Assembly (NCBI GenBank): GCA_017537025.1
Contig: JAFWCB010000002.1
Location: 1-64,000 of the forward strand
Length of the DNA stretch: 64,000 nt
From: Sediminibacterium sp.
GTDB taxonomy: Bacteria; Bacteroidota; Bacteroidia; Chitinophagales; Chitinophagaceae
Reading direction: 5' to 3'
The first letter of the stretch is position 1. Each line of letters starts with the position of its first letter. Of the stretch, positions 1 through 64,000 are shown in pieces. Under the pieces are notes generated by a model that worked only from the letters and a program-made list of their open reading frames with translations, was not told the origin of the DNA and made no database searches. A program made the translations under genes and the position numbers.

Positions 1-454
1 TGGTGTAACTCTTTAAATAGTAATAAATTGCTTTTCTATAATCACCATATTCTTTATGAGCATTACCAATTGTTGTATAAATGAAATCTATATTAACACT
101 ATCCTTTATATCTTCAAAGAATGATAATCCTTTAAACAGTAATTGTAATGAACTATCTATTTTTCCTTGCTCAAAGTAGCGTTCAGATAATCTTCTGCCG
201 GCAACATTCCACTGTAATTTATTATTGTGCAACTCGCCAGCTAAATCAAATATTTTTTTTGCATAATAGAACACGCTGTCATTATCTAAGGTTTTGGCAT
301 AAACATTAAACAAACTATCTAAAGCAATCAGTGTTATAGTATCCTTTTTCCCTTTTGCCACAATATCCTTCCATTGCTGTACTTTTTCAGGCGTTTGAGC
401 TGAAATGGATACCATAACAGAGAAACAGATACAAACTGTAATGAGTTTTTTCAT
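1..454 (-). CDS. Secreted TPR-repeat protein, N-terminal part (runs off window)
   Basis: The reading frame opens with ATG at 454 and stays open to base 1, so only about 151 N-terminal residues are present. A typical Bacteroidota signal peptide (MKKLITVCICF..., ending near SISAQ) is followed by helical, TPR-like segments: the stretch around IDSSLQLLFKGLSFFED and the stretch GNAHKEYGDYRKAIYYYLKS are good TPR helices. In this phylum such N-termini usually belong to TPR proteins that continue into a transmembrane segment and a histidine kinase or a LuxR-like DNA-binding domain, but that part is outside the window, so the final function is unknown. It is divergent from the M61 peptidase at 565, with 110 nt between them. 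Confidence 0.75.
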   Translation of the reverse strand, partial: MKKLITVCICFSVMVSISAQTPEKVQQWKDIVAKGKKDTITLIALDSLFNVYAKTLDNDSVFYYAKKIFDLAGELHNNKLQWNVAGRRLSERYFEQGKIDSSLQLLFKGLSFFEDIKDSVNIDFIYTTIGNAHKEYGDYRKAIYYYLKSYT

Positions 455-564
455 AAAAAACCAGCTGAATATTTAGTAGCATATAAATATAATTAATTCC
501 TCTTGGTAAGAGGTATCATATAGATAAAAAAACTTAGCTTCATAGCAGCTTTAAAAGTAGTGCA

Positions 565-2385
565 ATGAAAAAATCTTACTTTATTTTTACCTTATTCTTG
601 ATTACTATTTCAGTTTCAGCCCAAAAGATTAGTTATTCGGTTAGCTTCCCTAATATCCTGCATCATGAAGCCCAAATAGCGGTTGTTGCAGAGGGTATTC
701 CACAGCAAAGTTTGGTTTTTCGGATGAGCCGCTCTTCTCCGGGACGATATGCCACACATGAATTTGGAAAAAATGTATACGATGTAAAAGCATTTGATAA
801 AGCCGGTAAAACAGTACTTGTAAACCGCGTTGATGGCGATGTATATACGGTACCATCTTATAAGGGTTATGTGAAATTGGAATATACCCTTTACGCCAAT
901 TATGCAGATGGCACTTATGCGGGTATAGATATTAGTGGGGTACACTTAAATATGCCCGCAAGTTTTATGTGGGTAAAGGGTGCCGATAAAGTACCCATTT
1001 ATGTTGAATTTGAACTTCCTAATAAAAACTGGCATATTGCAACACAGTTAAAACCGGGAAATACGGCGAATAGTTTTTATGCTCCGGGATTACAGTATTT
1101 TATGGATAGTCCGGTACGTATGGCCAATATCATTTCTAAAAAATGGGAACTTACCAATCCCGATGGCAAAAAATATGATTTTGAATTAGCGCTCGATGCT
1201 AAAGCTGCAGATTCGTCAGTTCAATCATTTGCTAATAAGGTTAAACGCATTACACAAGAGGCGCAAGCCGTTTTTGGGGAACTGCCTAATTATGATTACG
1301 GTAAATATGTTTTTTTAGCCAGTATTAATCCATATGTTAAAGGTGATGGCATGGAACATAGAAATTCAACAATGATTAGTTTGCCGATTGTATTCAGTGA
1401 TAATAATGGATTACTCGAAGTATTTGCACATGAATTTTTTCATTGCTGGAATGTAGAACGTATTCGTCCAAAAACAATTGAACCTTTTAATTTCGAGAAG
1501 AGTAATATGAGCGATGGATTGTGGTGTGCGGAAGGGTTTACTCAATATTATGGCAACCTTATCATGCGCAGAGCTGAATTTGATGATGATGCCTCTTTTG
1601 TTGGTACTATTAGTTCTTTGATCAATACTAAAATAAATACGCCCGGTGCCAGAAGATTTTCTCCGATAGAAGTGAGTAAACATGCTGTTTTTGTGGATGC
1701 GGGAGTTGCGGTTGATAAAACCAATTATTCCAACATGTATACTTCTTATTATCCTTACGGTGCTGCTATTGCACTTGCTTTGGATCTGGAGTTACGTACC
1801 AAGTTTAGTAATCTAAGTGTGGATGGTTATATGACTGCACTATGGAAGAAATTTGGGAAGACTGAGATAGCTTATTCAATGGAAGGATTGGAAGAAGTAT
1901 TGAGTAATTATACCGGCAATAAAACTTTTGCTTCTAATTTTTTCACTAAATATATTTTCGGACATGAACCCTATGATTATGCAACGCCATTAAAGCAAGC
2001 AGGTATTATACTTAAACAACCTCAGCTAGGTAAAGCCTGGTGGGGAAATATTCGTTATACGGATGCCAATAATCTTACCATTCAAAATAATACTAGTATC
2101 GGTACGCCTATTTATAATGCAGGCTTGGATGTTGATGATAAGATCGTTGAACTAAATGATATGGCTGTTTCAAAATCTTCACAGGTAGATAGTATTATAC
2201 GTACTTATAAACCCGGTGATAAAATTAAAATCGGATATCTACACAGAGGGGAGAAGCAAATAACTGAACTAACTTTTAGCGAATCTCCTGTTTATCAGGC
2301 AATATTATTTGAGAAAGATGGACTTCCCCTTAGTCCTGAAATAATAGCGTTTAGGAAAAAATGGATGGGGAGTAAAATACAATAG
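565..2385 (+). CDS. M61 family metallopeptidase with C-terminal PDZ domain
   Basis: Predicted exported zinc aminopeptidase of the glycyl-aminopeptidase (M61) family, 606 aa. An N-terminal signal peptide ends near SVSAQ. A beta-rich N-terminal domain precedes the catalytic region, which has the zinc motif HEFFH at residues 289-293 followed by WNVERIRP, and the downstream Glu in CAEGFTQYYGN, as in the family. The C-terminal part (about residues 500-590) looks like a PDZ domain (GTPIYNAGLDVDDKIVELND). Length matches the usual 580-640 aa. The stop is 1 nt from the start of the UbiA gene, so it may be co-transcribed with the biosynthetic run downstream; whether it takes part in that pathway is unknown. 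Confidence 0.9.
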   Translation: MKKSYFIFTLFLITISVSAQKISYSVSFPNILHHEAQIAVVAEGIPQQSLVFRMSRSSPGRYATHEFGKNVYDVKAFDKAGKTVLVNRVDGDVYTVPSYKGYVKLEYTLYANYADGTYAGIDISGVHLNMPASFMWVKGADKVPIYVEFELPNKNWHIATQLKPGNTANSFYAPGLQYFMDSPVRMANIISKKWELTNPDGKKYDFELALDAKAADSSVQSFANKVKRITQEAQAVFGELPNYDYGKYVFLASINPYVKGDGMEHRNSTMISLPIVFSDNNGLLEVFAHEFFHCWNVERIRPKTIEPFNFEKSNMSDGLWCAEGFTQYYGNLIMRRAEFDDDASFVGTISSLINTKINTPGARRFSPIEVSKHAVFVDAGVAVDKTNYSNMYTSYYPYGAAIALALDLELRTKFSNLSVDGYMTALWKKFGKTEIAYSMEGLEEVLSNYTGNKTFASNFFTKYIFGHEPYDYATPLKQAGIILKQPQLGKAWWGNIRYTDANNLTIQNNTSIGTPIYNAGLDVDDKIVELNDMAVSKSSQVDSIIRTYKPGDKIKIGYLHRGEKQITELTFSESPVYQAILFEKDGLPLSPEIIAFRKKWMGSKIQ

Positions 2386-2386
2386 G

Positions 2387-3253
2387 ATGATAAAAAAATC
2401 AACCATACAATTATTGCGATTTCCATTTTCTTTTTTCTTGATGCCCGTTTTTTGGTTTGCGGTAAGTATGCATGACGGCGTCAATTGGGCATATACCTGG
2501 GTATTATTTTTTATTATCCATTTTATCATTTACCCATCAAGTAATGGATATAATAGCTTGCAAGATCAAGATACGAGCAGTATTGGTGGCTTAGAGCATC
2601 CTCCCAAACCCGATTTAGAGTTACGATATGTAACTACTGTAATGGATGTTCTCGCCATTATTTGGACGTATCAATTTTTTGGGTTGCGGTATACTTTGAT
2701 GATACTGGTGTATATTACTTTCTCCAGACTGTATAGCTTTAGAGGTATCCGTTTAAAGAAGTATCCTATTATTGGATATCTCACAGTAGTATTAAATCAA
2801 GGCGCACTCATATTTGTATTAAGTTGTATGTTGAGTAGCGGCATTCCATTCCAGAAAATTTCACCACTATTAATTATTGCTGCTACATTATTAATTGGCG
2901 GCTTTTACCCAATTACCCAAGTATATCAGCATGAGCAAGATAAAGCCGATGGCGTAACTACTATTTCGATGTTATTAGGTAAAAGGGGTACTTTTATTTT
3001 TTGTGGACTACTCTATACCATTGCTTTCTCCTGTTTAGGATTTTATATGCAATCTATCGGAGCTATCAAACAATTTTTCATCTTACAAATCTTTTTCGTT
3101 CCTGTTATAGTATATTTCTTGATCTGGGCTATGGCCGTGTGGAAAGATGAAAGGAATGCTAATTTTAAACGTACTATGCGTATGAATTGGATTGCTTCTG
3201 TTTGCACGAACGCAGGCTTTATTTTTTTAATTTTAATGAAATCTTTTGGCTAA
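2387..3253 (+). CDS. UbiA-family prenyltransferase, membrane protein
   Basis: Polytopic membrane protein (288 aa, roughly eight to nine hydrophobic helices) of the UbiA superfamily, which joins isoprenoid chains to aromatic or other acceptors. The first polar motif is around N53-D60 (NGYNSLQDQD, a variant of NDxxDxxxD) and the second is HEQDKADGVTT around residues 182-192, matching the D-x-x-D-G-x-x-T pattern that binds Mg-diphosphate. The first motif is degenerate: Gly follows the first Asn where Asp is normal. The gene starts 1 nt after the M61 stop and overlaps the type III PKS by 8 nt, so a role in prenylating the polyketide is the best contextual guess. Menaquinone or heme O prenyltransferase roles are less likely from context. 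Confidence 0.85.
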   Translation: MIKKSTIQLLRFPFSFFLMPVFWFAVSMHDGVNWAYTWVLFFIIHFIIYPSSNGYNSLQDQDTSSIGGLEHPPKPDLELRYVTTVMDVLAIIWTYQFFGLRYTLMILVYITFSRLYSFRGIRLKKYPIIGYLTVVLNQGALIFVLSCMLSSGIPFQKISPLLIIAATLLIGGFYPITQVYQHEQDKADGVTTISMLLGKRGTFIFCGLLYTIAFSCLGFYMQSIGAIKQFFILQIFFVPVIVYFLIWAMAVWKDERNANFKRTMRMNWIASVCTNAGFIFLILMKSFG

Positions 3254-4331
3254 TATCATCTCAATTGGTACAGCAGTACCTGCATATAAGCATCAGCAAA
3301 AAGATATACTGGCTTTTATGCAAAATATGTATCAATTACCCGAGAAAGAAAATCGGGTACTAAAATTTTTGTACGATCATAGCGGCATAGAAAGCAGATA
3401 TTCGATAATCCCGGATTATAGTAATAATTATCCAAAATCTAATTTTATTCCTGATAATCGAACAGACGTTTTTCCTTTATTGGAAGAGAGAATGAAATTG
3501 TATGAAACGCAAGCACTCGACCTTTCTGTTACAGCGATCAATAAAGCTATCGATGGATATATTGCACCTCAAAAGATTACCCATCTAATTACGATTAGTT
3601 GTACAGGTATGAGTGCTCCCGGTCTAGATTTACAATTGATGGAAGCATTACACTTATCACCTTATATTTTTAGAAGCTCCATTAATTTTATGGGCTGCTA
3701 TGCTGCCATTCATGGCTTGAAAATGGCTAAAATGATTTGCGACAGCACGCCTAATGCCAACGTAGTGATTGTAGCTGCTGAGCTATGTACACTACATTTT
3801 CAAAAGGAATATTCAGAAGATAATGCTGCCAGTAGTTTGTTGTTTGCCGATGGTGCTGCAGCTGTATTCATTAGCAACCAATTAACGAGTAATACTGCTT
3901 TACAAATAGATGGGTTTTATGCAAAGGTGGCTAATAAAGGAAAAGATCATATGGCTTGGGAACTAAGCAGTAAAGGTTTTCTCATGCGCCTTAGTAGCTA
4001 TATACCTCAATTAATCGAGTCTGATATTAATGCATTAGTTGCCACAGCGATGGAGGCAACCGGTAATAAAAAAGAAGCCATAACAGATTGGTGTATTCAT
4101 CCGGGCGGTAAAAGGATTTTAGATTTGATTGAGAAGAAACTAGGACTAGCTGATCATGAGTTATCGGTATCGAGAGAAGTACTGAAAGAGTATGGTAATA
4201 TGTCGTCGCCCACCGTTTTATTTGTACTAAAAAAATTGATGGAGAGATCCGGTAATAAAAAAGTAAATATGATGGGGATGGCTTTTGGTCCTGGTTTAAC
4301 CATGGAAACATTTTTTGTAAGCCGATCATGA
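3246..4331 (+). CDS. Type III polyketide synthase (chalcone/alkylresorcinol synthase family)
   Basis: Homodimeric ketosynthase of 361 aa that would extend an acyl-CoA starter with malonyl-CoA. The full catalytic triad is present: Cys151 in NFMGCYAAIHG, His285 in WCIHPGGKR and Asn318 in EYGNMSSPTVLF; the family GMSAPGLDLQL segment is at 121-131 and the C-terminal GFGPG-like loop reads AFGPGLTME. The only start that keeps the N-terminal strand (ANIISIGTAVP) is TTG at 3246, inside the end of the UbiA gene, suggesting translational coupling. It overlaps the methyltransferase start by 4 nt. Neighbouring prenyltransferase, methyltransferase and FAD enzyme recall bacterial alkylresorcinol/alkylquinone pathways such as srsABC of Streptomyces; the product here is unknown. 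Confidence 0.92.
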   Translation: MANIISIGTAVPAYKHQQKDILAFMQNMYQLPEKENRVLKFLYDHSGIESRYSIIPDYSNNYPKSNFIPDNRTDVFPLLEERMKLYETQALDLSVTAINKAIDGYIAPQKITHLITISCTGMSAPGLDLQLMEALHLSPYIFRSSINFMGCYAAIHGLKMAKMICDSTPNANVVIVAAELCTLHFQKEYSEDNAASSLLFADGAAAVFISNQLTSNTALQIDGFYAKVANKGKDHMAWELSSKGFLMRLSSYIPQLIESDINALVATAMEATGNKKEAITDWCIHPGGKRILDLIEKKLGLADHELSVSREVLKEYGNMSSPTVLFVLKKLMERSGNKKVNMMGMAFGPGLTMETFFVSRS

Positions 4332-4570
4332 ATTTTACGCAACGCAGTGATACGAAAGAATTACTCGATGGGGATCAGATTCCTTTCGAAGATATTCTTT
4401 TAAATATGAAGGAATTAAATACGATCAATACCTTGCTGGGAGGTCATGCCATTACTGTTGCCGGTTTTAAAAAATTAGTTGGAAATAAAAAGCAGGTTCA
4501 TATTTGTGAAATCGGTTGTGGGGGAGGCGATAATTTAGTAGCAGTATATCAATATGCAAAAAAAAAATGA
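4328..4570 (+). CDS. SAM methyltransferase, N-terminal piece (frame broken at A10 tract)
   Basis: Eighty codons giving the N-terminal segment and SAM-binding motif I of a class I methyltransferase (CEIGCGGGDN, an ExGxGxG loop around residues 57-66). The ATG overlaps the type III PKS stop by 4 nt. The frame ends at TGA immediately after a run of ten A bases. The rest of the Rossmann fold (ITGIDIKKECIEVAQ, the acidic motif II strand) continues in the next frame from 4554. With nine A bases the two pieces would read through as one protein of about 230 aa. Likely role: O- or C-methylation of the polyketide product. Either the gene is frameshifted (mutation or sequence error) or slippage restores it. 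Confidence 0.75.
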   Translation: MNFTQRSDTKELLDGDQIPFEDILLNMKELNTINTLLGGHAITVAGFKKLVGNKKQVHICEIGCGGGDNLVAVYQYAKKK

Positions 4571-5021
4571 AATTGAATTAACAATCACAGGTATTGATAT
4601 TAAAAAAGAATGTATTGAAGTAGCTCAGAAAAGAAGTGAACTAGCTAATGCCCATTTAGTTGTCTCTGATTATCGCGATATGCTGTTTAATGAAAAACCG
4701 GATATTATTTTCTCCAGTTTGTTTTGTCATCATTTTTCACATGAAGCATTGGTTCAGCAAATATTGTGGATGCAAGCAAATGCTATGCTCGGTTTTTTTA
4801 TCAATGATTTACAGCGACATAGGCTTGCTTATTATGCTATCAAGTATCTCACGCAATTATTCTCTTCTTCCTATCTGGTAAAAAACGATGCACCCCTTAG
4901 TGTTGCCAGAGGCTTTGTGAAAGCAGAATGGGAATCTATTTTTCAACATGCAGCTATAAAAGAATATGCGATACAGTGGAAATGGGCTTTTCGGTATTTA
5001 GTGATTGTCAAAAATAATTAG
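4554..5021 (+). CDS. SAM methyltransferase, C-terminal piece
   Basis: This 155-codon frame starts at an ATG just before the A10 tract and carries the remainder of a class I methyltransferase: TITGIDIKKECIEVAQKR (motif II region), VVSDYRDMLFNEKPDIIFSS (motifs III/IV), then the helical C-terminal half ending in FRYLVIVKNN. It lacks its own SAM-binding glycine loop, which is encoded in the upstream frame, so on its own it should not bind SAM. The 17-nt overlap with the upstream piece would allow a restart, but a single protein made by slippage or by the nine-A allele is more sensible. It ends 1 nt before the FAD oxidoreductase start at 5023. Confidence 0.75.
   Translation: MQKKNEIELTITGIDIKKECIEVAQKRSELANAHLVVSDYRDMLFNEKPDIIFSSLFCHHFSHEALVQQILWMQANAMLGFFINDLQRHRLAYYAIKYLTQLFSSSYLVKNDAPLSVARGFVKAEWESIFQHAAIKEYAIQWKWAFRYLVIVKNN
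4558..4567 (+). other. A10 homopolymer at the methyltransferase frame break
   Basis: Ten consecutive A bases inside the methyltransferase coding region. In the upstream frame the tract reads GCA AAA AAA AAA TGA; removing one A gives GCA AAA AAA AAT GAA and opens the downstream frame. Runs of nine or more A are known sites of RNA polymerase slippage and of replication slippage. Confidence 0.9.
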
Positions 5022-5022
5022 C

Positions 5023-6204
5023 ATGCAAGAAGTTGATATAGCTATTATTGGCGGAGGGTTAGGCGGCTTAACAATGGCCATAGAAGCAGCTCAGCATGGC
5101 TATTCGGTAATGCTATTTGAAAAAGAACATTATCCCTTTCATAAAGTATGTGGGGAATATATTAGTTATGAAAGTTGGGATTATTTAGAAAGATGTGGCA
5201 TACCCCTCAGTAATATGCAATTGCCCTCCATTCACAAACTTGCTATTTCTGATATGCGAGGGAAGGTATATGATTTTGATTTACCATTAGGTGGTTTTGG
5301 TATTAGCAGATATACTTTAGATTATGCATTGGCTAATAAGGCCATTGAGTTAGGTGTGCAGTTGAAAATGGGGGAGAAGGTAAAAGGGGTAAGCGATAAG
5401 GGAGAAGGTATAGGCAATAAGGGAGAAGGTATAAGCAATAAGCAGAAAGGGGAGGTTGAAAGGCAAGTAGTGGAAACCGATAAAACTAAAGTGGCTGCTG
5501 GCGTTGTGGTTGGCGCTTTTGGGAAACGATCGAATTTGGATATTGGATGGAAAAGAAATTTTATACAAGAAAAGCCCAATAAAATCAATAACTATATTGG
5601 GGTGAAGTATCATATTTACTATCCCAATAAGCCCGATACTATTGCGCTCCATAATTTTAGTAATGGGTATTGTGGCATGTCTTCCATAGAAGATGGAAAA
5701 ACCTGTTTATGTTATTTAACAACGGCAGACAACTTACGTAGATCTAATAATCAAATTTCAGTACTTGAAAAAAATATACTTGCAGCAAACCCCAAGCTTA
5801 AAACGATATTGGAGAATGCAGAAAGAATATATGCACAGCCTGAAATAATCTCTCAAATTAGTTTCGCAGTAAAAGAGCAGGTACAAAACAATATATTATT
5901 TATAGGCGATGCAGCGGGTATGATTACACCACTTTGTGGAAATGGAATGAGTATGGCTATGGAAGCAGGTTTTTTAGCCATGCAACAAATAAATGCTTTT
6001 TTAAAAGGGCAAATTTCCAGGAACCAAATGGAGATGCGATACACCCAAAGTTGGAAAGCTCATTTTTCATTTCGAACGGCTGTTGGCAGACAGGTACAAA
6101 CCTATTTTGGGGGTCCTTCTACGAACTTGTTTCTACAACTTATGCATGGCCTGCCTCCTTTAGCCAACTTGTTGATCAAACAAACACATGGGAGAGGTTT
6201 TTAA
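5023..6204 (+). CDS. FAD-dependent oxidoreductase (geranylgeranyl reductase / aromatic hydroxylase-like)
   Basis: Flavoprotein of 393 aa from ATG 5023, one nt after the methyltransferase stop; an upstream in-frame TTG (5005) would overlap that gene. The N-terminal dinucleotide-binding loop is IIGGGLGGLTMA followed by the acidic end VMLFEKE; the second FAD motif is FIGDAAGMITPLCGNGMS (about residues 300-320). A KVCGEYIS segment near residue 45 is typical of Bacteroidota FAD enzymes of the geranylgeranyl-reductase/hydroxylase superfamily. Residues about 117-144 are a low-complexity insert made of period-7 DNA repeats, sitting where relatives have a beta hairpin. In context it probably oxidises or reduces the polyketide or prenyl product; substrate unknown. 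Confidence 0.85.
   Translation: MQEVDIAIIGGGLGGLTMAIEAAQHGYSVMLFEKEHYPFHKVCGEYISYESWDYLERCGIPLSNMQLPSIHKLAISDMRGKVYDFDLPLGGFGISRYTLDYALANKAIELGVQLKMGEKVKGVSDKGEGIGNKGEGISNKQKGEVERQVVETDKTKVAAGVVVGAFGKRSNLDIGWKRNFIQEKPNKINNYIGVKYHIYYPNKPDTIALHNFSNGYCGMSSIEDGKTCLCYLTTADNLRRSNNQISVLEKNILAANPKLKTILENAERIYAQPEIISQISFAVKEQVQNNILFIGDAAGMITPLCGNGMSMAMEAGFLAMQQINAFLKGQISRNQMEMRYTQSWKAHFSFRTAVGRQVQTYFGGPSTNLFLQLMHGLPPLANLLIKQTHGRGF
5372..5455 (+). repeat. Period-7 (heptanucleotide) degenerate array inside a coding sequence
   Basis: Twelve consecutive heptamers: gggagaa ggtaaaa ggggtaa gcgataa gggagaa ggtatag gcaataa gggagaa ggtataa gcaataa gcagaaa ggggagg. A 21-nt triplet of heptamers occurs twice (5400-5420 and 5421-5441), encoding the repeated GEGI(G/S)NK. 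The array is 84 nt, a multiple of three, so the host oxidoreductase frame is kept. The same consensus (RNAAGGN in another phase) recurs at 25451. Confidence 0.85.
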
Positions 6205-6328
6205 TGTATGTATTTTTATACTTCACCTGCGGTTCGTATTGGCTGGTTTTTACATTTATACTCGGGATTGCCATTACTCGCTGTGCTCGTAATGTCTTCC
6301 CTTGAAGTTGGGCGTACCCAAAGCCTTC

Positions 6329-6434
6329 GCAACAGCTTTGCTGTTGCAGGCGTTGTTCATTTGTTCGCTCCATTAAGCAAGCTTATGTTGCTCTCAAATG
6401 AACAACGCCTCTCCAACTTCGTTGGAAAGGCGTT
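6329..6434. repeat. Nested inverted repeats with mutually exclusive pairings, 3' of tRNA-Glu
   Basis: A perfect 16-bp inverted repeat: aggcgttgttcatttg at 6348-6363 and its reverse complement at 6395-6410, with a 31-nt loop. Next to it is a perfect 8-bp hairpin (gcaacagc ttt gctgttgc, 6329-6347). On the other side a hairpin at 6404-6434 pairs aacgcct with aggcgtt around an inner ccaac/gttgg stem. The block aacgcct (6404-6410) can pair with either 6348-6354 or 6428-6434. On the minus strand the 6404-6434 hairpin lies directly after tRNA-Glu and may end its transcript, although no long U tract follows. The whole gene-free stretch 6205-6436 holds nothing else recognisable. Confidence 0.8.
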
Positions 6435-6436
6435 TG

Positions 6437-6508
6437 TACCCGGTACGGGAATCGAACCCGTCTTTGCCCCGTGAAAGGGGGCTGTCCTAGCCGATAGACG
6501 AACCGGGC
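6437..6508 (-). tRNA. tRNA-Glu (anticodon TTC)
   Basis: Reading the minus strand from 6508, the acceptor stem starts GCCCGGT and closes with ACCGGGT; the D arm contains CTATCGGCTAGGAC, the anticodon stem-loop is CCCC-TTTCA-CGGGG with anticodon TTC, and the T arm is ACGGG-TTCGATT-CCCGT. These features and the GTCTA D-stem region are typical of bacterial tRNA-Glu. The first acceptor pair would be G-U. CCA is not encoded. A TAnnTTTG box lies about 22 nt upstream. Confidence 0.95.
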
Positions 6509-6529
6509 ATTTTTTTGTCAATCGGGATG

Positions 6530-6537
6530 CAAAAATA
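6530..6537 (-). promoter_or_regulatory. Bacteroidota -7 box upstream of tRNA-Glu
   Basis: The minus strand reads TATTTTTG, matching the TAnnTTTG element, followed by C and located 21 nt before the mature 5' end of tRNA-Glu. Confidence 0.6.
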
Positions 6538-6611
6538 GGGGTACGCTGCCTTTTAGCCAAACTTTTTCGATTGTTTATTAAAAGTGTATGGAAGTATGGT
6601 CTGAATCCATG

Positions 6612-6619
6612 TAAATTTG
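6612..6619 (+). promoter_or_regulatory. Bacteroidota -7 box upstream of gap
   Basis: TAAATTTG followed by C, a perfect TAnnTTTG match 38 nt before the GAPDH start codon. Confidence 0.6.
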
Positions 6620-6657
6620 CAACCTATTCGCTTTTTATCATCTAAAAATTCAATAAA

Positions 6658-7671
6658 ATGAGTACAGTTAAAGTGGCCATTAATGGTTTTGGAAGAATCG
6701 GCCGTTTGGTTTTCCGTCAGATTTACAACATGGAGGGTATTGAAGTAGTAGCTATCAACGACCTTACTAGCCCAAAAGTGTTGGCTCATTTATTAAAATA
6801 CGATAGCGCGCAAGGTCGCTTCGATGCTACCGTTACTTCTACTGAAGATTCCATCATCGTGAATGGTGATACCGTTAAAATATATGCACAAAAAGATCCG
6901 GCCCAAATTCCTTGGGGCGCTCATAGTGTAGACGTAGTTATTGAATCTACCGGTTTCTTTACCGATAAGGATAAAGCAGAAGCACATCTTAAAGCCGGTG
7001 CAAAACGTGTAGTCATTTCTGCACCTGCAACAGGCGATTTGAAAACAGTAGTATTCAATGTAAACCATAGCATCCTAGATGGTTCTGAAACTATTATCTC
7101 TTGCGCATCTTGTACTACCAACTGCTTAGCTCCCATGGCTAAGGTATTGAGTGATAATTACACCATACAAGCAGGTAGCATGACTACCATCCACGCTTAT
7201 ACAAATGATCAGAATACATTAGATGCCCCTCATGCTAAAGGCGATTTACGCAGAGCTCGTGCGGCCGCAGCTAATATTGTTCCTAATAGTACCGGCGCTG
7301 CGAAAGCAATCGGACTGGTATTACCTGAACTGAAAGGCAAGCTTGATGGCGGCGCTCAGCGGGTACCCACCATTACCGGTTCATTAACGGAACTAGTAAC
7401 CGTATTAGCTAAAAAAGTTACTGCGGAAGAAGTGAATGCAGCTATGAAAGCAGCTAGTAACGAAAGCTTTGGTTATACCGAAGATGAAATCGTAAGTAGC
7501 GATATCGTAGGTATGCATTTTGGCTCACTATTCGATGCCACTCAAACTAAGGTTATTACCAATGGTGATATACAAATAGTTAAAACAGTTAGCTGGTATG
7601 ATAATGAAATGAGCTATGTGAGTCAGTTAGTAAGAACAGTAAAATATTTTGCTCAACTCATCAGCAAATAA
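6658..7671 (+). CDS. gap: Type I glyceraldehyde-3-phosphate dehydrogenase
   Basis: Cytosolic glycolytic enzyme converting glyceraldehyde 3-phosphate, phosphate and NAD to 1,3-bisphosphoglycerate. The 337-aa length is normal for the family. The NAD-binding start is [16 protein letters not shown] (residues 5-20), the catalytic Cys is C152 in [12 protein letters not shown], followed by the HAYTNDQ segment with the catalytic His, the RAAA.NI.P substrate loop ([19 protein letters not shown]) and the C-terminal WYDNEMSY motif. It is a single-gene unit: its own TAnnTTTG box is upstream and an intrinsic terminator (7691-7717) separates it from pgk, the next enzyme of the same pathway. Confidence 0.98.
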
Positions 7672-7690
7672 GATAGCATTAACTTTACAT

Positions 7691-7717
7691 AAGTCTCGAG
7701 TAATCGAGACTTTTTTT
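7691..7717 (+). terminator. Intrinsic terminator after gap
   Basis: Nine-bp stem aagtctcga / tcgagactt with a gtaa loop followed by a run of T bases, 19 nt downstream of the gap stop. Confidence 0.9.
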
Positions 7718-7758
7718 ATGCCTTATTTTATCTAAATTGCCACTCTAAATAATTATAC

Positions 7759-8973
7759 ATGTCTTATTTTTCGAATCATTCTTTTGTCGGACAGAAAGCT
7801 TTAATAAGAGTAGATTTTAATGTACCACTCGATAAAGAAACAAGAACTGTAACAGATGATACGCGAATTAAAGCTGCTATACCAACGCTTGTAAAAATTA
7901 TTCAAGATGGAGGTAGTGTGATATTGATGAGTCACCTCGGCAGACCTAAAGAAGGACCAGAAGAAAAAAGTTCATTAAAGCATGTAATACCTACATTACA
8001 ATCACTCATCGATAAAGCTATCGGGCATCATATCAACATACATTTTGCAAATGATTGTATAGGAGCAGAAGCAATCGAAAAATCAGCTTCTTTGCAGCCG
8101 GGTGATATTTTATTATTAGAAAACCTACGATTTTATAAAGAAGAAGAAAAAGGTGATCCTTCATTTGCTGAAAAACTGAGTAAGTTAGGAGATGTATATG
8201 TTAACGATGCATTTGGTACGGCACATCGGGCGCATGCGTCAACGGCCGTAATTGCACAATACTTTCCCGAAGGGAAAAAAATGTTTGGGCTATTGATGGA
8301 GGGAGAAGTGAAAGCAGCAGAACAAGTGTTGTTAAAAGCAGAAAAACCTTTTACGGCTATTATCGGTGGTGCTAAAGTGAGTGATAAAATTTTGATCATT
8401 GAAAATTTATTAGAGAGGGCAACGGATATTATTATTGGTGGTGGTATGGCATATACTTTTATGAAAGCCAAAGAGGGTAAGATTGGTAAGAGTTTATGCG
8501 AAGAAGATCGTTTAGATACAGCTCTCGATATTTTGCGTAAGGCAGATGAAAAAGGCGTTTGTATCCATTTGCCAAGTGATAGCGTGATAGCCGATAATTT
8601 TGCGGCAGATGCGAATACATCAACGGCACCTTCGAATAATATTCCTGATGGTTGGATGGGCTTGGATATCGGTATTAATGCCTGCGATCAATTTGCTAAT
8701 GCCATCAAACGTTCCAAAACTATTTTGTGGAATGGACCGATGGGTGTTTTTGAGATGGAAAAATTTCAACACGGCACAAAAGCAATTGCCGTAGCTGTTG
8801 CAGAAGCTACCAGTAACGGGGCTTTTAGTTTAGTAGGTGGAGGCGATAGCGTGGCAGCCGTAAATCAATTCGGATTTACAGATAAAGTGAGTTATGTGAG
8901 TACAGGAGGCGGTGCTATGCTGGAATATTTTGAAGGGAAGGAATTACCGGGAATCGCTGCTATTAATAAGTAG
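7759..8973 (+). CDS. pgk: Phosphoglycerate kinase
   Basis: Cytosolic enzyme transferring phosphate from 1,3-bisphosphoglycerate to ADP. At 404 aa it has the normal two-domain size. Family motifs are in order: [11 protein letters not shown] near the N-terminus, MSHLGRPK (about residue 55), [12 protein letters not shown], the [15 protein letters not shown] block, [24 protein letters not shown] and the C-terminal GGGDS and STGGGAMLE loops that bind nucleotide. It lies directly downstream of gap but behind a terminator, so it likely has its own promoter in 7718-7758. It converges with the aldo/keto reductase, with a single base between the two stops. Confidence 0.98.
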
Positions 8974-8974
8974 G

Positions 8975-9856
8975 CTACGCAACATCCTCACCGGTTGCGG
9001 CTTTCAACAACATAAACCAATCTTCTCTTGTTAACCGCAGATCGGCAGCCTTCTTAGCTTGAATCAATCTTTCTATCTTGGTAGTGCCAATTACAGGAAG
9101 GATCCCCGATGGATGGGTGTTTAAGAAGGCTAATAAAATTTCATTCACGCCGGTTGCATATTTTTCGGCCAGTTGATTAGCCACGGTATTGATGCTTCTA
9201 AAATTAGGATGGGTATCATCCGTTAATATACCTCCTCCCAAAGGAGCCCAGGCCATAGGAGTAATATCATGTTGTAAACAATTATCCAGTACGCCATTTG
9301 TAAAAGCGTTCAAAGCAATAATAGAAACCTCCATTTGATTATAACTAATATCTACAAATTGTTTCAGCATGTTTACTTGATGGGGTAAAAAATTCGATAC
9401 CCCAAAGGCTAATACTTTTCCTTGTTGTTGCAACAATTGAATAGCTTCCGCTACTTCTGCAGGATTCAATAAAGGATCGGGACGATGAATCAGTAATACA
9501 TCAATATAATCTGTACCAAAATTATCTAATGAATTTTCTACAGATTGCAGTATATGTTTTTTGCCGGTATTATATGATTTGATGGAGTGTTGAGGCCTAT
9601 TCTCCGTTACCATTTTTATTCCGCACTTAGTTATAATCTTTAATTGAGAGCGAAGCGTTTTGTCTTCTTTTAAAGCAGCACCAAATTCTTCTTCCGTAGT
9701 ATAATCTCCATAAATATCGGCATGATCAAAACTGCGGATATCGGCCGCTAAACATTGCTCGATCATATGTCTATAAGCGGCAGTATTGAATCCGGCGCCC
9801 CATTTGCCCCAACGCATACATCCTGCAACAGGATTACCAATTGTATTTTGTTTCAT
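8975..9856 (-). CDS. Aldo/keto reductase (YdhF-like)
   Basis: NADPH-dependent oxidoreductase with a TIM-barrel fold, 293 aa. The catalytic tetrad is visible: Asp and Tyr in FDHADIYGDY (about residues 43-52), Lys in IITKCGIK and His in LLIHRPDP. The C-terminal cofactor region GILPVIGTTKIERLIQAKKA matches the family and is closest to the E. coli YdhF type by memory. The natural substrate cannot be told from sequence. It sits alone between convergent pgk and the upstream RRM gene, whose terminator lies at 9871-9905. Confidence 0.92.
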   Translation of the reverse strand: MKQNTIGNPVAGCMRWGKWGAGFNTAAYRHMIEQCLAADIRSFDHADIYGDYTTEEEFGAALKEDKTLRSQLKIITKCGIKMVTENRPQHSIKSYNTGKKHILQSVENSLDNFGTDYIDVLLIHRPDPLLNPAEVAEAIQLLQQQGKVLAFGVSNFLPHQVNMLKQFVDISYNQMEVSIIALNAFTNGVLDNCLQHDITPMAWAPLGGGILTDDTHPNFRSINTVANQLAEKYATGVNEILLAFLNTHPSGILPVIGTTKIERLIQAKKAADLRLTREDWFMLLKAATGEDVA

Positions 9857-9870
9857 TATTCAAATAAATA

Positions 9871-9905
9871 AAAAAACCTCGATCCACCAAGTGGATCAAG
9901 GTTTA
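9871..9905 (-). terminator. Intrinsic terminator after the RRM gene
   Basis: On the minus strand, an aaacct/aggttt outer stem and a gatccac/gtggatc inner stem are followed by a T run. It lies about 20 nt after the stop of the RRM-protein gene. Confidence 0.8.
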
Positions 9906-9925
9906 TGTACTAGTAAGGTTTAGGA

Positions 9926-10321
9926 TTAATACTTATTACCGTATCCACCGCCACCGTTTCCACGGTCGCGACCACCACCACCATAACCACCACCACGGTT
10001 ACCGCCGCCGCCATATCCGCCGCGGCCACCGCCACCACCGAAGCTCTTCTTCTTGAAGCCGCCTCTTTCACCCTCAGGGCGTGGAGTAGATTCGTTTACA
10101 ACAATCTTACGACCCAAAATTTCTGTGTCGTGTAAGCCGGCGATAGCAGCACGTGCCGCTTCATCATCAGCCATTTCAACGAATCCAAAGCCTTTGCTAC
10201 GGTCGTTGTTAAATTTGTCAGTAACGATTTTTGCACTGCTTACTTCACCATACGGTGTAAACAGGTTTTGCAGGTCTTCACTAGACATGTTCCAGTTCAG
10301 ATTTCCAACGTAAATGTTCAT
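9926..10321 (-). CDS. RRM-domain RNA-binding protein with Gly-rich tail
   Basis: Single RNA recognition motif followed by a disordered glycine/arginine-rich tail, 131 aa. The RRM has RNP2 (IYVGNL, residues 2-7) and RNP1 (KGFGFVEM, about residues 42-49), then the tail with repeated GGGGRGGYGGGG-like blocks. Such proteins are common in Bacteroidota and cyanobacteria and are thought to bind mRNA, often in cold adaptation. I choose the ATG at 10321 because the RRM begins right there; a longer frame from 10381 would add residues with no family support. The region upstream is an unusually long untranslated stretch with a possible start signal near 10430. Confidence 0.93.
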   Translation of the reverse strand: MNIYVGNLNWNMSSEDLQNLFTPYGEVSSAKIVTDKFNNDRSKGFGFVEMADDEAARAAIAGLHDTEILGRKIVVNESTPRPEGERGGFKKKSFGGGGGRGGYGGGGNRGGGYGGGGRDRGNGGGGYGNKY

Positions 10322-10454
10322 TTTTTTAAAATTAAGTGATAAAAACCCATGCTTTAACAGTAACCAAAAACCCTGAACCATTTACGTTAAAACGTTCTGA
10401 GAACCGGAAACTACTGCATTAGGACATTCGAAGATAGTACTTTTACCCAAATTA
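10322..10454 (-). promoter_or_regulatory. Long leader of the RRM gene
   Basis: This gene-free stretch between the RRM gene and the rplI terminator probably contains a promoter (minus strand TATCTTCG near 10430, a weak TAnnTTTG match) and a leader of about 100 nt with a small palindrome acgttttaacgt near the middle. Long leaders are common for cold-regulated RNA-binding proteins. No known riboswitch is recognised. Confidence 0.35.
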
Positions 10455-10455
10455 C

Positions 10456-10495
10456 AAAAAAAAGCCCCGTTTCGCGGGGGCGAAACAGGACTTTT
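10456..10495 (-). terminator. Intrinsic terminator after rplI
   Basis: On the minus strand a stem of about 15 bp (aaaag tcctgtttcg paired with cgaaacgggg ctttt, two G-U pairs) is followed by a T run, about 30 nt after the rplI stop. The loop is rich in C. Confidence 0.9.
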
Positions 10496-10524
10496 TGCTC
10501 AATAGTTCTCTTTTAGAACAGCGA

Positions 10525-10971
10525 TTATTCGCCAATTACTTCAAAATCAACCTCGGTGCTGTTGCCATTACCAAAGTCAATAGTGGCTTTATAAGTTCCC
10601 AGTTCTTTCACTTCGTCGGAAATGGAAATACGCTTACGGTCTATTTCGTAGCCTTTCTGGTCGCGGATAGCACGGGCAATTTGAAGGGCAGTAACGGCAC
10701 CAAATATCTTACCACTGGTACCAGTTTTAGCGCCTACCTTAACTGGAGCAGCTTTTAACACCTCAATAACCTTGTTTATTTCAGCCAACATAGCGGCTTC
10801 TTTCTTAGCCTGCACTTTTAAGCGTTCTTCCAACTGTTTTAAATTAGAAGGATTCGCCTCAATGGCATATTTCTGAGGAATCAGGTAGTTACGCGCGTAT
10901 CCGTTTCTTACGTTTACCAGCTCGTTTCTTCCACCTAAATTGTCTACATCCTGAATTAAAATTACTTGCAT
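10525..10971 (-). CDS. rplI: 50S ribosomal protein L9
   Basis: Large-subunit protein bL9, 148 aa, the usual length. The N-terminal RNA-binding domain starts MQVILIQDVDNLGGRNELVNV and contains the family signature around NGYARNYLIPQKYA (residues 24-37); a long connecting helix (about residues 43-75) and the C-terminal domain beginning GKIFGAVT follow. It is the last gene of the rpsF-rpsR-rplI operon, separated from rpsR by 87 nt, which is wider than the 2-nt gap between rpsF and rpsR, and it is followed by a strong terminator. Confidence 0.98.
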   Translation of the reverse strand: MQVILIQDVDNLGGRNELVNVRNGYARNYLIPQKYAIEANPSNLKQLEERLKVQAKKEAAMLAEINKVIEVLKAAPVKVGAKTGTSGKIFGAVTALQIARAIRDQKGYEIDRKRISISDEVKELGTYKATIDFGNGNSTEVDFEVIGE

Positions 10972-11058
10972 TTTATTTTATTTGTTCCCAGCGCCCAATC
11001 TGTTAGGATTCGACTGTCACCCACCTTCGGCGGGATTAGGGATGGTTCACAAAAATTA

Positions 11059-11322
11059 TTATTTCATCAAATCTGTTACATAAGGTAACAAACTCATCTG
11101 ACGCGCTTTTTTCACGGCATCAGATACCTTACGTTGATACTTCAAAGAGTTACCACTTAAGCGGCGAGGTAACATTTTACCCTGCTCATTCAAGAATTTC
11201 TTCAAGAACTCGATGTCTTTGTAATCAACATACTTAATGCCATATTTTTTAAAGCGACAGAATTTTTTCTTAGGCTTTTCCTGCTTAATGGCTGTCAGGT
11301 ATTTAATTTCATTCTTTGCCAT
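11059..11322 (-). CDS. rpsR: 30S ribosomal protein S18
   Basis: Small-subunit protein bS18, 87 aa. The conserved region KKFCRFKKYGIKYVDYKD and the C-terminal block RLSGNSLKYQRKVSDAVKKAR.MSLLPY match the family. It follows rpsF by 2 nt; S6 and S18 bind the 16S rRNA as a pair, and in many bacteria the pair also binds the rpsF leader. The 87-nt gap downstream, before rplI, contains a ccaccttcggcggg hairpin of unknown role. Confidence 0.98.
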   Translation of the reverse strand: MAKNEIKYLTAIKQEKPKKKFCRFKKYGIKYVDYKDIEFLKKFLNEQGKMLPRRLSGNSLKYQRKVSDAVKKARQMSLLPYVTDLMK

Positions 11323-11324
11323 GA

Positions 11325-11678
11325 TTATGCCTCCGCTTTTTGAGTTACCGCAAATCCGCCATTTCTTTTGGTGTGGTTATACTCGACGGCGTATTTATCG
11401 AGACGTGTAACCATATGACGCATAACCTGCTCATCACGTAATAATTGAATTTTCAATTTTTCAATGATTTCAGCAGCACCGGTAAATTCTAATACCCAAT
11501 AAATGCCGGTAGTTTTTTTCTGGATGGGGTAAGCCAGTGATTTTAGACCCCAAGGATTGCTGTGAACGGTTGAACCGCCATTTTCAGCGATGAAATCTTC
11601 ATACTTTTTCTGTGCCCCTTTAAAGTCTTCCTCAGACAATACAGGTGTGAAGATTACCATCAATTCGTAATTGTTCAT
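11325..11678 (-). CDS. rpsF: 30S ribosomal protein S6
   Basis: Small-subunit protein bS6. Starting at ATG 11678 gives 117 aa beginning MNNYELMVIFTPVLSEED, exactly the family N-terminus; the frame extends 26 codons further upstream, but that stretch has no family support and overlaps the leader. The GGSTVHSNPWGLKSLAYPI block and the C-terminal DEQVMRHMVTRLDK segment are diagnostic. It is the first gene of rpsF-rpsR-rplI. A perfect TAnnTTTG promoter box lies about 95 nt upstream and the leader between is structured. Confidence 0.97.
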   Translation of the reverse strand: MNNYELMVIFTPVLSEEDFKGAQKKYEDFIAENGGSTVHSNPWGLKSLAYPIQKKTTGIYWVLEFTGAAEIIEKLKIQLLRDEQVMRHMVTRLDKYAVEYNHTKRNGGFAVTQKAEA

Positions 11679-11772
11679 TACTTGAATGTTTAGGTTTATA
11701 ATGGTTTTTTCCCAGTGGATTCCCCCCACGGTTAAGGTTGGAGGAAAATCTGCCAAGACAGATTTGGGGGTG
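11679..11772 (-). promoter_or_regulatory. Structured rpsF leader, candidate S6:S18 binding element
   Basis: On the minus strand the leader contains a 7-bp hairpin (aaatctg / cagattt) and, nearer the start, an accgtggggg...ccac region with a CCG triplet. S6:S18 leader elements in several phyla use a CCG in a loop resembling their 16S rRNA site. The match is by eye only. Confidence 0.4.
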
Positions 11773-11780
11773 CAAAAGTA
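11773..11780 (-). promoter_or_regulatory. Bacteroidota -7 box of the rpsF operon
   Basis: Minus strand TACTTTTG followed by C, a perfect TAnnTTTG match, about 95 nt before the rpsF start. Confidence 0.7.
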
Positions 11781-11906
11781 GGGAAAATAGTTAAATTGGG
11801 GTAATTATTCCCTTCTTTTCTTTAAAAAGGCACCCCAAAAATTAATTTTATATTAAGAAAAAAGCGAAAATTAATGAAAATCAACATTAAATCGCATTTT
11901 CAAACC

Positions 11907-12293
11907 ATGATGATAAAGAAGTATTGCTGCTTATTAATGTTCTTTATTTGCATAGTAGGATCGGTAAATGCTCAGGAAACAAAAAATGATTCCTCATATA
12001 AGAAAAAAAGTACATTGATTAGTTTTGAGCGATTGGTTATCATAGGGCATGATTTCGAAAATAGAATGTGGCTCTGTTTAGGTGGGTCTCAGCTCTTATT
12101 TAAACTGGATGATAAAACCAAATTTGGCCCTGCTTATTTCCCAACTGTTTGGTGGGATACCCAAACAGGTGAAGTAGATACCAAGCTTGGTCTTGGTTTT
12201 AGGGTAGATAGGGGTAGATGGATAGTTGGGTTTAATAGCTTTAGGGTTAAAGATATTTGGGTTGGTACTATGGGTGCGGGTATCAAATTTTGA
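11907..12293 (+). CDS. Small exported protein of unknown function
   Basis: Not recognised. From ATG 11907 (or 11910) it has a textbook signal peptide (MMIKKYCCLLMFFICIVGS, cut near NAQ); an upstream ATG at 11874 would give an overlong N-terminal tail. The mature part of about 105 aa is rich in Trp, Phe and Gly and ends in alternating beta-strand pattern with a final Phe (GTMGAGIKF), which suggests a small outer-membrane beta protein or the end of a barrel. It converges with the EEP nuclease gene, overlapping it by 11 nt at the stops. No operon partner. Confidence 0.7.
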   Translation: MMIKKYCCLLMFFICIVGSVNAQETKNDSSYKKKSTLISFERLVIIGHDFENRMWLCLGGSQLLFKLDDKTKFGPAYFPTVWWDTQTGEVDTKLGLGFRVDRGRWIVGFNSFRVKDIWVGTMGAGIKF

Positions 12294-13305
12294 TCAACCG
12301 TTTAAGCAATATATATGTAGGAAAATGGTCGCTAAAGCCCCCGTTATAGGTATTTCCCTCCCAGGTACGCTTAGGATAGCCCCTGTATTTACCTTTGGTT
12401 TCCGTTAAATAAGGTCTATAAAAAATGAATGCCTGATCGAATTTCCAGCCCTGCGTTAAAGTGTCGGTCATAGACTGAGATACTAATATCTGATCAAATA
12501 ATCCCCAGGTATCATTATGTGCCAAAGTACCAATACCCATTTGTAGAAAAGCTACCCATGGATTGAAGAACATATGCTTTCTTACTTCATTCCTTACTCC
12601 GCTACTCTTTAATACATCTCTAATACTTTTATCCGATGGGTTATCATTCAAATCACCCATGATAATAATGGCTGCATCGGGTGTAACATGTTGAATGCTA
12701 TCAATTGTTTTTCTACAAACCACAGCGGCGGCTTCACGCGCAGGCGCACTCCTCTCTTCTCCACCACGTCTGCTTGGCCAGTGATTAACGAATACATGCA
12801 AGGTATCCTTCTCAAGTAAACCTTTCACGTATAAAATATCGCGGGTAAAATAGGCTTCTTTCGCGCCACCGGGTAATGTTACCGGTAACTTCTTACTGTA
12901 CATGGGAATGAATTTCTGGGGTCTGTAAAATAAAGCAACATCAACACCCCTTGCATCTCGAGAATCAAAATGTATAAACTGATAATTTCTTTCTCTCAAT
13001 AAAAAATGATTGCTCAAATCACGTAAAACAGTATCGTTTTCAATTTCTGCTACCCCAATCAGTGCAGGGCCTCTCGCATCATAATGTAATCCAATACTAC
13101 TGAGCACTGTTGCCAGATGAAAAATTTTATCTGTATAAATAGTAGTTCCATATTTTTTAATGCCTTTGGGTGTAAACTCCTCATCATTAGTAATAGGATT
13201 ATCGATGGTATCATAAAAATTTTCAAGATTATAAAAAGCAATAATGGTTTGACTTTTTACATGATTTATAAAAACTAATAGGGTAGTGAGTAACAGTATT
13301 TTCAT
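12283..13305 (-). CDS. Exported endonuclease/exonuclease/phosphatase (EEP) family protein
   Basis: Predicted exported DNase-I-like metal-dependent hydrolase of 340 aa. A signal peptide (MKILLLTTLLVFINHVKS) precedes the EEP fold: NLENFYD at the first strand, the catalytic Glu in GVAEIEND, the His in VFVNHWPSRRGG, GDLNDNP (catalytic Asp/Asn) and the terminal SDHFP motif. Likely substrates are nucleic acids or phosphate esters outside the cytoplasm. It is divergent from a TonB-dependent receptor that is followed by a DUF5689 lipoprotein; I recall these three families together in other Bacteroidota, which suggests use of extracellular DNA or phosphate, but the substrate is inferred. Confidence 0.9.
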   Translation of the reverse strand: MKILLLTTLLVFINHVKSQTIIAFYNLENFYDTIDNPITNDEEFTPKGIKKYGTTIYTDKIFHLATVLSSIGLHYDARGPALIGVAEIENDTVLRDLSNHFLLRERNYQFIHFDSRDARGVDVALFYRPQKFIPMYSKKLPVTLPGGAKEAYFTRDILYVKGLLEKDTLHVFVNHWPSRRGGEERSAPAREAAAVVCRKTIDSIQHVTPDAAIIIMGDLNDNPSDKSIRDVLKSSGVRNEVRKHMFFNPWVAFLQMGIGTLAHNDTWGLFDQILVSQSMTDTLTQGWKFDQAFIFYRPYLTETKGKYRGYPKRTWEGNTYNGGFSDHFPTYILLKRLIKI

Positions 13306-13412
13306 GAGGTGAAATTAGCCGAGCTTACAACATAATAAATAGGTATAAACCGAATTGCGAAATGTTATTTCACGGTATTTAATATGAATTGTCCGCAAAC
13401 AATTTTTTACAA

Positions 13413-13436
13413 AGAACAAGCAAATACATTTGTTCT
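13413..13436. promoter_or_regulatory. Short inverted repeat in the EEP/TonB-receptor divergent region
   Basis: agaacaa and ttgttct are perfect 7-bp arms separated by 10 nt, 27 nt before the receptor start and within the 157-nt divergent region. It could be an operator; no regulator is encoded nearby. Confidence 0.3.
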
Positions 13437-13462
13437 GTTTGTAATGCTATAATGCATATAAG

Positions 13463-15931
13463 ATGCATCTATTATTATTTGTTGTGGGCTGTTTACTCCT
13501 TTTTTTTGTGAACGCACAAAAGAAAGACTCCTTACTAAAAACGTTGGTAGCTGAACCGGAAGATATACAAATCGTATACGCAGAAGATGGAGAATCTCGC
13601 TCTACTTCCGGTTTCATACCATCACCATTGCATGCTTCAAAAGAATTATTGTACAGTGCTATCAGCTTTCGGTTTGGTGCAGGCAGGTATCGTTATAGAG
13701 GATTAGACCCTCGTTCTTTCTCCTACCGAATGAATGGAATCAAAATGAATCGATTGTATGATCAACAGATTCCTTGGAATGATTGGGGAGGACTGAATGA
13801 ATCTACCACAAATCAAAATATAGTGGCAGGGGTTGGCGAGGAAACCTTTGAGAATATTGGTATGAATAATCAGGTACGCACAGAAGCGGCATCTATCCGT
13901 CCACAAAAAACAATCTCTTTAGTTACCAGTAACAGAGCTTATGGTAATCGGTTCTCTTTTATTATGGCTTCGGGATTTAATAAAAAACAAGTAGCCACGG
14001 CTATTCATATATCTGCACGAAAAGGGGGAGAGCAGATCATAGACGCCGGTTTTTTTAATAGTGTGAGTTATCTGTTATCGCTTCAAAAAAAATGGAAAGC
14101 TATCCATATGAATCTAACCATGGTTGGTTCAGTAGTACATAGAAATACTACACCGGCTATTACGCAAGAATATCGCTTGTTAGGAGGAAGAAAAACAAAT
14201 CCTTACTGGGGCTGGCAACAAGGTATGAAACGAAATGCAGGTATTTATTTTACGCATCAGCCAAAGCTGATTTTATCGGCTCAATTTTCTCCAACAGAAG
14301 ATATTCATATTCAATCGGCTATTATGTATTCGCAGGGGCTACAGTATACAACGGGTTTTGATTGGTATCAGGCGGCAGATCCGCGAGCCGATTATTATCG
14401 GTATTTACCATCCTATCAAACCGATTCGCTGCTTCAGCAGCAAATGCAACAGCTCATTATTTCAAACCCGCAAACACTTCAAATGGATTGGGATAGAATG
14501 TATCAAATTAATAGTCGGCATATATTCACTTTACATGGTGTTACCGGTCATAAGGCAACATATATTCTTGAATCGAGGAACCGATATACAAAACAATGCT
14601 TCATCAGCACTCAATTACAACAGCAAATAACGGCTACGGATAGTTGGACGATAGGGGTTGATATTTCAAAAGAATTTGTTCAATTCAATAAACGTGTGTA
14701 TGATTTATTAGGAGCCGATTACTATGTGAATTGGAATCAATTTGCTACCAATAATATACCTGATAATAAAGCTATGCAGAACGATTTGAATGATCCGGAT
14801 CGAATCCTTTATACGGGTGATATTTTTGGATATGATTATCGGCTTCACTTACAAGAGATAGTTGGAACGGCTAGTTGGATAACCAGAAAACAAAAACTGG
14901 ATATTCATATTGGTGGTACGGTGAATTTTACGGAATACCGGCGTATCGGCAATATGCGTAACGGATTATTTCCCGGAAATTCTTTTGGGGCATCGCCACC
15001 TATTTCCTTTTTAAATGGAGGAATCAAGTTCGGGTTAACCTATAAGCACAGTGGTAAGCAATACTTTTTATGGAACATACTTTTTTTAAGTAGGGCTCCG
15101 TTGGTACAACATGTATTCGTTTCTGCAAGGGTAAATTCACTTTTACATCCGGCGTTAAATAATGAAAAAATTTTTCAACTAACGGGTGGCTGGATCTATA
15201 ATAGTTCAAAGTTCAAATTACGTGTGAATGCATATATGCTTCATAAGTATGATGGGATCGATTTACTTTCTTTTTATCACGACGAATACCAAAGTTTAGT
15301 TAGCTATGCGTTGAGTGGTATTCATCAAACACATCTGGGTGTAGAGGCTTCTCTTACACATACGCTTAGTCCATCTCTTTCAATTGAATGGGTTGCCTTG
15401 GTAGGAGATTATAGATTTAAAACAACGCAGCAATATGCCACTTATATTGATAATGAAACAGCAGCCGGAGATAAGGGTACAGTATTTATAAAAAACTTTA
15501 AAGTACCGGGAACACCACAGCGCGCATTATCGGTAGGCTTGGCGTATAAGCCGGGGAGATGGTGGGCAAATATAGCGCTGAATTATTTGGGAGATTATTG
15601 GCTTGATATCAATCCGCTTCGAAGAACTTATGCGGCAGGCCAGCTTCAAACACAAACAAAAATGAATTGGATTTTTCCGCAGGAGAAACTACCTGATATT
15701 ATATATACAGATCTGTTTATGGGTACTAGTTTGTATCTGATCAAGAAGAAGAAACAAGTTCCCTTATTAGTTTTTTTAAGTGTAAATAATTGCTTCAATA
15801 ATATGTTTTATAACGGAGGTTACGAGCAACTGAGATTAGGTGTCAATAGGATTGGAGATAATAAATTTCCTACAAAATATTTTGTAGCACCGGGCATTAA
15901 CTATTCACTTACCACCCGATTTAATTTGTGA
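13463..15931 (+). CDS. TonB-dependent outer-membrane receptor
   Basis: Large exported beta-barrel protein of 822 aa. The signal peptide is MHLLLFVVGCLLLFFVNA; the plug region follows directly (ISFRFGAGRYRYRGLDPRS, then NGIKMNRLYD), without the carboxypeptidase-like domain found in SusC proteins. The rest is a barrel of amphipathic strands ending in TRFNL, with a final aromatic/hydrophobic strand as expected for BAM insertion. It is followed by a DUF5689 lipoprotein gene 2 nt after its stop and is divergent from an exported EEP nuclease. The transported substrate is unknown; nucleic-acid breakdown products or phosphate compounds are suggested by the nuclease. Confidence 0.88.
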   Translation: MHLLLFVVGCLLLFFVNAQKKDSLLKTLVAEPEDIQIVYAEDGESRSTSGFIPSPLHASKELLYSAISFRFGAGRYRYRGLDPRSFSYRMNGIKMNRLYDQQIPWNDWGGLNESTTNQNIVAGVGEETFENIGMNNQVRTEAASIRPQKTISLVTSNRAYGNRFSFIMASGFNKKQVATAIHISARKGGEQIIDAGFFNSVSYLLSLQKKWKAIHMNLTMVGSVVHRNTTPAITQEYRLLGGRKTNPYWGWQQGMKRNAGIYFTHQPKLILSAQFSPTEDIHIQSAIMYSQGLQYTTGFDWYQAADPRADYYRYLPSYQTDSLLQQQMQQLIISNPQTLQMDWDRMYQINSRHIFTLHGVTGHKATYILESRNRYTKQCFISTQLQQQITATDSWTIGVDISKEFVQFNKRVYDLLGADYYVNWNQFATNNIPDNKAMQNDLNDPDRILYTGDIFGYDYRLHLQEIVGTASWITRKQKLDIHIGGTVNFTEYRRIGNMRNGLFPGNSFGASPPISFLNGGIKFGLTYKHSGKQYFLWNILFLSRAPLVQHVFVSARVNSLLHPALNNEKIFQLTGGWIYNSSKFKLRVNAYMLHKYDGIDLLSFYHDEYQSLVSYALSGIHQTHLGVEASLTHTLSPSLSIEWVALVGDYRFKTTQQYATYIDNETAAGDKGTVFIKNFKVPGTPQRALSVGLAYKPGRWWANIALNYLGDYWLDINPLRRTYAAGQLQTQTKMNWIFPQEKLPDIIYTDLFMGTSLYLIKKKKQVPLLVFLSVNNCFNNMFYNGGYEQLRLGVNRIGDNKFPTKYFVAPGINYSLTTRFNL

Positions 15932-15933
15932 TT

Positions 15934-17250
15934 ATGAAAAACTATTGGATTTTTTTGATTTTAATATGCTGTGGTTGTTCTAAAAAATTTGAGCCGCCGC
16001 CTCCTTTTAGCGGAACCGATGCTAAAGCCACTATCAGTATCAAAGAGATGCGTAATGCACATATACCCGGGGCATTTGGTAAATGGGTGGGAGATGATAT
16101 CATTACCGGTATTGTGGTGGCGAATGATGCTACTAATAATTTTTATAAATCTATTGTTATACAAGATAGTACCGGAGGCATCACCATTAAATTAGATGGT
16201 TTTAATTTGGCCAATGATTATCCCCTCTATCAACGTGTTTTTATTCGATTGAATGGTTTATGGTTAAGTGAATATGGCGGTATGTTACAGTTGGGTGCCG
16301 GTATCGATACTACAAATCCAACATATACAGATCTACTGCCTATACCGGTTCCTTTATTTTCCAGATATATTCTCAAAGGGAATATAGAAACTGCTCCAAT
16401 ACCCATTCGCGTAAACTTTGATCAGTTAAAAGATTCATTGCAAAGTAGACTTATCCAAATAGACTCTGTAGAGCTGGCAACGGCAGATACGGCTAAACCT
16501 TTTGCTGATGCGATAAACAAAGCAACGGTTAGTCATACCATTCGGCTATGTGGTATAGGAACGGTGTATTTACGAACGAGTGGTTTTGCCGATTTTGCAG
16601 CTATAAAAACACCCAGAGGGAATGGAAGTATAAAAGGTATTTATACTGTATTCGGTACCCAGAAACAAATTCAAATAAGAGATACCAGTGATGTGCAAAT
16701 GAAGGGACTCAGATGTTCGGGTGTTAGGTTGATTTTTTACGAAGACTTTGAAACTATTCCGGTGAATACAGGACTACAAATCAGCGGTTGGAAAAATATA
16801 GCCGAAAATGGTTCCGCTATATTTGAAGGCAAATGGAATGCCCCTAACAGATATGCAGAAATAACCGCATTTGCTACGTACCAACCAGTAGTGAATTCAT
16901 GGTTGATATTGCCCCCCATCAATTTGAATAATAGCACCAACGAACAGCTGAGTTTTATAACAAAAGATGGCTTTGATAATGGGGCTGTTTTGCAAGCCTA
17001 TATATCGAGTAATTATGATGGCGGTAATAGTCCCTCGAAAGCGAAGTGGACACCCCTGAAAGCCACGATAGCAAAGGGATCAGTGAATGGGATGGCTACC
17101 AAGTGGACGCCCTCCGGACCCATTTCTTTACAGGGGTATAGTGGTAAAATATATATCGCTTTCAAGTATGAAGGGGCAGATATTGCCGATCTATTACTCA
17201 AAAAAACGACTCGTTTTCAACTCGACGAGATAAAAATTGTAGGGAATTAA
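15934..17250 (+). CDS. DUF5689-type lipoprotein with choice-of-anchor-like domain
   Basis: Lipoprotein of about 438 aa. ATG 15934 is preferred to the GTG at 15928 because it sits directly before the lipoprotein signal (MKNYWIFLILICCGCSKK, with lipid-modified Cys before SKK). The N-terminal domain (about 30-260), with GDDIITGIVVANDATNN and SIVIQDSTGGITIKLDG, is the DUF5689/OB-like fold seen next to TonB receptors; the C-terminal domain (about 265-438: FYEDFETIP..., WLILPPINL, FQLDEIKIVG) resembles a choice-of-anchor J/jelly-roll domain. Translationally coupled to the receptor; probably a surface lipoprotein helping substrate capture. Confidence 0.82.
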   Translation: MKNYWIFLILICCGCSKKFEPPPPFSGTDAKATISIKEMRNAHIPGAFGKWVGDDIITGIVVANDATNNFYKSIVIQDSTGGITIKLDGFNLANDYPLYQRVFIRLNGLWLSEYGGMLQLGAGIDTTNPTYTDLLPIPVPLFSRYILKGNIETAPIPIRVNFDQLKDSLQSRLIQIDSVELATADTAKPFADAINKATVSHTIRLCGIGTVYLRTSGFADFAAIKTPRGNGSIKGIYTVFGTQKQIQIRDTSDVQMKGLRCSGVRLIFYEDFETIPVNTGLQISGWKNIAENGSAIFEGKWNAPNRYAEITAFATYQPVVNSWLILPPINLNNSTNEQLSFITKDGFDNGAVLQAYISSNYDGGNSPSKAKWTPLKATIAKGSVNGMATKWTPSGPISLQGYSGKIYIAFKYEGADIADLLLKKTTRFQLDEIKIVGN

Positions 17251-17310
17251 GAACATTTACTACAACCCGAAAGCCCGGGTATTTATTAATTTGCTATATC
17301 AATTAGATAT

Positions 17311-18081
17311 ATGGCATCGGGTTTATCCGGAAATAATAGTTTTATTAATGGCATGAAGTGGACTTTCGGGGCCATACTTGCGCTATTGATTGCTATTGCC
17401 ATATTGGGCTCTTTTTTCAATTTCTTTCAACCCATATCTTGGTGGTTAAACGGGAAAACGGCGGTGAGATATTCACCAGAAAAACAATTGCAGGTGGAAA
17501 CCAGCAGTACTCCGGCATATATTCCTGTTGAAATAAAACCACAGCCGGCTGTAGCAGCTTCCGTAAACACAAATACGATAACTCCTAAAATTGATAGCGC
17601 TGCTATAAAGGCGACAAGTAAAAAAACAGGTACCAAAAAAAGGGTGGCTGTGTCAACCATAAATGATAGCGACAATGCTGAATCGGCTGAAACAGTCCCA
17701 CAAACAGTGAGCAAAAAAGCACCCAAACAAAATCAGCGTGTAGCCACCTATAAAGAAAGTACAAACGAAAAAATTACTGCTTTACCCGGGGTGTCTAAAA
17801 ATCCCTATTCTTCCGGTCGGACATTTACGAAGATGGAATTGGATGAATTTATGCGTCAATATCCTTCAAAAAATGCAGATATTAGGTTTATTCGTTTCGG
17901 AACTATTACTGCTGAAATGGAGGGGTTAAAGGCTCAGATTATTCAAATGCTTCAACAGCAGGGTTATAGTAATATTGATAAAAACTGGCGAACAATTAAT
18001 GAATTTTCTGCTCCGCAGGAGGTTCATTTTGGGGGCGCCGGGTATAATGCTGTTAATTTCTATATACCACCCTTACAGTAA
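17311..18081 (+). CDS. Single-pass membrane protein of unknown function
   Basis: Not recognised. The 256-aa protein has one transmembrane helix near the N-terminus (ILALLIAIAILGSFFNFF, about residues 22-39), a long low-complexity linker rich in Pro, Thr, Lys, Val and Ala (about 60-150), and a small C-terminal domain (about 165-256) with alternating charged helices and strands (FTKMELDEFMRQYPSKN, FIRFGTITAEMEGLKAQ). The layout is that of an anchored protein carrying a domain across the envelope. It lies between the DUF5689 gene and htpG with 60 and 111 nt gaps, so it is probably its own transcription unit. Confidence 0.7.
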   Translation: MASGLSGNNSFINGMKWTFGAILALLIAIAILGSFFNFFQPISWWLNGKTAVRYSPEKQLQVETSSTPAYIPVEIKPQPAVAASVNTNTITPKIDSAAIKATSKKTGTKKRVAVSTINDSDNAESAETVPQTVSKKAPKQNQRVATYKESTNEKITALPGVSKNPYSSGRTFTKMELDEFMRQYPSKNADIRFIRFGTITAEMEGLKAQIIQMLQQQGYSNIDKNWRTINEFSAPQEVHFGGAGYNAVNFYIPPLQ

Positions 18082-18192
18082 TATATCTGTCATTTTTTTA
18101 GAAAATCGGCTCCATTATTGATTCTTTGCCGTCAACCTGTCACATCTCCTTGAAATGGTACTTTCTTTGCGTAGAGGTGGAAAACTGATTGT

Positions 18193-20055
18193 ATGCAAAA
18201 AGGACAGATAAGGGTTCAAACGGAGAATATTTTCCCGATTATTAAAAAATTCCTCTACAGTGATCATGAGATTTTTCTTCGCGAGCTGGTGAGCAATGCT
18301 ACCGATGCTACCCAGAAGCTCAAAACATTATCGTCTATAGGCGAAGCCAAAGGCGAATTAGGTGATTTACGTATTGATGTTAGTCTGGATGCCAAGGAAA
18401 AAACAATTACCATAGAAGATAGGGGTGTGGGTATGACCAAAGAAGAAGTAGATAAATACCTCAATCAAGTAGCTTTTAGTGGTGCGGAAGAATTTCTTAC
18501 CAAGTATAAAGATGCCAGCATTATTGGTCATTTTGGGTTGGGCTTTTACAGTGCCTTTATGGTAGCTTCTAAGGTAGAAGTACTTACACAGAGCTACAAC
18601 GAAGAAGCCGCAACTGTTTATTGGAGTTGCGATGGTAGTCCGGAATTCGAATTATATGAAGTAGAAAAAAAGCAAAGAGGTACTAAAATTATTCTTCATG
18701 TAAATGAGGAGAGTCAAGAGTTTTTAGAAACCGGAAAATTAAAAGGCATCCTCGAGAAATTCTGTAAATTTTTACCTATCCCTATTTATTTTACAGATGT
18801 TGCTGCAGAGAAGAAAAAAGAGGAGGAGGAAAAGTCGGTAAATAATACCAATCCGATTTGGGTTAAAAAGCCAAGTGAGTTAAGCAAAGAAGATTACGAG
18901 AAATTTTATCGCGAGTTATATCCTTTTGGCGAAACCCCTTTGTTTTGGATTCATTTAAATGTTGATTATCCGTTTAATCTTACCGGTGTTTTATATTTCC
19001 CGAAAATTAAGCAGAGCTATGAAATTCAGAAAGATAAAATTCAGCTATACTGTAACCAAGTTTTTGTAACAGATGAAGTGAAAGATATAGTGCCGGAATT
19101 TTTAATGTTATTGCATGGTGTAATTGATAGTCCGGATATTCCGTTGAATGTTAGCCGAAGTTATTTACAGGGCGATCCGAATGTGAAGAAAATCAATGCC
19201 CATATCACTAAAAAAGTAGCGGATAAATTAGAAGAGATATTTAAAAACGAGCGTACTGCATTTGAAGAGAAGTGGGAGAGCCTTGGCTTGTTTGTGAAGT
19301 ATGGTATGATGACGGATGATAAGTTTTTAGAGAAAGCCAATAAGTTTTTAGTAATGGAAGATGTGGATGGCAAGTTCCATACTTTGGAAGAGTATAAAAT
19401 GGCTACTGAAACCTTACAGAAAAATAAAGATGGTAAGCAAGTAATTTTATATACCACCAATCCTGTTCAGCAAGATGCGTATATACAAGCATGTAAGGCG
19501 AAGAATTATCAGGTTGTAAAAATGGAAACCCTGGTAGATGCTGCTTTCATCAATACCATGGAAATGAAGTGGGAGAATGTAACATTCGTGCGGGTAGATG
19601 CAGATATTGTAGATAATTTGATCGATAAGCAAGAAACCAATGAATCTGTTTTATCTAAAGAGGAAACAGAAAAATTAAAAGAATTATTTACGTTACAAAT
19701 TGCCGAGTTGCATGTTACCACGGAAGTAAAAGGCTTGAGTGCCGATTCAGCCCCGGTGATCGCTACTCGTCCGGAGTTTATGCGCCGTATGAAAGATATG
19801 GGTGCCGCCGGTGGGGGAATGACGGCTTTTTATGCAACGATGCCCGATGAGGTAACCTTAACGGTAAATGGGAACCATCCGATTTATCAGCAGTTACTGA
19901 AAGATGGTGATGCTGATCAACAGAAAAAGCAGGTACGTAATTTGGCTGATTTAGCTTTATTATCGCAAGGTTTATTGAAAGGCAATGATCTTACTAATTT
20001 TATTAATAGAAGTGTAGAGATGATGCAAACGCAGGTTAGTAATATTGCATCATGA
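18193..20055 (+). CDS. htpG: Molecular chaperone HtpG (Hsp90)
   Basis: Cytosolic ATP-dependent chaperone, 620 aa, normal for bacterial Hsp90. The GHKL ATPase motifs are all present: ELVSNATDATQKL (about 33-45), DRGVGMTKEEV, and GHFGLGFYSAFMV (about 115-127); the middle domain begins near NPIWVKKPSEL, with the catalytic-loop Arg in PLNVSRSYLQGD. A C-terminal dimer domain ends the protein; the eukaryotic MEEVD tail is absent, as expected. The stop overlaps the next gene by 4 nt, which couples a chaperone to a flavin reductase, an unusual pair. Confidence 0.97.
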   Translation: MQKGQIRVQTENIFPIIKKFLYSDHEIFLRELVSNATDATQKLKTLSSIGEAKGELGDLRIDVSLDAKEKTITIEDRGVGMTKEEVDKYLNQVAFSGAEEFLTKYKDASIIGHFGLGFYSAFMVASKVEVLTQSYNEEAATVYWSCDGSPEFELYEVEKKQRGTKIILHVNEESQEFLETGKLKGILEKFCKFLPIPIYFTDVAAEKKKEEEEKSVNNTNPIWVKKPSELSKEDYEKFYRELYPFGETPLFWIHLNVDYPFNLTGVLYFPKIKQSYEIQKDKIQLYCNQVFVTDEVKDIVPEFLMLLHGVIDSPDIPLNVSRSYLQGDPNVKKINAHITKKVADKLEEIFKNERTAFEEKWESLGLFVKYGMMTDDKFLEKANKFLVMEDVDGKFHTLEEYKMATETLQKNKDGKQVILYTTNPVQQDAYIQACKAKNYQVVKMETLVDAAFINTMEMKWENVTFVRVDADIVDNLIDKQETNESVLSKEETEKLKELFTLQIAELHVTTEVKGLSADSAPVIATRPEFMRRMKDMGAAGGGMTAFYATMPDEVTLTVNGNHPIYQQLLKDGDADQQKKQVRNLADLALLSQGLLKGNDLTNFINRSVEMMQTQVSNIAS

Positions 20056-21086
20056 ACCTCCGGCTTCGCATAACAGCAATATATAGTGAAACAAAGGATA
20101 CCAAGTCTTTTGAACTGGTTAGCACAAATGGCGAAGCGATAAATTATAAAGCCGGACAATTTCTACCGCTTATTTTTAAGCATATCAATGGGGAGGAAGT
20201 GAGGAGAAATTATTCTCTATCTTCCTCCCCTTTTGTTGATAGTCCGTTAACCATAACAGTCAAAGCAGTGGCTAATGGGGAGTTCTCAAGAATGCTTGTT
20301 AATAAGGCTGTGATCGGTGATGAGCTGGAGGCTTTAGAGCCGGCGGGTTTTTTTGTTTTGCCCGAAAAGATCAGTACTCATCAGCATTTTTATTTTTTTG
20401 CGGCCGGAAGTGGTATCACGCCTATTTTTTCTCTTATCAAAACACTCTTACATACTACCGATAATACCCAAATGGTTTTGGTATATAGCAATAGCAGTAA
20501 GGAGCAAACTATTTTTTATGAAGCTTTAAATCATTTGACTGCTAGATACGCTGATCGATTCCGAATCATTTATTTTTTTAGTGACGCTGTAGATATGGCT
20601 AGAAAGCGTATTAGTACGTATTCACTAGGTCGTTTATTCGATGAACTTGCGATAAAGCAAGAAGTGGGGGCATTATTTTATTTATGTGGTCCTACCGATT
20701 ATATGCAGTTTATCAGTATTTACTTACGTAGTTATGGTATTAAAGACGGTCATATTCGGAAAGAGCAATTTGATGTTTTGGTACCGGAGATAAAACCCGA
20801 ACCGGAAGATAAAGCGGCACATCTTGTGACTATACTACTTAACAAAGAAGTATATCAATTAAAAGTTCAATATCCACAGACTATTTTACAAGCTGCGAAA
20901 GAGAGTCAAATAGATTTACCCTTTAGTTGTGAGAGTGGACAATGTGGTACTTGTGCCGCCACTTGTACATCGGGCAACATTTTTATGTGGCGTAATGATA
21001 TGTTGATGGATGAAGAAATAGCGAAGGGGCGCGTACTTACCTGCACGGGCTATCCTGTTGAGGGAGATTGTGAGATTGAGTTCTAA
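20052..21086 (+). CDS. Ferredoxin-NADPH-type reductase with C-terminal 2Fe-2S domain
   Basis: Flavin/iron-sulfur electron-transfer protein of 344 aa. Domain order: FAD-binding barrel with RRNYSLSSSP (about residues 53-62), NAD(P)-binding domain with AGSGITPIFSLIKTLL (about 117-132) and LCGPTDYM, and a plant-type 2Fe-2S ferredoxin domain with CESGQCGTCAATC and a final Cys in VLTCTGYP. The arrangement matches phenylacetyl-CoA epoxidase PaaE-like and related oxygenase reductases, but no oxygenase is encoded nearby, so its partner is unknown. It shares ATGA with the htpG stop and converges with recJ, overlapping by 4 nt. Confidence 0.9.
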   Translation: MNLRLRITAIYSETKDTKSFELVSTNGEAINYKAGQFLPLIFKHINGEEVRRNYSLSSSPFVDSPLTITVKAVANGEFSRMLVNKAVIGDELEALEPAGFFVLPEKISTHQHFYFFAAGSGITPIFSLIKTLLHTTDNTQMVLVYSNSSKEQTIFYEALNHLTARYADRFRIIYFFSDAVDMARKRISTYSLGRLFDELAIKQEVGALFYLCGPTDYMQFISIYLRSYGIKDGHIRKEQFDVLVPEIKPEPEDKAAHLVTILLNKEVYQLKVQYPQTILQAAKESQIDLPFSCESGQCGTCAATCTSGNIFMWRNDMLMDEEIAKGRVLTCTGYPVEGDCEIEF

Positions 21087-22774
21087 CCCATCAAATCAAT
21101 CACTTTCAACTGTAAACTCTTCTGCCCCTGCCATTCATTTTCATCGATGGTGAACACCATATCAAAGGGTTTACCCGATTGAAGAATCGAGAATTTTTCA
21201 GCTAAATTAAAACCGATACCACTAAATGTGATATTGTGTTGCCTCACCACAAAACGGATATGCAAATCTTTTACAATTTTGGAGAAGCCGGTATCGGATA
21301 CACGTGTGGCTACAAAAACAGGCCTCATATTTTCCGGACCAAAGGGCTCCATCTGTGCGAGTATGCTATAAAAGGTAGGATTGATTTCGCTAAAACTAAT
21401 CGGTGCATCTATTAACAACTCCGGCACTAAAGAATGGGGCTGTATGGTTCGCGCTACCTCCGCTTCAAAGGCTTCTGCAAAATCTTGAATTTTATCTACC
21501 TGTAATGTCATACCTGCTGCCGCGTAATGTCCGCCATAACCCAGTAAATGCTCCCTACAGGCATGAATAGCTTCATATAAATTAAAGCCTGCTACGCTTC
21601 TGGCACTGCCCGCCGCATAATCGCCACTCTTGGTAAGCACAATGGTAGGCTTATAATAGGTTTCGATGAGCCGGCTGGCAACAATACCTACCACGCCTTT
21701 ATGCCAATTTTCTTGATACACCACATTGGTTCTTTTGGTGGGTGTTGCCGGATCATTATTTAATTGCGCTAAAGCCTCTTCGGTTATTAAACTATCGGCT
21801 TCTTTTCTATCGGTATTATCCGATTGTAGCTGGGCTGCTATAGCTAATGCTGTGGTTTCATCTTTCTCAATAAATAATTCTACTGCTTTACGCGCATCAT
21901 CCATTCTGCCTGCCGCGTTAATTCTCGGCGCCACAATAAACACTAATCCCGTAAGGGTAATATGATTTTTAGCTGCCGCTTTTTCTAAGAGCGCTTTAAT
22001 ACCTATCGATGGATTGGTATTCACTTTCTCAATACCATAAAAAGCCATCACCCTGTTTTCCCCCGTAACCGGTACAATATCTGCGGCAATAGCTACGGCG
22101 GCTAAATCGAGAAAAGATAAATAACTGCTGTCTGGTAAACCTAATTTGTCGGCCAAGGCCATCATCAACTTAAAACCTACACCACAACCACATAGATCTT
22201 TATAGGGGTAATTACAATCGTTTTGTTTAGGATTTAATATCGCAACTGCTGGTGGTAGTATGGCATCGGGTAAATGGTGATCACAAACTATAAAATCAAT
22301 ATCGAGTTCTTTGGCATAGCCAATTAATGCAGTTGATTTGATACCGCAATCCAAAGAAATAATCAAACTAATATTTTCCTGCTTCGCAAAGTCGATACCT
22401 AATTTTGAAATACCATAACCTTCTCTGTATCTATGTGGAATATAAAATTGCACATTTGGGTAAATAGCCGATACAAATTGAAACATACTGGCTACGGCTG
22501 TAGTACCATCCACATCATAATCACCAAAAACCAATATTTTTTCCTGCTGATCAAATGCTTGCAGGATACGGGTTACAGCCTTATCCATATCTTTCATGAG
22601 CCAGGGGCTGTGGAGATGACTCAGTTGTGGTCGAAAAAAGGCATGCGCTTTTTCATAGGTATCAATGCCTCTTTGTACTAATATATTACACAGTGTGGCA
22701 TTGATTTTTAGCGATGCTTGTAACTGGTTGATAGCTTCCTGAGAAGAGGATAATATTTTCCATTTTTTCTGCAT
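21083..22774 (-). CDS. recJ: Single-stranded-DNA-specific exonuclease RecJ
   Basis: 5'-3' ssDNA exonuclease of DNA repair, 563 aa from ATG 22774. The DHH-family phosphoesterase motifs are in order: FGDYDVDGTTA (about residues 83-93), SLDCGIKS, CDHHLPD and the AADIVPV block; the DHHA1 domain carries VASRLIETYYKP and GGHYAAAGMT. The C-terminal OB-type segment follows. A TTG directly in front of the ATG would add one residue. It overlaps the polyprenyl synthase stop by 1 nt (TGATG), so the two genes are co-transcribed. Confidence 0.96.
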   Translation of the reverse strand: MQKKWKILSSSQEAINQLQASLKINATLCNILVQRGIDTYEKAHAFFRPQLSHLHSPWLMKDMDKAVTRILQAFDQQEKILVFGDYDVDGTTAVASMFQFVSAIYPNVQFYIPHRYREGYGISKLGIDFAKQENISLIISLDCGIKSTALIGYAKELDIDFIVCDHHLPDAILPPAVAILNPKQNDCNYPYKDLCGCGVGFKLMMALADKLGLPDSSYLSFLDLAAVAIAADIVPVTGENRVMAFYGIEKVNTNPSIGIKALLEKAAAKNHITLTGLVFIVAPRINAAGRMDDARKAVELFIEKDETTALAIAAQLQSDNTDRKEADSLITEEALAQLNNDPATPTKRTNVVYQENWHKGVVGIVASRLIETYYKPTIVLTKSGDYAAGSARSVAGFNLYEAIHACREHLLGYGGHYAAAGMTLQVDKIQDFAEAFEAEVARTIQPHSLVPELLIDAPISFSEINPTFYSILAQMEPFGPENMRPVFVATRVSDTGFSKIVKDLHIRFVVRQHNITFSGIGFNLAEKFSILQSGKPFDMVFTIDENEWQGQKSLQLKVIDLMG

Positions 22775-23736
22775 CAATAGGTTCTATCTGTAGTATATCG
22801 TACTAATTCTTCCAGCGCTTCCCGGGTAGGTGAGGGTGAAAACTGATGTAATAATTGCATGGCTTCATCTCTAAATGCAAACATTTTTTCCGTAGCATAT
22901 TGTATACCGCCTTCTTTGGTAACGGTATCTATAACATAGGCCACACTTTCCTTTTTCGTGTTTTCATTTTTGATGATATGGATAATTTTTTTTCTGGTAG
23001 TGGCATCACAATTATTGAGGGTATAAATTAAGGGCAGGGTTAATTTCTTCTCTTTAATATCATTACCGGTAGGCTTACCTATTTGCTCGCTGCTATAGTC
23101 GAACAAATCGTCTTTGATCTGAAATGCCATACCTACTTTTTCTCCAAATAAGCGCATGCGTTCCACCACTTCGGGATTATCGGTTGTGGTAATAGCTCCT
23201 GCTGCGCAGGCCGATGCTAATAAGGAAGCTGTTTTACCATTGATGATATCATAGTAAACGGCCTCACTTAAATTCAGGTTTCTCGATTTTTCCATTTGTA
23301 ATAATTCACCCTCACTCATTAGTTTCACCGCCTCAGACAGTATGCGTAAAATTTCGTGGTCTTTATTATTTAAAGAGAGTAGCAATCCTTTAGATAAAAG
23401 ATAATCACCAACCAAAACAGCAATTTTATTTTTCCAAAGCGCATTGATAGAAAAAAAACCTCTTCTTTCCATGGCATCATCTACCACATCATCATGAACC
23501 AGGGTGGCGGTATGAAGTAGCTCTACCAAAGAAGCAGCTCTATACGTAGTGTCATTAATAGGGCCGGATAAATGAGCACTTAAAAGCACAAACATGGGGC
23601 GTAGCTGTTTGCCCTTCCGTTTCACAATATATTCCATGATACGGTCGAGCAATGCAACGCGACTCTTTACCGCTTCCCTAAAATGGGTTTCAAACAGTAC
23701 TAATTCCTTCCCAATTACCTTTTTTGCTAAATCCAT
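22774..23736 (-). CDS. Trans-polyprenyl diphosphate synthase
   Basis: Makes the long isoprenoid diphosphate, most likely the side chain of menaquinone. From ATG 23736 it is 320 aa. Both aspartate-rich motifs are present: LVHDDVVDDAMERRG (first, DDxxD) and FQIKDDLFDY (second, DDxxD), with GKQLRPMFVLLSAH between the N-terminal helices and the first motif and KKLTLPLIY after the second. The frame extends to an ATG at 23766, but the first ten extra residues have no family support. Chain length cannot be read with confidence. It leads the polyprenyl synthase-recJ pair and could also supply the prenyl donor for the UbiA enzyme at 2387, which is speculation. Confidence 0.93.
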   Translation of the reverse strand: MDLAKKVIGKELVLFETHFREAVKSRVALLDRIMEYIVKRKGKQLRPMFVLLSAHLSGPINDTTYRAASLVELLHTATLVHDDVVDDAMERRGFFSINALWKNKIAVLVGDYLLSKGLLLSLNNKDHEILRILSEAVKLMSEGELLQMEKSRNLNLSEAVYYDIINGKTASLLASACAAGAITTTDNPEVVERMRLFGEKVGMAFQIKDDLFDYSSEQIGKPTGNDIKEKKLTLPLIYTLNNCDATTRKKIIHIIKNENTKKESVAYVIDTVTKEGGIQYATEKMFAFRDEAMQLLHQFSPSPTREALEELVRYTTDRTY

Positions 23737-23801
23737 GTTATAATTATCCTGCAATATAGGTTGCAATTAGCCAAAAACTTTCGTTGGAGCAGCGCTTATA
23801 G

Positions 23802-23809
23802 TACATTTG
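23802..23809 (+). promoter_or_regulatory. Bacteroidota -7 box of the OmpA-family gene
   Basis: TACATTTG followed by C, with TTG 15 nt upstream (23784-23786), a convincing -33/-7 pair. It predicts a leader of about 100 nt before the start at 23918, in which I see no known regulatory RNA. Confidence 0.65.
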
Positions 23810-23917
23810 CGGTCAATACCCTGCAACACTCCAGCTATTTAACGGTGTATTTGCATCCGGTATGGATTTTAGTATACTTTAACATCTATTTTTTACGTTT
23901 TAAATCAAATACCTAAT

Positions 23918-25447
23918 ATGACAAGCAAAAAGTTTTTATTGATGATGGCGCTGATGCTCGGTATGGGAACCGTAGCCATGGCGCAAACCGATTGGGGATG
24001 GGATTGGAAAGACAGTTCTAAGATCGCTGTAAAAGATATGCCACAGCATAATGAATTCCTCAATAACCAGTTTCCTTACCCTGCCAAGCCTCGTAACCAG
24101 TGGGAGTTAGGTTTTGGTTTGGGGCCTTCTTTTATAATCGGAGATGTAAATTCTAACCTAGGTTTTACAGGTACCGTTTCCATGCGTAAAGCATTGGGTC
24201 ATGTTTTTTCTATCCGAGGTTCACTAACCGGGGCTATTAATTCTGGTTCACCTAGTGCCTATGGTACATCTATCGGGCAGGTTGCCTATAAGAACGATGC
24301 CTATATTCTAGGGGCAGATATTATTGCTTCCTTAAACACAAGTAGTTATTACAGGGGTAATCCTAAATCTAATATTTATGTGTTAGCCGGATATAGCTTA
24401 ATTGGTTCGCGTGTACTTTATAAAGATGCGGCAGGAGCCCAGCCTGATGGATACAGTGTGTTTTATGGACAAAGACCCGGACAAGCAAATACCAGAGATG
24501 GTTTAATTACAACACTTTTTGGAAATACCATTAATGGTAGAAAATCTTTGGCCTTAATGCATGGATTGAATTTAGGTGCCGGTTTTGCCTATAAGATAAG
24601 CGATAAAATCAATATTGGTTTTGAGCAAAAATTTATTTTCTCCGTTCCTGGATATGATTATTTAGATGCTTGGAAGGGAGATAATGGTAATGACTTCTTC
24701 AGCTTCTCAACTATTCGTTTGAATGTAAATATCGGAAACACCGATAGAAAAGTACAGCCATTGTGGTGGATCAATCCCAACAACTATGTATACAGTGAGT
24801 TGAATTCTCCCAAACATATGAAAATGCCAAAAGTGGTATTGCCGGATGCGGATAAAGATGGGGTAACTGATCAGTTTGATTTGGAGCCTAATACACCTGC
24901 CGGTGCGCCTGTTGATTCGCATGGTGTTTCGAAAGATACCGATGGTGATGGTGTGCCTGATTTCCGCGATAAAGAATTACTCACTCCACAAAAATGTTTC
25001 CCTGTAAACAATGATGGTATTGGTACTTGTCCGGAACCCGCTTGTTGCAAAGAAATTAAAGATATGATGGCTAATTATCGCCCTGTTGATAAGGTAGAAT
25101 GTGCTATCGGATCTTTACCTAGTGTGCAATTCAAAGGGAATACTAAACTTACAAAAGATGCACAGGCTGTATTAGCTGCCGCTGCGGCGCAGTTGAAAGC
25201 CAACCCAACATGTAATGTGAAAGTGATTGGTTATGGTGCTTCGAGCAAATCGGCTCAGCAACAAAGTTGGGAGCGTGTAAATGCAGTTATCAAGTATTTA
25301 GTGGAGAAGCAAGGTATTGCAGAAAGCCGTTTATTATTTGTGTATGCACAAGATGGCGATACTAATACAGTTGATTTACAAGGAACAACGGAACAGGGTC
25401 CAAATACCGTTCCTGCTCCACATCCTAATTTGAAGAGTAAGGGGTAG
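23918..25447 (+). CDS. OmpA-family porin with thrombospondin type 3 (calcium) repeats
   Basis: Outer-membrane protein of 509 aa that probably ties the outer membrane to peptidoglycan. A signal peptide ending MAMAQ is followed by a beta-barrel N-terminal half (to about residue 290), an acidic TSP3-type calcium-binding stretch (DADKDGVTDQFDLEPNTP, then DTDGDGVPDFRDKE, about 307-350) and the OmpA C-terminal peptidoglycan-binding domain (VQFKGNTKLTKDAQAVL to the ...SWERVNAVIKYLVEKQG segment). A final tail is rich in Thr and Pro. It has a strong-looking promoter with a long leader and is probably abundant. A period-7 repeat array and a terminator follow. Confidence 0.9.
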   Translation: MTSKKFLLMMALMLGMGTVAMAQTDWGWDWKDSSKIAVKDMPQHNEFLNNQFPYPAKPRNQWELGFGLGPSFIIGDVNSNLGFTGTVSMRKALGHVFSIRGSLTGAINSGSPSAYGTSIGQVAYKNDAYILGADIIASLNTSSYYRGNPKSNIYVLAGYSLIGSRVLYKDAAGAQPDGYSVFYGQRPGQANTRDGLITTLFGNTINGRKSLALMHGLNLGAGFAYKISDKINIGFEQKFIFSVPGYDYLDAWKGDNGNDFFSFSTIRLNVNIGNTDRKVQPLWWINPNNYVYSELNSPKHMKMPKVVLPDADKDGVTDQFDLEPNTPAGAPVDSHGVSKDTDGDGVPDFRDKELLTPQKCFPVNNDGIGTCPEPACCKEIKDMMANYRPVDKVECAIGSLPSVQFKGNTKLTKDAQAVLAAAAAQLKANPTCNVKVIGYGASSKSAQQQSWERVNAVIKYLVEKQGIAESRLLFVYAQDGDTNTVDLQGTTEQGPNTVPAPHPNLKSKG

Positions 25448-25450
25448 GGT

Positions 25451-25506
25451 GGAAGGTAGAAGGTAGAAGGCTTAAGGTGTAAGCTGTAAGGGAGAAGGTA
25501 GGATAA
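25451..25506 (+). repeat. Period-7 degenerate array directly after the OmpA-family stop codon
   Basis: Heptamers ggaaggt agaaggt agaaggc ttaaggt gtaagct gtaaggg agaaggt aggataa, beginning 3 nt after the TAG stop. The consensus NNAAGGT is the same family as the in-gene array at 5372-5455 (in matching phase). Confidence 0.8.
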
Positions 25507-25527
25507 GTAACTACGTAAATATTATTA

Positions 25528-25565
25528 AAGACCTGTCGGGTTTCAATAACCCCACAGGTCTTTTT
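25528..25565 (+). terminator. Intrinsic terminator after the OmpA-family gene
   Basis: aagacctgt / acaggtctt stem extended by an imperfect cggg/cccc pairing, loop ttcaata, followed by T5. Confidence 0.85.
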
Positions 25566-25674
25566 ATTAACTTTTAGTAGTTGACGATTTTTTGATATTA
25601 ATTACCCAAATAGTAATTTAAATTCATGATCAATTTAAAAATATAATATTCATTGGATAATTGAATATTATATT

Positions 25675-26685
25675 ATGTCCAAAAATAATCTTATGAAACT
25701 TTTACAATTGGGGTTCATTTGTATTTATTTGACCTATTCTAGTCAGAGTCTTGCACAAAAATTTTCCTCAAAATTTTATACTTCTCCAACCCTTCTGAAT
25801 CCCGCAAATACTGGAAATTTTATCGCTGATTATAGAGTTGGGGGTGTATCAAGAACTGAGAAAAATGGTTTAGTAAATGATATTTCTTATTTTTTTTCTT
25901 ATGACTCTAAAATTTTAAAAAATATTGTACAGGATAAAGACAGGCTGGCAATTGGGATTTCAGCCTTGTCTGAAAGTGATAGATATTTTGGTTTGTTTGA
26001 TAAATCTATTTTTTTATCCTTGGCTTACTTTAAAGGATTGAATGAAAGTGGTGATGAGAAAATTGGGATAGGTTTTCAAGTAGCCTCAACAACCAAAACA
26101 AAAGAAACTCCGACTTACATATTTACTAATCAAGTTGAAACCGCAGCTAATTATGGGTTTAGTGGATTAAATTTTTTTTCACCTAAAGTCTCAGTGAGTT
26201 ATTTAGATTTTAATGCTGGCATATCGTATCAAAAAACTATTCAATCAAAGCATCTTATTTCATTTGGTCTATCAATCTTACATATAACGAAGCCACAGAA
26301 AAAAATTGATGGCGGCGAATTTATGATTGACTCGAAAGTTGGTCTACAAAATGTAAACGAATTTGAAATTTCCAATAGAAATAAAATATTAACAAACTTT
26401 AATCTGAATTCAGATTTGGGTAAAGGTAATATACGAGATCTTTCTTTTGGGTGCATATATCAAGTAGGAGTTGGTCAAACTTTTTATAAAATTAGCGGTG
26501 GTACTTTTATTAAATATGATAAAATATTTGGAACTATTTTTTCACCAACAATTGGCCTCAAACTATTAAAACTTAATATCCAAATAACTTATGATATTGT
26601 TAGTTCTAAGGAAATATACAATAGGAGAAATGCCTTTGAGTTTGGGATGTTTTATACCGGTATGTTAAAATCTAATACAAAATAA
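25675..26685 (+). CDS. PorP/SprF-family type IX secretion outer-membrane protein
   Basis: Exported beta-barrel protein of 336 aa. After the signal peptide (cleaved near SLAQ) it has the hallmark PorP/SprF start: KFYTSPTLLNPANTGNF, close to the family's YxxNPLxxNPAxAG pattern, followed by regular amphipathic strands. PorP/SprF proteins partner with T9SS substrates carrying type B C-terminal domains and help secrete or attach them. The next gene, 18 nt away, encodes just such a substrate, so this is likely its dedicated partner. An alternative start is the ATG at 25693. The coding sequence is more AT-rich than flanking genes. Confidence 0.85.
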   Translation: MSKNNLMKLLQLGFICIYLTYSSQSLAQKFSSKFYTSPTLLNPANTGNFIADYRVGGVSRTEKNGLVNDISYFFSYDSKILKNIVQDKDRLAIGISALSESDRYFGLFDKSIFLSLAYFKGLNESGDEKIGIGFQVASTTKTKETPTYIFTNQVETAANYGFSGLNFFSPKVSVSYLDFNAGISYQKTIQSKHLISFGLSILHITKPQKKIDGGEFMIDSKVGLQNVNEFEISNRNKILTNFNLNSDLGKGNIRDLSFGCIYQVGVGQTFYKISGGTFIKYDKIFGTIFSPTIGLKLLKLNIQITYDIVSSKEIYNRRNAFEFGMFYTGMLKSNTK

Positions 26686-26703
26686 CTATGTAAATGAAAT
26701 TTT

Positions 26704-28542
26704 ATGAAAAATCTAGTTCTATTTCTACTCTTTTCTTGTTTTTATTTCAAGTTAAATGCTCAAGGTGCAACAATTACAGGTAGCCTATCAGTTCTTAGCG
26801 GGACAACTGAGACCTACTCTGTGACTTGGGATAATTGGAATACATCTTATGAATATTATTCTAATGTTTACTGGAATGTATCAAATGGTACGATTCTTAG
26901 TTCTAACAAATTTTCTGTTACCATTCAGTGGGATCCTTCTGTTGGCTTGGCTGATGGCACTGGGAGAATTGAAGTTAGTGAGGATTTAGGGGGACAAAGC
27001 GGACAAGTTGATATAATTAGGGAAAACAATTCAACAAGTTCATCTGATTTTTGTACTGGAATTTTAGGCCCTGCTAAGGTTTTTTTTGACTTTGGGAGTG
27101 GCACAAATCCTGGCCCTGCCTTGCAAGCTGGGTATACTTCATATCAATATAATTCCAGCTGCACTCTTTTTTCTGGTCAATATACAATTACTAATAATTC
27201 AAATTTATGCCGAAGTGATTGGCATGATATTTTATCTGACCATACTGGAAATACAAATGGATATTTTATGATGATAAATGCAAGTAGCAGTAGAGGTGAA
27301 ATCTTTCGAACTAACGTAACAGGCTTAACTACTTCCTTTCGGTATCAATTTTCAGCTTGGGTAGGTAACCTCTATAAGTATACTTATGCGCAGGAACCAT
27401 ATATACGATTTGAAATTTATGATACTAGGGGTAATTTAATCGCAAGTAGCGGTTCCATATTAATTGCAGTAACTGCTCCTAACTTTCAATGGCAGCAGGT
27501 TAGTTTTATGTTTGATTTACCACCTTCTGTTAACGATGTACAAGTAGTAGTGGCAAATGCACGAACAACTACAAATGACATTGGAAACGATTTGGTAATT
27601 GACGATATATCTTTTGCGCCATGTTATCCTGGAATACTTGCATCTTTTTCTAATATAAACATTATAGACAAAGAACATACCTGTAATAGTGGTTCTGTAT
27701 CATTATTTGGAAATTGGGCTGGATCTATACCTTTCACAAACCCATCATATCAATGGCAAAGATTTGATGGATCTGTTTGGAGTAATATTAGCGGAGCAAC
27801 GAGTATAAGTAATGTACAAAGTGAAAGTACACCTGGAGTTTTCAAATATCGAATACTAGTTTATGAGGCCACTAATCCCTCTAGTAATGTTTTGTCCAAT
27901 GAAATTATATTTTACGTTCAAAAACTACAAGTAAATCCAATAACAACAGACGCTTATGCATGTAATGGAGCACCAATTTCTGCTCAACTCCCGGCTTCAT
28001 ATGATCTTTTATTTTCAGATCCAGCTGATAATCAATCATATTCATTCGCATGGTCACCAAGTACACATTTAAGTAGTGTAAATAGTGGACCTGTAATTTT
28101 TTCTTTGCCAGGTATGCCACCACCACCTCCATCAGCCTCAGTACCAGCAATAACATATTATACATACACTCTATCTGTTACAAATACCAACTATGGATGC
28201 ACTTCTTCAGGTATACAAACGGTTGCAGTCAGAAATCCTAGAAAAGTTGGAGTCCCTAACGCTTTCTCTCCTAATGGAGATGGGATAAATGATGTATGGC
28301 GCCCAATAAATCTTGAAGATTACCCTGGATCTGAACTTTCAATATGGAATAGATGGGGCAATAGAATATTTCATTCATTTGGTCCGAATAAAGCGGATTA
28401 TACATGGGACGGCAAATTTAACGGTCAATTACAACCGCAGGAGGTGTATCGTTGGGGGATAATTTTTAAAGGTTGCCCAGCATGGATTATAGGTTCTAGT
28501 GGAGAAGGAGTTCCAAGTGGTGATTTAACACTATTTCGCTAA
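26704..28542 (+). CDS. Secreted protein with T9SS type B (gliding-motility-associated) C-terminal domain
   Basis: Predicted cell-surface or secreted protein of 612 aa. Signal peptide (ends near KLNAQ); N-terminal beta domain resembling PKD/Ig-like modules (TITGSLSVLSGTTETYSVTW); a central lectin-like jelly-roll region (about residues 120-310, FDFGSGTNPGP... to DDISFAPCYPG); an Ig-like region; a short PPPPPS linker near 470; and the type B sorting domain from about 520 (VPNAFSPNGDGINDVW, SIWNRWGNRIFHS, YTWDGKFNG) ending GDLTLFR. It lies between a PorP/SprF-like and a PorV-like gene, forming a T9SS export module. Binding target unknown. Confidence 0.88.
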   Translation: MKNLVLFLLFSCFYFKLNAQGATITGSLSVLSGTTETYSVTWDNWNTSYEYYSNVYWNVSNGTILSSNKFSVTIQWDPSVGLADGTGRIEVSEDLGGQSGQVDIIRENNSTSSSDFCTGILGPAKVFFDFGSGTNPGPALQAGYTSYQYNSSCTLFSGQYTITNNSNLCRSDWHDILSDHTGNTNGYFMMINASSSRGEIFRTNVTGLTTSFRYQFSAWVGNLYKYTYAQEPYIRFEIYDTRGNLIASSGSILIAVTAPNFQWQQVSFMFDLPPSVNDVQVVVANARTTTNDIGNDLVIDDISFAPCYPGILASFSNINIIDKEHTCNSGSVSLFGNWAGSIPFTNPSYQWQRFDGSVWSNISGATSISNVQSESTPGVFKYRILVYEATNPSSNVLSNEIIFYVQKLQVNPITTDAYACNGAPISAQLPASYDLLFSDPADNQSYSFAWSPSTHLSSVNSGPVIFSLPGMPPPPPSASVPAITYYTYTLSVTNTNYGCTSSGIQTVAVRNPRKVGVPNAFSPNGDGINDVWRPINLEDYPGSELSIWNRWGNRIFHSFGPNKADYTWDGKFNGQLQPQEVYRWGIIFKGCPAWIIGSSGEGVPSGDLTLFR

Positions 28543-28565
28543 CTTCATATAAAACTGTTATTTCG

Positions 28566-29633
28566 TTGCGTATCTTTTTTTTAATAATATTTATTGAATT
28601 CTGCACCAAGTCTTTTTGCCAATATCAATCTGGTTTTCTTCCGCTCTTTTTTTTTGGAAGAATACCTAATGCTAGATCAGAGGGAATGGGTAGATCTTAT
28701 GTTTCTCAAAGTGGTGATTTAGGGAGTATTTACTTTAATCCAGCCGGAACTGCAACAGCTGTAGGCGTTGAAATAAATGCTTCTTACACTCCTCCTGGAG
28801 CCTATTTGACTAAAGGATATTATAATTTTTTTGGAGTTGGATACAAAATAAATAAGAATATCCATATCTCTCTTTCGAAGTTTCAATTTAATTACGGAAA
28901 GACACAAATTATAAATGCTATTGAAACTCCTTATATCGAAAATAATACACTAACAATTTCTATTGTACCCTTAAAAAATTTTTTTGTAGGAATGAATGCT
29001 AATTATTTCATTTATCAATCTGGTATTGGTAATCTCTCAAAAACATTTGTAATTGACTTGGGTTTAATCAAGAAAATAGACTTTTGTAAGAATATAAATC
29101 GTGAAAATTCTTTTAGTATCGGTACTAGTGTAAATAATATTAATTTTGCTAAAGTTAATTCCAGAGTGGGTAACATCACTGAAATATATAAACTGCCCGT
29201 AATAGCGCGCGTCGGAGCTAGTTATTCGAAAGACTACGGAGTTAGTAGGTTTTTAGATACGAGTAGCTTGTTTAAACTTACTTGTCAAAGCGAATACCAA
29301 ATGTTACTTAATTCGGTGTATAATTCCGGTATAAAGTTAGGCTTAGAAATGACATTTACTAATTTGATATCTTTGAGAACTGGATGGTATACAGAAAAAG
29401 TATTTGATTTTGGATTTCCAAATGATAATGAAAGCCGTATATCTGCTTTTACCTATGGGTTAGGATTAAACTTCAACTTAAATTCATTATTAAAAATACC
29501 TATGAAAGTAGTCTTTGATTATACCTCTTTGCCACAGGTGAGTTATTCAAGAAATATTACTAATTGGGATAATTTCCGGACCTTTCAAATGCGTATTATT
29601 TACCTAACAAAGCAGAAATATTTTACTCATTAA
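28566..29633 (+). CDS. PorV/PorQ-like outer-membrane protein
   Basis: Exported beta-barrel of 355 aa, related to the FadL-like PorV/PorQ proteins of the T9SS attachment complex. Evidence: signal peptide ending SFCQ, then the conserved start RIPNARSEGMGRSYVSQSGD and IYFNPAGTATAVG, very like the PorV ARxxGMGGA...NPAGLA pattern, followed by a barrel. The only start that includes the signal peptide is TTG 28566, 23 nt after the preceding stop. Together with the two upstream genes it may form a dedicated secretion and attachment set. It converges with the HAD phosphatase gene, overlapping by 11 nt. Confidence 0.8.
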   Translation: MRIFFLIIFIEFCTKSFCQYQSGFLPLFFFGRIPNARSEGMGRSYVSQSGDLGSIYFNPAGTATAVGVEINASYTPPGAYLTKGYYNFFGVGYKINKNIHISLSKFQFNYGKTQIINAIETPYIENNTLTISIVPLKNFFVGMNANYFIYQSGIGNLSKTFVIDLGLIKKIDFCKNINRENSFSIGTSVNNINFAKVNSRVGNITEIYKLPVIARVGASYSKDYGVSRFLDTSSLFKLTCQSEYQMLLNSVYNSGIKLGLEMTFTNLISLRTGWYTEKVFDFGFPNDNESRISAFTYGLGLNFNLNSLLKIPMKVVFDYTSLPQVSYSRNITNWDNFRTFQMRIIYLTKQKYFTH

Positions 29634-30285
29634 GCAAATTAAAATGCAGCTCACCAAAATTTTGGAGGGAAGAAATTTTTAGATCGGCGGCAGCCCAGCG
29701 CTCTTCTTTTATTTGTGAGCTATGAGGTACTACTACACATTTCATTCTAGCAGCTTTAGCGGCAATGAGTCCATTAAAAGAATCTTCAAAACAAATACAT
29801 TCAATAGGGTTGGCATGCATGGAGGCTGCACAATCGAGATATACTTGTGGGTGTGGTTTGCCATAGGGAAGGTCTTCTGCAGAAGCCGTAGCAGATAAAT
29901 AGGGGCCGATGCCTGTCATAGATTTTACTAACTCAATCAATGCAGGAGGGGAGGAAGTAGCTAATCCGATCTTACATTTTTTTCTGGCAAAAAAATCGAA
30001 GATATAGGCCACTCCGGGCATAATGGTAGCTTTATACTCTATTTTATGGAGTACCCGTTGCACGATTTTATTTTCGGCTTTGGTGGATTCTGAAAGTGGA
30101 ATATTAAAATATCGAAACCACCAGTTTATGAATTCCTTGGTACGTAAACCTGTGGTGCTGATATATTGCTCATTCGTCATTTTAATACCGTAGTCGGCAA
30201 ACACTTCAGCCGCCGCTTCATTCCAAAGTGGTTCACTATCGATCAATAAACCATCTATATCAAAAATTACATATTGTAAAGCCAT
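29623..30285 (-). CDS. HAD-family sugar-phosphate phosphatase (HxpB/YniC-like)
   Basis: Cytosolic phosphatase of the haloacid dehalogenase superfamily, 220 aa. Motif I is FDIDGLLIDSEPLW (residues 8-21), with a helical cap domain after it; motif II is GLATSSPPALIELV, Lys is in DLPYGKPHPQVYL and motif IV is CICFEDSFNGLIAAKAA. The DGLLIDSE start and TSS motif resemble the 2-deoxyglucose-6-phosphate/hexitol phosphatase group more than beta-phosphoglucomutase, but substrate range is wide in this family. Single gene, transcribed toward the PorV-like gene. Confidence 0.88.
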   Translation of the reverse strand: MALQYVIFDIDGLLIDSEPLWNEAAAEVFADYGIKMTNEQYISTTGLRTKEFINWWFRYFNIPLSESTKAENKIVQRVLHKIEYKATIMPGVAYIFDFFARKKCKIGLATSSPPALIELVKSMTGIGPYLSATASAEDLPYGKPHPQVYLDCAASMHANPIECICFEDSFNGLIAAKAARMKCVVVPHSSQIKEERWAAADLKISSLQNFGELHFNLLNE

Positions 30286-30415
30286 ATATCGTTTATAAGC
30301 TGCGCAAAAATAGCCTGTGTTCCATCTAAAAAAGTGTAGAATCCTATATTTTTAAATAAATCCTTACTAATTTAGCTACAATGCTTATTTTGCAACGCTT
30401 GCCAACCGAACCAAA

Positions 30416-31183
30416 ATGACATTACTACAAAGATTGAAGCATATTCGTATTGTGCGATCACTGGTATATGGTGTTGTAGGGGCCGTGTCTTACCCCGGGT
30501 TAACCATGGTGAATAAAATACGTATTGAAGGAACGGAGCATCTGAGGAATCTTCCGAGAAAGAACGTTCTTTTTGTGAGTAATCACCAAACTTATTTTGC
30601 CGATGTTATTACTTTCCTGCATATTTTCTGCGCGGTAAAATGGCGTAAAGAAAATAAGCTGGGCATACCTTATTATTTGCTGAACCCTTTTACCAATGTG
30701 TATTTTGTAGCAGCGGAAGAAACCATGAATGGTAGTTTTATTAGTCGATTATTTAAGATGGCCGGCGCACTAACCGTAAAAAGAACTTGGCGCGCCGAGG
30801 GTAAGGAAGTGAATAGAAATAGAGACGAATCTGATACGCAGAAAATAGACCAGGCATTGGATAAAAGTTGGGTAATCACTTTTCCGCAAGGAACTACAAA
30901 GCCTTTTGCACCGGGAAGAAGGGGTACCGCTCATATTATCAAGAATAACCAACCTATTGTAGTGCCGGTAGTCATCAATGGATTCTGGAGAGCTTTTTCT
31001 AAAACAGGATTATCGTTTAAGAAAAAAGGATCTCAACTATCTATTCGCTTTAAAGAACCGATGGTTATTGATTATACGCAATCGGTAGATGCCATTTTAG
31101 ATCAGGTAATGGATGCTATTGAGCAAAGTAAAAACTATATGCTTAAAAGTAAGCATCACTTAATGAATAAGCTCGATAAATAA
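30416..31183 (+). CDS. Lysophospholipid acyltransferase (PlsC-like)
   Basis: Membrane-associated 1-acyl-glycerol-3-phosphate acyltransferase-type enzyme of phospholipid synthesis, 255 aa. The catalytic motif NHQTYFAD (NHxxxxD, about residues 60-67) and the substrate-binding FPQGTTKPFAPG (about 159-170) identify the family; the IVVPVVINGFWRAF block follows. A short hydrophobic N-terminal helix (VYGVVGAVSYPGLTMV) may contact the membrane. An in-frame insertion after the NHxxxxD block is rich in charged residues. It converges with the hotdog thioesterase gene with 2 nt between stops. Confidence 0.9.
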   Translation: MTLLQRLKHIRIVRSLVYGVVGAVSYPGLTMVNKIRIEGTEHLRNLPRKNVLFVSNHQTYFADVITFLHIFCAVKWRKENKLGIPYYLLNPFTNVYFVAAEETMNGSFISRLFKMAGALTVKRTWRAEGKEVNRNRDESDTQKIDQALDKSWVITFPQGTTKPFAPGRRGTAHIIKNNQPIVVPVVINGFWRAFSKTGLSFKKKGSQLSIRFKEPMVIDYTQSVDAILDQVMDAIEQSKNYMLKSKHHLMNKLDK

Positions 31184-31185
31184 GG

Positions 31186-31701
31186 TTAGTCTTTTATAAA
31201 TAATGCTTTTAACTCGTTAGCGTCATCGGGTTTCATTTTTCCGGCAAGGATCAGGCGAATTTGTCGGCGACGCAATGCCCCTTCAAACAAACGTTTTTCA
31301 TCTTCTGTTTCCGGAATTAATTCAGGGATTTTTCTGGGTTTGCCATTAGGGTCGAGTGCTACAAAAGTGAAGAATGCCTCATTACTTTCATATTTGTATT
31401 GATGTAGCAGATCTTCTCCCCATACTTTGATATGTATTTCCATGGAAGTATTAAAAGCCCTGCAAACCTTCGCTTCTATATGTACTACATTTCCTAGTTT
31501 AATGGGATTTTTAAAACTAAGGTTATCTACCGAGGCCGTCATGCTAGGTGTGTTGGAATGTCGGCCGGCAGCAATACCCGCAGCAATATCCATCCAATAC
31601 ATCAATCTACCTCCCATTAAATTTCCGAAAGTATTGGTATCGTTTGGCAATACCAGTTCATTCATAACGGTAAAACTCTCACTCGGTTTTTTTGCTTCCA
31701 T
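31186..31701 (-). CDS. Acyl-CoA thioesterase (hotdog fold, YciA/BACH-like)
   Basis: Cytosolic thioesterase of 171 aa hydrolysing acyl-CoA. The hotdog signature is NTFGNLMGGRLMYWMDIAA (about residues 24-42), with MTASVDNLSFKNPIKLGN as the second conserved stretch. ATG 31701 is chosen because a perfect TAnnTTTG box lies at 31718-31725, so the upstream ATG at 31731 would not be in the transcript. The C-terminal tail is charged (KRLFEGALRRRQIRLILAG). Confidence 0.92.
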   Translation of the reverse strand: MEAKKPSESFTVMNELVLPNDTNTFGNLMGGRLMYWMDIAAGIAAGRHSNTPSMTASVDNLSFKNPIKLGNVVHIEAKVCRAFNTSMEIHIKVWGEDLLHQYKYESNEAFFTFVALDPNGKPRKIPELIPETEDEKRLFEGALRRRQIRLILAGKMKPDDANELKALFIKD

Positions 31702-31717
31702 ATTGTATACTAAAGCA

Positions 31718-31725
31718 CAAAGATA
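31718..31725 (-). promoter_or_regulatory. Bacteroidota -7 box of the thioesterase gene
   Basis: Minus strand TATCTTTG, a perfect TAnnTTTG match 16 nt before ATG 31701; implies a very short leader and decides the start codon. Confidence 0.65.
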
Positions 31726-31743
31726 CAACAAGCAAAATAAAGC

Positions 31744-32841
31744 CTAGATGGTTACCGATTCAAGCTGTGCTAAATAACTGTTATCTACGTCTGCGCCAAT
31801 ACCCGGAGCAGTAGGCAACTGAAGATTCATGCCTTTAAAAGTTACGCCACCCATAACCGGATCGATTGTATGTCCGAGTAAACAAGTATCTAAATCGTAA
31901 AATTGAATATTATCAAAGGCTGTTGCAAAATGCACTTTGGCACTTAATGCAACACGACTCTCCAGCATACCGCCCATCATACAGGGGATATTATTTTTTT
32001 CGGCCAGGGCATTGATACGAATGGCTTCGGCAATACCGCCACTTTTTGCAAATTTAATATTGATAGAATCGCATGCTTTATTGCGAATGATCCTGTCCGC
32101 ATCATGGTGCGTATACACACTCTCATCGGCCATAATAGGAATGGGCGATTGCTTACAGAGCTCAGGCAATAATTCATCTTGCCAGGTACGCATGGGTTGT
32201 TCACAAAATTCAATATCATATGTACCCAATGCAGTCAAGGCTTTTAGCGCATCGTGATATTCCCAACCTTGATTGGCATCTATGCGAATAGATGCTTTAT
32301 TACCAATTTTTGTTCTGATATTCCGAATACGTTCAATATCTGTTTCCGGATCCTTACCCAGTTTTACTTTTAATTTTTTCACGCCGTTACCAATAAACTC
32401 AATAGCCTGATCACCCATTTTCTCCGGTGTATCGATACCAATAGTAAGATCGGATTCAATTTCTTTTTCTTTGCCACCTAAGTATTTGAACAGGGGAAGA
32501 TTTTCTTTTTTAGCGGCAATATCAAAAAGGGCTAAATCAAAAGCACTTTTAGCAGTATAATTTCTGGCGGTAAAAAGATCTAATTCTTGTAAACGAGCCT
32601 CTATGTTAAGGGCTTCTTTATTTTTCCAAATGGTGGCAAACGCTTTGGCCATTTCAAAACAGGTTGCTTGAGTTTCACCTACAATCATAGGAAATGCAGA
32701 GCATTCTCCCACACCTGTAATACCTTCTGAAGTATGAACACGGATAAAAATATTTTGTGCAAAATGCATGGTGCCCGTAGCAATAGTAAACGGCACCATG
32801 GGAATGGAATATCTATAGATCTCGGTATGAGTAATAAGCAT
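31744..32841 (-). CDS. Dipeptide epimerase (enolase superfamily)
   Basis: Probable L-Ala-D/L-Glu-type dipeptide epimerase, which recycles murein dipeptides, 365 aa. Enolase-superfamily features: catalytic Lys in LKVKLGKDP, metal ligands in SIRIDANQGW (Asp), IEFCEQPM (Glu) and IMADESVY (Asp), and the second Lys in INIKFAKSGG, then CMMGGMLESRVALSA, typical of the dipeptide epimerase group. The gene lies 19 nt downstream of the photolyase-type genes on the same strand, so it may share their transcript. Muconate cycloisomerase or succinylbenzoate synthase are less likely alternatives. Confidence 0.88.
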   Translation of the reverse strand: MLITHTEIYRYSIPMVPFTIATGTMHFAQNIFIRVHTSEGITGVGECSAFPMIVGETQATCFEMAKAFATIWKNKEALNIEARLQELDLFTARNYTAKSAFDLALFDIAAKKENLPLFKYLGGKEKEIESDLTIGIDTPEKMGDQAIEFIGNGVKKLKVKLGKDPETDIERIRNIRTKIGNKASIRIDANQGWEYHDALKALTALGTYDIEFCEQPMRTWQDELLPELCKQSPIPIMADESVYTHHDADRIIRNKACDSINIKFAKSGGIAEAIRINALAEKNNIPCMMGGMLESRVALSAKVHFATAFDNIQFYDLDTCLLGHTIDPVMGGVTFKGMNLQLPTAPGIGADVDNSYLAQLESVTI

Positions 32842-32860
32842 TCACGAATGTCTGTATTTC

Positions 32861-33961
32861 TCAGAACTTGTTTTGGATTTTTTTCCAAAAATTAAAGAAG
32901 CTTGGAAAATAGCCACTTACTGAGGCACAAAGCCAATCTCTTGATTCTTCTATTCCAGTGTAATGGGTATTCAATGGATGCTCTTTATAGTGAATATTGT
33001 TTTTGGGAATATGTTGAAAGACATCGTTGAAATCAGCTACCACAATGTTGATATTGGGAATATTGTTGGTGGCTATGGCAACGATAAAATCAATTACTTT
33101 TTTACTAACGGGAAAGCGGGTATATAGGGTTGGCTCCAATAAAAGTATTCTGATTCCTTTTTCCTCCTTATGCCAAAGGGGATCAAGATTATAGGCATTA
33201 TAAATAAATATTTTTTGGTCTGTTGGTATAGTTAATGTATCCGACTCAGGAAGTAATGTATGTAATGATAATGCTGAACTAGCGTTTAATGGATCGGGAA
33301 TCTGCGGCAAGGGGAAATTTTCGTATCCACCATCAAGATAGGTTTGGGTTTGATTTGTGTTGGTATAACGATTGATATTTTCTTGATTCGCAACATATTT
33401 TTTACTGCTAAACGATCCCGCTACCCATTGCCAGCTTAACATATTACTCGCTAAATCACCATCCAATAAATGGTAATACATCCATTGAGCGGGCGCTAAC
33501 CAATGTGCATGTGCTATGTTACAAGTGAGCATAGCTGTATACATTCTGGCATGGTTGTGCATATATCCGGTTTCATACAAATGCTTGATAGCTGTATCTA
33601 TGCCTTCAATTCCTGTATTGGCTTCGATAAGTGCTGTTGGTATTTGTGTATGTTTTACAGGTATTTGCGGGTGCTTCAAATCAGAAAAAATAGCATCTCC
33701 TTTGGCTTGCCATACGCGCTGAAAATATTCGCGCCAAGCTAATTCTTGTAAAAATTTTTCCGCTTCGAAACGGGTAAATTTCTTAAGTACAATATTGGCA
33801 ACTAGTGGTAAGGAAATAACACCTCTGGCTATATAAGGCGATAAATAAGATACAGCTCCGGTTATATAGTTTCTCGATTTAGCATACTGAATAGGATTGA
33901 TATTTTCAATGCTACGAATGATGTCATCATATGCCAGAAGCGGAAAAGAATGCTTAGTCAT
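32861..33961 (-). CDS. Photolyase-type FAD-binding domain protein lacking the N-terminal antenna domain
   Basis: The protein begins almost directly with the helical FAD-binding domain of DNA photolyases and cryptochromes: ITGAVSYLSPYIARGVIS (about residues 30-47), ELAWREYFQRVW (about 73-84), HNHARMYTAMLTCN and LSWQWVAGSFSSKKYVANQENINRYT (the segment that cradles FAD). The Rossmann-like antenna domain normally found at the N-terminus is absent; instead a C-terminal region (about 230-366) of roughly Rossmann character (KIFIYNAYNLDPLWHKE, NINIVVADFNDVF) follows, as if the domain order were swapped. It overlaps the upstream PhrB-like gene by 8 nt. Repair or light-sensing role unknown. Confidence 0.82.
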   Translation of the reverse strand: MTKHSFPLLAYDDIIRSIENINPIQYAKSRNYITGAVSYLSPYIARGVISLPLVANIVLKKFTRFEAEKFLQELAWREYFQRVWQAKGDAIFSDLKHPQIPVKHTQIPTALIEANTGIEGIDTAIKHLYETGYMHNHARMYTAMLTCNIAHAHWLAPAQWMYYHLLDGDLASNMLSWQWVAGSFSSKKYVANQENINRYTNTNQTQTYLDGGYENFPLPQIPDPLNASSALSLHTLLPESDTLTIPTDQKIFIYNAYNLDPLWHKEEKGIRILLLEPTLYTRFPVSKKVIDFIVAIATNNIPNINIVVADFNDVFQHIPKNNIHYKEHPLNTHYTGIEESRDWLCASVSGYFPSFFNFWKKIQNKF

Positions 33962-35447
33962 GATCTAATTGTTTAAGATAATTTTCGGCCAGCGTAAGTA
34001 ATTTTTGTTGTTTATCCGCGGCCATTTTATCAAAGCTTTTTATCAACATACCCAATCGTGGATTTTTAAGAAAGAAGCTACGGTGTACATGCATAAAACG
34101 CCAGAACAGCGCATCCCAAATCTCCTGCCATTTACCGGATGGATAATTACTCATCTTACGGATATAATTACTACCGCTGATATAAGGCTTGGTAGTCATA
34201 ATACCTCCGTCGGCAAATTGCGTCATCCCATAAACATTCGGCACCATCACCCAATCATAGGCGTCGATATACATTTCCATAAACCATTGGTATACTTCAT
34301 CGGGGTTAAACTCACAGAGTAACATAAAATTTCCCAATAGCATCAATCGCTCGATATGATGATTATAGGCCGTGGATCTTAGTTTTTGGATGGCATCATC
34401 TATGGGTACAATACCGGTTGTTCCCATCCAAAACGATCTTGGAATTTTTCTCTTGAATCCCCAGTAGTTCTTAGTGCGTTGTTTACTACCTTCTCTTTCA
34501 TATACTGCTCTTATAAATTCTCTCCAACCAATAAGTTGCCGAATAAAACCTTCTAAGGAGTTAAGCGGCACCTCATTTTTGATACCAAAAAATTGTGCTT
34601 CTGCTACCAATTCTTTGATATCTAATAAACCAATATTGAGGGCGGGCGTAAGTACGCTATGATAAAGAATAGATTCATTGGCAACCATGGCATCTTCATA
34701 AATCCCGAATAAGGGAAATCGCTCTTGTAAGAAACGGGTAAACCAGGCTTTGGCTTCTGCATGGGTAGTGGGATAAAATATATTCTTTGAATGATAGGTA
34801 TCGGCTAATTGGTAAGGATTTTTAAAATGTGTGGCCACATATTTTTTGGCCTCTTGCACATATTTATTTTCCGACGGAAAAGGATAGGTGGGTATCCGTT
34901 CTCCTTTTGGAAATTTAGAGCGATTATCGGTGTCGAAGGTCCACTTACCACCGATCGGGTTTTCTTCTTTGTCGACTAATATGTCTAATTTCTTTCGTTG
35001 GTGGATATAGAAATCGGTTTGAAAATATTTTTTCTTTTGTTGAAAAAATAAATCGTTTTCCGTTTTTGTATTGATGAAGTTTGGTGATTCATGCCAAATG
35101 ATAGAAAGGCTATTGGCGGTATTGGTAATTCTTTTTTGTAGCCAGTTGTCGGTAGGGTTTATAATATGAATAGCCGTGTAGTGCTTGTTCTGCAAATATT
35201 TGATCAGGTTTCTGCAATCTGCATTTTTTTCGCCGGCGCTTATATACAACACATTTTTTTTCTTATCCATCAACCAATCTTTATAATACTGCATGGAAGC
35301 CCTGTGTAGTATCAATTTTTGGGGATGAAAATGATATTGATTGAAGTAGAGGGTTTCTTCTACTAACCAGAACTCATCACATACCGAAAGAAGCGGGTTT
35401 TTCTCGAATAACTGATGTGGAAAAATAATAGCAGCCTGCTTTTGCAT
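33954..35447 (-). CDS. PhrB/FeS-BCP-like cryptochrome/photolyase without visible Fe-S cysteines
   Basis: Photolyase-related protein of 497 aa of the type whose founder is Agrobacterium PhrB, a (6-4) photolyase. Matching motifs: IIFPHQLFEKNP at the N-terminus, GGKWTFDTDNR, LEGFIRQLIGWREFIRAVY, HHIERLMLLGNFMLL, YIDAYDWVMVPNVYGMTQFA and SGSNYIRKMSNY. In PhrB four Cys hold a [4Fe-4S] cluster; aligning from memory, the first is Pro here (GIVPIDDA) and the region holding the other three (after KMSNY) reads PSGKWQEIWDALFW with no Cys. It is the first gene of a run with the FAD-domain gene, and is divergent from an SDR gene. Confidence 0.87.
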   Translation of the reverse strand: MQKQAAIIFPHQLFEKNPLLSVCDEFWLVEETLYFNQYHFHPQKLILHRASMQYYKDWLMDKKKNVLYISAGEKNADCRNLIKYLQNKHYTAIHIINPTDNWLQKRITNTANSLSIIWHESPNFINTKTENDLFFQQKKKYFQTDFYIHQRKKLDILVDKEENPIGGKWTFDTDNRSKFPKGERIPTYPFPSENKYVQEAKKYVATHFKNPYQLADTYHSKNIFYPTTHAEAKAWFTRFLQERFPLFGIYEDAMVANESILYHSVLTPALNIGLLDIKELVAEAQFFGIKNEVPLNSLEGFIRQLIGWREFIRAVYEREGSKQRTKNYWGFKRKIPRSFWMGTTGIVPIDDAIQKLRSTAYNHHIERLMLLGNFMLLCEFNPDEVYQWFMEMYIDAYDWVMVPNVYGMTQFADGGIMTTKPYISGSNYIRKMSNYPSGKWQEIWDALFWRFMHVHRSFFLKNPRLGMLIKSFDKMAADKQQKLLTLAENYLKQLDHD

Positions 35448-35494
35448 GCCTCTAGAACAAAAAAGCCTGTCATATTGTTTATCAAAAAAAAAGT

Positions 35495-36211
35495 ATGGAA
35501 TCTTTAAAAGGGAAAGTAGTAGTTATTGCCGGTGCAACAGGTGGTATTGGATCTAAGGCTGCAAAAATGATCAGCGCCAGTGGTGCTATCGTTTTTATAA
35601 CAGGCCGGAATTCAGAAAAACTGAATCAGGTAGCCAAGGAGTCGGGGATTAGTACCGATAGGGCTTTTGAAATGGATATTGCTAACGAGGCTTCGGTTCA
35701 AGCTACCATCCAGCATATTAAAGCGCAAACGGCTGTGATCGATATTGTGATAAATGCCACCGGAATTGGTATTATTAAATCGATGGATACGCTTACGAGC
35801 GCAGAATTTGAGCAAACTTTACAAACAAATTTGATAGGTAGTTTTTATCTGGTGAAATCCATCCTGCCCACCATGAAAGAGCAAAAAAAGGGGCTTATCG
35901 TCAATATCCCTGGTGTGTTAGGAAAAGTTCCCATGGCCGGAGCGGCGGCGTATAGTGCCAGTAAATATGGGCTTGTTGGCATGATGCAGAGTATTCGGGA
36001 GGAATTGAAAAGAACTGAAATAAGAATTACCAATTTGTTTATGGGGGGTGTGGATTCGCCCTTTTGGGATACCATCGATTTGAGGGTTCAGCGAGATAAG
36101 ATGATCATGGCCGAAGAAGCAGCCAAATCGGTTTGGTTTCTTTGCCAGCAACCCCTTAGTGGTGTGGTAAGTGAAATGGTTTTACAGCCCTTTAACCACC
36201 AAGCTATTTAG
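35495..36211 (+). CDS. Short-chain dehydrogenase/reductase
   Basis: NAD(P)-dependent oxidoreductase of the classical SDR family, 238 aa. Cofactor loop GATGGIGSKAAKM (residues 12-24), NATGIGI (NNAG equivalent) and the catalytic YxxxK in YSASKYGLVGM (about 153-163) are present; the catalytic Ser position is within the LIVNIPGVLGKVP stretch, where Pro-Gly replaces the usual Ser-Ser, so activity is uncertain. It is divergent from the photolyase gene with only 47 nt between starts, and may be co-regulated with it. Substrate unknown. Confidence 0.88.
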   Translation: MESLKGKVVVIAGATGGIGSKAAKMISASGAIVFITGRNSEKLNQVAKESGISTDRAFEMDIANEASVQATIQHIKAQTAVIDIVINATGIGIIKSMDTLTSAEFEQTLQTNLIGSFYLVKSILPTMKEQKKGLIVNIPGVLGKVPMAGAAAYSASKYGLVGMMQSIREELKRTEIRITNLFMGGVDSPFWDTIDLRVQRDKMIMAEEAAKSVWFLCQQPLSGVVSEMVLQPFNHQAI

Positions 36212-36300
36212 CCACTGGTAAAATAATTCTAACTTTTTTGTGAAAGGTCTTCAAACTTATCTTTCTGCAACCGATATTCGCAGTACGAACAGGCGTTAGT

Positions 36301-37488
36301 ATGAATATTTCTTTCGATAATACAGAAAATGCATTTGCTTACAAGAGCGATAAAGAGCTAAAAAGTGCCAAATTTCTTTTTAGTACCATGGGCTATCCCT
36401 GGTTCGTACAAATTGGTACTCGTTTAACGCCCTTTGTCATGAAAACAGGGTTGCCTGTGCATGGTATTATTCGTAAAACTATTTTCAAACAATTTGTGGG
36501 GGGAGAAACCTTATCAGAAACCGCCCAAGTTGGAGAAGTATTGGGTAAATATGGCATCAAAGTGATCTTAGATTATGGGGTGGAAGGAAAAGAAGGAGAG
36601 GATAATTTTGATCAAGCTACCGATGAATTTATACGCGTTATTGAGTACGCTGCTACGCAAACAAATATCCCTTTTATAAGCGTTAAAATAACCGGACTAG
36701 CCCGGTTCAGTTTATTGCAGCGATTGAATGAAGCTCCGAGATTAAGAAGTGGGATACATGATCATGAAGAGGAAACGGCTGAATGGGATCGCGTGAGAGA
36801 TCGTATGTATTCTATTTGTGAAGTTGCTGCCGAGAAGGGTATCGGGGTATTAATAGATGCAGAAGAAAGTTGGATCCAAGATCCGATAGATAGGCTTACC
36901 ATGGAAGTTATGGAAGCTTTCAATAAAGAAAAAGTAGTGGTGTATAACACTATACAGCTCTATCGCCACGATAGGCTCCGCTTTTTGGAACTATCACATA
37001 AAATTGCCAAGGAACAAGGGTTTAAACTAGGTGTTAAACTTGTGCGTGGGGCTTATATGGAAAAAGAAAGAAGTAGGGCAGCAGAGCGTGGACAAGTATC
37101 GCTTATACAAAAAGATAAAGCGGCTACTGATGCTGATTTTAATACCGCTGTTCGGTATTGCTTGGATCATATCGATAATATAGCTGTGATCATTGCCTCG
37201 CATAATGAAGAGAGTAATTTGTTGGCTGCCAAATTGATTCATGAAAAAAATCTTCCGCATAATCATCCTCATATTCATTTCTCGCAGTTATACGGAATGA
37301 GTGATAATATCACATTTAATTTGGCAAAAGAAGGGTTTAGTGTTAGTAAGTACTTGCCCTTTGGTCCGATCCGTGATGTAATTCCCTACTTAATGCGCAG
37401 AGCCAAGGAAAATAGTAGTGTAAGCGGACAAACAGGACGAGAATTGCTACTCATTAAAAAAGAGTTGGAGAGAAGAAAGAGGGCCTAG
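36301..37488 (+). CDS. Proline dehydrogenase (monofunctional)
   Basis: FAD-dependent oxidation of proline to pyrroline-5-carboxylate, linked to the membrane quinone pool. The 395-aa length fits a PRODH barrel without the P5C dehydrogenase domain. Diagnostic segments: SVKITGLARFSLLQRLNE, VLIDAEESWIQDPIDRL, the GVKLVRGAYMEKER helix, IASHNEESN, HFSQLYGMSDN, and the C-terminal LPFGPIRDVIPYLMRRAKEN, whose arginines contact substrate. It stands alone, with a terminator at 37518-37540. The Glu-rich DYGVEGKEGEDNFDQA region (about 80-95) is a known part of the Bacteroidota-type enzymes. Confidence 0.93.
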   Translation: MNISFDNTENAFAYKSDKELKSAKFLFSTMGYPWFVQIGTRLTPFVMKTGLPVHGIIRKTIFKQFVGGETLSETAQVGEVLGKYGIKVILDYGVEGKEGEDNFDQATDEFIRVIEYAATQTNIPFISVKITGLARFSLLQRLNEAPRLRSGIHDHEEETAEWDRVRDRMYSICEVAAEKGIGVLIDAEESWIQDPIDRLTMEVMEAFNKEKVVVYNTIQLYRHDRLRFLELSHKIAKEQGFKLGVKLVRGAYMEKERSRAAERGQVSLIQKDKAATDADFNTAVRYCLDHIDNIAVIIASHNEESNLLAAKLIHEKNLPHNHPHIHFSQLYGMSDNITFNLAKEGFSVSKYLPFGPIRDVIPYLMRRAKENSSVSGQTGRELLLIKKELERRKRA

Positions 37489-37517
37489 TAATCAAGAAGT
37501 TTTTCACATGAGTTTAT

Positions 37518-37540
37518 AAGCCTGTTAATTAGGCTTTTTT
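37518..37540 (+). terminator. Intrinsic terminator after proline dehydrogenase
   Basis: aagcct / aggctt stem with a 7-nt loop followed by T bases, 30 nt after the stop and just before thyA. Confidence 0.75.
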
Positions 37541-37556
37541 CGTTGTTAATTTGTGT

Positions 37557-38351
37557 ATGCAACAATACCACGATTTACTGAGGCATATACTCCAACATGG
37601 TGTTTCCAAAACCGATAGAACAGGAACCGGTACCATCAGTTGTTTTGGGTATCAAATGCGGTTTAATTTGGCCGAAGGGTTTCCTTTGGTTACTACTAAA
37701 AAATTACACCTGAAAAGTATTATTCACGAGCTGTTATGGTTTTTAAAAGGCGAAACCAATATCAAATATCTAACCGATAACGGTGTGAGTATATGGAATG
37801 AATGGGCGAATGCAGAGGGAGAGCTTGGTCCGGTTTATGGCAAACAATGGCGCAGTTGGGAGGGTGCTAATGGAAAAGTGGTTGATCAGATACAAGATGT
37901 TTTGCATCAACTAAAAAATAATCCCGATAGCCGGCGAATGATCGTAAGTGCCTGGAATGTTGCTGATTTACCGGATATGGCGCTGATGCCCTGCCATACT
38001 TTATTCCAATTCTATGTAGCCGATGGTAAGCTCAGTTGCCAGCTTTATCAACGTAGTGCCGACGTATTTTTAGGTGTGCCTTTCAATATTGCTTCTTATG
38101 CTTTGCTAACCCTTATGATGGCACAGGTTTGCAACTTAGAACCGGGCGATTTTGTGCATAGTTTTGGCGATGTACATATTTATAATAATCACTTAGAGCA
38201 AGTGCATTTGCAATTAAGTCGAAAAGCATATCCTCTTCCACATATGAAGCTAAACCCTGCCGTAAAAGATATTTTCGATTTTCGATTTGAAGATTTTCAG
38301 TTGGAAAATTATCAATATCATCCAGCTATCAAAGCACCGGTAGCGGTGTAA
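37557..38351 (+). CDS. thyA: Thymidylate synthase
   Basis: Methylates dUMP to dTMP using methylene-tetrahydrofolate. From ATG 37557 the protein is 264 aa and its catalytic Cys is residue 146 ([12 protein letters not shown]), the same length and number as in E. coli ThyA; a TTG two codons upstream is therefore not needed. Other marks: [26 protein letters not shown], the [18 protein letters not shown] dUMP-binding block, and the C-terminal [14 protein letters not shown] to IKAPVAV tail. It pairs with folA downstream, the enzyme that regenerates its folate, separated by a period-7 array. Confidence 0.98.
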
Positions 38352-38355
38352 TTTT

Positions 38356-38418
38356 TCAATCTACAATCTGAAATCTGATTTTCATAAACCTCAGATTGAA
38401 GATTCCAGATTGAAGATT
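38356..38418. repeat. Head-to-head period-7 array between thyA and folA
   Basis: Nine heptamers in one unbroken phase, starting 5 nt after the thyA stop: tcaatct acaatct gaaatct, then gattttc ataaacc, then tcagatt gaagatt ccagatt gaagatt. The first three end in aatct and the last four in agatt, so the two halves are inverted copies and can fold back with about five of every seven bases paired. Confidence 0.85.
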
Positions 38419-38435
38419 GACCTTAACGTACAGAT

Positions 38436-38927
38436 ATGAAAATAAGCCTCGTAGTTGCCGCTTCAACAAATAACGCCATTGGTAAAAACAATCAATTGCT
38501 TTGGCATTTACCTAAAGACATGCGTTTTTTTAAAAATACTACATGGGCTATGCCGGTAATCATGGGAAGAAAAACCTATGAATCTATGGGTAGTAAACCC
38601 CTGAATGGTAGGCTCAATATCATTGTCACCAGAAATAAGGCTTTTGTAGCGGAAGGCGTTATCGTAGTTGATTCGATAGGAGCAGCTATTACCACAGCCG
38701 AGAAAGAAAATTACAAAGAAGTATTTGTTATTGGCGGAGGTGAAATTTATAAAGAGGCATTATCCATTGCACACAGATTATATATTACCCGCGTACATAC
38801 AGAAATAGCAGCAGATACTTTTTTCCCGGTCATAGAAACAACTGCATGGACATTAACCCATAGTGAAGCACATACGGCAGATGCGAAACATGCATTCGAT
38901 TTTACATTTGAAACATGGGAAAAATAG
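38436..38927 (+). CDS. folA: Dihydrofolate reductase
   Basis: NADPH-dependent reduction of dihydrofolate, 163 aa, usual size. NAIGKNNQLLWHLPKDMRFF (residues 13-32) carries the active-site acidic residue region and the Trp-His-Leu-Pro substrate loop; VIMGRKTYESMG is the cofactor motif; VFVIGGGEIYKEAL is the conserved GG(G) segment; ITRVHTEIAADTFFP closes the sheet. Downstream of thyA and followed after 3 nt by a membrane protein of unknown function. Confidence 0.97.
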   Translation: MKISLVVAASTNNAIGKNNQLLWHLPKDMRFFKNTTWAMPVIMGRKTYESMGSKPLNGRLNIIVTRNKAFVAEGVIVVDSIGAAITTAEKENYKEVFVIGGGEIYKEALSIAHRLYITRVHTEIAADTFFPVIETTAWTLTHSEAHTADAKHAFDFTFETWEK

Positions 38928-38930
38928 GCT

Positions 38931-39386
38931 ATGGATATCATCCCCTTTTTTTATTTATCATTATTGCCTTTATGCTTTAGTATATTTTCCTTTTCCATAA
39001 CCAATACAAGAGCCAGGGTAATGCTGGAAAGTATTAATATCTTCATTACTATTCATGCGCTGTATTTGCTTTACAGTATGTGGCAATGGTTCGTTTTTTT
39101 AAAGCCCTTTTTAACAACGCCATCCTCCATTAATTGGGATTTTGTGCTGAGTATTCCCGTTATACAAACTATCGGGATTTGTTTTTTACCCCTGCTATTT
39201 TTAATACCTTCTTTTCGAAGAAATAAGTATACTAGCATCTTTATATATCTGTTTATAGGATGGTGTTATTATAGTAAGATAAATTTTTATTTTTTTTCTT
39301 TTCATAAGATAGCGCTTTGTGTAAGTGTTTTTATAATGATATATGCTTTACGTTGGCTTCTTTACTTAGGTTTAAAAAATAATTGA
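38931..39386 (+). CDS. Integral membrane protein of unknown function
   Basis: Not recognised. 151 aa with about four hydrophobic helices (near residues 3-22, 32-52, 70-92 and 100-146) and short loops rich in Arg/Lys; very rich in Phe and Tyr. It starts 3 nt after folA and its stop overlaps the next methyltransferase start (TGATG), so the three genes are one transcription unit. No motif suggests a function. Confidence 0.7.
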   Translation: MDIIPFFYLSLLPLCFSIFSFSITNTRARVMLESINIFITIHALYLLYSMWQWFVFLKPFLTTPSSINWDFVLSIPVIQTIGICFLPLLFLIPSFRRNKYTSIFIYLFIGWCYYSKINFYFFSFHKIALCVSVFIMIYALRWLLYLGLKNN

Positions 39387-40132
39387 TGTTGGCAAAGCTG
39401 AGAAGAAAGTGGTTGTATTTACGATACTGGCTAAAAGCGAGTAATGGAAGGGGCCATGGTATTCATTCTCCCTTTGTTTTCAAATTGACAACAGAAGTTT
39501 TAAATGATACCAGAACTTTCTATGCTTTTGAGATGATTGCCAATACGGTGGAGTTACTGTTAGCCGATAACACATGGCTAAAAGAAGATAGGCAATTATG
39601 TAATGCAGGAGATCAAATTAAATATGGGGAGCTTTTGTTTCGACTTGTTCATTATTTTTCACCCCAACAGATTCTTGAGATCGGACATTCATTTGGTATC
39701 ACAACAGCTTATATGGCAGCGGCGAAAGAAACGGCTAATGTGGTTGCGCTTATTCCTGATAGCCGTTATGCATCTCTTACAAGCGAAACTTGTGCATCCT
39801 TGCAACGCAACAATATAAGCTTGAAGGTAGGTAATATAGATAACACCTTGCAACCTCTATTACAAACAATCAGAAAAGTAGATCTATGTTATATGCATAA
39901 CTGTTTCGAGGAAGATGGTTTTATGCGCTATTTTGATCAAGTGCACCCTTTTCTTCATGAATTTTCTGTATTGGTTATACACCCGATACGTATGGATGAT
40001 CAAGCCACCAAAAATTGGAAAGCGATGGTTAAGCGATCAGATATCAAGCTAACTATTGATTTATTTGATATGGGATTGATTTTTTTTAGGAAAGGTCAAT
40101 ATGAGAAAGAACATTTCGCTATTCGATTTTAG
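39386..40132 (+). CDS. Class I SAM-dependent methyltransferase-like protein
   Basis: Rossmann-fold protein of 248 aa from ATG 39386 (a TTG one codon before would overlap the previous stop). The N-terminal block GRGHGIHSPFVFKLTTEVL is characteristic of a Bacteroidota group of O-methyltransferase-like proteins; motif I is QILEIGHSFGITTAYMA (about residues 93-109), where His and Ser replace the usual glycines, followed by a motif II-like VVALIPDSR strand in place of the acidic ending. The C-terminal half (LFDMGLIFFRKGQYEKEHFAIRF) is typical of the group. SAM binding may be weak. Substrate unknown. Confidence 0.75.
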   Translation: MLAKLRRKWLYLRYWLKASNGRGHGIHSPFVFKLTTEVLNDTRTFYAFEMIANTVELLLADNTWLKEDRQLCNAGDQIKYGELLFRLVHYFSPQQILEIGHSFGITTAYMAAAKETANVVALIPDSRYASLTSETCASLQRNNISLKVGNIDNTLQPLLQTIRKVDLCYMHNCFEEDGFMRYFDQVHPFLHEFSVLVIHPIRMDDQATKNWKAMVKRSDIKLTIDLFDMGLIFFRKGQYEKEHFAIRF

Positions 40133-40203
40133 ATTTTGGAACGCTAATTCATCCGTTTAAAGAAGATTCTTTATCCAATCAAAAAAAAGATTTACTTTAA
40201 AGC

Positions 40204-41328
40204 ATGATTATTGGCATTTTAAAAGAAATAGCAGGCGAAAAAAGAGTGGCGATGCTGCCGGATCAGGCAGGTATTTTAGCAAAGTCGGGAGTTGAGGTTT
40301 GGGTTGAAACCGGTGCCGGAGCTACGTCGTTTGCTACAGATGAGCAATATCAATCGAAGGGAGTTAAGGTGGCACCAAGAGCTGAAATTTTGTTGCAGGC
40401 AACCATATTACTATCATTCAATCCCTTACCTGAAGCAGACTACGCCTCTGTTCAAACAAATGCAGTGTTGGTTGGGGTATATCAACCCTTATTTCATGTT
40501 TCATTAGCACAACATATTGCCAATAAAGGATTGAGTTTATTTAGTCTGGATATGATTCCGCGTACTACCCGTGCACAAGCGATGGATGTGTTGAGTAGTC
40601 AGGCTAATATAGCCGGATATAAAGCCGTATTAAAAGCTGCCGATTTATTACCTCATTATTTTCCGATGTTTATGACGGCAGCAGGTAGTATTGCACCGGC
40701 AAAAGTGTTGATATTGGGAGCTGGTGTGGCTGGCTTACAAGCGATTGCTACCGCTAAAAGATTAGGTGCCGTGGTAGAGGTGTCGGATACCAGACCGGCT
40801 GTAAAAGAGGAAGTCATGAGTTTGGGAGCAAAATTTATTGAGGTTGAAGGAGCAGCCGATGCTTCCAAAGCAGGTGGCTATGCCGTAGAACAATCGGAGG
40901 AATTCAAACAAAAACAATTAGCAAGATTAACCGAATCGGTAGCTAAATCGGATGTGATCATTGCTACAGCTCAATTACAGGGAAAGAAGGCTCCGCTGTT
41001 AATTACGGATGCTATGTTACAACTCATGAAACCCGGATCGGTAGTAATAGATTTAGCCGCATCAACAGGAGGAAATATTGAAGGCACCATCAATAATGAT
41101 ATGGTGGTAAAACATGGGATTACCATTGTTGGCAATAGTGCTTTGGCAGCAGATATGCCTGCCGATGCCAGTAAAGTATATGGAAAAAATGTTTTTAATT
41201 TTTTACAATTGATCATCGATAAAAACAATGCCTTGGCCTTGAATTTTGATGATGAATTAGTAAAAGGTTGTTGTATTACCCATGCAGGTGATATTGTTCA
41301 CGAAAGAATAAAAGAATTAATAAAGTAA
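40204..41328 (+). CDS. pntAA: NAD(P) transhydrogenase subunit alpha, part 1 (domain I)
   Basis: NAD(H)-binding domain I of the proton-translocating transhydrogenase, which makes NADPH from NADH using the proton gradient; 374 aa. Alanine-dehydrogenase-like fold: KEIAGEKRVAMLPDQAGILA at the start, IPRTTRAQAMDVLSSQANIAGY (about 118-139), the NAD loop LILGAGVAGLQAIATAKRLGA (about 169-189) and SVVIDLAASTGGNIE. It is followed by pntAB and pntB with 2-5 nt gaps: the three-polypeptide form common in Bacteroidota. Confidence 0.95.
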   Translation: MIIGILKEIAGEKRVAMLPDQAGILAKSGVEVWVETGAGATSFATDEQYQSKGVKVAPRAEILLQATILLSFNPLPEADYASVQTNAVLVGVYQPLFHVSLAQHIANKGLSLFSLDMIPRTTRAQAMDVLSSQANIAGYKAVLKAADLLPHYFPMFMTAAGSIAPAKVLILGAGVAGLQAIATAKRLGAVVEVSDTRPAVKEEVMSLGAKFIEVEGAADASKAGGYAVEQSEEFKQKQLARLTESVAKSDVIIATAQLQGKKAPLLITDAMLQLMKPGSVVIDLAASTGGNIEGTINNDMVVKHGITIVGNSALAADMPADASKVYGKNVFNFLQLIIDKNNALALNFDDELVKGCCITHAGDIVHERIKELIK

Positions 41329-41333
41329 ATAAT

Positions 41334-41642
41334 ATGCAAACTATTTTAGACTGGATATCTGCGCATAACGCTATTATTTATATTGTAATACTGATGATTT
41401 TTTTGGGTATTGAAGTGATAAGTAGGGTTCCTAGTGTATTGCATACCCCACTGATGAGTGGAGCCAACGCGATTCATGGCGTTGTAATTATTGGAGCTAT
41501 TATTGTTATGGGGAGAGCTGAGTCTGATAATTATATAGCCTTAATACTGGGTTTCCTGGCTGTAATATTAGGTACATTGAATGTGGTGGGTGGCTTTGTG
41601 GTTACTGATAGAATGTTAGAAATGTTTAAGAAGAAAAAATAA
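41334..41642 (+). CDS. pntAB: NAD(P) transhydrogenase subunit alpha, part 2 (membrane domain)
   Basis: Short membrane subunit of 102 aa that supplies the first part of the proton channel (domain II). Three to four hydrophobic helices: AIIYIVILMIFLGIEVISR, then PSVLHTPLMSGANAIHGVVIIGAI with the conserved PLMSGANAIHG motif (about residues 42-52), and YIALILGFLAVILGTLNVVGGF. It lies between pntAA and pntB. Confidence 0.95.
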   Translation: MQTILDWISAHNAIIYIVILMIFLGIEVISRVPSVLHTPLMSGANAIHGVVIIGAIIVMGRAESDNYIALILGFLAVILGTLNVVGGFVVTDRMLEMFKKKK

Positions 41643-41644
41643 TA

Positions 41645-43069
41645 ATGGAAATAAGTTTGCTTTCGATTTTTTATTTAGTGGGTTCGGTAACATTTATTAT
41701 CGGATTAAAAATGTTATCGCATCCTGAAACAGCGCGTAAGGGTAATTTAATAGCTGCTGTTGGTATGGCGTTGGCTATTTTCGGCACTATATTTTTATAC
41801 AAGGATGGTGATAAGGGTTTGCATAATTATGCGTGGATATTTGCGGCTTTGGCTATAGGCACCTTGGTAGGTACCATAGCGGCTAAGAAAGTAAAGATGA
41901 CAGCCATGCCGGAAATGGTTAGTTTATTTAATGGGATGGGGGGGGCTTGTGCGGCATTGATATCTGTGATTGAGTTTCAGCATAATTTCAGGTTTTCGGA
42001 TACGCCCGGTTGGCATACAACTATTGGTATATCTATCGGTACCCTGCTTACTATTTTCGCAGGCTTAATCATTGGGTCTATTTCTTTTGCGGGGAGTATT
42101 ATTGCTTGGGGTAAATTGAATGGATCTATTAAAGACTTTTCGTTTAAAGGCCAACAAATCACTAATATTATTTTGTTCCTGGGTATACTTGTTGTATCGG
42201 GTTATTTAATAGCCTTTCTTAATTTCAATAATTACTATCTATTCTATGTTGTTTTGGTAGCGGCCTTGGTGTATGGCGTACTCTTTGTGTTACCTATTGG
42301 TGGTGCAGATATGCCCGTTGTAATATCACTGCTCAATTCATTCACCGGAGTTGCCGCCGCCTGCGGCGGCTTTTTGTACAATAATCAAGTGATGCTCACA
42401 GGAGGCATACTGGTTGGCGCCGCAGGAACCCTCTTAACCATTCTCATGTGCAAAGCTATGAACCGTAGCTTGCTGAATGTACTTATCGGTTCATTTGGCG
42501 GTAATGCCGCAGGTAATACCCAACAATCTATACAAGGCAGCTTTAAAGAAATTTCTCTTAGCGATGCCGCCGTTTGTATGGCCTATGCTAATAAAGTGAT
42601 CATTGTTCCCGGTTACGGATTGGCGGTAGCTCAGGCCCAGCATGTTTGTCACGAATTAGAAAAATTGCTGGAAGATAAAGGTGTTGAGGTAAGTTATGCT
42701 ATACACCCTGTGGCGGGAAGAATGCCCGGACATATGAACGTACTGCTTGCTGAAGCTGATGTGAATTACGATAAGCTCCAAGAAATGGAACAAGCGAATG
42801 ATCAATTTAAAAATACAGATGTAGTACTTGTATTGGGTGCTAATGATGTTGTTAATCCCGCTGCAAAAAATGATCCTGCTTCTCCTATTTATGGGATGCC
42901 TATCTTAGAAGTAGAACTTGCTAAAACAGTGATTGTAAATAAAAGAAGTATGAAACCAGGATACGCTGGTATTGAAAATGCACTTTTCTTTCAACCCAAA
43001 ACTTCTATGTTATTCGGTGATGCCAAGGCTGCTTTACAAAAATTAGTGGCAGAAATTAAAACCGTTTAA
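41645..43069 (+). CDS. pntB: NAD(P) transhydrogenase subunit beta
   Basis: Membrane and NADP(H)-binding subunit, 474 aa. The N-terminal two thirds has about nine helices, including VSLFNGMGGACAALIS and GADMPVVISLLNSFTGVAAAC; the C-terminal domain III (from about residue 300) binds NADP: VIIVPGYGLAVAQAQH (GYGxAxAQ), the IHPVAGRMPGHMNVLLAEA block, and VVLVLGANDVVNPAA. It converts the proton gradient into NADPH together with PntAA and PntAB. The coding sequence includes an unusually GC-rich hairpin followed by T5 (42353-42375). Confidence 0.96.
   Translation: MEISLLSIFYLVGSVTFIIGLKMLSHPETARKGNLIAAVGMALAIFGTIFLYKDGDKGLHNYAWIFAALAIGTLVGTIAAKKVKMTAMPEMVSLFNGMGGACAALISVIEFQHNFRFSDTPGWHTTIGISIGTLLTIFAGLIIGSISFAGSIIAWGKLNGSIKDFSFKGQQITNIILFLGILVVSGYLIAFLNFNNYYLFYVVLVAALVYGVLFVLPIGGADMPVVISLLNSFTGVAAACGGFLYNNQVMLTGGILVGAAGTLLTILMCKAMNRSLLNVLIGSFGGNAAGNTQQSIQGSFKEISLSDAAVCMAYANKVIIVPGYGLAVAQAQHVCHELEKLLEDKGVEVSYAIHPVAGRMPGHMNVLLAEADVNYDKLQEMEQANDQFKNTDVVLVLGANDVVNPAAKNDPASPIYGMPILEVELAKTVIVNKRSMKPGYAGIENALFFQPKTSMLFGDAKAALQKLVAEIKTV
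42353..42375 (+). other. Terminator-like hairpin inside pntB
   Basis: gccgccgc ct gcggcggc is an eight-pair palindrome followed by ttttt, within the codons for FTGVAAACGGFLYN. It has the form of an intrinsic terminator but lies in the middle of a conserved gene. Confidence 0.6.
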
Positions 43070-43070
43070 A

Positions 43071-44417
43071 ATGGCTTTGCCTCCAGCACTGCTAACCTCT
43101 TTAGCTAAAGCACCGGGCTTTATCCAAGCCGATTTTGAAGCTGTACATGCAGCTGAAGATCAAGTTATTTCTATTAGGAAAAATCCTGCAAAGCAAGCCG
43201 TTATTCATGCCGATTTAATTGATAGTGCAGTTCCTTGGTGCCCTCATGGTTACTACTTACAAGAGCGGCCAATATTTACAGCAGATCCGTTATTTCATGC
43301 CGGTGCTTATTATGTTCAGGAAGCAAGTAGCATGTTTTTATGGCATATTCTTAACGCTGTTTTTGGCGCAGATACCGAAAATAAAAAAGTACTTGATCTT
43401 TGTGCGGCCCCTGGCGGGAAAACAACCTTACTACTCAGCTATTTTACCGATGGTTTGGTAGTAGCCAATGAAAGTATAAAAACAAGGGCTTCTATTCTGG
43501 TAGAAAACACCACCAAGTGGGGTATGGATAATGTAGTGGTAACAAATAATGATCCGTCTCACTTTCAAAAACTACCGGCATTCTTTGATCTTATTGTAGT
43601 GGATGCTCCTTGTAGCGGTAGTGGCTTATTTCGTAAGGATCCATCTGCTGTGGAAGAATGGAGTACCGATGCTGTTATACACTGCAGTGCCAGGCAGGAA
43701 AGAATTCTGGCAGATATACTGCCAGCGTTGACAGAACAGGGATTATTGGTTTATTCAACCTGCTCTTATTCTGTAGAAGAAAACGAAATGATAGCCGAAT
43801 GGCTGATTCATAAAATGGATATGGAGCCAGTTTTTATTCCTGTAGACCCAACATGGAATATTGTAGAAACAGCACCCAATGGTTTTAGATTTTATCCTAA
43901 CAAATTAAAAGGGGAAGGTTTTTTTATAGCTGTATTTCGAAAGAAAAATAAAGCAATTTATAACACTATTGCTGAGCATAAACTAACTTTTCTGAATAAT
44001 ACAGAGAAACAGGCCGTAGATCAATTTTGTAGTTTGTCTGATCAGTATGTTTACTTTAAAAATCAGGAAACTATACGGGTTTTTAATACTCATTTTCAAC
44101 AGGCTTTACAACAACTGGCCGCTAATCTGTATATCAAAAAAGCAGGTATTGCCATGGGAGCGTTAAAGGGGAAGGATTTGGTGCCAGCACACGATTTTGC
44201 ACTAGCCAATTTTGATAAGGATACCGTTCAGCAAGTTGCATTAGATGCGTTAGAGGCAATGGATTATTTACGTAAAAAAGATTTTGCTGTTGAAGGACCG
44301 AAGGGTTGGGTACTATTTACTTATCAGAATCTGGGTCTTGGCTGGGCTAAATTATTATCCAATAGACTAAATAACTATTATCCCTCAGCCTGGAGAATAC
44401 GAAAAGATAGTTTTTAA
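43071..44417 (+). CDS. RsmB/RsmF (NOP2/Sun) family RNA cytosine-C5 methyltransferase
   Basis: SAM-dependent enzyme methylating C5 of cytosine in rRNA or tRNA, 448 aa. Motif I is LDLCAAPGGKTTLL (about residues 110-123), the catalytic motifs are VVDAPCSGSGLFRKDP (motif IV, with the PC pair) and YSTCSYSVEENE (motif VI, with catalytic Cys), and a C-terminal region ending WRIRKDSF looks like the PUA-type extension of RsmF. It starts 1 nt after pntB and likely shares its transcript. RsmF-like rRNA methylation is the most probable role. Confidence 0.92.
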   Translation: MALPPALLTSLAKAPGFIQADFEAVHAAEDQVISIRKNPAKQAVIHADLIDSAVPWCPHGYYLQERPIFTADPLFHAGAYYVQEASSMFLWHILNAVFGADTENKKVLDLCAAPGGKTTLLLSYFTDGLVVANESIKTRASILVENTTKWGMDNVVVTNNDPSHFQKLPAFFDLIVVDAPCSGSGLFRKDPSAVEEWSTDAVIHCSARQERILADILPALTEQGLLVYSTCSYSVEENEMIAEWLIHKMDMEPVFIPVDPTWNIVETAPNGFRFYPNKLKGEGFFIAVFRKKNKAIYNTIAEHKLTFLNNTEKQAVDQFCSLSDQYVYFKNQETIRVFNTHFQQALQQLAANLYIKKAGIAMGALKGKDLVPAHDFALANFDKDTVQQVALDALEAMDYLRKKDFAVEGPKGWVLFTYQNLGLGWAKLLSNRLNNYYPSAWRIRKDSF

Positions 44418-44433
44418 ATGCTAATTTTACGGC

Positions 44434-45528
44434 ATGCCACGTAAACCCTTATTGTTTGCCTTATTGTTAGCCATTAGTTTGTATGGCTATGCGCAAGATA
44501 AATTGGTAATTGCCGGTAATCCGGGTGATTTTTATACTACCCATATCGTTTCAGAAAAAGAATCATTATACAGTATCGGTAGAGCCTACGTAATAGGCCC
44601 CAAACAAATAGCCAATTATAATCATATCAATCTAAATGATATACTACCCATTGGTTATACATTGAGGATTCCACTAACGGCTGCAAATTTCTCTAGTAAT
44701 AAGGCCAATGATAATGATGAACCGGTGTATCATGTTGCGCAGAAGGGCGACAATTTATTTAAGCTTAGTCAACGTTATAATAAAGTAAAAATTAGTTTGT
44801 TAAGGGAATGGAACGATTTGAGAACAGATAATGTAAAAAGTGGACAAGCTATTATTGTAGGATATATTCCCTCGCCTAAGCTTACACAAGCTATGGCTAC
44901 TGATCCTAATCAAGTATTTGTAAAGCCACCGGTAGTTACAAAACCTACAGATCCTTCCCGAACACCTCTTGATCATCCTAATGTATTGGATGCTAAAAAA
45001 GATGGATCCAGAGAAGTGAAAGGAGAAATGAAACCCCTTACGGATGATCAGATTATGGCGTTGCGAGAGGCAGAGTTCAAAGCTAAAAGAGATGCGCAAG
45101 AGTCATTAGATAAAATGCCCCCGGTAATTGCCGGACCGTTACCCAAAGATCCACCCACGGAATTTAAAACACCGGATGCAGATCTAAGCTATTCTCCCAA
45201 ACAAAATGATGAAGGATATTTTGCACTTTTATTTCCAGTAAATGATGGTAGTAAATCATTCAAGTCGGATGCCGGTGTGGCAAGTACTTTTAAAACGAAT
45301 AGTGGATTAACAGACCGAAAATTTTACGTGTTGATGAATGATGTATTGCCGGGCACCATCGTGCGCATTGTGGCGCCTAATAATAAATCAATTTGTGCAA
45401 GGGTATTGGGTGGGTTACCAAGTATCAAGAATGGCCCCTCCTTATTATTGAGAATGAGCACACCTGCTGCAGCAGCACTGGGAATAAAGGAAAGCAGTTT
45501 TACCGTAACTATCAGTTATGCGCAATAG
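44434..45528 (+). CDS. LysM-domain cell-wall protein
   Basis: Exported protein of 364 aa. A signal peptide ends near YGYAQ. Two LysM modules bind peptidoglycan: HIVSEKESLYSIGRAY...GYTLRIPL (about residues 38-85) and YHVAQKGDNLFKLSQRY...GQAIIVGY (about 98-143). A charged, proline-rich linker (about 150-245) leads to a C-terminal domain (about 255-364: YFALLFPVNDG, FYVLMNDVLPGTIVRIVAP) that resembles a double-psi beta-barrel, as in RlpA-like lytic proteins, but lacks an obvious catalytic residue set. It probably acts in the periplasm or at the outer membrane. Confidence 0.85.
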   Translation: MPRKPLLFALLLAISLYGYAQDKLVIAGNPGDFYTTHIVSEKESLYSIGRAYVIGPKQIANYNHINLNDILPIGYTLRIPLTAANFSSNKANDNDEPVYHVAQKGDNLFKLSQRYNKVKISLLREWNDLRTDNVKSGQAIIVGYIPSPKLTQAMATDPNQVFVKPPVVTKPTDPSRTPLDHPNVLDAKKDGSREVKGEMKPLTDDQIMALREAEFKAKRDAQESLDKMPPVIAGPLPKDPPTEFKTPDADLSYSPKQNDEGYFALLFPVNDGSKSFKSDAGVASTFKTNSGLTDRKFYVLMNDVLPGTIVRIVAPNNKSICARVLGGLPSIKNGPSLLLRMSTPAAAALGIKESSFTVTISYAQ

Positions 45529-45533
45529 TATGT

Positions 45534-46136
45534 ATGAATTTTTTTGATATACTCACTTATTCAGGAACTTTTGTTTTCGCTATAACAGGTGCTATCAAAG
45601 CGCGTACGCAACAAATGGATATTTTTGGAGGGGCTGTATTAGCTTTTGCTACAGCCTATGGTGGTGGTACAATCCGCGATTTATTAATTGGTATAAGACC
45701 GGTTAATTGGATTAACGATTATATTGCACTAGCACTTGTATTTAGTGCTGTTGTTATTACTTTCCTGATCAAAGGGAATATCCATCAGTATAAAAGAATG
45801 ATTTTTATCACGGATGCCATTGGGTTAGGTTTATTTACAGCAGCAGGAATTAGTATTAGTTTGCAGCATGGTGTAAATGCAGTTTATGCGTTAATAATGG
45901 GAATTATTTCAGCTACTTTTGGTGGCGTTATTGCAGATATTTTACGTAATGAAGTGCCTGATCTTTTAAAGCGCGGTGAATTATATGCAACTGCTTGTTT
46001 TATTGGCGGCGCCTTTTTTTTATTGGGTCGGCCACATATTATTAATGAAAAAGTAAACCTTGGCATTTGTGTATGTGTAATCGTGATCATTAGGATTATT
46101 TCCAAGTACAGGCGATTAACACTGCCGCAGATCTAA
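45534..46136 (+). CDS. TRIC-type cation channel family protein (UPF0126/YadS)
   Basis: Inner-membrane protein of 200 aa with seven hydrophobic helices arranged as two repeats, each with the glycine-rich motif of the bacterial TRIC family: FAITGAIKARTQQMDIFGG...AYGGGTIRDLLIG (residues 13-57) and LFTAAGISISLQHG...SATFGGVIADILRNE (about 100-140). The start is ATG 45534; the open frame extends further upstream but that part overlaps the LysM gene. Likely a potassium or other monovalent cation channel. It overlaps the fmt stop by 4 nt (convergent). Confidence 0.9.
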   Translation: MNFFDILTYSGTFVFAITGAIKARTQQMDIFGGAVLAFATAYGGGTIRDLLIGIRPVNWINDYIALALVFSAVVITFLIKGNIHQYKRMIFITDAIGLGLFTAAGISISLQHGVNAVYALIMGIISATFGGVIADILRNEVPDLLKRGELYATACFIGGAFFLLGRPHIINEKVNLGICVCVIVIIRIISKYRRLTLPQI

Positions 46137-47074
46137 TAATTTGAAACTAGCTGATAGCCTCTTAAAAAATCTTCCGTCGTCATTCTTTTCTTTCCAGCCA
46201 ATTGTATATCGGTTGCATGAATATATCCATCCAATGATTTGAATTTAATGTAAGTTTTGCCATCTGTAATCATGGTGCCCGGTTCTCTTGTATCAGTAAT
46301 TATTTCTTTTTTTGCCCTAAATATTTTTAATACGTTCTCTTGTAAGAAAGTGAATGCACCAGGAAATTCTGCTAAACCCCTAATATGGTTATAAATATTG
46401 ATACAAGGCTGATGCCAGTTAATTTCACAATCTTTCGTAAAGATCTTTGGCGCATGTTTATCTATGGGAGAAAAGCTTTGTGGTTTTTCTTCCAAACTAT
46501 TTGTGGCTAAAGCTTTAATGGTTTGTATTAATAAGCTGGCACCTAATTCTTTCATCCGATCATGTACCGAGCTTGCCGTTTCGTCGGGAGCAATAGACAT
46601 AGATTCCTGCATCAAAATATTGCCGGTATCTATTTGGTGCTGCAGCTTAAAAGTGGTTACACCTGTTTTTGTTTCACCATTCATTACAGCCCGGTTTATA
46701 GGTGCTGCCCCCCTGTAGTCTGGTAATAAAGAACCATGTACATTAATGGTACCTAGTGGCGGCATATTCCAAACAAGTTCCGGTAACATACGAAAAGCTA
46801 CTACTACTTGCAAATCGGCTTGTAAATTTTTTAATTGCCCAAGAAATTCAGGATCTTTCAGTTTTTCAGGTTGAAGTACTAACAACTGCTGTGATACGGC
46901 ATATTGTTTTACAGCACTTTGCTGTATTTTCATTCCCCTACCGGCAGCTTTATCGGGTGCCGTAATTACGCCAACTATGCTACAACCGGCTTCTACCAAG
47001 GCTTTTAGAGAAGCTACCGCAAAATCGGGTGTGCCCATAAAAACGATCCGCAATTCCGTAAACGACTTACTCAT
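46133..47074 (-). CDS. fmt: Methionyl-tRNA formyltransferase
   Basis: Formylates initiator methionyl-tRNA, 313 aa. Catalytic region INVHGSLLPDYRGAAPINRA (about residues 108-127, with Asn, His and the SLLP loop) and the Asp of LQHQIDTGNILMQ; N-terminal IVFMGTPDFAVASL (about 10-23) is family-specific. The C-terminal OB-like domain (about 210-313) binds tRNA. A perfect TAnnTTTG box lies only 5 nt before the start codon, so the transcript may be leaderless or nearly so. Confidence 0.97.
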   Translation of the reverse strand: MSKSFTELRIVFMGTPDFAVASLKALVEAGCSIVGVITAPDKAAGRGMKIQQSAVKQYAVSQQLLVLQPEKLKDPEFLGQLKNLQADLQVVVAFRMLPELVWNMPPLGTINVHGSLLPDYRGAAPINRAVMNGETKTGVTTFKLQHQIDTGNILMQESMSIAPDETASSVHDRMKELGASLLIQTIKALATNSLEEKPQSFSPIDKHAPKIFTKDCEINWHQPCINIYNHIRGLAEFPGAFTFLQENVLKIFRAKKEIITDTREPGTMITDGKTYIKFKSLDGYIHATDIQLAGKKRMTTEDFLRGYQLVSNY

Positions 47075-47078
47075 GCGC

Positions 47079-47086
47079 CAAAGGTA
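47079..47086 (-). promoter_or_regulatory. Bacteroidota -7 box of fmt
   Basis: Minus strand TACCTTTG, perfect TAnnTTTG, 4 nt before the fmt ATG. Confidence 0.6.
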
Positions 47087-47108
47087 ATAGCATAAAGTTC
47101 ATGAAGCA

Positions 47109-48365
47109 TTATTCAAAATCGGGGTAGAGTAAATATTTTTTCCTTATTTTTTTAAAGGCAGTTATGCCCGGCTGCCAGCTTGCTTTAATGTCGGTAGCTG
47201 TTTTACCTGCTTTTAATTGCTCCATCAGTTGATTACTGCCTGCTAATTTATTAAAGAAATAATCGGTTGGCTTACCGCTCTTAGGTCTCAAAAAGAAGCT
47301 ATCTTTTTGTGGAAATAAACGATAAGCTTCCACCAAATAATCGATGCGTATACCTGTTTTAAGCGAGGCTAAAACCTTACTGGGATTATCCCAAATATTC
47401 CAACCATAACTCAATTGATTTTTCAATTTAGGTTCTTTAGCACCATCACGTGAAATAGGTGTGAACGCATAGAGGGTATTCGGCAGGGTAGGATGTCCAA
47501 AAATAGAGAATGGATGCTCGGTTCCTCGTCCCTCACTCAATACCGTTCCTTCAAAATAACAAGTACTACCATACCAGTAAACCGCAGCCATATCCGGTAA
47601 ATTAGGTGAAGGCTTAACAGGTAAGTTGTACAAACTTTTATGCGTGTAGTTAGCACATTTGATAACTTGAAAATGAAAAGGGGTATCGGCACTATTGTGT
47701 GCACGTTGATAAAATTCGTATTGTTTGTTGGCCTCTTTACTTAACCATTGCTCACCCGCAATCATCATGGCATATTCTGCGATTGTCATGCCGTATACAA
47801 CGGGTATTGGTTGCATGCCAATAAAACTTTTATAAGCCGTGTCTAAAATAGGGCCATCTACATAAAATCCGTTCGGATTAGGACGGTCGAGAATAATCAA
47901 AGGCTTTTTGTTTTCAAAAGCGGCCTCCATATATTCTTGTAAGGAGGAAATAAAAGTATAATAACGCACACCAACATCCTGGATATCGAATAGCATGATA
48001 TCTACATCGGCTAAATCTTCTGCACTGGGGCGTCGTTTCTTACCATATAAAGAAATAACCGGTATGCCAGTGGCCGGGTCGTTATAGTTATCAATTTTTT
48101 CTCCTGCATCTGCTGTTCCCCTAAATCCATGTTCAGGGCCAAAGGCTTTGGTTATTTTAATACCTAGTTTTACAAGACTGTCTACTAAATGGGTGTTACC
48201 GATAGTAGCAGTATGATTGGCAAAAACAGCCACCCGCTTTCCTTTTAGCATGGGCACATATACGGATGTGCGATAGGCAGCCGGTAATACCGATGTTTGG
48301 GTATTTTGGGCAATCAGAAAAATAGGGCTAAAGGCTACAAAAAGCAATACGCATAACTTTTTCAT
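47109..48365 (-). CDS. Exo-beta-N-acetylmuramidase NamZ-type protein (DUF1343)
   Basis: Exported peptidoglycan-recycling enzyme of the NamZ (DUF1343) family, 418 aa. Signal peptide ends near FLIAQ. Conserved stretches: RVAVFANHTATIGNTHLVD (about residues 44-62), FGPEHGFRGTADAGEKI (about 76-92), VPVISLYGKKRRPS, MLFDIQDVGVRYYTFISSLQ (about 132-151), LDRPNPNGFYVDGP and GRGTEHPF. These are the family's core blocks with candidate catalytic Glu in PEHGFRG. It removes MurNAc from muropeptide sugar ends. It is divergent from the FKBP gene. Confidence 0.92.
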   Translation of the reverse strand: MKKLCVLLFVAFSPIFLIAQNTQTSVLPAAYRTSVYVPMLKGKRVAVFANHTATIGNTHLVDSLVKLGIKITKAFGPEHGFRGTADAGEKIDNYNDPATGIPVISLYGKKRRPSAEDLADVDIMLFDIQDVGVRYYTFISSLQEYMEAAFENKKPLIILDRPNPNGFYVDGPILDTAYKSFIGMQPIPVVYGMTIAEYAMMIAGEQWLSKEANKQYEFYQRAHNSADTPFHFQVIKCANYTHKSLYNLPVKPSPNLPDMAAVYWYGSTCYFEGTVLSEGRGTEHPFSIFGHPTLPNTLYAFTPISRDGAKEPKLKNQLSYGWNIWDNPSKVLASLKTGIRIDYLVEAYRLFPQKDSFFLRPKSGKPTDYFFNKLAGSNQLMEQLKAGKTATDIKASWQPGITAFKKIRKKYLLYPDFE

Positions 48366-48444
48366 AATATAGCTTAAAGCGGGAAGATAAATAAAATAGT
48401 TCGCAGGCTCAGAGATGGGTTGTACTTTCGCCGAAATTTATTGT

Positions 48445-48897
48445 ATGCAACAAGCTAAAAAAGGGGATAAAATAAAAGTACATTACCACGGTAAACTTAC
48501 TAACGGAAATACATTCGATTCATCGGAAGGCCGCGAACCACTTGAGTTTGAAATTGGCGGAGGAATGGTAATAGCAGGTTTTGATGAAGGTGTAACAGGT
48601 ATGGTAATAGGCGAAAAGAAAACGATCCATATCCCATTCGATCAGGCTTATGGCCCTAAGCAAGAAGAAATGATCATGGAGTTTCCCAAAGATAAATTTC
48701 CACCGGATATGACCCCTGAAGTGGGTATGCAACTCAATATGAGCAATGGCTCCGGACAAAATTTTCCGGTAACCATTGCTGCTGTTAAAGAAGATGTTGT
48801 GGTTTTAGATGCGAATCATCCGCTAGCTGGCCAAGACCTGATCTTTGATCTAGAGCTCGTAGCTATCGATGCTAAGTCGATGATTATTATGCCTTAG
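48445..48897 (+). CDS. FKBP-type peptidyl-prolyl isomerase (SlyD-like)
   Basis: Prolyl isomerase of 150 aa. FKBP core split by an insert-in-flap domain as in SlyD: KIKVHYHGKLTNGNTFDSSEGRE (about residues 9-31), FEIGGGMVIAGFDEGVTGM and then the IF domain from about 65 to 120, with the C-terminal strand LAGQDLIFDLELVAI. No His-rich metal tail. I place the start at ATG 48445: a TAnnTTTG-like box (TACTTTCG, 48423-48430) lies just upstream, inside the longer frame that begins at 48415. It converges with the next gene, overlapping by 11 nt. Confidence 0.9.
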   Translation: MQQAKKGDKIKVHYHGKLTNGNTFDSSEGREPLEFEIGGGMVIAGFDEGVTGMVIGEKKTIHIPFDQAYGPKQEEMIMEFPKDKFPPDMTPEVGMQLNMSNGSGQNFPVTIAAVKEDVVVLDANHPLAGQDLIFDLELVAIDAKSMIIMP

Positions 48898-49441
48898 GCT
48901 TTCTATTGAGCCACCAGCCAAGCCACAATCCGGTTAGGCCCCACATCGCTATACAATCGATCAGGAATGCTCTTATATCGAAGAGTTTGTACCAAATATG
49001 ACTGGTATAGGCACTATTGAGGTATACAATTATGCCCAGTATCAAAGATGTGGTTAGCGTTGTGCTAAAACTGTTATTGCCGAATTTGCCTATTATCCAA
49101 ATCAATAGCCAGGCAAGAATAATATTTGTTATTAATCCACGTGCCATGTTCAATCCCATATTGTACTCTAGAGCGCTATGATATTGTATAATAGCCCAAG
49201 GTTTACCTATTGATTTTTCAGTTAGCTTTTCCATGTCTTCGAAAGAAGTACCTGCAGGAGCGGTGGGTAAAAAATATCCTCCCTCTTTTTCTAAGTTAGC
49301 CGATAAAACCTGTAAAATCGTGTCCTGCTTAGCTGTATAACCTTGTGCAGGTAAGTGTAAGTTTAGGGCTGTCCATGAAGCAAATTGCCACATAAACAAG
49401 ATAATGCCGCCTACAAGGGCGCCAACAATCGTTTTTTTCAT
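48887..49441 (-). CDS. Four-helix membrane protein of unknown function
   Basis: Not recognised. The 184-aa protein has an N-terminal membrane anchor (TIVGALVGGIILFMWQFASW), a soluble stretch of about 80 residues, and three further helices (LITNIILAWLLIWIIG, TTLTTSLILGIIVYLN and DCIAMWGLTGLWLGWWL). Weak resemblance to small Bacteroidota inner-membrane proteins without assigned role. The stop overlaps the FKBP gene by 11 nt. Confidence 0.7.
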   Translation of the reverse strand: MKKTIVGALVGGIILFMWQFASWTALNLHLPAQGYTAKQDTILQVLSANLEKEGGYFLPTAPAGTSFEDMEKLTEKSIGKPWAIIQYHSALEYNMGLNMARGLITNIILAWLLIWIIGKFGNNSFSTTLTTSLILGIIVYLNSAYTSHIWYKLFDIRAFLIDCIAMWGLTGLWLGWWLNRKPKA

Positions 49442-49533
49442 TGTGGGTTGTTTTTGGTTGCTGAAATATACATATTATATCCTGAATTTGCAAGCATTTA
49501 GAACACATATCTTAGCTTCTTAAAAAAACTATT

Positions 49534-50772
49534 ATGAGTAGTTTGGTAAACCGCTTTATACGTTATGTACAAATGGATACTCAGAGCGATCCTCATGCTA
49601 ATACATTCCCTTCTACCCCAAAACAGAAAAAATTATCTCATTTATTAGTTACAGAATTGTTAGCCATGGGGGTTGAAGATGCACATACGGATGAATTTGG
49701 ATATGTGTACGCTACTATCCCCGCTAATACCAATAAAAATGTTCCTGTGATTTGTTTTTGTAGCCATATTGATACCGCCCCTGATTGCAGCGGAACCAAT
49801 GTAAAACCAATATTACATAGAAACTATAACGGATTACCCCTTGTATTACCCGATGATCCTACGCAAGTCATAACCATGGAAGCATATCCTTATTTGCATA
49901 ATCATCTGGGGAAAGATATCATTACCGCTAGTGGCAAAACCTTATTAGGGGCCGATGATAAAGCAGGTGTAACGATTATTATGGAAATGGTAAAATGGTT
50001 ACAGGAAAATCCTTCTGTTAAACATGGCATGATTAAAATTTTATTTACACCTGATGAAGAAGTAGGAAATGGTACGGCAAAACTTGATCTGCAAAAACTC
50101 GGGGCAAATTATGGATATACCTTAGATGGTGGATCACTGGGTAGTTTTGAGGATGAAACTTTTAGTGCTAATGGACTTACCATAAGTATTGAAGGTATAA
50201 TTGCGCATCCCGGCTATGCAAAAGGCAAAATGATTAATGCACTTAAAATTGCCGGGGAGATTTTGGCTGCCTTACCTAAAGATCGGTTAGCACCAGAAGT
50301 TACCGACCAAAAATTAGGATTTATTCATCCTATTCGAGTAGAAGGGTTGGCAGAAAAAGCAACGATCGAATTTATTATTCGTGATTTTGATACAGCACAG
50401 TTAGCTCTGCACGAAGCATTAATAAAAGATATTACCAAAGCTGTGATAAAAAAATATCCCGGAGCTAATTATAATGTTACTGTGGTTGAGCAATATAGAA
50501 ATATGAAAGAAATTTTGATTCAACATCCACTTGTAGAAGCCAATGCACGGGAAGCCTATAAGCGCTCAGCAATCCCTTTTATAAAAGAACCGATCCGGGG
50601 TGGAACCGATGGTAGCCGGTTGAGTTTTATGGGATTACCTTGTCCGAATATCTTCACCGGTATGCAAGCCATACATAGCAAGCATGAGTGGGTAGGCGTT
50701 AGCGATATGGAAGCTGCTGTGAAAGTTTTAACAGAATTGGTACAAGTTTGGGAACAAAACACAACTAATTAG
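49534..50772 (+). CDS. pepT: Peptidase T (tripeptide aminopeptidase)
   Basis: Zinc-dependent tripeptidase of the M20 family, 412 aa, usual length. Metal-binding and catalytic motifs: FCSHIDTAPDCSG (His and catalytic Asp, about residues 75-87), the LGADDKAGVTIIMEM block (Asp, about 140-155), TPDEEVGNG (Glu-Glu, about 174-182), and the final IHSKHEWVGVSDM (His). The dimerisation lid between about 205 and 300 is normal. Cytosolic. It precedes the SPFH-ExbB-ExbD genes by 30 nt. Confidence 0.96.
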   Translation: MSSLVNRFIRYVQMDTQSDPHANTFPSTPKQKKLSHLLVTELLAMGVEDAHTDEFGYVYATIPANTNKNVPVICFCSHIDTAPDCSGTNVKPILHRNYNGLPLVLPDDPTQVITMEAYPYLHNHLGKDIITASGKTLLGADDKAGVTIIMEMVKWLQENPSVKHGMIKILFTPDEEVGNGTAKLDLQKLGANYGYTLDGGSLGSFEDETFSANGLTISIEGIIAHPGYAKGKMINALKIAGEILAALPKDRLAPEVTDQKLGFIHPIRVEGLAEKATIEFIIRDFDTAQLALHEALIKDITKAVIKKYPGANYNVTVVEQYRNMKEILIQHPLVEANAREAYKRSAIPFIKEPIRGGTDGSRLSFMGLPCPNIFTGMQAIHSKHEWVGVSDMEAAVKVLTELVQVWEQNTTN

Positions 50773-50802
50773 CTATTATCTTTAAACATTAAATAAAAAA
50801 TC

Positions 50803-51735
50803 ATGTCAACCTTCATCCAATATTGGTGGTTACTAGCGCTCTTAATCATCCTATTTACAGGGTTAGTTACAGTTAATCAGGGAACAATTGCCGTAATTAC
50901 CCTTTTTGGTAAGTACAGACGCATACTTCGTCCGGGTCTAAATTTTAAAATACCCGTATTAGAACAAGTATATAAAACAGTAAGTATTCAAAACCGTTCT
51001 GTTGAATTAGAATTTCAGGCGGTAACAGTAGATCAGGCGAATGTATACTTTAAAAGTATGCTTCTTTATTCCGTAATAAACCAAGAAGAAGAAACCATTA
51101 AAAATGTTGCCTTTAAATTTATTAGCGATAAAGATCTTATGCAAGCATTGATTCGTACAGTAGAAGGTTCTATCCGCGCCTTTGTAGCTACAAAAAGGCA
51201 AGCAGAAATTTTATTGTTACGCAGAGAAATTGTAGAGTTCGTAAAACAACAAATAGATCATTCATTAGAAGATTGGGGATACCATTTGCAAGATTTACAA
51301 ATCAACGATATCACTTTCGATAAGGCCATTATGGAGAGTATGAGTAAAGTAGTTGCCAGTAACAACTTAAAAGCGGCAGCAGAGAATGAAGGTCAGGCTT
51401 TATTGATCACCAAAACAAAAGGTGCTGAAGCAGAAGGTAATGCAATCAAAATTGCCGCTGAGGCAGAGAGAGAAGCGGCAAAGCTACGTGGACAAGGCGT
51501 TGCGCTCTTTAGAGAAGAAGTTGCAAAAGGTATGAGCCAGGCTGCCGAACAAATGAAACAAGCTAATTTAGATACCAATGTGATTTTATTTAGTATGTGG
51601 ACAGAAGCCATAAAAAACTTCGCTGAAGTTAGTAAGGGAAATATTATTTTCCTGGATGGTAGTCCGGAAGGTATGGAAAATAATATGCGCCAGATCATGG
51701 CCATGATGAGAATGAAAGATCAACAAAACGCGTAA
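50803..51735 (+). CDS. SPFH/band 7 (stomatin/slipin-like) membrane protein
   Basis: Membrane-anchored scaffold of 310 aa. An N-terminal helix (WWLLALLIILFTGLVTV) leads into the SPFH domain: GTIAVITLFGKYRRILRPGLNFKIPVLE (about residues 28-55), LQINDITFDKAIMESM and the charged coiled-coil tail (AENEGQALLITKTKGAEAEGNAIKIAAEAEREAAK). SPFH proteins form ring-like scaffolds that help organise membrane proteins or proteases. The gene is followed after 4 nt by an ExbB-like channel protein, so it probably works with this MotA/TolQ-type system. Confidence 0.88.
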   Translation: MSTFIQYWWLLALLIILFTGLVTVNQGTIAVITLFGKYRRILRPGLNFKIPVLEQVYKTVSIQNRSVELEFQAVTVDQANVYFKSMLLYSVINQEEETIKNVAFKFISDKDLMQALIRTVEGSIRAFVATKRQAEILLLRREIVEFVKQQIDHSLEDWGYHLQDLQINDITFDKAIMESMSKVVASNNLKAAAENEGQALLITKTKGAEAEGNAIKIAAEAEREAAKLRGQGVALFREEVAKGMSQAAEQMKQANLDTNVILFSMWTEAIKNFAEVSKGNIIFLDGSPEGMENNMRQIMAMMRMKDQQNA

Positions 51736-51739
51736 TCTT

Positions 51740-52423
51740 ATGATGTTTTATTTGCTACAAGTAGATACGTTACAAAAAGCAGCAGGTACCGTAGTTACTG
51801 CCGAAAAAATTTCTTTGTGGAGCTTACTGGAAAAAGGAGGTTGGATCATGTATCCACTTTACCTGTTACTAGTAGCCGCTATTTTTGTTTTTACAGAAAG
51901 ATGGATAGCGATTAGAAAAGCCGGTAGAATTGATGCCAATTTTATGGGGATCATTAGAGATCATATTTTAACAGGTAATGTACAAGCTGCTCGTAGTGTT
52001 ACTAAAAATACAGATAACCCGGTGGCTCGAATGATTGATAAGGGTATTCAGCGTATTGGTAAGCCTATTGATATTATTGAAAAAAGTATGGAGAATGTAG
52101 GCAGGCTGGAGATGTATAGCATGGAAAGAAATCTTTCGATCCTTTCTTTGATTGCCGGCATCGCACCGATGTTTGGTTTCTTAGGAACCATCATTGGGAT
52201 GGTACAATTATTTTATGGTATCGCTTCTACGGGTGAGTACACGCTTAATACAATTGCAGGGGGTATCTATACTAAAATGATTACTTCTGCTACGGGTCTT
52301 ATCATTGGTTTGATCGCTTATGTAGGGCATAATTTTTTATCGGTACAAATAGATAAAACAGCCAACAAAATGGAAGCGGCCAGTGCTGATTTTATGGATG
52401 TATTACAAGAACCCACAAGGTAG
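51740..52423 (+). CDS. ExbB/TolQ/MotA-family proton channel protein
   Basis: Inner-membrane proton-channel subunit of 227 aa that energises an envelope process. Three transmembrane segments with the family signature: an N-terminal helix (WIMYPLYLLLVAAIFVFTERW, about residues 34-54), then a long cytoplasmic domain, then LSLIAGIAPMFGFLGTIIGMVQLFYGI (about 132-158) and TGLIIGLIAYVGHNFL. The next gene encodes ExbD, so the pair probably serves TonB-type transport, or a Tol-like function. The stop codon is part of a period-7 array. Confidence 0.9.
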   Translation: MMFYLLQVDTLQKAAGTVVTAEKISLWSLLEKGGWIMYPLYLLLVAAIFVFTERWIAIRKAGRIDANFMGIIRDHILTGNVQAARSVTKNTDNPVARMIDKGIQRIGKPIDIIEKSMENVGRLEMYSMERNLSILSLIAGIAPMFGFLGTIIGMVQLFYGIASTGEYTLNTIAGGIYTKMITSATGLIIGLIAYVGHNFLSVQIDKTANKMEAASADFMDVLQEPTR

Positions 52424-52472
52424 TCAATAGTCATTAGTCATTAGTCATTGGTCAATTGTCATTAGTAATTGG
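52424..52472 (+). repeat. Period-7 degenerate array starting at the ExbB stop codon
   Basis: Seven heptamers: tcaatag tcattag tcattag tcattgg tcaattg tcattag taattgg, directly after the TAG stop (which itself continues the pattern) and ending 10 nt before the ExbD ATG. Consensus TCATTAG, a different sequence from the GGAAGGT arrays but the same period of seven. Confidence 0.88.
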
Positions 52473-52481
52473 AAGAAAGTT

Positions 52482-52886
52482 ATGAATATTAGAAAAAAAT
52501 TGAGATCCCAGCCCGAAATGCATACCGGTGCCTTAAATGATATTTTATTCATATTACTACTCTTTTTTCTCATTGTATCCACTTTAGCTAATCCGAACGT
52601 TATTAAAGTATCAAATCCTAAAGCCAAGGCCGATACAAAGGCAAAGCAAACAGTTGTAATTACCGTGGATAAAGCACAGCAACTCTATATCGGTTCAGAA
52701 AAAATTTTAATAGCTGATTTAGAAAATAAACTAAAGGCGTATTTGGCTAAGGAAACCGACAAACCTTCGGTTGTGATTAATGGAGATAGCACTGCACATT
52801 TAGGTACGGCTATTCAAATTATGCAAGTGATAAAAAAATTAGGTGCAACACCGGTTATGGCAGTGGATAATAGTGGCTTACGATAG
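52482..52886 (+). CDS. ExbD/TolR-family protein
   Basis: Single-pass inner-membrane partner of the ExbB-like channel, 134 aa. The transmembrane segment follows the conserved Asp20 (ALNDILFILLLFFLIVS), which is the proton-relay aspartate of ExbD/TolR. The periplasmic domain (about 45-134) has the ExbD fold, with AIQIMQVIKKLGATPVMAVDN near the end. Translationally linked to the ExbB gene through the intervening period-7 array. It converges with prmC with 3 nt between stops. Confidence 0.92.
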   Translation: MNIRKKLRSQPEMHTGALNDILFILLLFFLIVSTLANPNVIKVSNPKAKADTKAKQTVVITVDKAQQLYIGSEKILIADLENKLKAYLAKETDKPSVVINGDSTAHLGTAIQIMQVIKKLGATPVMAVDNSGLR

Positions 52887-52889
52887 CTT

Positions 52890-53744
52890 TTATTTCTTGA
52901 TCACTTTTAACATTCTATACTTACCCTGCATGTCTTTTTTAAGTGTAGTTTCAAAACTAGCGGATGAAAACAATGCGGCTGTTTGCATTGCTAGTGCCTC
53001 GTTTAACTCCAGATAAATAAGGGTATTCATTTGCAATTTTGTTTCTGCAAACAAAAGAATCTGTTTGTAAAAAATCAACGGATCATTATCGGGCACAAAT
53101 AAAGCTATATGCGGCTCGTAATCGAGCACATTCTTGTGCATACTGGCTTTTTCCTTTTCTGCTATATAAGGAGGGTTACTGATAAGGATGTCTACCGGAG
53201 GTAAAGAATCCCATTTGGAGGTATCTAAAAAATCGAGTTGCAGAAATTGTGTATCTGACCCGATCGTCTGTGCATTTTTCTTTGCAATGGCTAGGGCATT
53301 TGTACTAATATCAACACCATACGTTTTTATTGTCGATATTTTTTTTGCAATGGTAATCGGTATACAACCCGAGCCTGTGCCTACATCCAATAAATTGACT
53401 TGAGATATATTATTATTCAAATCGCTGAGAACCCATGCTACCAACTCTTCTGTTTCCGGTCGGGGTATGAGGGTATGTTCTGATACTGAAAATATGAAAC
53501 CATAAAACCAGGCTTCACCTAGCACATATTGAATGGGCATACCTTGTTGTAGTTTAACTATGGCCTGTTGTAAGCTTTCTACCTTTCGTTGCTCAATGAG
53601 TACATCTTTTTGTATGGTCTGATCCAATCTGGTAAAGCCGGTAATTTTTTCAAGTAGTAAAGCTGTAATGGCAGTAATTTCTCTTTGTTCATACAAATGA
53701 GAAGTAGCATTTCTTATTTCTTTTTTTGCCTCAGCAATAGTCAT
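52890..53744 (-). CDS. prmC: Peptide chain release factor N5-glutamine methyltransferase
   Basis: Methylates the GGQ glutamine of release factors, 284 aa. The N-terminal helical domain is followed by a Rossmann fold: VTGLLDVGTGSGCIPITIAKK-like loop (LDVGTGSGCIPITI, about residues 120-133), the catalytic NPPY in LISNPPYIAEKE, and TLIPRPETEELV (about 94-105), all family-specific. The start codon shares two bases with the far upstream part of the ribD frame on the opposite strand, so prmC and ribD are divergent with a tiny gap. Confidence 0.95.
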   Translation of the reverse strand: MTIAEAKKEIRNATSHLYEQREITAITALLLEKITGFTRLDQTIQKDVLIEQRKVESLQQAIVKLQQGMPIQYVLGEAWFYGFIFSVSEHTLIPRPETEELVAWVLSDLNNNISQVNLLDVGTGSGCIPITIAKKISTIKTYGVDISTNALAIAKKNAQTIGSDTQFLQLDFLDTSKWDSLPPVDILISNPPYIAEKEKASMHKNVLDYEPHIALFVPDNDPLIFYKQILLFAETKLQMNTLIYLELNEALAMQTAALFSSASFETTLKKDMQGKYRMLKVIKK

Positions 53745-53768
53745 GCTGCAATGTTACTATCATTTAGC

Positions 53769-53776
53769 TAATTTTG
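53769..53776 (+). promoter_or_regulatory. Bacteroidota -7 box of ribD
   Basis: TAATTTTG followed by C, a perfect TAnnTTTG match, 11 nt before ATG 53788; it favours 53788 (or the ATG at 53809) over the upstream frame start. Confidence 0.65.
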
Positions 53777-53787
53777 CAGGTTCAGCT

Positions 53788-54831
53788 ATGGATATACAAG
53801 AGAAATATATGCAGCGATGTATAGCGCTTGCCCGGCGGGGGTTAGGTGCTGTAGCACCTAACCCGATGGTAGGTGCCGTGTTGGTATATGAAGATCAAAT
53901 TATCGGAGAAGGATGGCATGCCAAGTATGGAGAAGCACATGCTGAAGTAAATTGCTTACAATCGGTTGATGCCACTAATACCGATAAAATTCCTAAAGCT
54001 ACCTTATTCGTATCGCTGGAGCCTTGTGCTCATTATGGTAAAACCCCCCCTTGTACCAATTTAATTATACAACGCAAAATTCAACGCGTAGTAGTGGGTT
54101 GTGTGGATCCCTTCAAAGAAGTTGCGGGTAAAGGTATCAATCAGCTACGTGATGCTGGAGTGGAGGTGATTGTTGGCGTTTTAGAAAAAGAATGTATAGA
54201 TCTCAATAAACGCTTTTTTACTTATCATGAAAAAAAAAGACCCTATGTTATTTTAAAATGGGCACAAACGGCTGATAAAAAAATAGCTGTTGATACCGGT
54301 AAACGTCTGTACATTTCAGGTGAGGCTACAAATAAATTCGTTCATCAATGGCGCTCCGAAGAACAAGCTATTTTGATAGGTGCTAATACGGCTTTATATG
54401 ATAATCCAAAACTAACAGTACGATTGGTAGCAGGTGATAATCCTATCCGGTTATTAATCGATCCAAATCTCAAAACGCCGATAACACAAGATCTATTTAC
54501 AGATAATAATAAAACAGTGGTTTATAATTTTCATCAAAAGATGAGAAAAGATAATCTTTATTATGTGGAATTGAATAAAGAAAAAAAAATGATACCTCAA
54601 ATTTTAGCCGATTGTTACGAGAGAGGTATTCAAAGTATTTTAGTAGAAGGAGGTGCCTATACCATTCAGCAATTTATTAATGAGGGTATATGGGATCAGG
54701 CCAGGGTTATAGAAAATAATAGTTTAGCAATAGGAGATGGGTTAGCTGCACCCACCTTGAGTCATTATATTTTGCAGCATCAAGAGCAGCTCGGAAAAGA
54801 TTTAATTAGCTATTTTTTACAACTAAATTGA
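53788..54831 (+). CDS. ribD: Riboflavin biosynthesis deaminase/reductase RibD
   Basis: Bifunctional enzyme of riboflavin synthesis (deamination then reduction of the pyrimidine intermediate), 347 aa. Deaminase domain: CIALARRGLGAVAPNPMVGAVLV (residues 8-30), zinc motif HAEVNCL (His and Glu) and PCAHYGKTPPC (Cys pair, about 78-88). Reductase domain from about residue 148 (YVILKWAQTADKKIAV, SILVEGGAYTIQQFI). ATG 53788 is chosen from the promoter position. Within the first 30 codons is a 12-bp perfect hairpin (53839-53864) of possible regulatory use. Confidence 0.95.
   Translation: MDIQEKYMQRCIALARRGLGAVAPNPMVGAVLVYEDQIIGEGWHAKYGEAHAEVNCLQSVDATNTDKIPKATLFVSLEPCAHYGKTPPCTNLIIQRKIQRVVVGCVDPFKEVAGKGINQLRDAGVEVIVGVLEKECIDLNKRFFTYHEKKRPYVILKWAQTADKKIAVDTGKRLYISGEATNKFVHQWRSEEQAILIGANTALYDNPKLTVRLVAGDNPIRLLIDPNLKTPITQDLFTDNNKTVVYNFHQKMRKDNLYYVELNKEKKMIPQILADCYERGIQSILVEGGAYTIQQFINEGIWDQARVIENNSLAIGDGLAAPTLSHYILQHQEQLGKDLISYFLQLN
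53839..53864 (+). other. Perfect 12-bp inverted repeat in the 5' end of ribD
   Basis: gggttaggtgct and agcacctaaccc are exact reverse complements separated by only gt. It lies 51 nt into the ribD coding sequence (codons 18-26), close to the start of the transcript, and would fold into a very stable hairpin. Confidence 0.85.
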
Positions 54832-54835
54832 TCGG

Positions 54836-55729
54836 ATGATTTATTTATTAGGCAGTATTATATTAACCAGTTATTTAACACTTGCGTTTAAAGCTTGTGA
54901 GAAATGGGGAATATCGGTTTTCCCCGCTATCATTTTTAATTATATCACTTGCGTGATTACTGGCTCTTTTGTAAATGGGTCTTTTCCTATCAATAGCCAC
55001 ACCATACAAACAGATTGGTTTAAGTGGGCCATGCTTATGGGTGTATTATTTGTATCAATTTTTAATATTATTGGTATTACCGCACAAAAGATTGGTGTTG
55101 CAGTAGCTTCTGTTGCGAATAAATTATCGCTTGTAATTCCGGTAGTATTATCTGTATATCTCTATAACGAAACGGTAGCCGGTTGGAAGCTTGTAGGCGT
55201 AATGATGGCTATAGTAGCGGTAATATTTACTTGTTATCCTAATAGTAGTAATAAGAATAGTACTGGCGCGGTTTCTTCTAAAATGAAGATAATACTTCCG
55301 TTAATTTTATTTATTGGTAGTGGGTTACTAGATGCCTTAATCAATCATGTACAACAAAAATATGTGACTGTAGAAAATAATAACGCTTATCTGATCAGTG
55401 GTTTCTTCTCTGCAGCCTGCATTGGAACGGCTATCCTCTTATTTCAATATATCAGTGGTAAAAGAGTATTTGTAGCGAAGGAATTACTAGCCGGTATTTG
55501 TATTGGGATACCAAATTATTTTTCTATTTGGTGTTTGGTAACCTTCTTGCAACAAAGTCCTTGGGAAAGTAGTGCGAGTATCCCGGTTAATAATATGGGT
55601 ATTGTACTTTTCAGTACACTGGTTGCCTGGGTACTATTTAAAGAAAAGCTGTCTACTATAAATTGGATCGGTGTATTGCTTTCTATTGTTGCTATTTTTT
55701 TAATAGCGTTTGGTAATAGCTTGCTTTAG
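54836..55729 (+). CDS. EamA/DMT-family transporter
   Basis: Inner-membrane transporter of 297 aa with about ten hydrophobic helices in two EamA-like halves, each ending in a conserved pattern such as SVANKLSLVIPVVLSVYLYNE (first half, about residues 97-117) and NNMGIVLFSTLVAWVLFKEKLS (second half, about 255-276). Family members export metabolites or act as drug/metabolite carriers; the substrate is unknown. It starts 4 nt after ribD and so is probably co-transcribed. It converges with the YdcF-like gene, overlapping by 4 nt. Confidence 0.85.
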   Translation: MIYLLGSIILTSYLTLAFKACEKWGISVFPAIIFNYITCVITGSFVNGSFPINSHTIQTDWFKWAMLMGVLFVSIFNIIGITAQKIGVAVASVANKLSLVIPVVLSVYLYNETVAGWKLVGVMMAIVAVIFTCYPNSSNKNSTGAVSSKMKIILPLILFIGSGLLDALINHVQQKYVTVENNNAYLISGFFSAACIGTAILLFQYISGKRVFVAKELLAGICIGIPNYFSIWCLVTFLQQSPWESSASIPVNNMGIVLFSTLVAWVLFKEKLSTINWIGVLLSIVAIFLIAFGNSLL

Positions 55730-56487
55730 GCTTTACCGGAAAGTTTATAGGCCATTAGGCCAACCCATTCTTTGATGAGTGCTCTCCAGTCTCTAAACAG
55801 CGAAGCTTCTGGTATATAAAGACTTCTAGGCTCTAATTTTTTTTCAAATTCGCTAAAATCACAAGGATATTTTATGATATCCTTATAGCCGGCTTTCTTA
55901 AATACCGCAGCAGAACGAGGCATATGTATAGCTGAGGTAATAAGTACATAAGGGCCAGATATTTGTAATGAGTCAATAATCCCCTTACTGAAAACAGCAT
56001 TCTCATACGTGTTTCTAGATCTTCGCTCAACGATGATATCTTCTTTCTTTACTCCATTTCTAATAAATTCTCGAGCCAAAAAACTAGCTTCATCAGGTTC
56101 ATTTACCATAAGCTTTCCACTACCTCCCGATATAATAATTTTTTTTATCACCCGGGTATGATAAAGGTTTGCAGTTTGAATAAAGCGATCCGCATTTTCA
56201 CCAAAAAAACCTCTATCATGCTTATCGTAATAACTCATTCCACCTAATAAAATCCCTACTCCATAGCCACTACTGTCTTTCAGGGTAATAGGTTTTGGTT
56301 GATAGCTCAACACAATTTTGTTGAACAGAAATGGGTTAGTGAAAATAATAAACAGCACAAAGCTTATTATTCGTAAACGTTTTTTTCTTAATACCGATTT
56401 GCTAAAAAAAGACCAAATAAATAGAACTAAAATCCATGTAAGCGGATCAATTAGGAAAAAGAGAATTTTAGATAGAACAAAAAACAT
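55726..56487 (-). CDS. YdcF/ElyC-family (DUF218) membrane protein
   Basis: Envelope protein of 253 aa with two N-terminal membrane helices (residues 1-25 and 32-55) and a DUF218 domain: GVGILLGGMSYYD (about 75-87), RVIKKIIISGGSGKL, IVERRSRNTYENAVFS (about 153-168) and VLITSAIHMPRSAAVFKKAGY (about 180-200). Relatives take part in murein or polysaccharide precursor control (ElyC/SanA). It lies 40 nt after the TolC-like gene on the same strand and shares its AT-rich composition, so it may be the last gene of the secretion operon, though it need not function in it. Confidence 0.82.
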   Translation of the reverse strand: MFFVLSKILFFLIDPLTWILVLFIWSFFSKSVLRKKRLRIISFVLFIIFTNPFLFNKIVLSYQPKPITLKDSSGYGVGILLGGMSYYDKHDRGFFGENADRFIQTANLYHTRVIKKIIISGGSGKLMVNEPDEASFLAREFIRNGVKKEDIIVERRSRNTYENAVFSKGIIDSLQISGPYVLITSAIHMPRSAAVFKKAGYKDIIKYPCDFSEFEKKLEPRSLYIPEASLFRDWRALIKEWVGLMAYKLSGKA

Positions 56488-56527
56488 AATTGATCTTATG
56501 AAAATGAAAGAAACATTTCAGTTTGAG

Positions 56528-57889
56528 CTATTTTTTAATTCTAAAATTTTCAGAAGAATTTAACATATTAGATAAAATTAATGATTTATATATGAGATCT
56601 ATATATGCAGCTTCAGTTTTATAAAGCAAAGTTCTACGCTCATTATCATAAGTAATAAAATCTACAAAAGTACCCTTTCCTAATAATACGCCTTCCTCTG
56701 CTAGTTCGACAATATCATTCTGTAATCTTGCAATTTCTCTAAGTTCTTTATAGTATTTTTCTGCGATCTGACATGATTCAAGTGATATTGAGTAGTCTCT
56801 AATAAATTGGTTTCGCGAAAAAATATAATTTTCGGTAAGATTTTTCTTTTCAATAATTGCTTTTCTTAATGAGTAATCTAAACTCTTATGATTCATTATA
56901 GGAACAAATAAACTAATACCAGCTATTTGATTGAAATTTGCGCCAAGTTGCAATCCAAAATCATCAAACCAGTTTTTAATTCTCTTTTGTTGTACAAAGC
57001 CAGTAAATATTGAACTTGCACTAAAGACAGCTCTAAATTCTGGCAGTTTAGCAGATTTAGCTTGTTTTATCCTTAAGTCAGCAATTAGTATCCTAGTATC
57101 AAAATACTTTGAAATTGGATCTAAATAGGAGTCATTGAAATCATATTTGTGAGCGATAAACTTTGTAGGGTCATATATTACCTCAATAAGAGCACTATCT
57201 AGATATGGCATTATTGAAAACGAGTCAGTTGCTAAAAAATTCGCTTGCATTTTATTACGCTGTAGTGAAATTTTTGATTCAATATCAAGAAAGAGCAAAC
57301 TGTCATTTTTGCAACGTGAGATTATTTGTAGAAACAATAGCTTGGAATATTTTCCGTTTCGATAGCCAATTTCAATGTGATTTTGTAATTTTTTGCTTAT
57401 CATATAAAAGCTTGATAGCATAGCTTTTTGTTTTTCTAATAGGTAAAGTGAAAAATATTCTGAGGCAGCTATAGAAAAAAGCTTTTGTAATTCAATTGTT
57501 ATTTCTTTTTCAACAGAAATAACTTCAATTTTTTTTTCTTTTAAAAAGGAGGTATTTTTTCCAAAACTATAAATTGGAAAATCGCCAATAAGTTGCGGTC
57601 TAAGCGCAACAAGACTGATATCAACGAAAGTATTTGTGCTTGGGTCTATACTTTTCCCAAACTGAAATGCGTTCAATAAATTAAAATTTAAGCTTGGACT
57701 AAATTTAGCTGCGGCTGCCTTTTTATCAATAACACTAGCGTCTTTCTTATTTAAAAGCGTTCGTAAAGCATTACTATTGAAATATACTGAGTCAAGATAA
57801 TCTGAAAAACTAATATTTCTATATTTTCCGTTTTGACTAAAGCAACAGAATGATAGAAACAAAAATAAGCTACACAATAATTTCTTCAT
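56528..57889 (-). CDS. TolC-family outer-membrane efflux protein (type I secretion)
   Basis: Exported outer-membrane channel of 453 aa. Signal peptide ends FCCFSQ; two TolC repeats of long helices and strands follow, with NRxAxxxFSPxLN-like stretches (DKKAAAAKFSPSLNFNLLN, about 52-70) and the second repeat from about 255 (YFDTRILIADLRIKQAKSAKLPEFRAV). It forms the outer part of the exporter together with the HlyD-like adaptor 6 nt upstream and the C39-ABC transporter. The sequence is rich in Ile, Lys and Phe, unlike the conserved housekeeping genes around it. Confidence 0.88.
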   Translation of the reverse strand: MKKLLCSLFLFLSFCCFSQNGKYRNISFSDYLDSVYFNSNALRTLLNKKDASVIDKKAAAAKFSPSLNFNLLNAFQFGKSIDPSTNTFVDISLVALRPQLIGDFPIYSFGKNTSFLKEKKIEVISVEKEITIELQKLFSIAASEYFSLYLLEKQKAMLSSFYMISKKLQNHIEIGYRNGKYSKLLFLQIISRCKNDSLLFLDIESKISLQRNKMQANFLATDSFSIMPYLDSALIEVIYDPTKFIAHKYDFNDSYLDPISKYFDTRILIADLRIKQAKSAKLPEFRAVFSASSIFTGFVQQKRIKNWFDDFGLQLGANFNQIAGISLFVPIMNHKSLDYSLRKAIIEKKNLTENYIFSRNQFIRDYSISLESCQIAEKYYKELREIARLQNDIVELAEEGVLLGKGTFVDFITYDNERRTLLYKTEAAYIDLIYKSLILSNMLNSSENFRIKK

Positions 57890-57895
57890 ATTGCT

Positions 57896-59191
57896 CTATT
57901 TAAGTGATGAGAAAAACCGCTCAAATAGCCTTTTTTCATTTATTAGAATTTCACCTACCCCACTAAGTTCATTTGTGAGGGGAAGTGTTTTATTCATGTT
58001 GGTCATAAGGGGGTTGGGGAGGCCGACTTTTACGAGCAATAAAATCCGTTCAGAATCTTTATTAGAAAAAGGGATAGGCGTGTTTGAAATTTCTTCTACA
58101 ATCCCAGTTAGGTAGCCGTACTCGGTATATGGAAACATATTTAGTTTTATTAGAACTTTTTGCCCTTTTATAACTTTCCCTGCATCTACTTCATTAATAT
58201 ATAGGTTGGCATGCCAGTTATAATTGATAGGAACAATTGAAAAAATGGTTTCATTTTGCAATACAAAACTTTCATTTTTTGCATTTGGGCCTTTTTCTAG
58301 TTTGCCATTGCAGGGTGATATAATTAGGTATCGATTTTTCCATTCACGTACCAATGCTTGTAAAATAGAAACCTGTTCAATGATTTTAAAACGAATTTCC
58401 CTTTCTTTTAATGAGGTAACTAACTCCAAATTAGAAAGAGCGAGCTTCGATTCTTCTAGCGACATGTCAGAAGAATGAATTAACCTCTCGATAGCATATA
58501 AATCCTGAGAAGACGTAATTGTAGTTACCTTATCTTTCTCATAATCTAATCCAGAAATGATTTCTTTAGTATAAAGCAGAGAGTCCCTTTTATTAATATT
58601 TTTAATGTATTTCTTTCTTTCCTCTAGTTCCAACAAGCTATTCATACTAGCATCGAGTATTTTTCTGTTAGTGATAATTTTCTTTTCTAAAAGAGCTTCG
58701 TTATATCTATGTTTTTTTTGAAGTAGAAATGCCTTTAACTCTTCTAAAACAGCGATAAGTGCATAATATCGTGAAGATAGCTCTCCAAGTTTCAATGAGG
58801 GAAAATTTGCAGGTGCTTCTTTAGTTGTAGAGCTTAAGCTAAATAAAATATTTTCAAGCTTGAGTATATCCTCCAACTCTGCAGCGTTCTGAATGACTGC
58901 TAAAGTTTGATTTTCTGAAACAATTTTCGTCGTATCATCTATCAAGAGTTTCATCTTGCCAGATGAAGTGGAAATTACTTTATAATTAGTTACACCATTT
59001 ACTAATTGTACAACCCCGTTCTGCACATCCGGATACTTAATAGTAAAGCACAGGAATAAAAAAATAAATAAGCAAAAAAAAATCAAAGATATTATATTAA
59101 AATAATGTGCACTTGATATTTTTTTAACAAATACATCTTGAGAAGCTTCTGAGCTATCAATATATACGCGAGTTTTAATATTTTGTTCCAT
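57896..59191 (-). CDS. HlyD-family periplasmic adaptor (type I secretion)
   Basis: Membrane-fusion protein of 431 aa. N-terminal cytoplasmic tail, one transmembrane helix (IISLIFFCLFIFLFLCFTIK, about residues 32-51), then lipoyl/barrel segments (VVQLVNGVTNYKVISTSSGKM, IVSENQTLAVIQNA) around a long coiled-coil hairpin (about 135-275), and the C-terminal beta domain with VDAGKVIKGQKVLIKLNMFPYTEYGYLTG, a typical HlyD stretch. ATG 59191 overlaps the C39-ABC stop by 1 nt (TGATG); a TTG just before would add one residue. It joins the ABC transporter to TolC. Confidence 0.9.
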   Translation of the reverse strand: MEQNIKTRVYIDSSEASQDVFVKKISSAHYFNIISLIFFCLFIFLFLCFTIKYPDVQNGVVQLVNGVTNYKVISTSSGKMKLLIDDTTKIVSENQTLAVIQNAAELEDILKLENILFSLSSTTKEAPANFPSLKLGELSSRYYALIAVLEELKAFLLQKKHRYNEALLEKKIITNRKILDASMNSLLELEERKKYIKNINKRDSLLYTKEIISGLDYEKDKVTTITSSQDLYAIERLIHSSDMSLEESKLALSNLELVTSLKEREIRFKIIEQVSILQALVREWKNRYLIISPCNGKLEKGPNAKNESFVLQNETIFSIVPINYNWHANLYINEVDAGKVIKGQKVLIKLNMFPYTEYGYLTGIVEEISNTPIPFSNKDSERILLLVKVGLPNPLMTNMNKTLPLTNELSGVGEILINEKRLFERFFSSLK

Positions 59192-61365
59192 CAATTATTG
59201 TGATTGTTTTCAACTAAAAGCTTTGCATAATTACTGTTTATGTCGAGCTCTAAGGTTTTTTGAGCATCATTTTCAAGAATCAAACCATCTCTCATTAGAA
59301 CTACTATATCTGCTTTTCTCGATAAGCTTAGCCGATGAGCGACCATAATAATTGTACACTTAGCAAAATTTGCTTTTATTGAGTCAATTATACTTACCTC
59401 GGTTTCAACATCAAGAGAATTTGTTGCTTCATCTAATATTAAGTACTTCGGGTCACGGTATAGCGCACGAGCGAGTAATATTTTTTGTTTTTGACCACCA
59501 CTTAAACCTCTTCCACCATCCCCAACTTTAGTATTGTAGCCTTGGTTGAAAGATGGTATATCATCACTAAGTCTAACTATTTCGGCAACTAGCTTGACTC
59601 TGTCAAAATTCATTAAATCAATATTCATAGTAATGTTGTCTAAAATTGTTCCTGATATAATTTTGCTATCTTGAGTCACTACACCAAAAACACTTCGCCA
59701 TTGCTGTAAATTAATTGATTTGATATTTGTGTTTCCTACAAGAATTTCTCCAAAACTTGGAGTGTATAGACCAAGCACTAACTTTAGAAGAGTACTTTTC
59801 CCACTTCCACTTTCGCCAAGTATTATTGTAAATTTTGATTCAATAAATTTAATATTTATACCTCGCAATGTAATATCTGTAGCTCCAGGGTATTGAAATG
59901 CAATATTTTGTAATGATATTTGATTGCTACTACTTAAGTTTACTAAAAGCAAATTTTCAGTAGTGAATTCTGAGGGTATAAAGCTCATTTCATTTAATCT
60001 TTTGAATGAGAGGTCAACATTTTGGAATTCAACTAGGAATGCTAAAATTTGAGAAACGGATGGAAATATCATTCCGATAAGTATTTGAATTGCAATCATT
60101 ACCCCGAAAGTAATTTCATTTTGTAAAACAAGTTTAGCACTTAAATATATTGAAACTTGATTACTTACTTGTAAAAGAAATGAGGAACCTGTATTAAGCA
60201 GATTGTTCATTCTGTAGACCCTCATTAGATCTGAAAAAGATTCAGCTTGATTTTTCTGCCATTTTTTTAAATTTTCTTTATGAAAGTCATTAAGTTTTAA
60301 ATCTAAAAAAAAACTAAGTGTGTTTACCCAAAATCCTTGATTCTTTGCAGTTCGCTCCGCATAATTCCAATCAAATTTTTTCTTTATTTTTAGGAGAGTA
60401 AAAATCCATAAGAAGTACGCCAAACAAAATATTAGAAATACAAAAGCAATAGGTTTGCTTAAATAAAAAAGAATTGAAGTAAAAACAACAAATGAAGTAA
60501 TTGAAAAAACAATATTAATTGCATGTGTTAGTAAAAAAGACTTAATCTTCTCATTATCAGTAACACGCTGTAACCAATCTCCAGAAAGTTTCGATTCAAA
60601 AAATGATAATGGCATTGCCATTAATTTTTTTAAATACGATACTCCTATATTTACGCTTGCTCTTGTTGAAATGCTTACAAGTAAAGAGTCTCTAAAAAAA
60701 ACGCCTAGGGCGGAAGAAAAAATTATTAAAATGTTACCAATTATTGCAATTTGTAGAAAATCAAAATCTTGTGTTCGTATACCTACGTCAATAATTGAGC
60801 GCGTTATAAAAGGCACTAGGCCTTGGAGAGCCGTGATAATAAATATCAAAACAAAGAGTGAGTAAATACTTTTTTTGTATGGAGAAAGGTGGACGTAAAA
60901 ATCAGTAATTTTTCTTTTTGTTATTTGAGAAACTGGTTTTTGAATATCTGAATTATACTCAATCTCTAGAACTACCCAGGATTTATCTTTTCCAAGCCAG
61001 CCATCTAAAAACTCTTCAACTGTATAACTTAATAAGCCTTTTGAAGGATCCGAAATGAAAACTTTTTTTTTGGTTATTTTGTATACAACAATAAAGTGAC
61101 TATTCTTCCAGTGAATAATGCAAGGCAAGCCCAGATCTTTTAACTCATGCCAGCCTAATCTCAAGCATGATGTATTAAAGCCAATACTTTCAAATGCGTT
61201 TTTAAGATCATAAATACTAACACCAATTTTATTACTCTTACATAACTGCCTTAAAAATCCAATTTCATAGTTTATGCGATAGTAGTTACAAATAATTGAT
61301 AAGCAAGCAGGACCGCAGTCCATAATATCCATTTGGTATTCATGTGGAAATTTTTTCAGCCCCAT
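59191..61365 (-). CDS. C39 peptidase-containing ABC transporter (PCAT)
   Basis: Combined leader peptidase and exporter, 724 aa. The C39 cysteine protease domain (residues 1-135) has the triad Cys17 (MDCGPACL), His90 (HWKNSHFIVVY) and Asp106 (ISDPSKG) plus a Gln11 oxyanion residue. Six transmembrane helices lie between about 165 and 440. The ATPase has Walker A GESGSGKSTLLKL, the signature LSGGQKQKILLARAL, Walker B YLILDEATNS and the H-loop MVAHRLS. PCATs remove double-glycine-type leaders while exporting peptides. Its likely substrate is the gene at 62125-62766, two genes upstream in the operon. Confidence 0.95.
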   Translation of the reverse strand: MGLKKFPHEYQMDIMDCGPACLSIICNYYRINYEIGFLRQLCKSNKIGVSIYDLKNAFESIGFNTSCLRLGWHELKDLGLPCIIHWKNSHFIVVYKITKKKVFISDPSKGLLSYTVEEFLDGWLGKDKSWVVLEIEYNSDIQKPVSQITKRKITDFYVHLSPYKKSIYSLFVLIFIITALQGLVPFITRSIIDVGIRTQDFDFLQIAIIGNILIIFSSALGVFFRDSLLVSISTRASVNIGVSYLKKLMAMPLSFFESKLSGDWLQRVTDNEKIKSFLLTHAINIVFSITSFVVFTSILFYLSKPIAFVFLIFCLAYFLWIFTLLKIKKKFDWNYAERTAKNQGFWVNTLSFFLDLKLNDFHKENLKKWQKNQAESFSDLMRVYRMNNLLNTGSSFLLQVSNQVSIYLSAKLVLQNEITFGVMIAIQILIGMIFPSVSQILAFLVEFQNVDLSFKRLNEMSFIPSEFTTENLLLVNLSSSNQISLQNIAFQYPGATDITLRGINIKFIESKFTIILGESGSGKSTLLKLVLGLYTPSFGEILVGNTNIKSINLQQWRSVFGVVTQDSKIISGTILDNITMNIDLMNFDRVKLVAEIVRLSDDIPSFNQGYNTKVGDGGRGLSGGQKQKILLARALYRDPKYLILDEATNSLDVETEVSIIDSIKANFAKCTIIMVAHRLSLSRKADIVVLMRDGLILENDAQKTLELDINSNYAKLLVENNHNN

Positions 61366-61379
61366 TTATTCTTATATTG

Positions 61380-62102
61380 TTAAAAATACGGTTCTTGTTT
61401 CGATAAAATTCTATTATTAATTTCTGTAATTTTTTTTGAGGTAGTGTAGCTTTTAAAAAGCCAAAATGAACCCAAAAAAAGAGGTAGTAGAATAGTTGGT
61501 TTCTGAACTTTAAAGAGCACAAATACAGCAACAAATAACGAAGCAATTGCTATTCTTAACAGTTTTTTTTGAGTTTCTTCTTTTGCGAAAAAGCCTACTT
61601 TAAATAGGGTATTTGAATTTGTTTTTAAATCATATAATAACAAAGAATTGATCAAGCAAGAGGCAAATTTTCTTTCTTCAGTATGGAGTAAAAAATGCAG
61701 AAGAAGGGTATCTTTTCTATGCTTTATTTTCAGTGAAAGGAATTTAATATTTTTAATTGAATCGTGATTGAAATCCTCGATTTTAAAATACTCAACATTA
61801 TCAAAGCGAATGCATTTGCTTTCTGCCTTTAACAAATATGTTTTCTTGAATAAAAAGGAAATTTCATAGTCTGAAAATTGGCAAATAGTTATCGGAGAAA
61901 GTTGCCGATAAATTTTTTTCGAAAAAATCAATAAAAGTATTTGAAAAAAAAATAAGGTATAAACAATATAATTGATAAATGCGAGCCCTCCAACTAAAGT
62001 AAACTGAAAAAAAAAAGTAACTAAAAAAAGAAAAAATGGAAAAAAAAGAATTACAAAAAACCGACCTCTTTTGAAAGTTGTAATCGAAAACTCATAATGC
62101 AT
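61380..62102 (-). CDS. Membrane protein between substrate and exporter, candidate immunity or accessory protein
   Basis: Not recognised. From ATG 62102 it is 240 aa; the frame extends 27 codons further upstream into the preceding gene, which I reject. Two adjacent N-terminal helices (about residues 14-35 and 39-60, very Phe-rich), a soluble middle of about 115 residues with short beta-like segments (KCIRFDNVEYFKIEDFN, NIKFLSLKIKHRKDTLLLH), and two C-terminal helices (about 185-225). Encoded 22 nt after the candidate substrate and 14 nt before the C39 transporter. Position and topology suit an immunity protein protecting the producer, or a processing accessory, but no sequence proof. Confidence 0.7.
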   Translation of the reverse strand: MHYEFSITTFKRGRFFVILFFPFFLFLVTFFFQFTLVGGLAFINYIVYTLFFFQILLLIFSKKIYRQLSPITICQFSDYEISFLFKKTYLLKAESKCIRFDNVEYFKIEDFNHDSIKNIKFLSLKIKHRKDTLLLHFLLHTEERKFASCLINSLLLYDLKTNSNTLFKVGFFAKEETQKKLLRIAIASLFVAVFVLFKVQKPTILLPLFLGSFWLFKSYTTSKKITEINNRILSKQEPYF

Positions 62103-62124
62103 TGATATTATTTTAAAGTTAAAG

Positions 62125-62766
62125 TTATTGCGGATTAGCCGCTCTATAAATGCTCCATCCGAGACTTGTAACACCAATGGCAAGTCCTGCCCCAGCAGAA
62201 ATTGTCACTCCTGGGAGGAGAAGAGGTATTGCTAATGTTATTGCTCCGATTGTTAAAAAGGATAGATCAACCCAGTCTGCAGCACTTAATTGAGAAAAAT
62301 CCCAGCCAACAGAATTTAATTTGGTAACAATTGAAATACCGTTGGTAACTACGCCTAATATACCAACCGTTGTTCCTATTCTTGATATAATTTGTTGATT
62401 TATCGGGTCACTAAAAAGTGCTTCAACTGATAAATTAACAATTTCAATTGCCCCAGCACCAAGACCAACTGCTGTAGCCAAATTAAGTAAATCATTCCTT
62501 AATGCCGTCATTTCTGCACTCATGTATCCACTTCCCCCTTGGAATAATTCCCCTTCTAAAGTTTTACCTTGCCCCTCAGATCCAGAGCTGCTTCCGCTTC
62601 CACCTAGTGTGTACGTAAGGAAGCCCATATTGAGCATGTACCAAGAGTTATAATTCATCCCATAAACTCGAGAATATGAACTAGAAACTTCAACAGGTGT
62701 AAGATCAGTTCCAGCGATAACTGACTTCATTTCATCATTACTTAGCTTATGTCCTTTATCATACAT
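62125..62766 (-). CDS. Candidate secreted bacteriocin/toxin-like protein with C39 leader
   Basis: Not recognised as a known family. 213 aa, no Cys. Residues 1-19 (HKLSNDEMKSVIAG at 6-19) resemble a double-glycine leader: LSxxEMKxxxxG pattern, ending Ala-Gly rather than Gly-Gly, predicted cut after Gly19. Then a Tyr/Ser-rich stretch (20-54), a Gly/Ser linker (55-69), and three hydrophobic segments with many small residues: LATAVGLGAGAIEIV (96-110), ISRIGTTVGILGVVTNGISI (128-147) and FLTIGAITLAIPLLLPGVTI (170-189), then AGAGLAIGVTSLGWSIY. This looks membrane-inserting. Probably exported by the downstream C39-ABC/HlyD/TolC system. Confidence 0.7.
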   Translation of the reverse strand: MYDKGHKLSNDEMKSVIAGTDLTPVEVSSSYSRVYGMNYNSWYMLNMGFLTYTLGGSGSSSGSEGQGKTLEGELFQGGSGYMSAEMTALRNDLLNLATAVGLGAGAIEIVNLSVEALFSDPINQQIISRIGTTVGILGVVTNGISIVTKLNSVGWDFSQLSAADWVDLSFLTIGAITLAIPLLLPGVTISAGAGLAIGVTSLGWSIYRAANPQ

Positions 62767-62935
62767 AAATTAAACTTTTTCTAAAACTAGTAAAAAAATC
62801 CGAAAAATCATTTTTTATTAAATAATTTTTAAGATCACCTATAAATGATGTTATCAAAATAAATATGACGCCAAACGATAAGTTTCTAAAAATTAAACTA
62901 TTATATGGGAAATTCAATTGGGACTTTAAAAAATG
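62767..62935 (-). promoter_or_regulatory. AT-rich upstream region of the secretion operon
   Basis: The 169 nt before the candidate substrate gene is very AT-rich and contains only near-matches to TAnnTTTG on the minus strand (such as TTATTTTG near 62861). It likely holds the operon promoter, but I cannot place it exactly. No terminator or inverted repeat stands out. Confidence 0.35.
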
Positions 62936-63832
62936 TCACTTACTGAAGTTTTTGCTCACGATTAACTCTTTTGAACCCGGTGTATAGGTATAAAAACCTT
63001 CTCCGGATTTTACACCTAGTTTACCTGCTGTTACCATATTTACTAAAAGCGGACACGGCGCGTATTTCGGGTTTCCGTATCCACTATAGAGTACATTCAT
63101 AATACTTAAACATACATCTAATCCAATAAAATCTGCCAATTGTAATGGACCCATTGGGTGAGCCATCCCCAACTTCATGATCGTATCAATTTCTTCAACA
63201 CCTGCGATACCTTCATACAAACTATAAATAGCTTCATTGATCATGGGCATCAATACCTTATTGGCAATAAATCCGGGATAATCATTAACTACAGAGGGAA
63301 TTTTTTGTAACTGTTTACTAAGTGCTACAATGGTTTCTGTTATACGCTTATCTGTGGCATAACCATTAATGATTTCAACCAGCTTCATTACCGGTACCGG
63401 ATTCATGAAATGCATGCCAATCACTTTGTCGGGGCGATTGGTGGCCGAAGCAATTTTAGTAATGGAAATAGATGAAGTATTGCTTGCCAATATACAAGTT
63501 GGCGGTGCTGCTGCATCCAAAGCACTAAATATTTTCAATTTCAAATCCACATTCTCCGTAGCGGCTTCAACCACTAAATCTGCTGCCGATACACCAACTT
63601 CAATACTTGTTTGGGTAGTAATATTAGCTAAAGTTGATTGTTTTACTTCTTCTGTGATGCTCCCTTTGCTAAGCTGGCGTTCCAAATTTTTAGCAATAGT
63701 TGCCAGTGCTTTTTCTAATTGGTTCTCTTGAACATCTATAAGGGTAACTTTAAAACCTGCTTGTGCAAAAACGTGGGCAATACCGTTTCCCATAGTTCCT
63801 GCTCCAATTACTGCTACTTGCTGAATGGCCAT
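62936..63832 (-). CDS. hbd: 3-hydroxybutyryl-CoA dehydrogenase
   Basis: NAD-dependent oxidation or reduction of 3-hydroxyacyl-CoA (fatty-acid or butyrate metabolism), 298 aa from ATG 63832. N-terminal NAD loop VAVIGAGTMGNGIAHVFAQAG, HFMNPVPVMKLVEII (catalytic His, about residues 139-153), DYPGFIANKVLMPMINEAI and GMAHPMGPLQLADFIGLD confirm the 3HCDH family. The frame extends to 63865, but a perfect TAnnTTTG box at 63851-63858 lies inside that extension, so I take the shorter start. Single-gene unit upstream of, and transcribed toward, the secretion operon. Confidence 0.95.
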   Translation of the reverse strand: MAIQQVAVIGAGTMGNGIAHVFAQAGFKVTLIDVQENQLEKALATIAKNLERQLSKGSITEEVKQSTLANITTQTSIEVGVSAADLVVEAATENVDLKLKIFSALDAAAPPTCILASNTSSISITKIASATNRPDKVIGMHFMNPVPVMKLVEIINGYATDKRITETIVALSKQLQKIPSVVNDYPGFIANKVLMPMINEAIYSLYEGIAGVEEIDTIMKLGMAHPMGPLQLADFIGLDVCLSIMNVLYSGYGNPKYAPCPLLVNMVTAGKLGVKSGEGFYTYTPGSKELIVSKNFSK

Positions 63833-63850
63833 ACAATCTTTTTTGTGGCG

Positions 63851-63858
63851 CAAAGGTA
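63851..63858 (-). promoter_or_regulatory. Bacteroidota -7 box of hbd
   Basis: Minus strand TACCTTTG, perfect TAnnTTTG, 18 nt before ATG 63832; it decides the start codon. Confidence 0.65.
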
Positions 63859-63877
63859 AGGGCAAAGAAGCAACTGC

Positions 63878-64000
63878 CTATTTTTTACGCTTGAAGTCGC
63901 CTCGCTTCCAGGCCTGAATAAAATCCATCCAGGCGGCTGGGTTCAGGATATTCATAGGGGGTATTTGTCCTGCGTAATAATATTTATTGGCTGATTGTCT
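63878..64000 (-). CDS. C-terminal end of an unknown protein (runs off window)
   Basis: The minus-strand frame is open from the window edge to TAG at 63878-63880, giving the last 40 residues: ...NKYYYAGQIPPMNILNPA, then AWMDFIQAWKRGDFKRKK. The lysine-rich ending is ordinary for a cytosolic protein. Not enough remains to name a family. It lies just upstream of hbd. Confidence 0.5.
   Translation of the reverse strand, partial: RQSANKYYYAGQIPPMNILNPAAWMDFIQAWKRGDFKRKK

What the first reader, a model, noticed from the sequence alone, without database searches (positions are those of the whole stretch)
55726..62766. C39-ABC/HlyD/TolC secretion operon with an unrecognised 213-residue leader-bearing, membrane-active substrate
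Seen: a same-strand run of six genes, starting with a Cys-free protein whose first 19 residues look like a C39 leader (LSNDEMKSVIAG) and whose body holds a Gly/Ser linker and three small-residue-rich hydrophobic segments, then a four-helix membrane protein, then a peptidase-ABC transporter with an intact Cys17/His90/Asp106 triad, HlyD adaptor, TolC channel and YdcF-like protein. Known: C39 transporters cut double-Gly-type leaders, and substrates are usually short bacteriocins. Inference: here the substrate is far larger and looks pore-forming, so it may be a new class of secreted antibacterial or contact toxin, with the membrane protein as immunity. The block is also visibly more AT-rich than its surroundings, fitting recent transfer.
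Basis: partly seen in the sequence, partly recalled or inferred. Interest (0 to 1): 0.78.

Follow-up and report, generated by a model that had tools for sequence, protein, structure and literature searches.

The report
Self-contained toxin export operon, Bacteroidota
This stretch looks like a transferred kit in which a bacterium makes a large membrane-damaging protein toxin, exports it through a pump that clips off its tag, and protects itself with a neighbouring membrane protein; similar pumps in related bacteria often sit beside equally large predicted toxins.

Summary
Confirmed: ORF1 (213 aa, no Cys) starts with a consensus C39 leader and is followed by a four-helix membrane protein (ORF2), a C39-ABC with intact triad, HlyD and TolC. 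The ydcF gene is not part: in 14 of 19 same-genus loci ydcF or EamA abuts hbd (5 undetermined), so the AT-rich five-gene block is an insert. Large cargo is not exceptional: leader profiles find such ORFs of at least 100 aa in 57 of 80 related transporter loci, and nearly all these transporters keep the catalytic residues, although a 2021 review puts the limit near 10 kDa. Some of this cargo matches toxin domains, and its next genes mostly encode exported or membrane proteins. Hydrophobic cargo is followed by multi-helix genes in 7 of 8 cases, other cargo in 6 of 58. ORF1 is among the most hydrophobic and has no known family. In two decayed loci the membrane gene is intact while the transporter is truncated, as expected of immunity. 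Best reading: a membrane-active secreted toxin with its immunity protein. TonB-box-like motifs in some cargo hint at an entry route.

The parts
62125..62766 (-). ORF1: 213-aa leader-bearing protein, predicted secreted membrane-active toxin
   Evidence: no match in Pfam, NCBIfam or PDB sequences, only chance-level PHROG matches
62710..62766 (-). ORF1 residues 1-19: C39 leader ending Ala-Gly
   Evidence: Ala-Gly ends also in cargo of L065, L073, L085, L134 and in the L174 piece
62566..62604 (-). ORF1 Gly/Ser-rich linker (residues 55-67)
   Evidence: sequence; Gly/Ser/Tyr-rich stretches recur in other cargo
62146..62493 (-). ORF1 hydrophobic body (residues 92-207)
61380..62102 (-). ORF2: 2TM-soluble-2TM membrane protein, predicted immunity
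   Evidence: distant homologues L053:8411-9157 and L054:7858-8592; architecture
59191..61365 (-). C39 peptidase-ABC exporter; C39 domain at 60991-61350
57896..59191 (-). HlyD-type periplasmic adaptor
56528..57889 (-). TolC-type outer membrane channel
56488..62935 (.). inserted block between ydcF and hbd
   Evidence: GC drop
55726..56487 (-). ydcF/DUF218: resident gene, NOT part of the system

Best explanation
The block 56488-62935 is a horizontally acquired, self-contained type I secretion cassette. ORF1 is made with a 19-residue leader, which the C39 domain of the ABC exporter cuts after Ala-Gly while HlyD and the dedicated TolC carry the 194-residue mature protein out. Outside, its hydrophobic body inserts into the inner membrane of competing cells and depolarises or permeabilises them. 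ORF2 sits in the producer's inner membrane and blocks this: immunity. Shown: gene content, leader consensus, catalytic residues, insertion site, and the company such leader proteins keep in related loci. Inferred: cleavage, export, toxicity, membrane target, immunity.
For: Leader statistics. Intact triad; 83 of 85 related transporter rows keep Q-C-H-D (two rows are duplicate records). A leader profile finds 70 ORFs of at least 100 aa in 54 of the 80 scanned loci plus L043 and L044 at E up to 5 (42 ORFs in 33 of the 80 plus 2 at E up to 0.01); shuffled N-termini give 4 such hits in five runs together. Pfam/NCBIfam matches among 71 scanned (70 plus ORF1) include Tox-MPTase2 (3), Toxin-JAB1 (3), Phage_lysozyme (2), Tae4 (2), Peptidase_C39_2 (2) and the Bfe1 T6SS effector family (1). 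The next gene encodes a predicted exported protein in 55, a multi-TM protein in 13 and a cytosolic-like protein in 4 of 77 cases, against 295, 71 and 453 of 819 genes of 100-420 aa in these loci. Hydrophobic cargo is followed by a gene with at least two TM segments in 7 of 8 cases, other cargo in 6 of 58 (Fisher 1.6e-5; window left out, 11 of 77 rows dropped); on sequence clusters a rank test gives p 0.0014 over 44 clusters. Sister locus L174: piece 54.5% identical to ORF1 residues 8-62, intact 232-aa membrane gene, transporter cut to 68 aa. L054: ORF2 homologue intact with short C39 pieces on both sides. Relatives without the insert.
Against: No relative of full-length ORF1 was found in 294 family genomes, 101 genus genomes, plasmids or viral contigs. 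ORF1 is not a significant member of the hydrophobic cargo family of L063/L069/L095/L110/L111: 3.9 bits, with 16 of 500 shuffles as high. GxxxG spacing is not above chance (3 against 1.4, p 0.15). With three hydrophobic clusters the yes/no cluster test is weak (2 of 3 against 5 of 41, p 0.06). L142 is hydrophobic cargo with a one-TM neighbour. The L174 membrane protein shares the architecture of ORF2 but no detectable homology (-5.6 bits, below shuffles). ORF1 itself scores only E 11 with the cargo leader profile. TM and export calls are simple hydropathy rules. No structure model.
Confidence: 0.7

Rival explanations
1. ORF1 is a C39-exported structural or surface protein (adhesin, matrix or fibril subunit) and ORF2 an assembly or accessory membrane protein.
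For: Gly/Ser linker and hydrophobic segments would also suit self-assembly; no toxin family matches ORF1.
Against: Some cargo of the same transporter clade matches toxin or cell-wall hydrolase families; neighbours look like cognate immunity genes, some in tandem copies; the membrane gene stays intact beside cut transporters in L174 and L054.
Confidence: 0.15
2. ORF1 is a Cdz/colicin V type small glycine-zipper bacteriocin, enlarged by a linker.
For: Same secretion logic and membrane immunity as in passages on Cdz (PMC5380434) and microcin V (PMC12511343).
Against: 213 aa against 84-86 aa; GxxxG not enriched; no Pfam or NCBIfam match up to E 1.
Confidence: 0.08
3. The operon is silent or decaying and ORF1 is a chance hydrophobic ORF with a leader-like start.
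For: No full-length homologue found; a sister locus is decayed.
Against: All five genes are open and tightly spaced; the leader is far beyond chance; leader and adjoining residues are conserved in a sister genome.
Confidence: 0.05

Closest known systems
Class II microcins (microcin V) with C39 type I secretion
   Same: C39-ABC, adaptor, TolC, cleaved leader, inner-membrane immunity protein, membrane-acting toxin (passages of PMC12511343)
   Different: ORF1 is 213 aa (microcins are under 10 kDa in that paper's passage); no family match; the host is of the Chitinophagaceae (inferred: two same-family genomes have contigs of the same length and sequence as records titled Filimonas zeae and Chitinophagaceae bacterium DXS); receptor unknown
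Cdz contact-dependent glycine-zipper system of Caulobacter
   Same: type I secretion, membrane-acting toxin, small membrane immunity protein (passages of PMC5380434)
   Different: Cdz toxins have 84 and 86 aa; ORF1 has 213 aa and no significant GxxxG excess
Polymorphic toxin systems and CDI ionophore toxins
   Same: shared N-terminal trafficking part, variable toxin part, adjacent immunity gene; CDI ionophores depolarise and have small hydrophobic immunity proteins (passages of PMC11630599)
   Different: trafficking here is by a cleaved C39 leader, which the abstract passage of PMC3482391 that I saw does not name among its secretory systems; the whole text was not read

Membership tests
C39 (PCAT) type I secretion system | C39 peptidase with Q-C-H-D fused to an ABC exporter | tested here: met
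C39 (PCAT) type I secretion system | HlyD adaptor and TolC-type channel | tested here: met
C39 (PCAT) type I secretion system | substrate with a consensus leader | tested here: met
   (sequence only; cleavage not shown)
Class II microcin | product below about 10 kDa | tested here: not met
   194-residue mature protein
Class II microcin | inner-membrane immunity protein | tested here: inconclusive
   ORF2 is a predicted membrane protein 22 bp downstream; protection untested
Class II microcin | uptake by a TonB-dependent receptor | not testable with these tools
   no functional data; ORF1 lacks the strict TonB-box-like motif
Cdz glycine-zipper bacteriocin | short protein with glycine zipper | tested here: not met
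   213 aa; GxxxG 3 against 1.4 expected, p 0.15
Polymorphic toxin system | common N-terminal part with varied C-terminal toxin domains and adjacent immunity-like genes (cargo set as a whole) | tested here: met
   immunity itself inferred
Polymorphic toxin system | recognised toxin domain in ORF1 | tested here: not met
Hydrophobic cargo family of L063/L069/L095/L110/L111 | significant profile score | tested here: not met
   3.9 bits, 16 of 500 shuffles as high
CDI ionophore toxins | five-helix ionophore fold | not testable with these tools
   structure prediction switched off

The most novel reading that the evidence does not exclude
A widespread, unrecognised arsenal of Bacteroidota: polymorphic antibacterial effectors of about 15-45 kDa exported through active C39 type I systems, entering rivals by presenting a TonB box of their own (L[DNP]EVxV, as in receptors of the same genomes), with cell-wall, peptidase or membrane-insertion warheads and compartment-matched immunity proteins. 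The window holds a membrane-insertion member of a new toxin family.
Probability: 0.3. Interest if true: 0.87.

Novelty: new variant of a known kind. Interest (0 to 1): 0.72.

Why it matters
A review passage says that transporters with an active C39 domain appear limited to substrates of about 10 kDa (PMC8277102). The loci here pair C39 transporters that keep the catalytic residues with leader-bearing proteins of mostly 150-465 residues, some with toxin-family matches, and with immunity-like neighbours. If confirmed, C39 type I systems would be a delivery route for full-sized polymorphic toxins in Bacteroidota, and the TonB-box-like motif would make it testable how such toxins cross a rival's outer membrane.

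Tried and rejected
Membership of ORF1 in the hydrophobic cargo family was tested and not met, although the alignment is colinear to a terminal W-x-[ILV]-Y. Glycine-zipper enrichment: not met. ydcF as part of the system: rejected. The weak ORF1 matches in G136 (inside a 951-aa frame) and G311 (E 0.045, inside a 186-aa frame) were read as chance; I saw no such operon genes among the ORFs listed around them. Weak ORF2 hits in G156 and G117 lie in frames with stops, and the one in G016 lies in a 78-codon frame overlapping a 349-aa ORF in another frame. ORF2 profile in 395 class genomes: only the window itself. A recalled Bacteroidota promoter pattern has 2 matches in the window against 5 expected, none near the block. 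No Rfam match in 52000-64000. Repeats around the block are weak and AT-rich, so no insertion mechanism is claimed. The block as DNA matches plasmids only by two short stretches in C39 transporter genes. The window's TolC and ydcF had no convincing relatives in the fetched loci (best E 0.0041 and 0.045).
Full report
What is there. The minus-strand run 62766->55726 holds the six ORFs described. ORF1 (213 aa) has no Cys. Its leader fits the C39 consensus at -12, -11, -8, -7, -4, -2 and -1; a passage of PMC8277102 gives L(-12)-x3-E(-8)-L(-7) as the recognition sequence. The pattern occurs in 1 of 60 window genes and in 0 of 65,850 shuffled N-termini. The body has hydrophobic segments at 92-119, 126-144 and 160-207. 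ORF2 has two hydrophobic stretches, each with room for two helices, around a middle of about 110 residues. The transporter has Q11, C17, H90 and D106. ORF1 and ORF2 match nothing in Pfam or NCBIfam up to E 1, ORF1 nothing among PDB sequences; PHROGs gave matches of E 0.2 or worse only.

The block is an insert and ydcF is not part of it. The EamA gene beside the block matched in 22 of 61 genomes of the genus, own genome included; 20 loci were returned, 19 from other genomes. In 10 of these 19 ydcF stands directly beside hbd, in 4 EamA stands directly beside hbd without ydcF, and in 5 the stretch ends too early to tell. None of the 14 readable cases has the five-gene block. GC of the block is 0.311 against 0.380 for the rest of the window.

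Large leader-bearing cargo is common beside this transporter clade. In 294 family genomes the best five transporters have 40-43% identity. A scan of one genome per species with an alignment of these and the window's gave 158 confirmed relatives, of which the best 80 were kept as loci; titles are of Bacteroidota except one of Cloacimonadota. A profile of 18 leaders found 70 ORFs of at least 100 aa at E up to 5, in 54 of the 80 loci plus L043 and L044; sizes 150-465 and one of 648 that holds a masked run; median 222. At E up to 0.01 it is 42 ORFs in 33 of the 80 loci plus 2 others; the 18 seeds are among the hits. Shuffled N-termini gave 1, 2, 0, 0 and 1 such hits at E up to 5 in five runs, and 68 of 70 have GG, GA, GS or AG at the profile end. 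A second profile added L102, L116 and L136, making 57 of 80. A domain search added L069, whose N-terminus shows a GG, and L063, in which I recognise no standard leader, making 59. Of the 21 loci left, 14 are shorter than 13 kb; L079 has a leader-like 440-aa ORF just beyond the threshold (E 9.5). ORF1 itself scores E 11 with this profile, its leader being shorter; its Ala-Gly end recurs in four Flavobacterium cargo ORFs. Of 85 related transporter rows 83 keep Q-C-H-D; two rows are duplicates of the same records, so 81 of 83. A passage of PMC8277102 says transporters with an active C39 domain appear limited to about 10 kDa.

The cargo looks like polymorphic toxins. Of 71 scanned (70 plus ORF1), 16 Pfam families were matched at E up to 0.01, by at most 23 members in all, among them Tox-MPTase2 (3), Toxin-JAB1 (3), Phage_lysozyme (2), Tae4 (2) and Peptidase_C39_2 (2); others are domains of unknown function or doubtful single matches. 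NCBIfam adds TIGR04149 (5), SA1320 family (3), a BgtA endolysin family (2) and the Bfe1 T6SS effector family (1), among 7 families. Of the 77 cargo ORFs used (70 plus 8 added, one dropped for its masked run), the next gene encodes a predicted exported protein in 55, a multi-TM protein in 13, a cytosolic-like protein in 4, a transporter in 2, and is missing in 3. All genes of 100-420 aa in the loci give 295, 71 and 453 of 819 for the first three classes (this background includes cargo and next genes and has a size limit the next genes did not have). The classes rest on hydropathy and lipobox rules.

Hydrophobic cargo goes with membrane neighbours. After dropping 11 of 77 rows (3 without a next gene, 8 with a next gene of 400 aa or more), 7 of 8 hydrophobic cargo ORFs are followed by a gene with at least two TM segments, against 6 of 58 others (Fisher 1.6e-5). 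The rows are not independent: six of the eight belong to one family. On sequence clusters the yes/no test is 2 of 3 against 5 of 41 (p 0.06) and the rank test over 44 clusters gives p 0.0014. The membrane gene is present in tandem copies in L069 and L110, and in L063 there is one per toxin copy. A further member of the family, L163, found in 1 of 395 class genomes, is followed by a gene that looks like a membrane protein by inspection. ORF1 has the second highest hydropathy peak of the 78 rows and ORF2 lies directly behind it.

Evidence that ORF2 is immunity. It has distant homologues in two genomes of the family at 23-24% identity. In L054 the homologue is intact between two short C39 pieces; in L053 no piece of ORF1, the transporter or HlyD was found at E up to 0.01. 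In a same-genus genome (L174) a piece matching ORF1 residues 8-62 at 54.5% identity (E 2e-13) is followed by an intact 232-aa protein with two-plus-two hydrophobic stretches and by a transporter cut to 68 residues. The hydrophobic body of the toxin is absent from that piece. The same genome has no insert at the ydcF/hbd site (L157). Keeping the membrane gene while toxin and transporter decay is what an orphan immunity gene would show. But there are two such loci only, and the L174 protein has no detectable homology to ORF2 (-5.6 bits).

A possible entry route. The motif [LIM][PNDET][ED][VI][VTIER][VI] occurs in 13 of 78 cargo ORFs (mature parts; L163 included), 0.175 on average in shuffles (largest 2 in 200 runs), and in 13 of 731 other proteins of 150-460 aa from the loci (Fisher 9e-8). 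Cautions: I composed the pattern after seeing examples in these proteins; related cargo is counted separately; and a looser form is found in 17 of 78 cargo ORFs against 112 of 731 others, a small difference. Among 158 ORFs of at least 700 aa, 6 have the strict motif in the first 200 residues: in four it lies 11-15 residues before a TonB-receptor Plug domain, one is an outer-membrane barrel protein, one has neither. That place is where a TonB box is expected (recalled). ORF1 reads LTPVEV at residues 22-27 and does not match; the sister piece reads LPEVIV. [quoted passage not shown] This remains a hypothesis.

Literature. Searches of the open library showed, in their listings, no paper on large C39-leader toxins of Bacteroidota; most subscription journals and all bioRxiv preprints are missing, and listings were capped, so this is no proof of novelty. 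Passages were seen of PMC3482391, PMC5380434, PMC11630599, PMC12136450 (reference list only), PMC8277102 and PMC12511343; all other papers as listings only.

Verdict. A complete, probably transferred export cassette with a probable membrane-acting toxin and its immunity protein. ORF1 has no known family. The wider set, large varied cargo beside C39 transporters that keep their catalytic residues, appears undescribed in what could be searched.

Noticed in passing
L055 (G000 contig C23, 117800-137000): The window's own genome has another C39-ABC/HlyD locus with several short Cys-rich leader peptides (54-77 aa): a peptide-type system, unlike the window's.
   Followed up: no
L056 (G000 contig C23, 193000-210000): A further C39-ABC/HlyD locus with two GG-leader peptides of 63 and 65 aa and a 142-aa membrane-like protein beside them.
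   Followed up: no
L069:14983-17036: One hydrophobic cargo ORF followed by three similar small membrane genes, suggesting an immunity array.
   Followed up: partly
L063:4641-9872: Three toxin/membrane-gene pairs in a row; the third toxin copy is split into two frames, and the N-termini show no standard leader.
   Followed up: partly
cargo of L122, L135, L110, L069, L095, L118: TonB-box-like motif in the linker of secreted cargo, like that of TonB-dependent receptors in loci of the same set.
   Followed up: partly
cargo of L084, L066, L085: Flavobacterium cargo with GHSLGGG, a lipase-like nucleophile motif (label recalled), followed by genes that look like lipoproteins.
   Followed up: no
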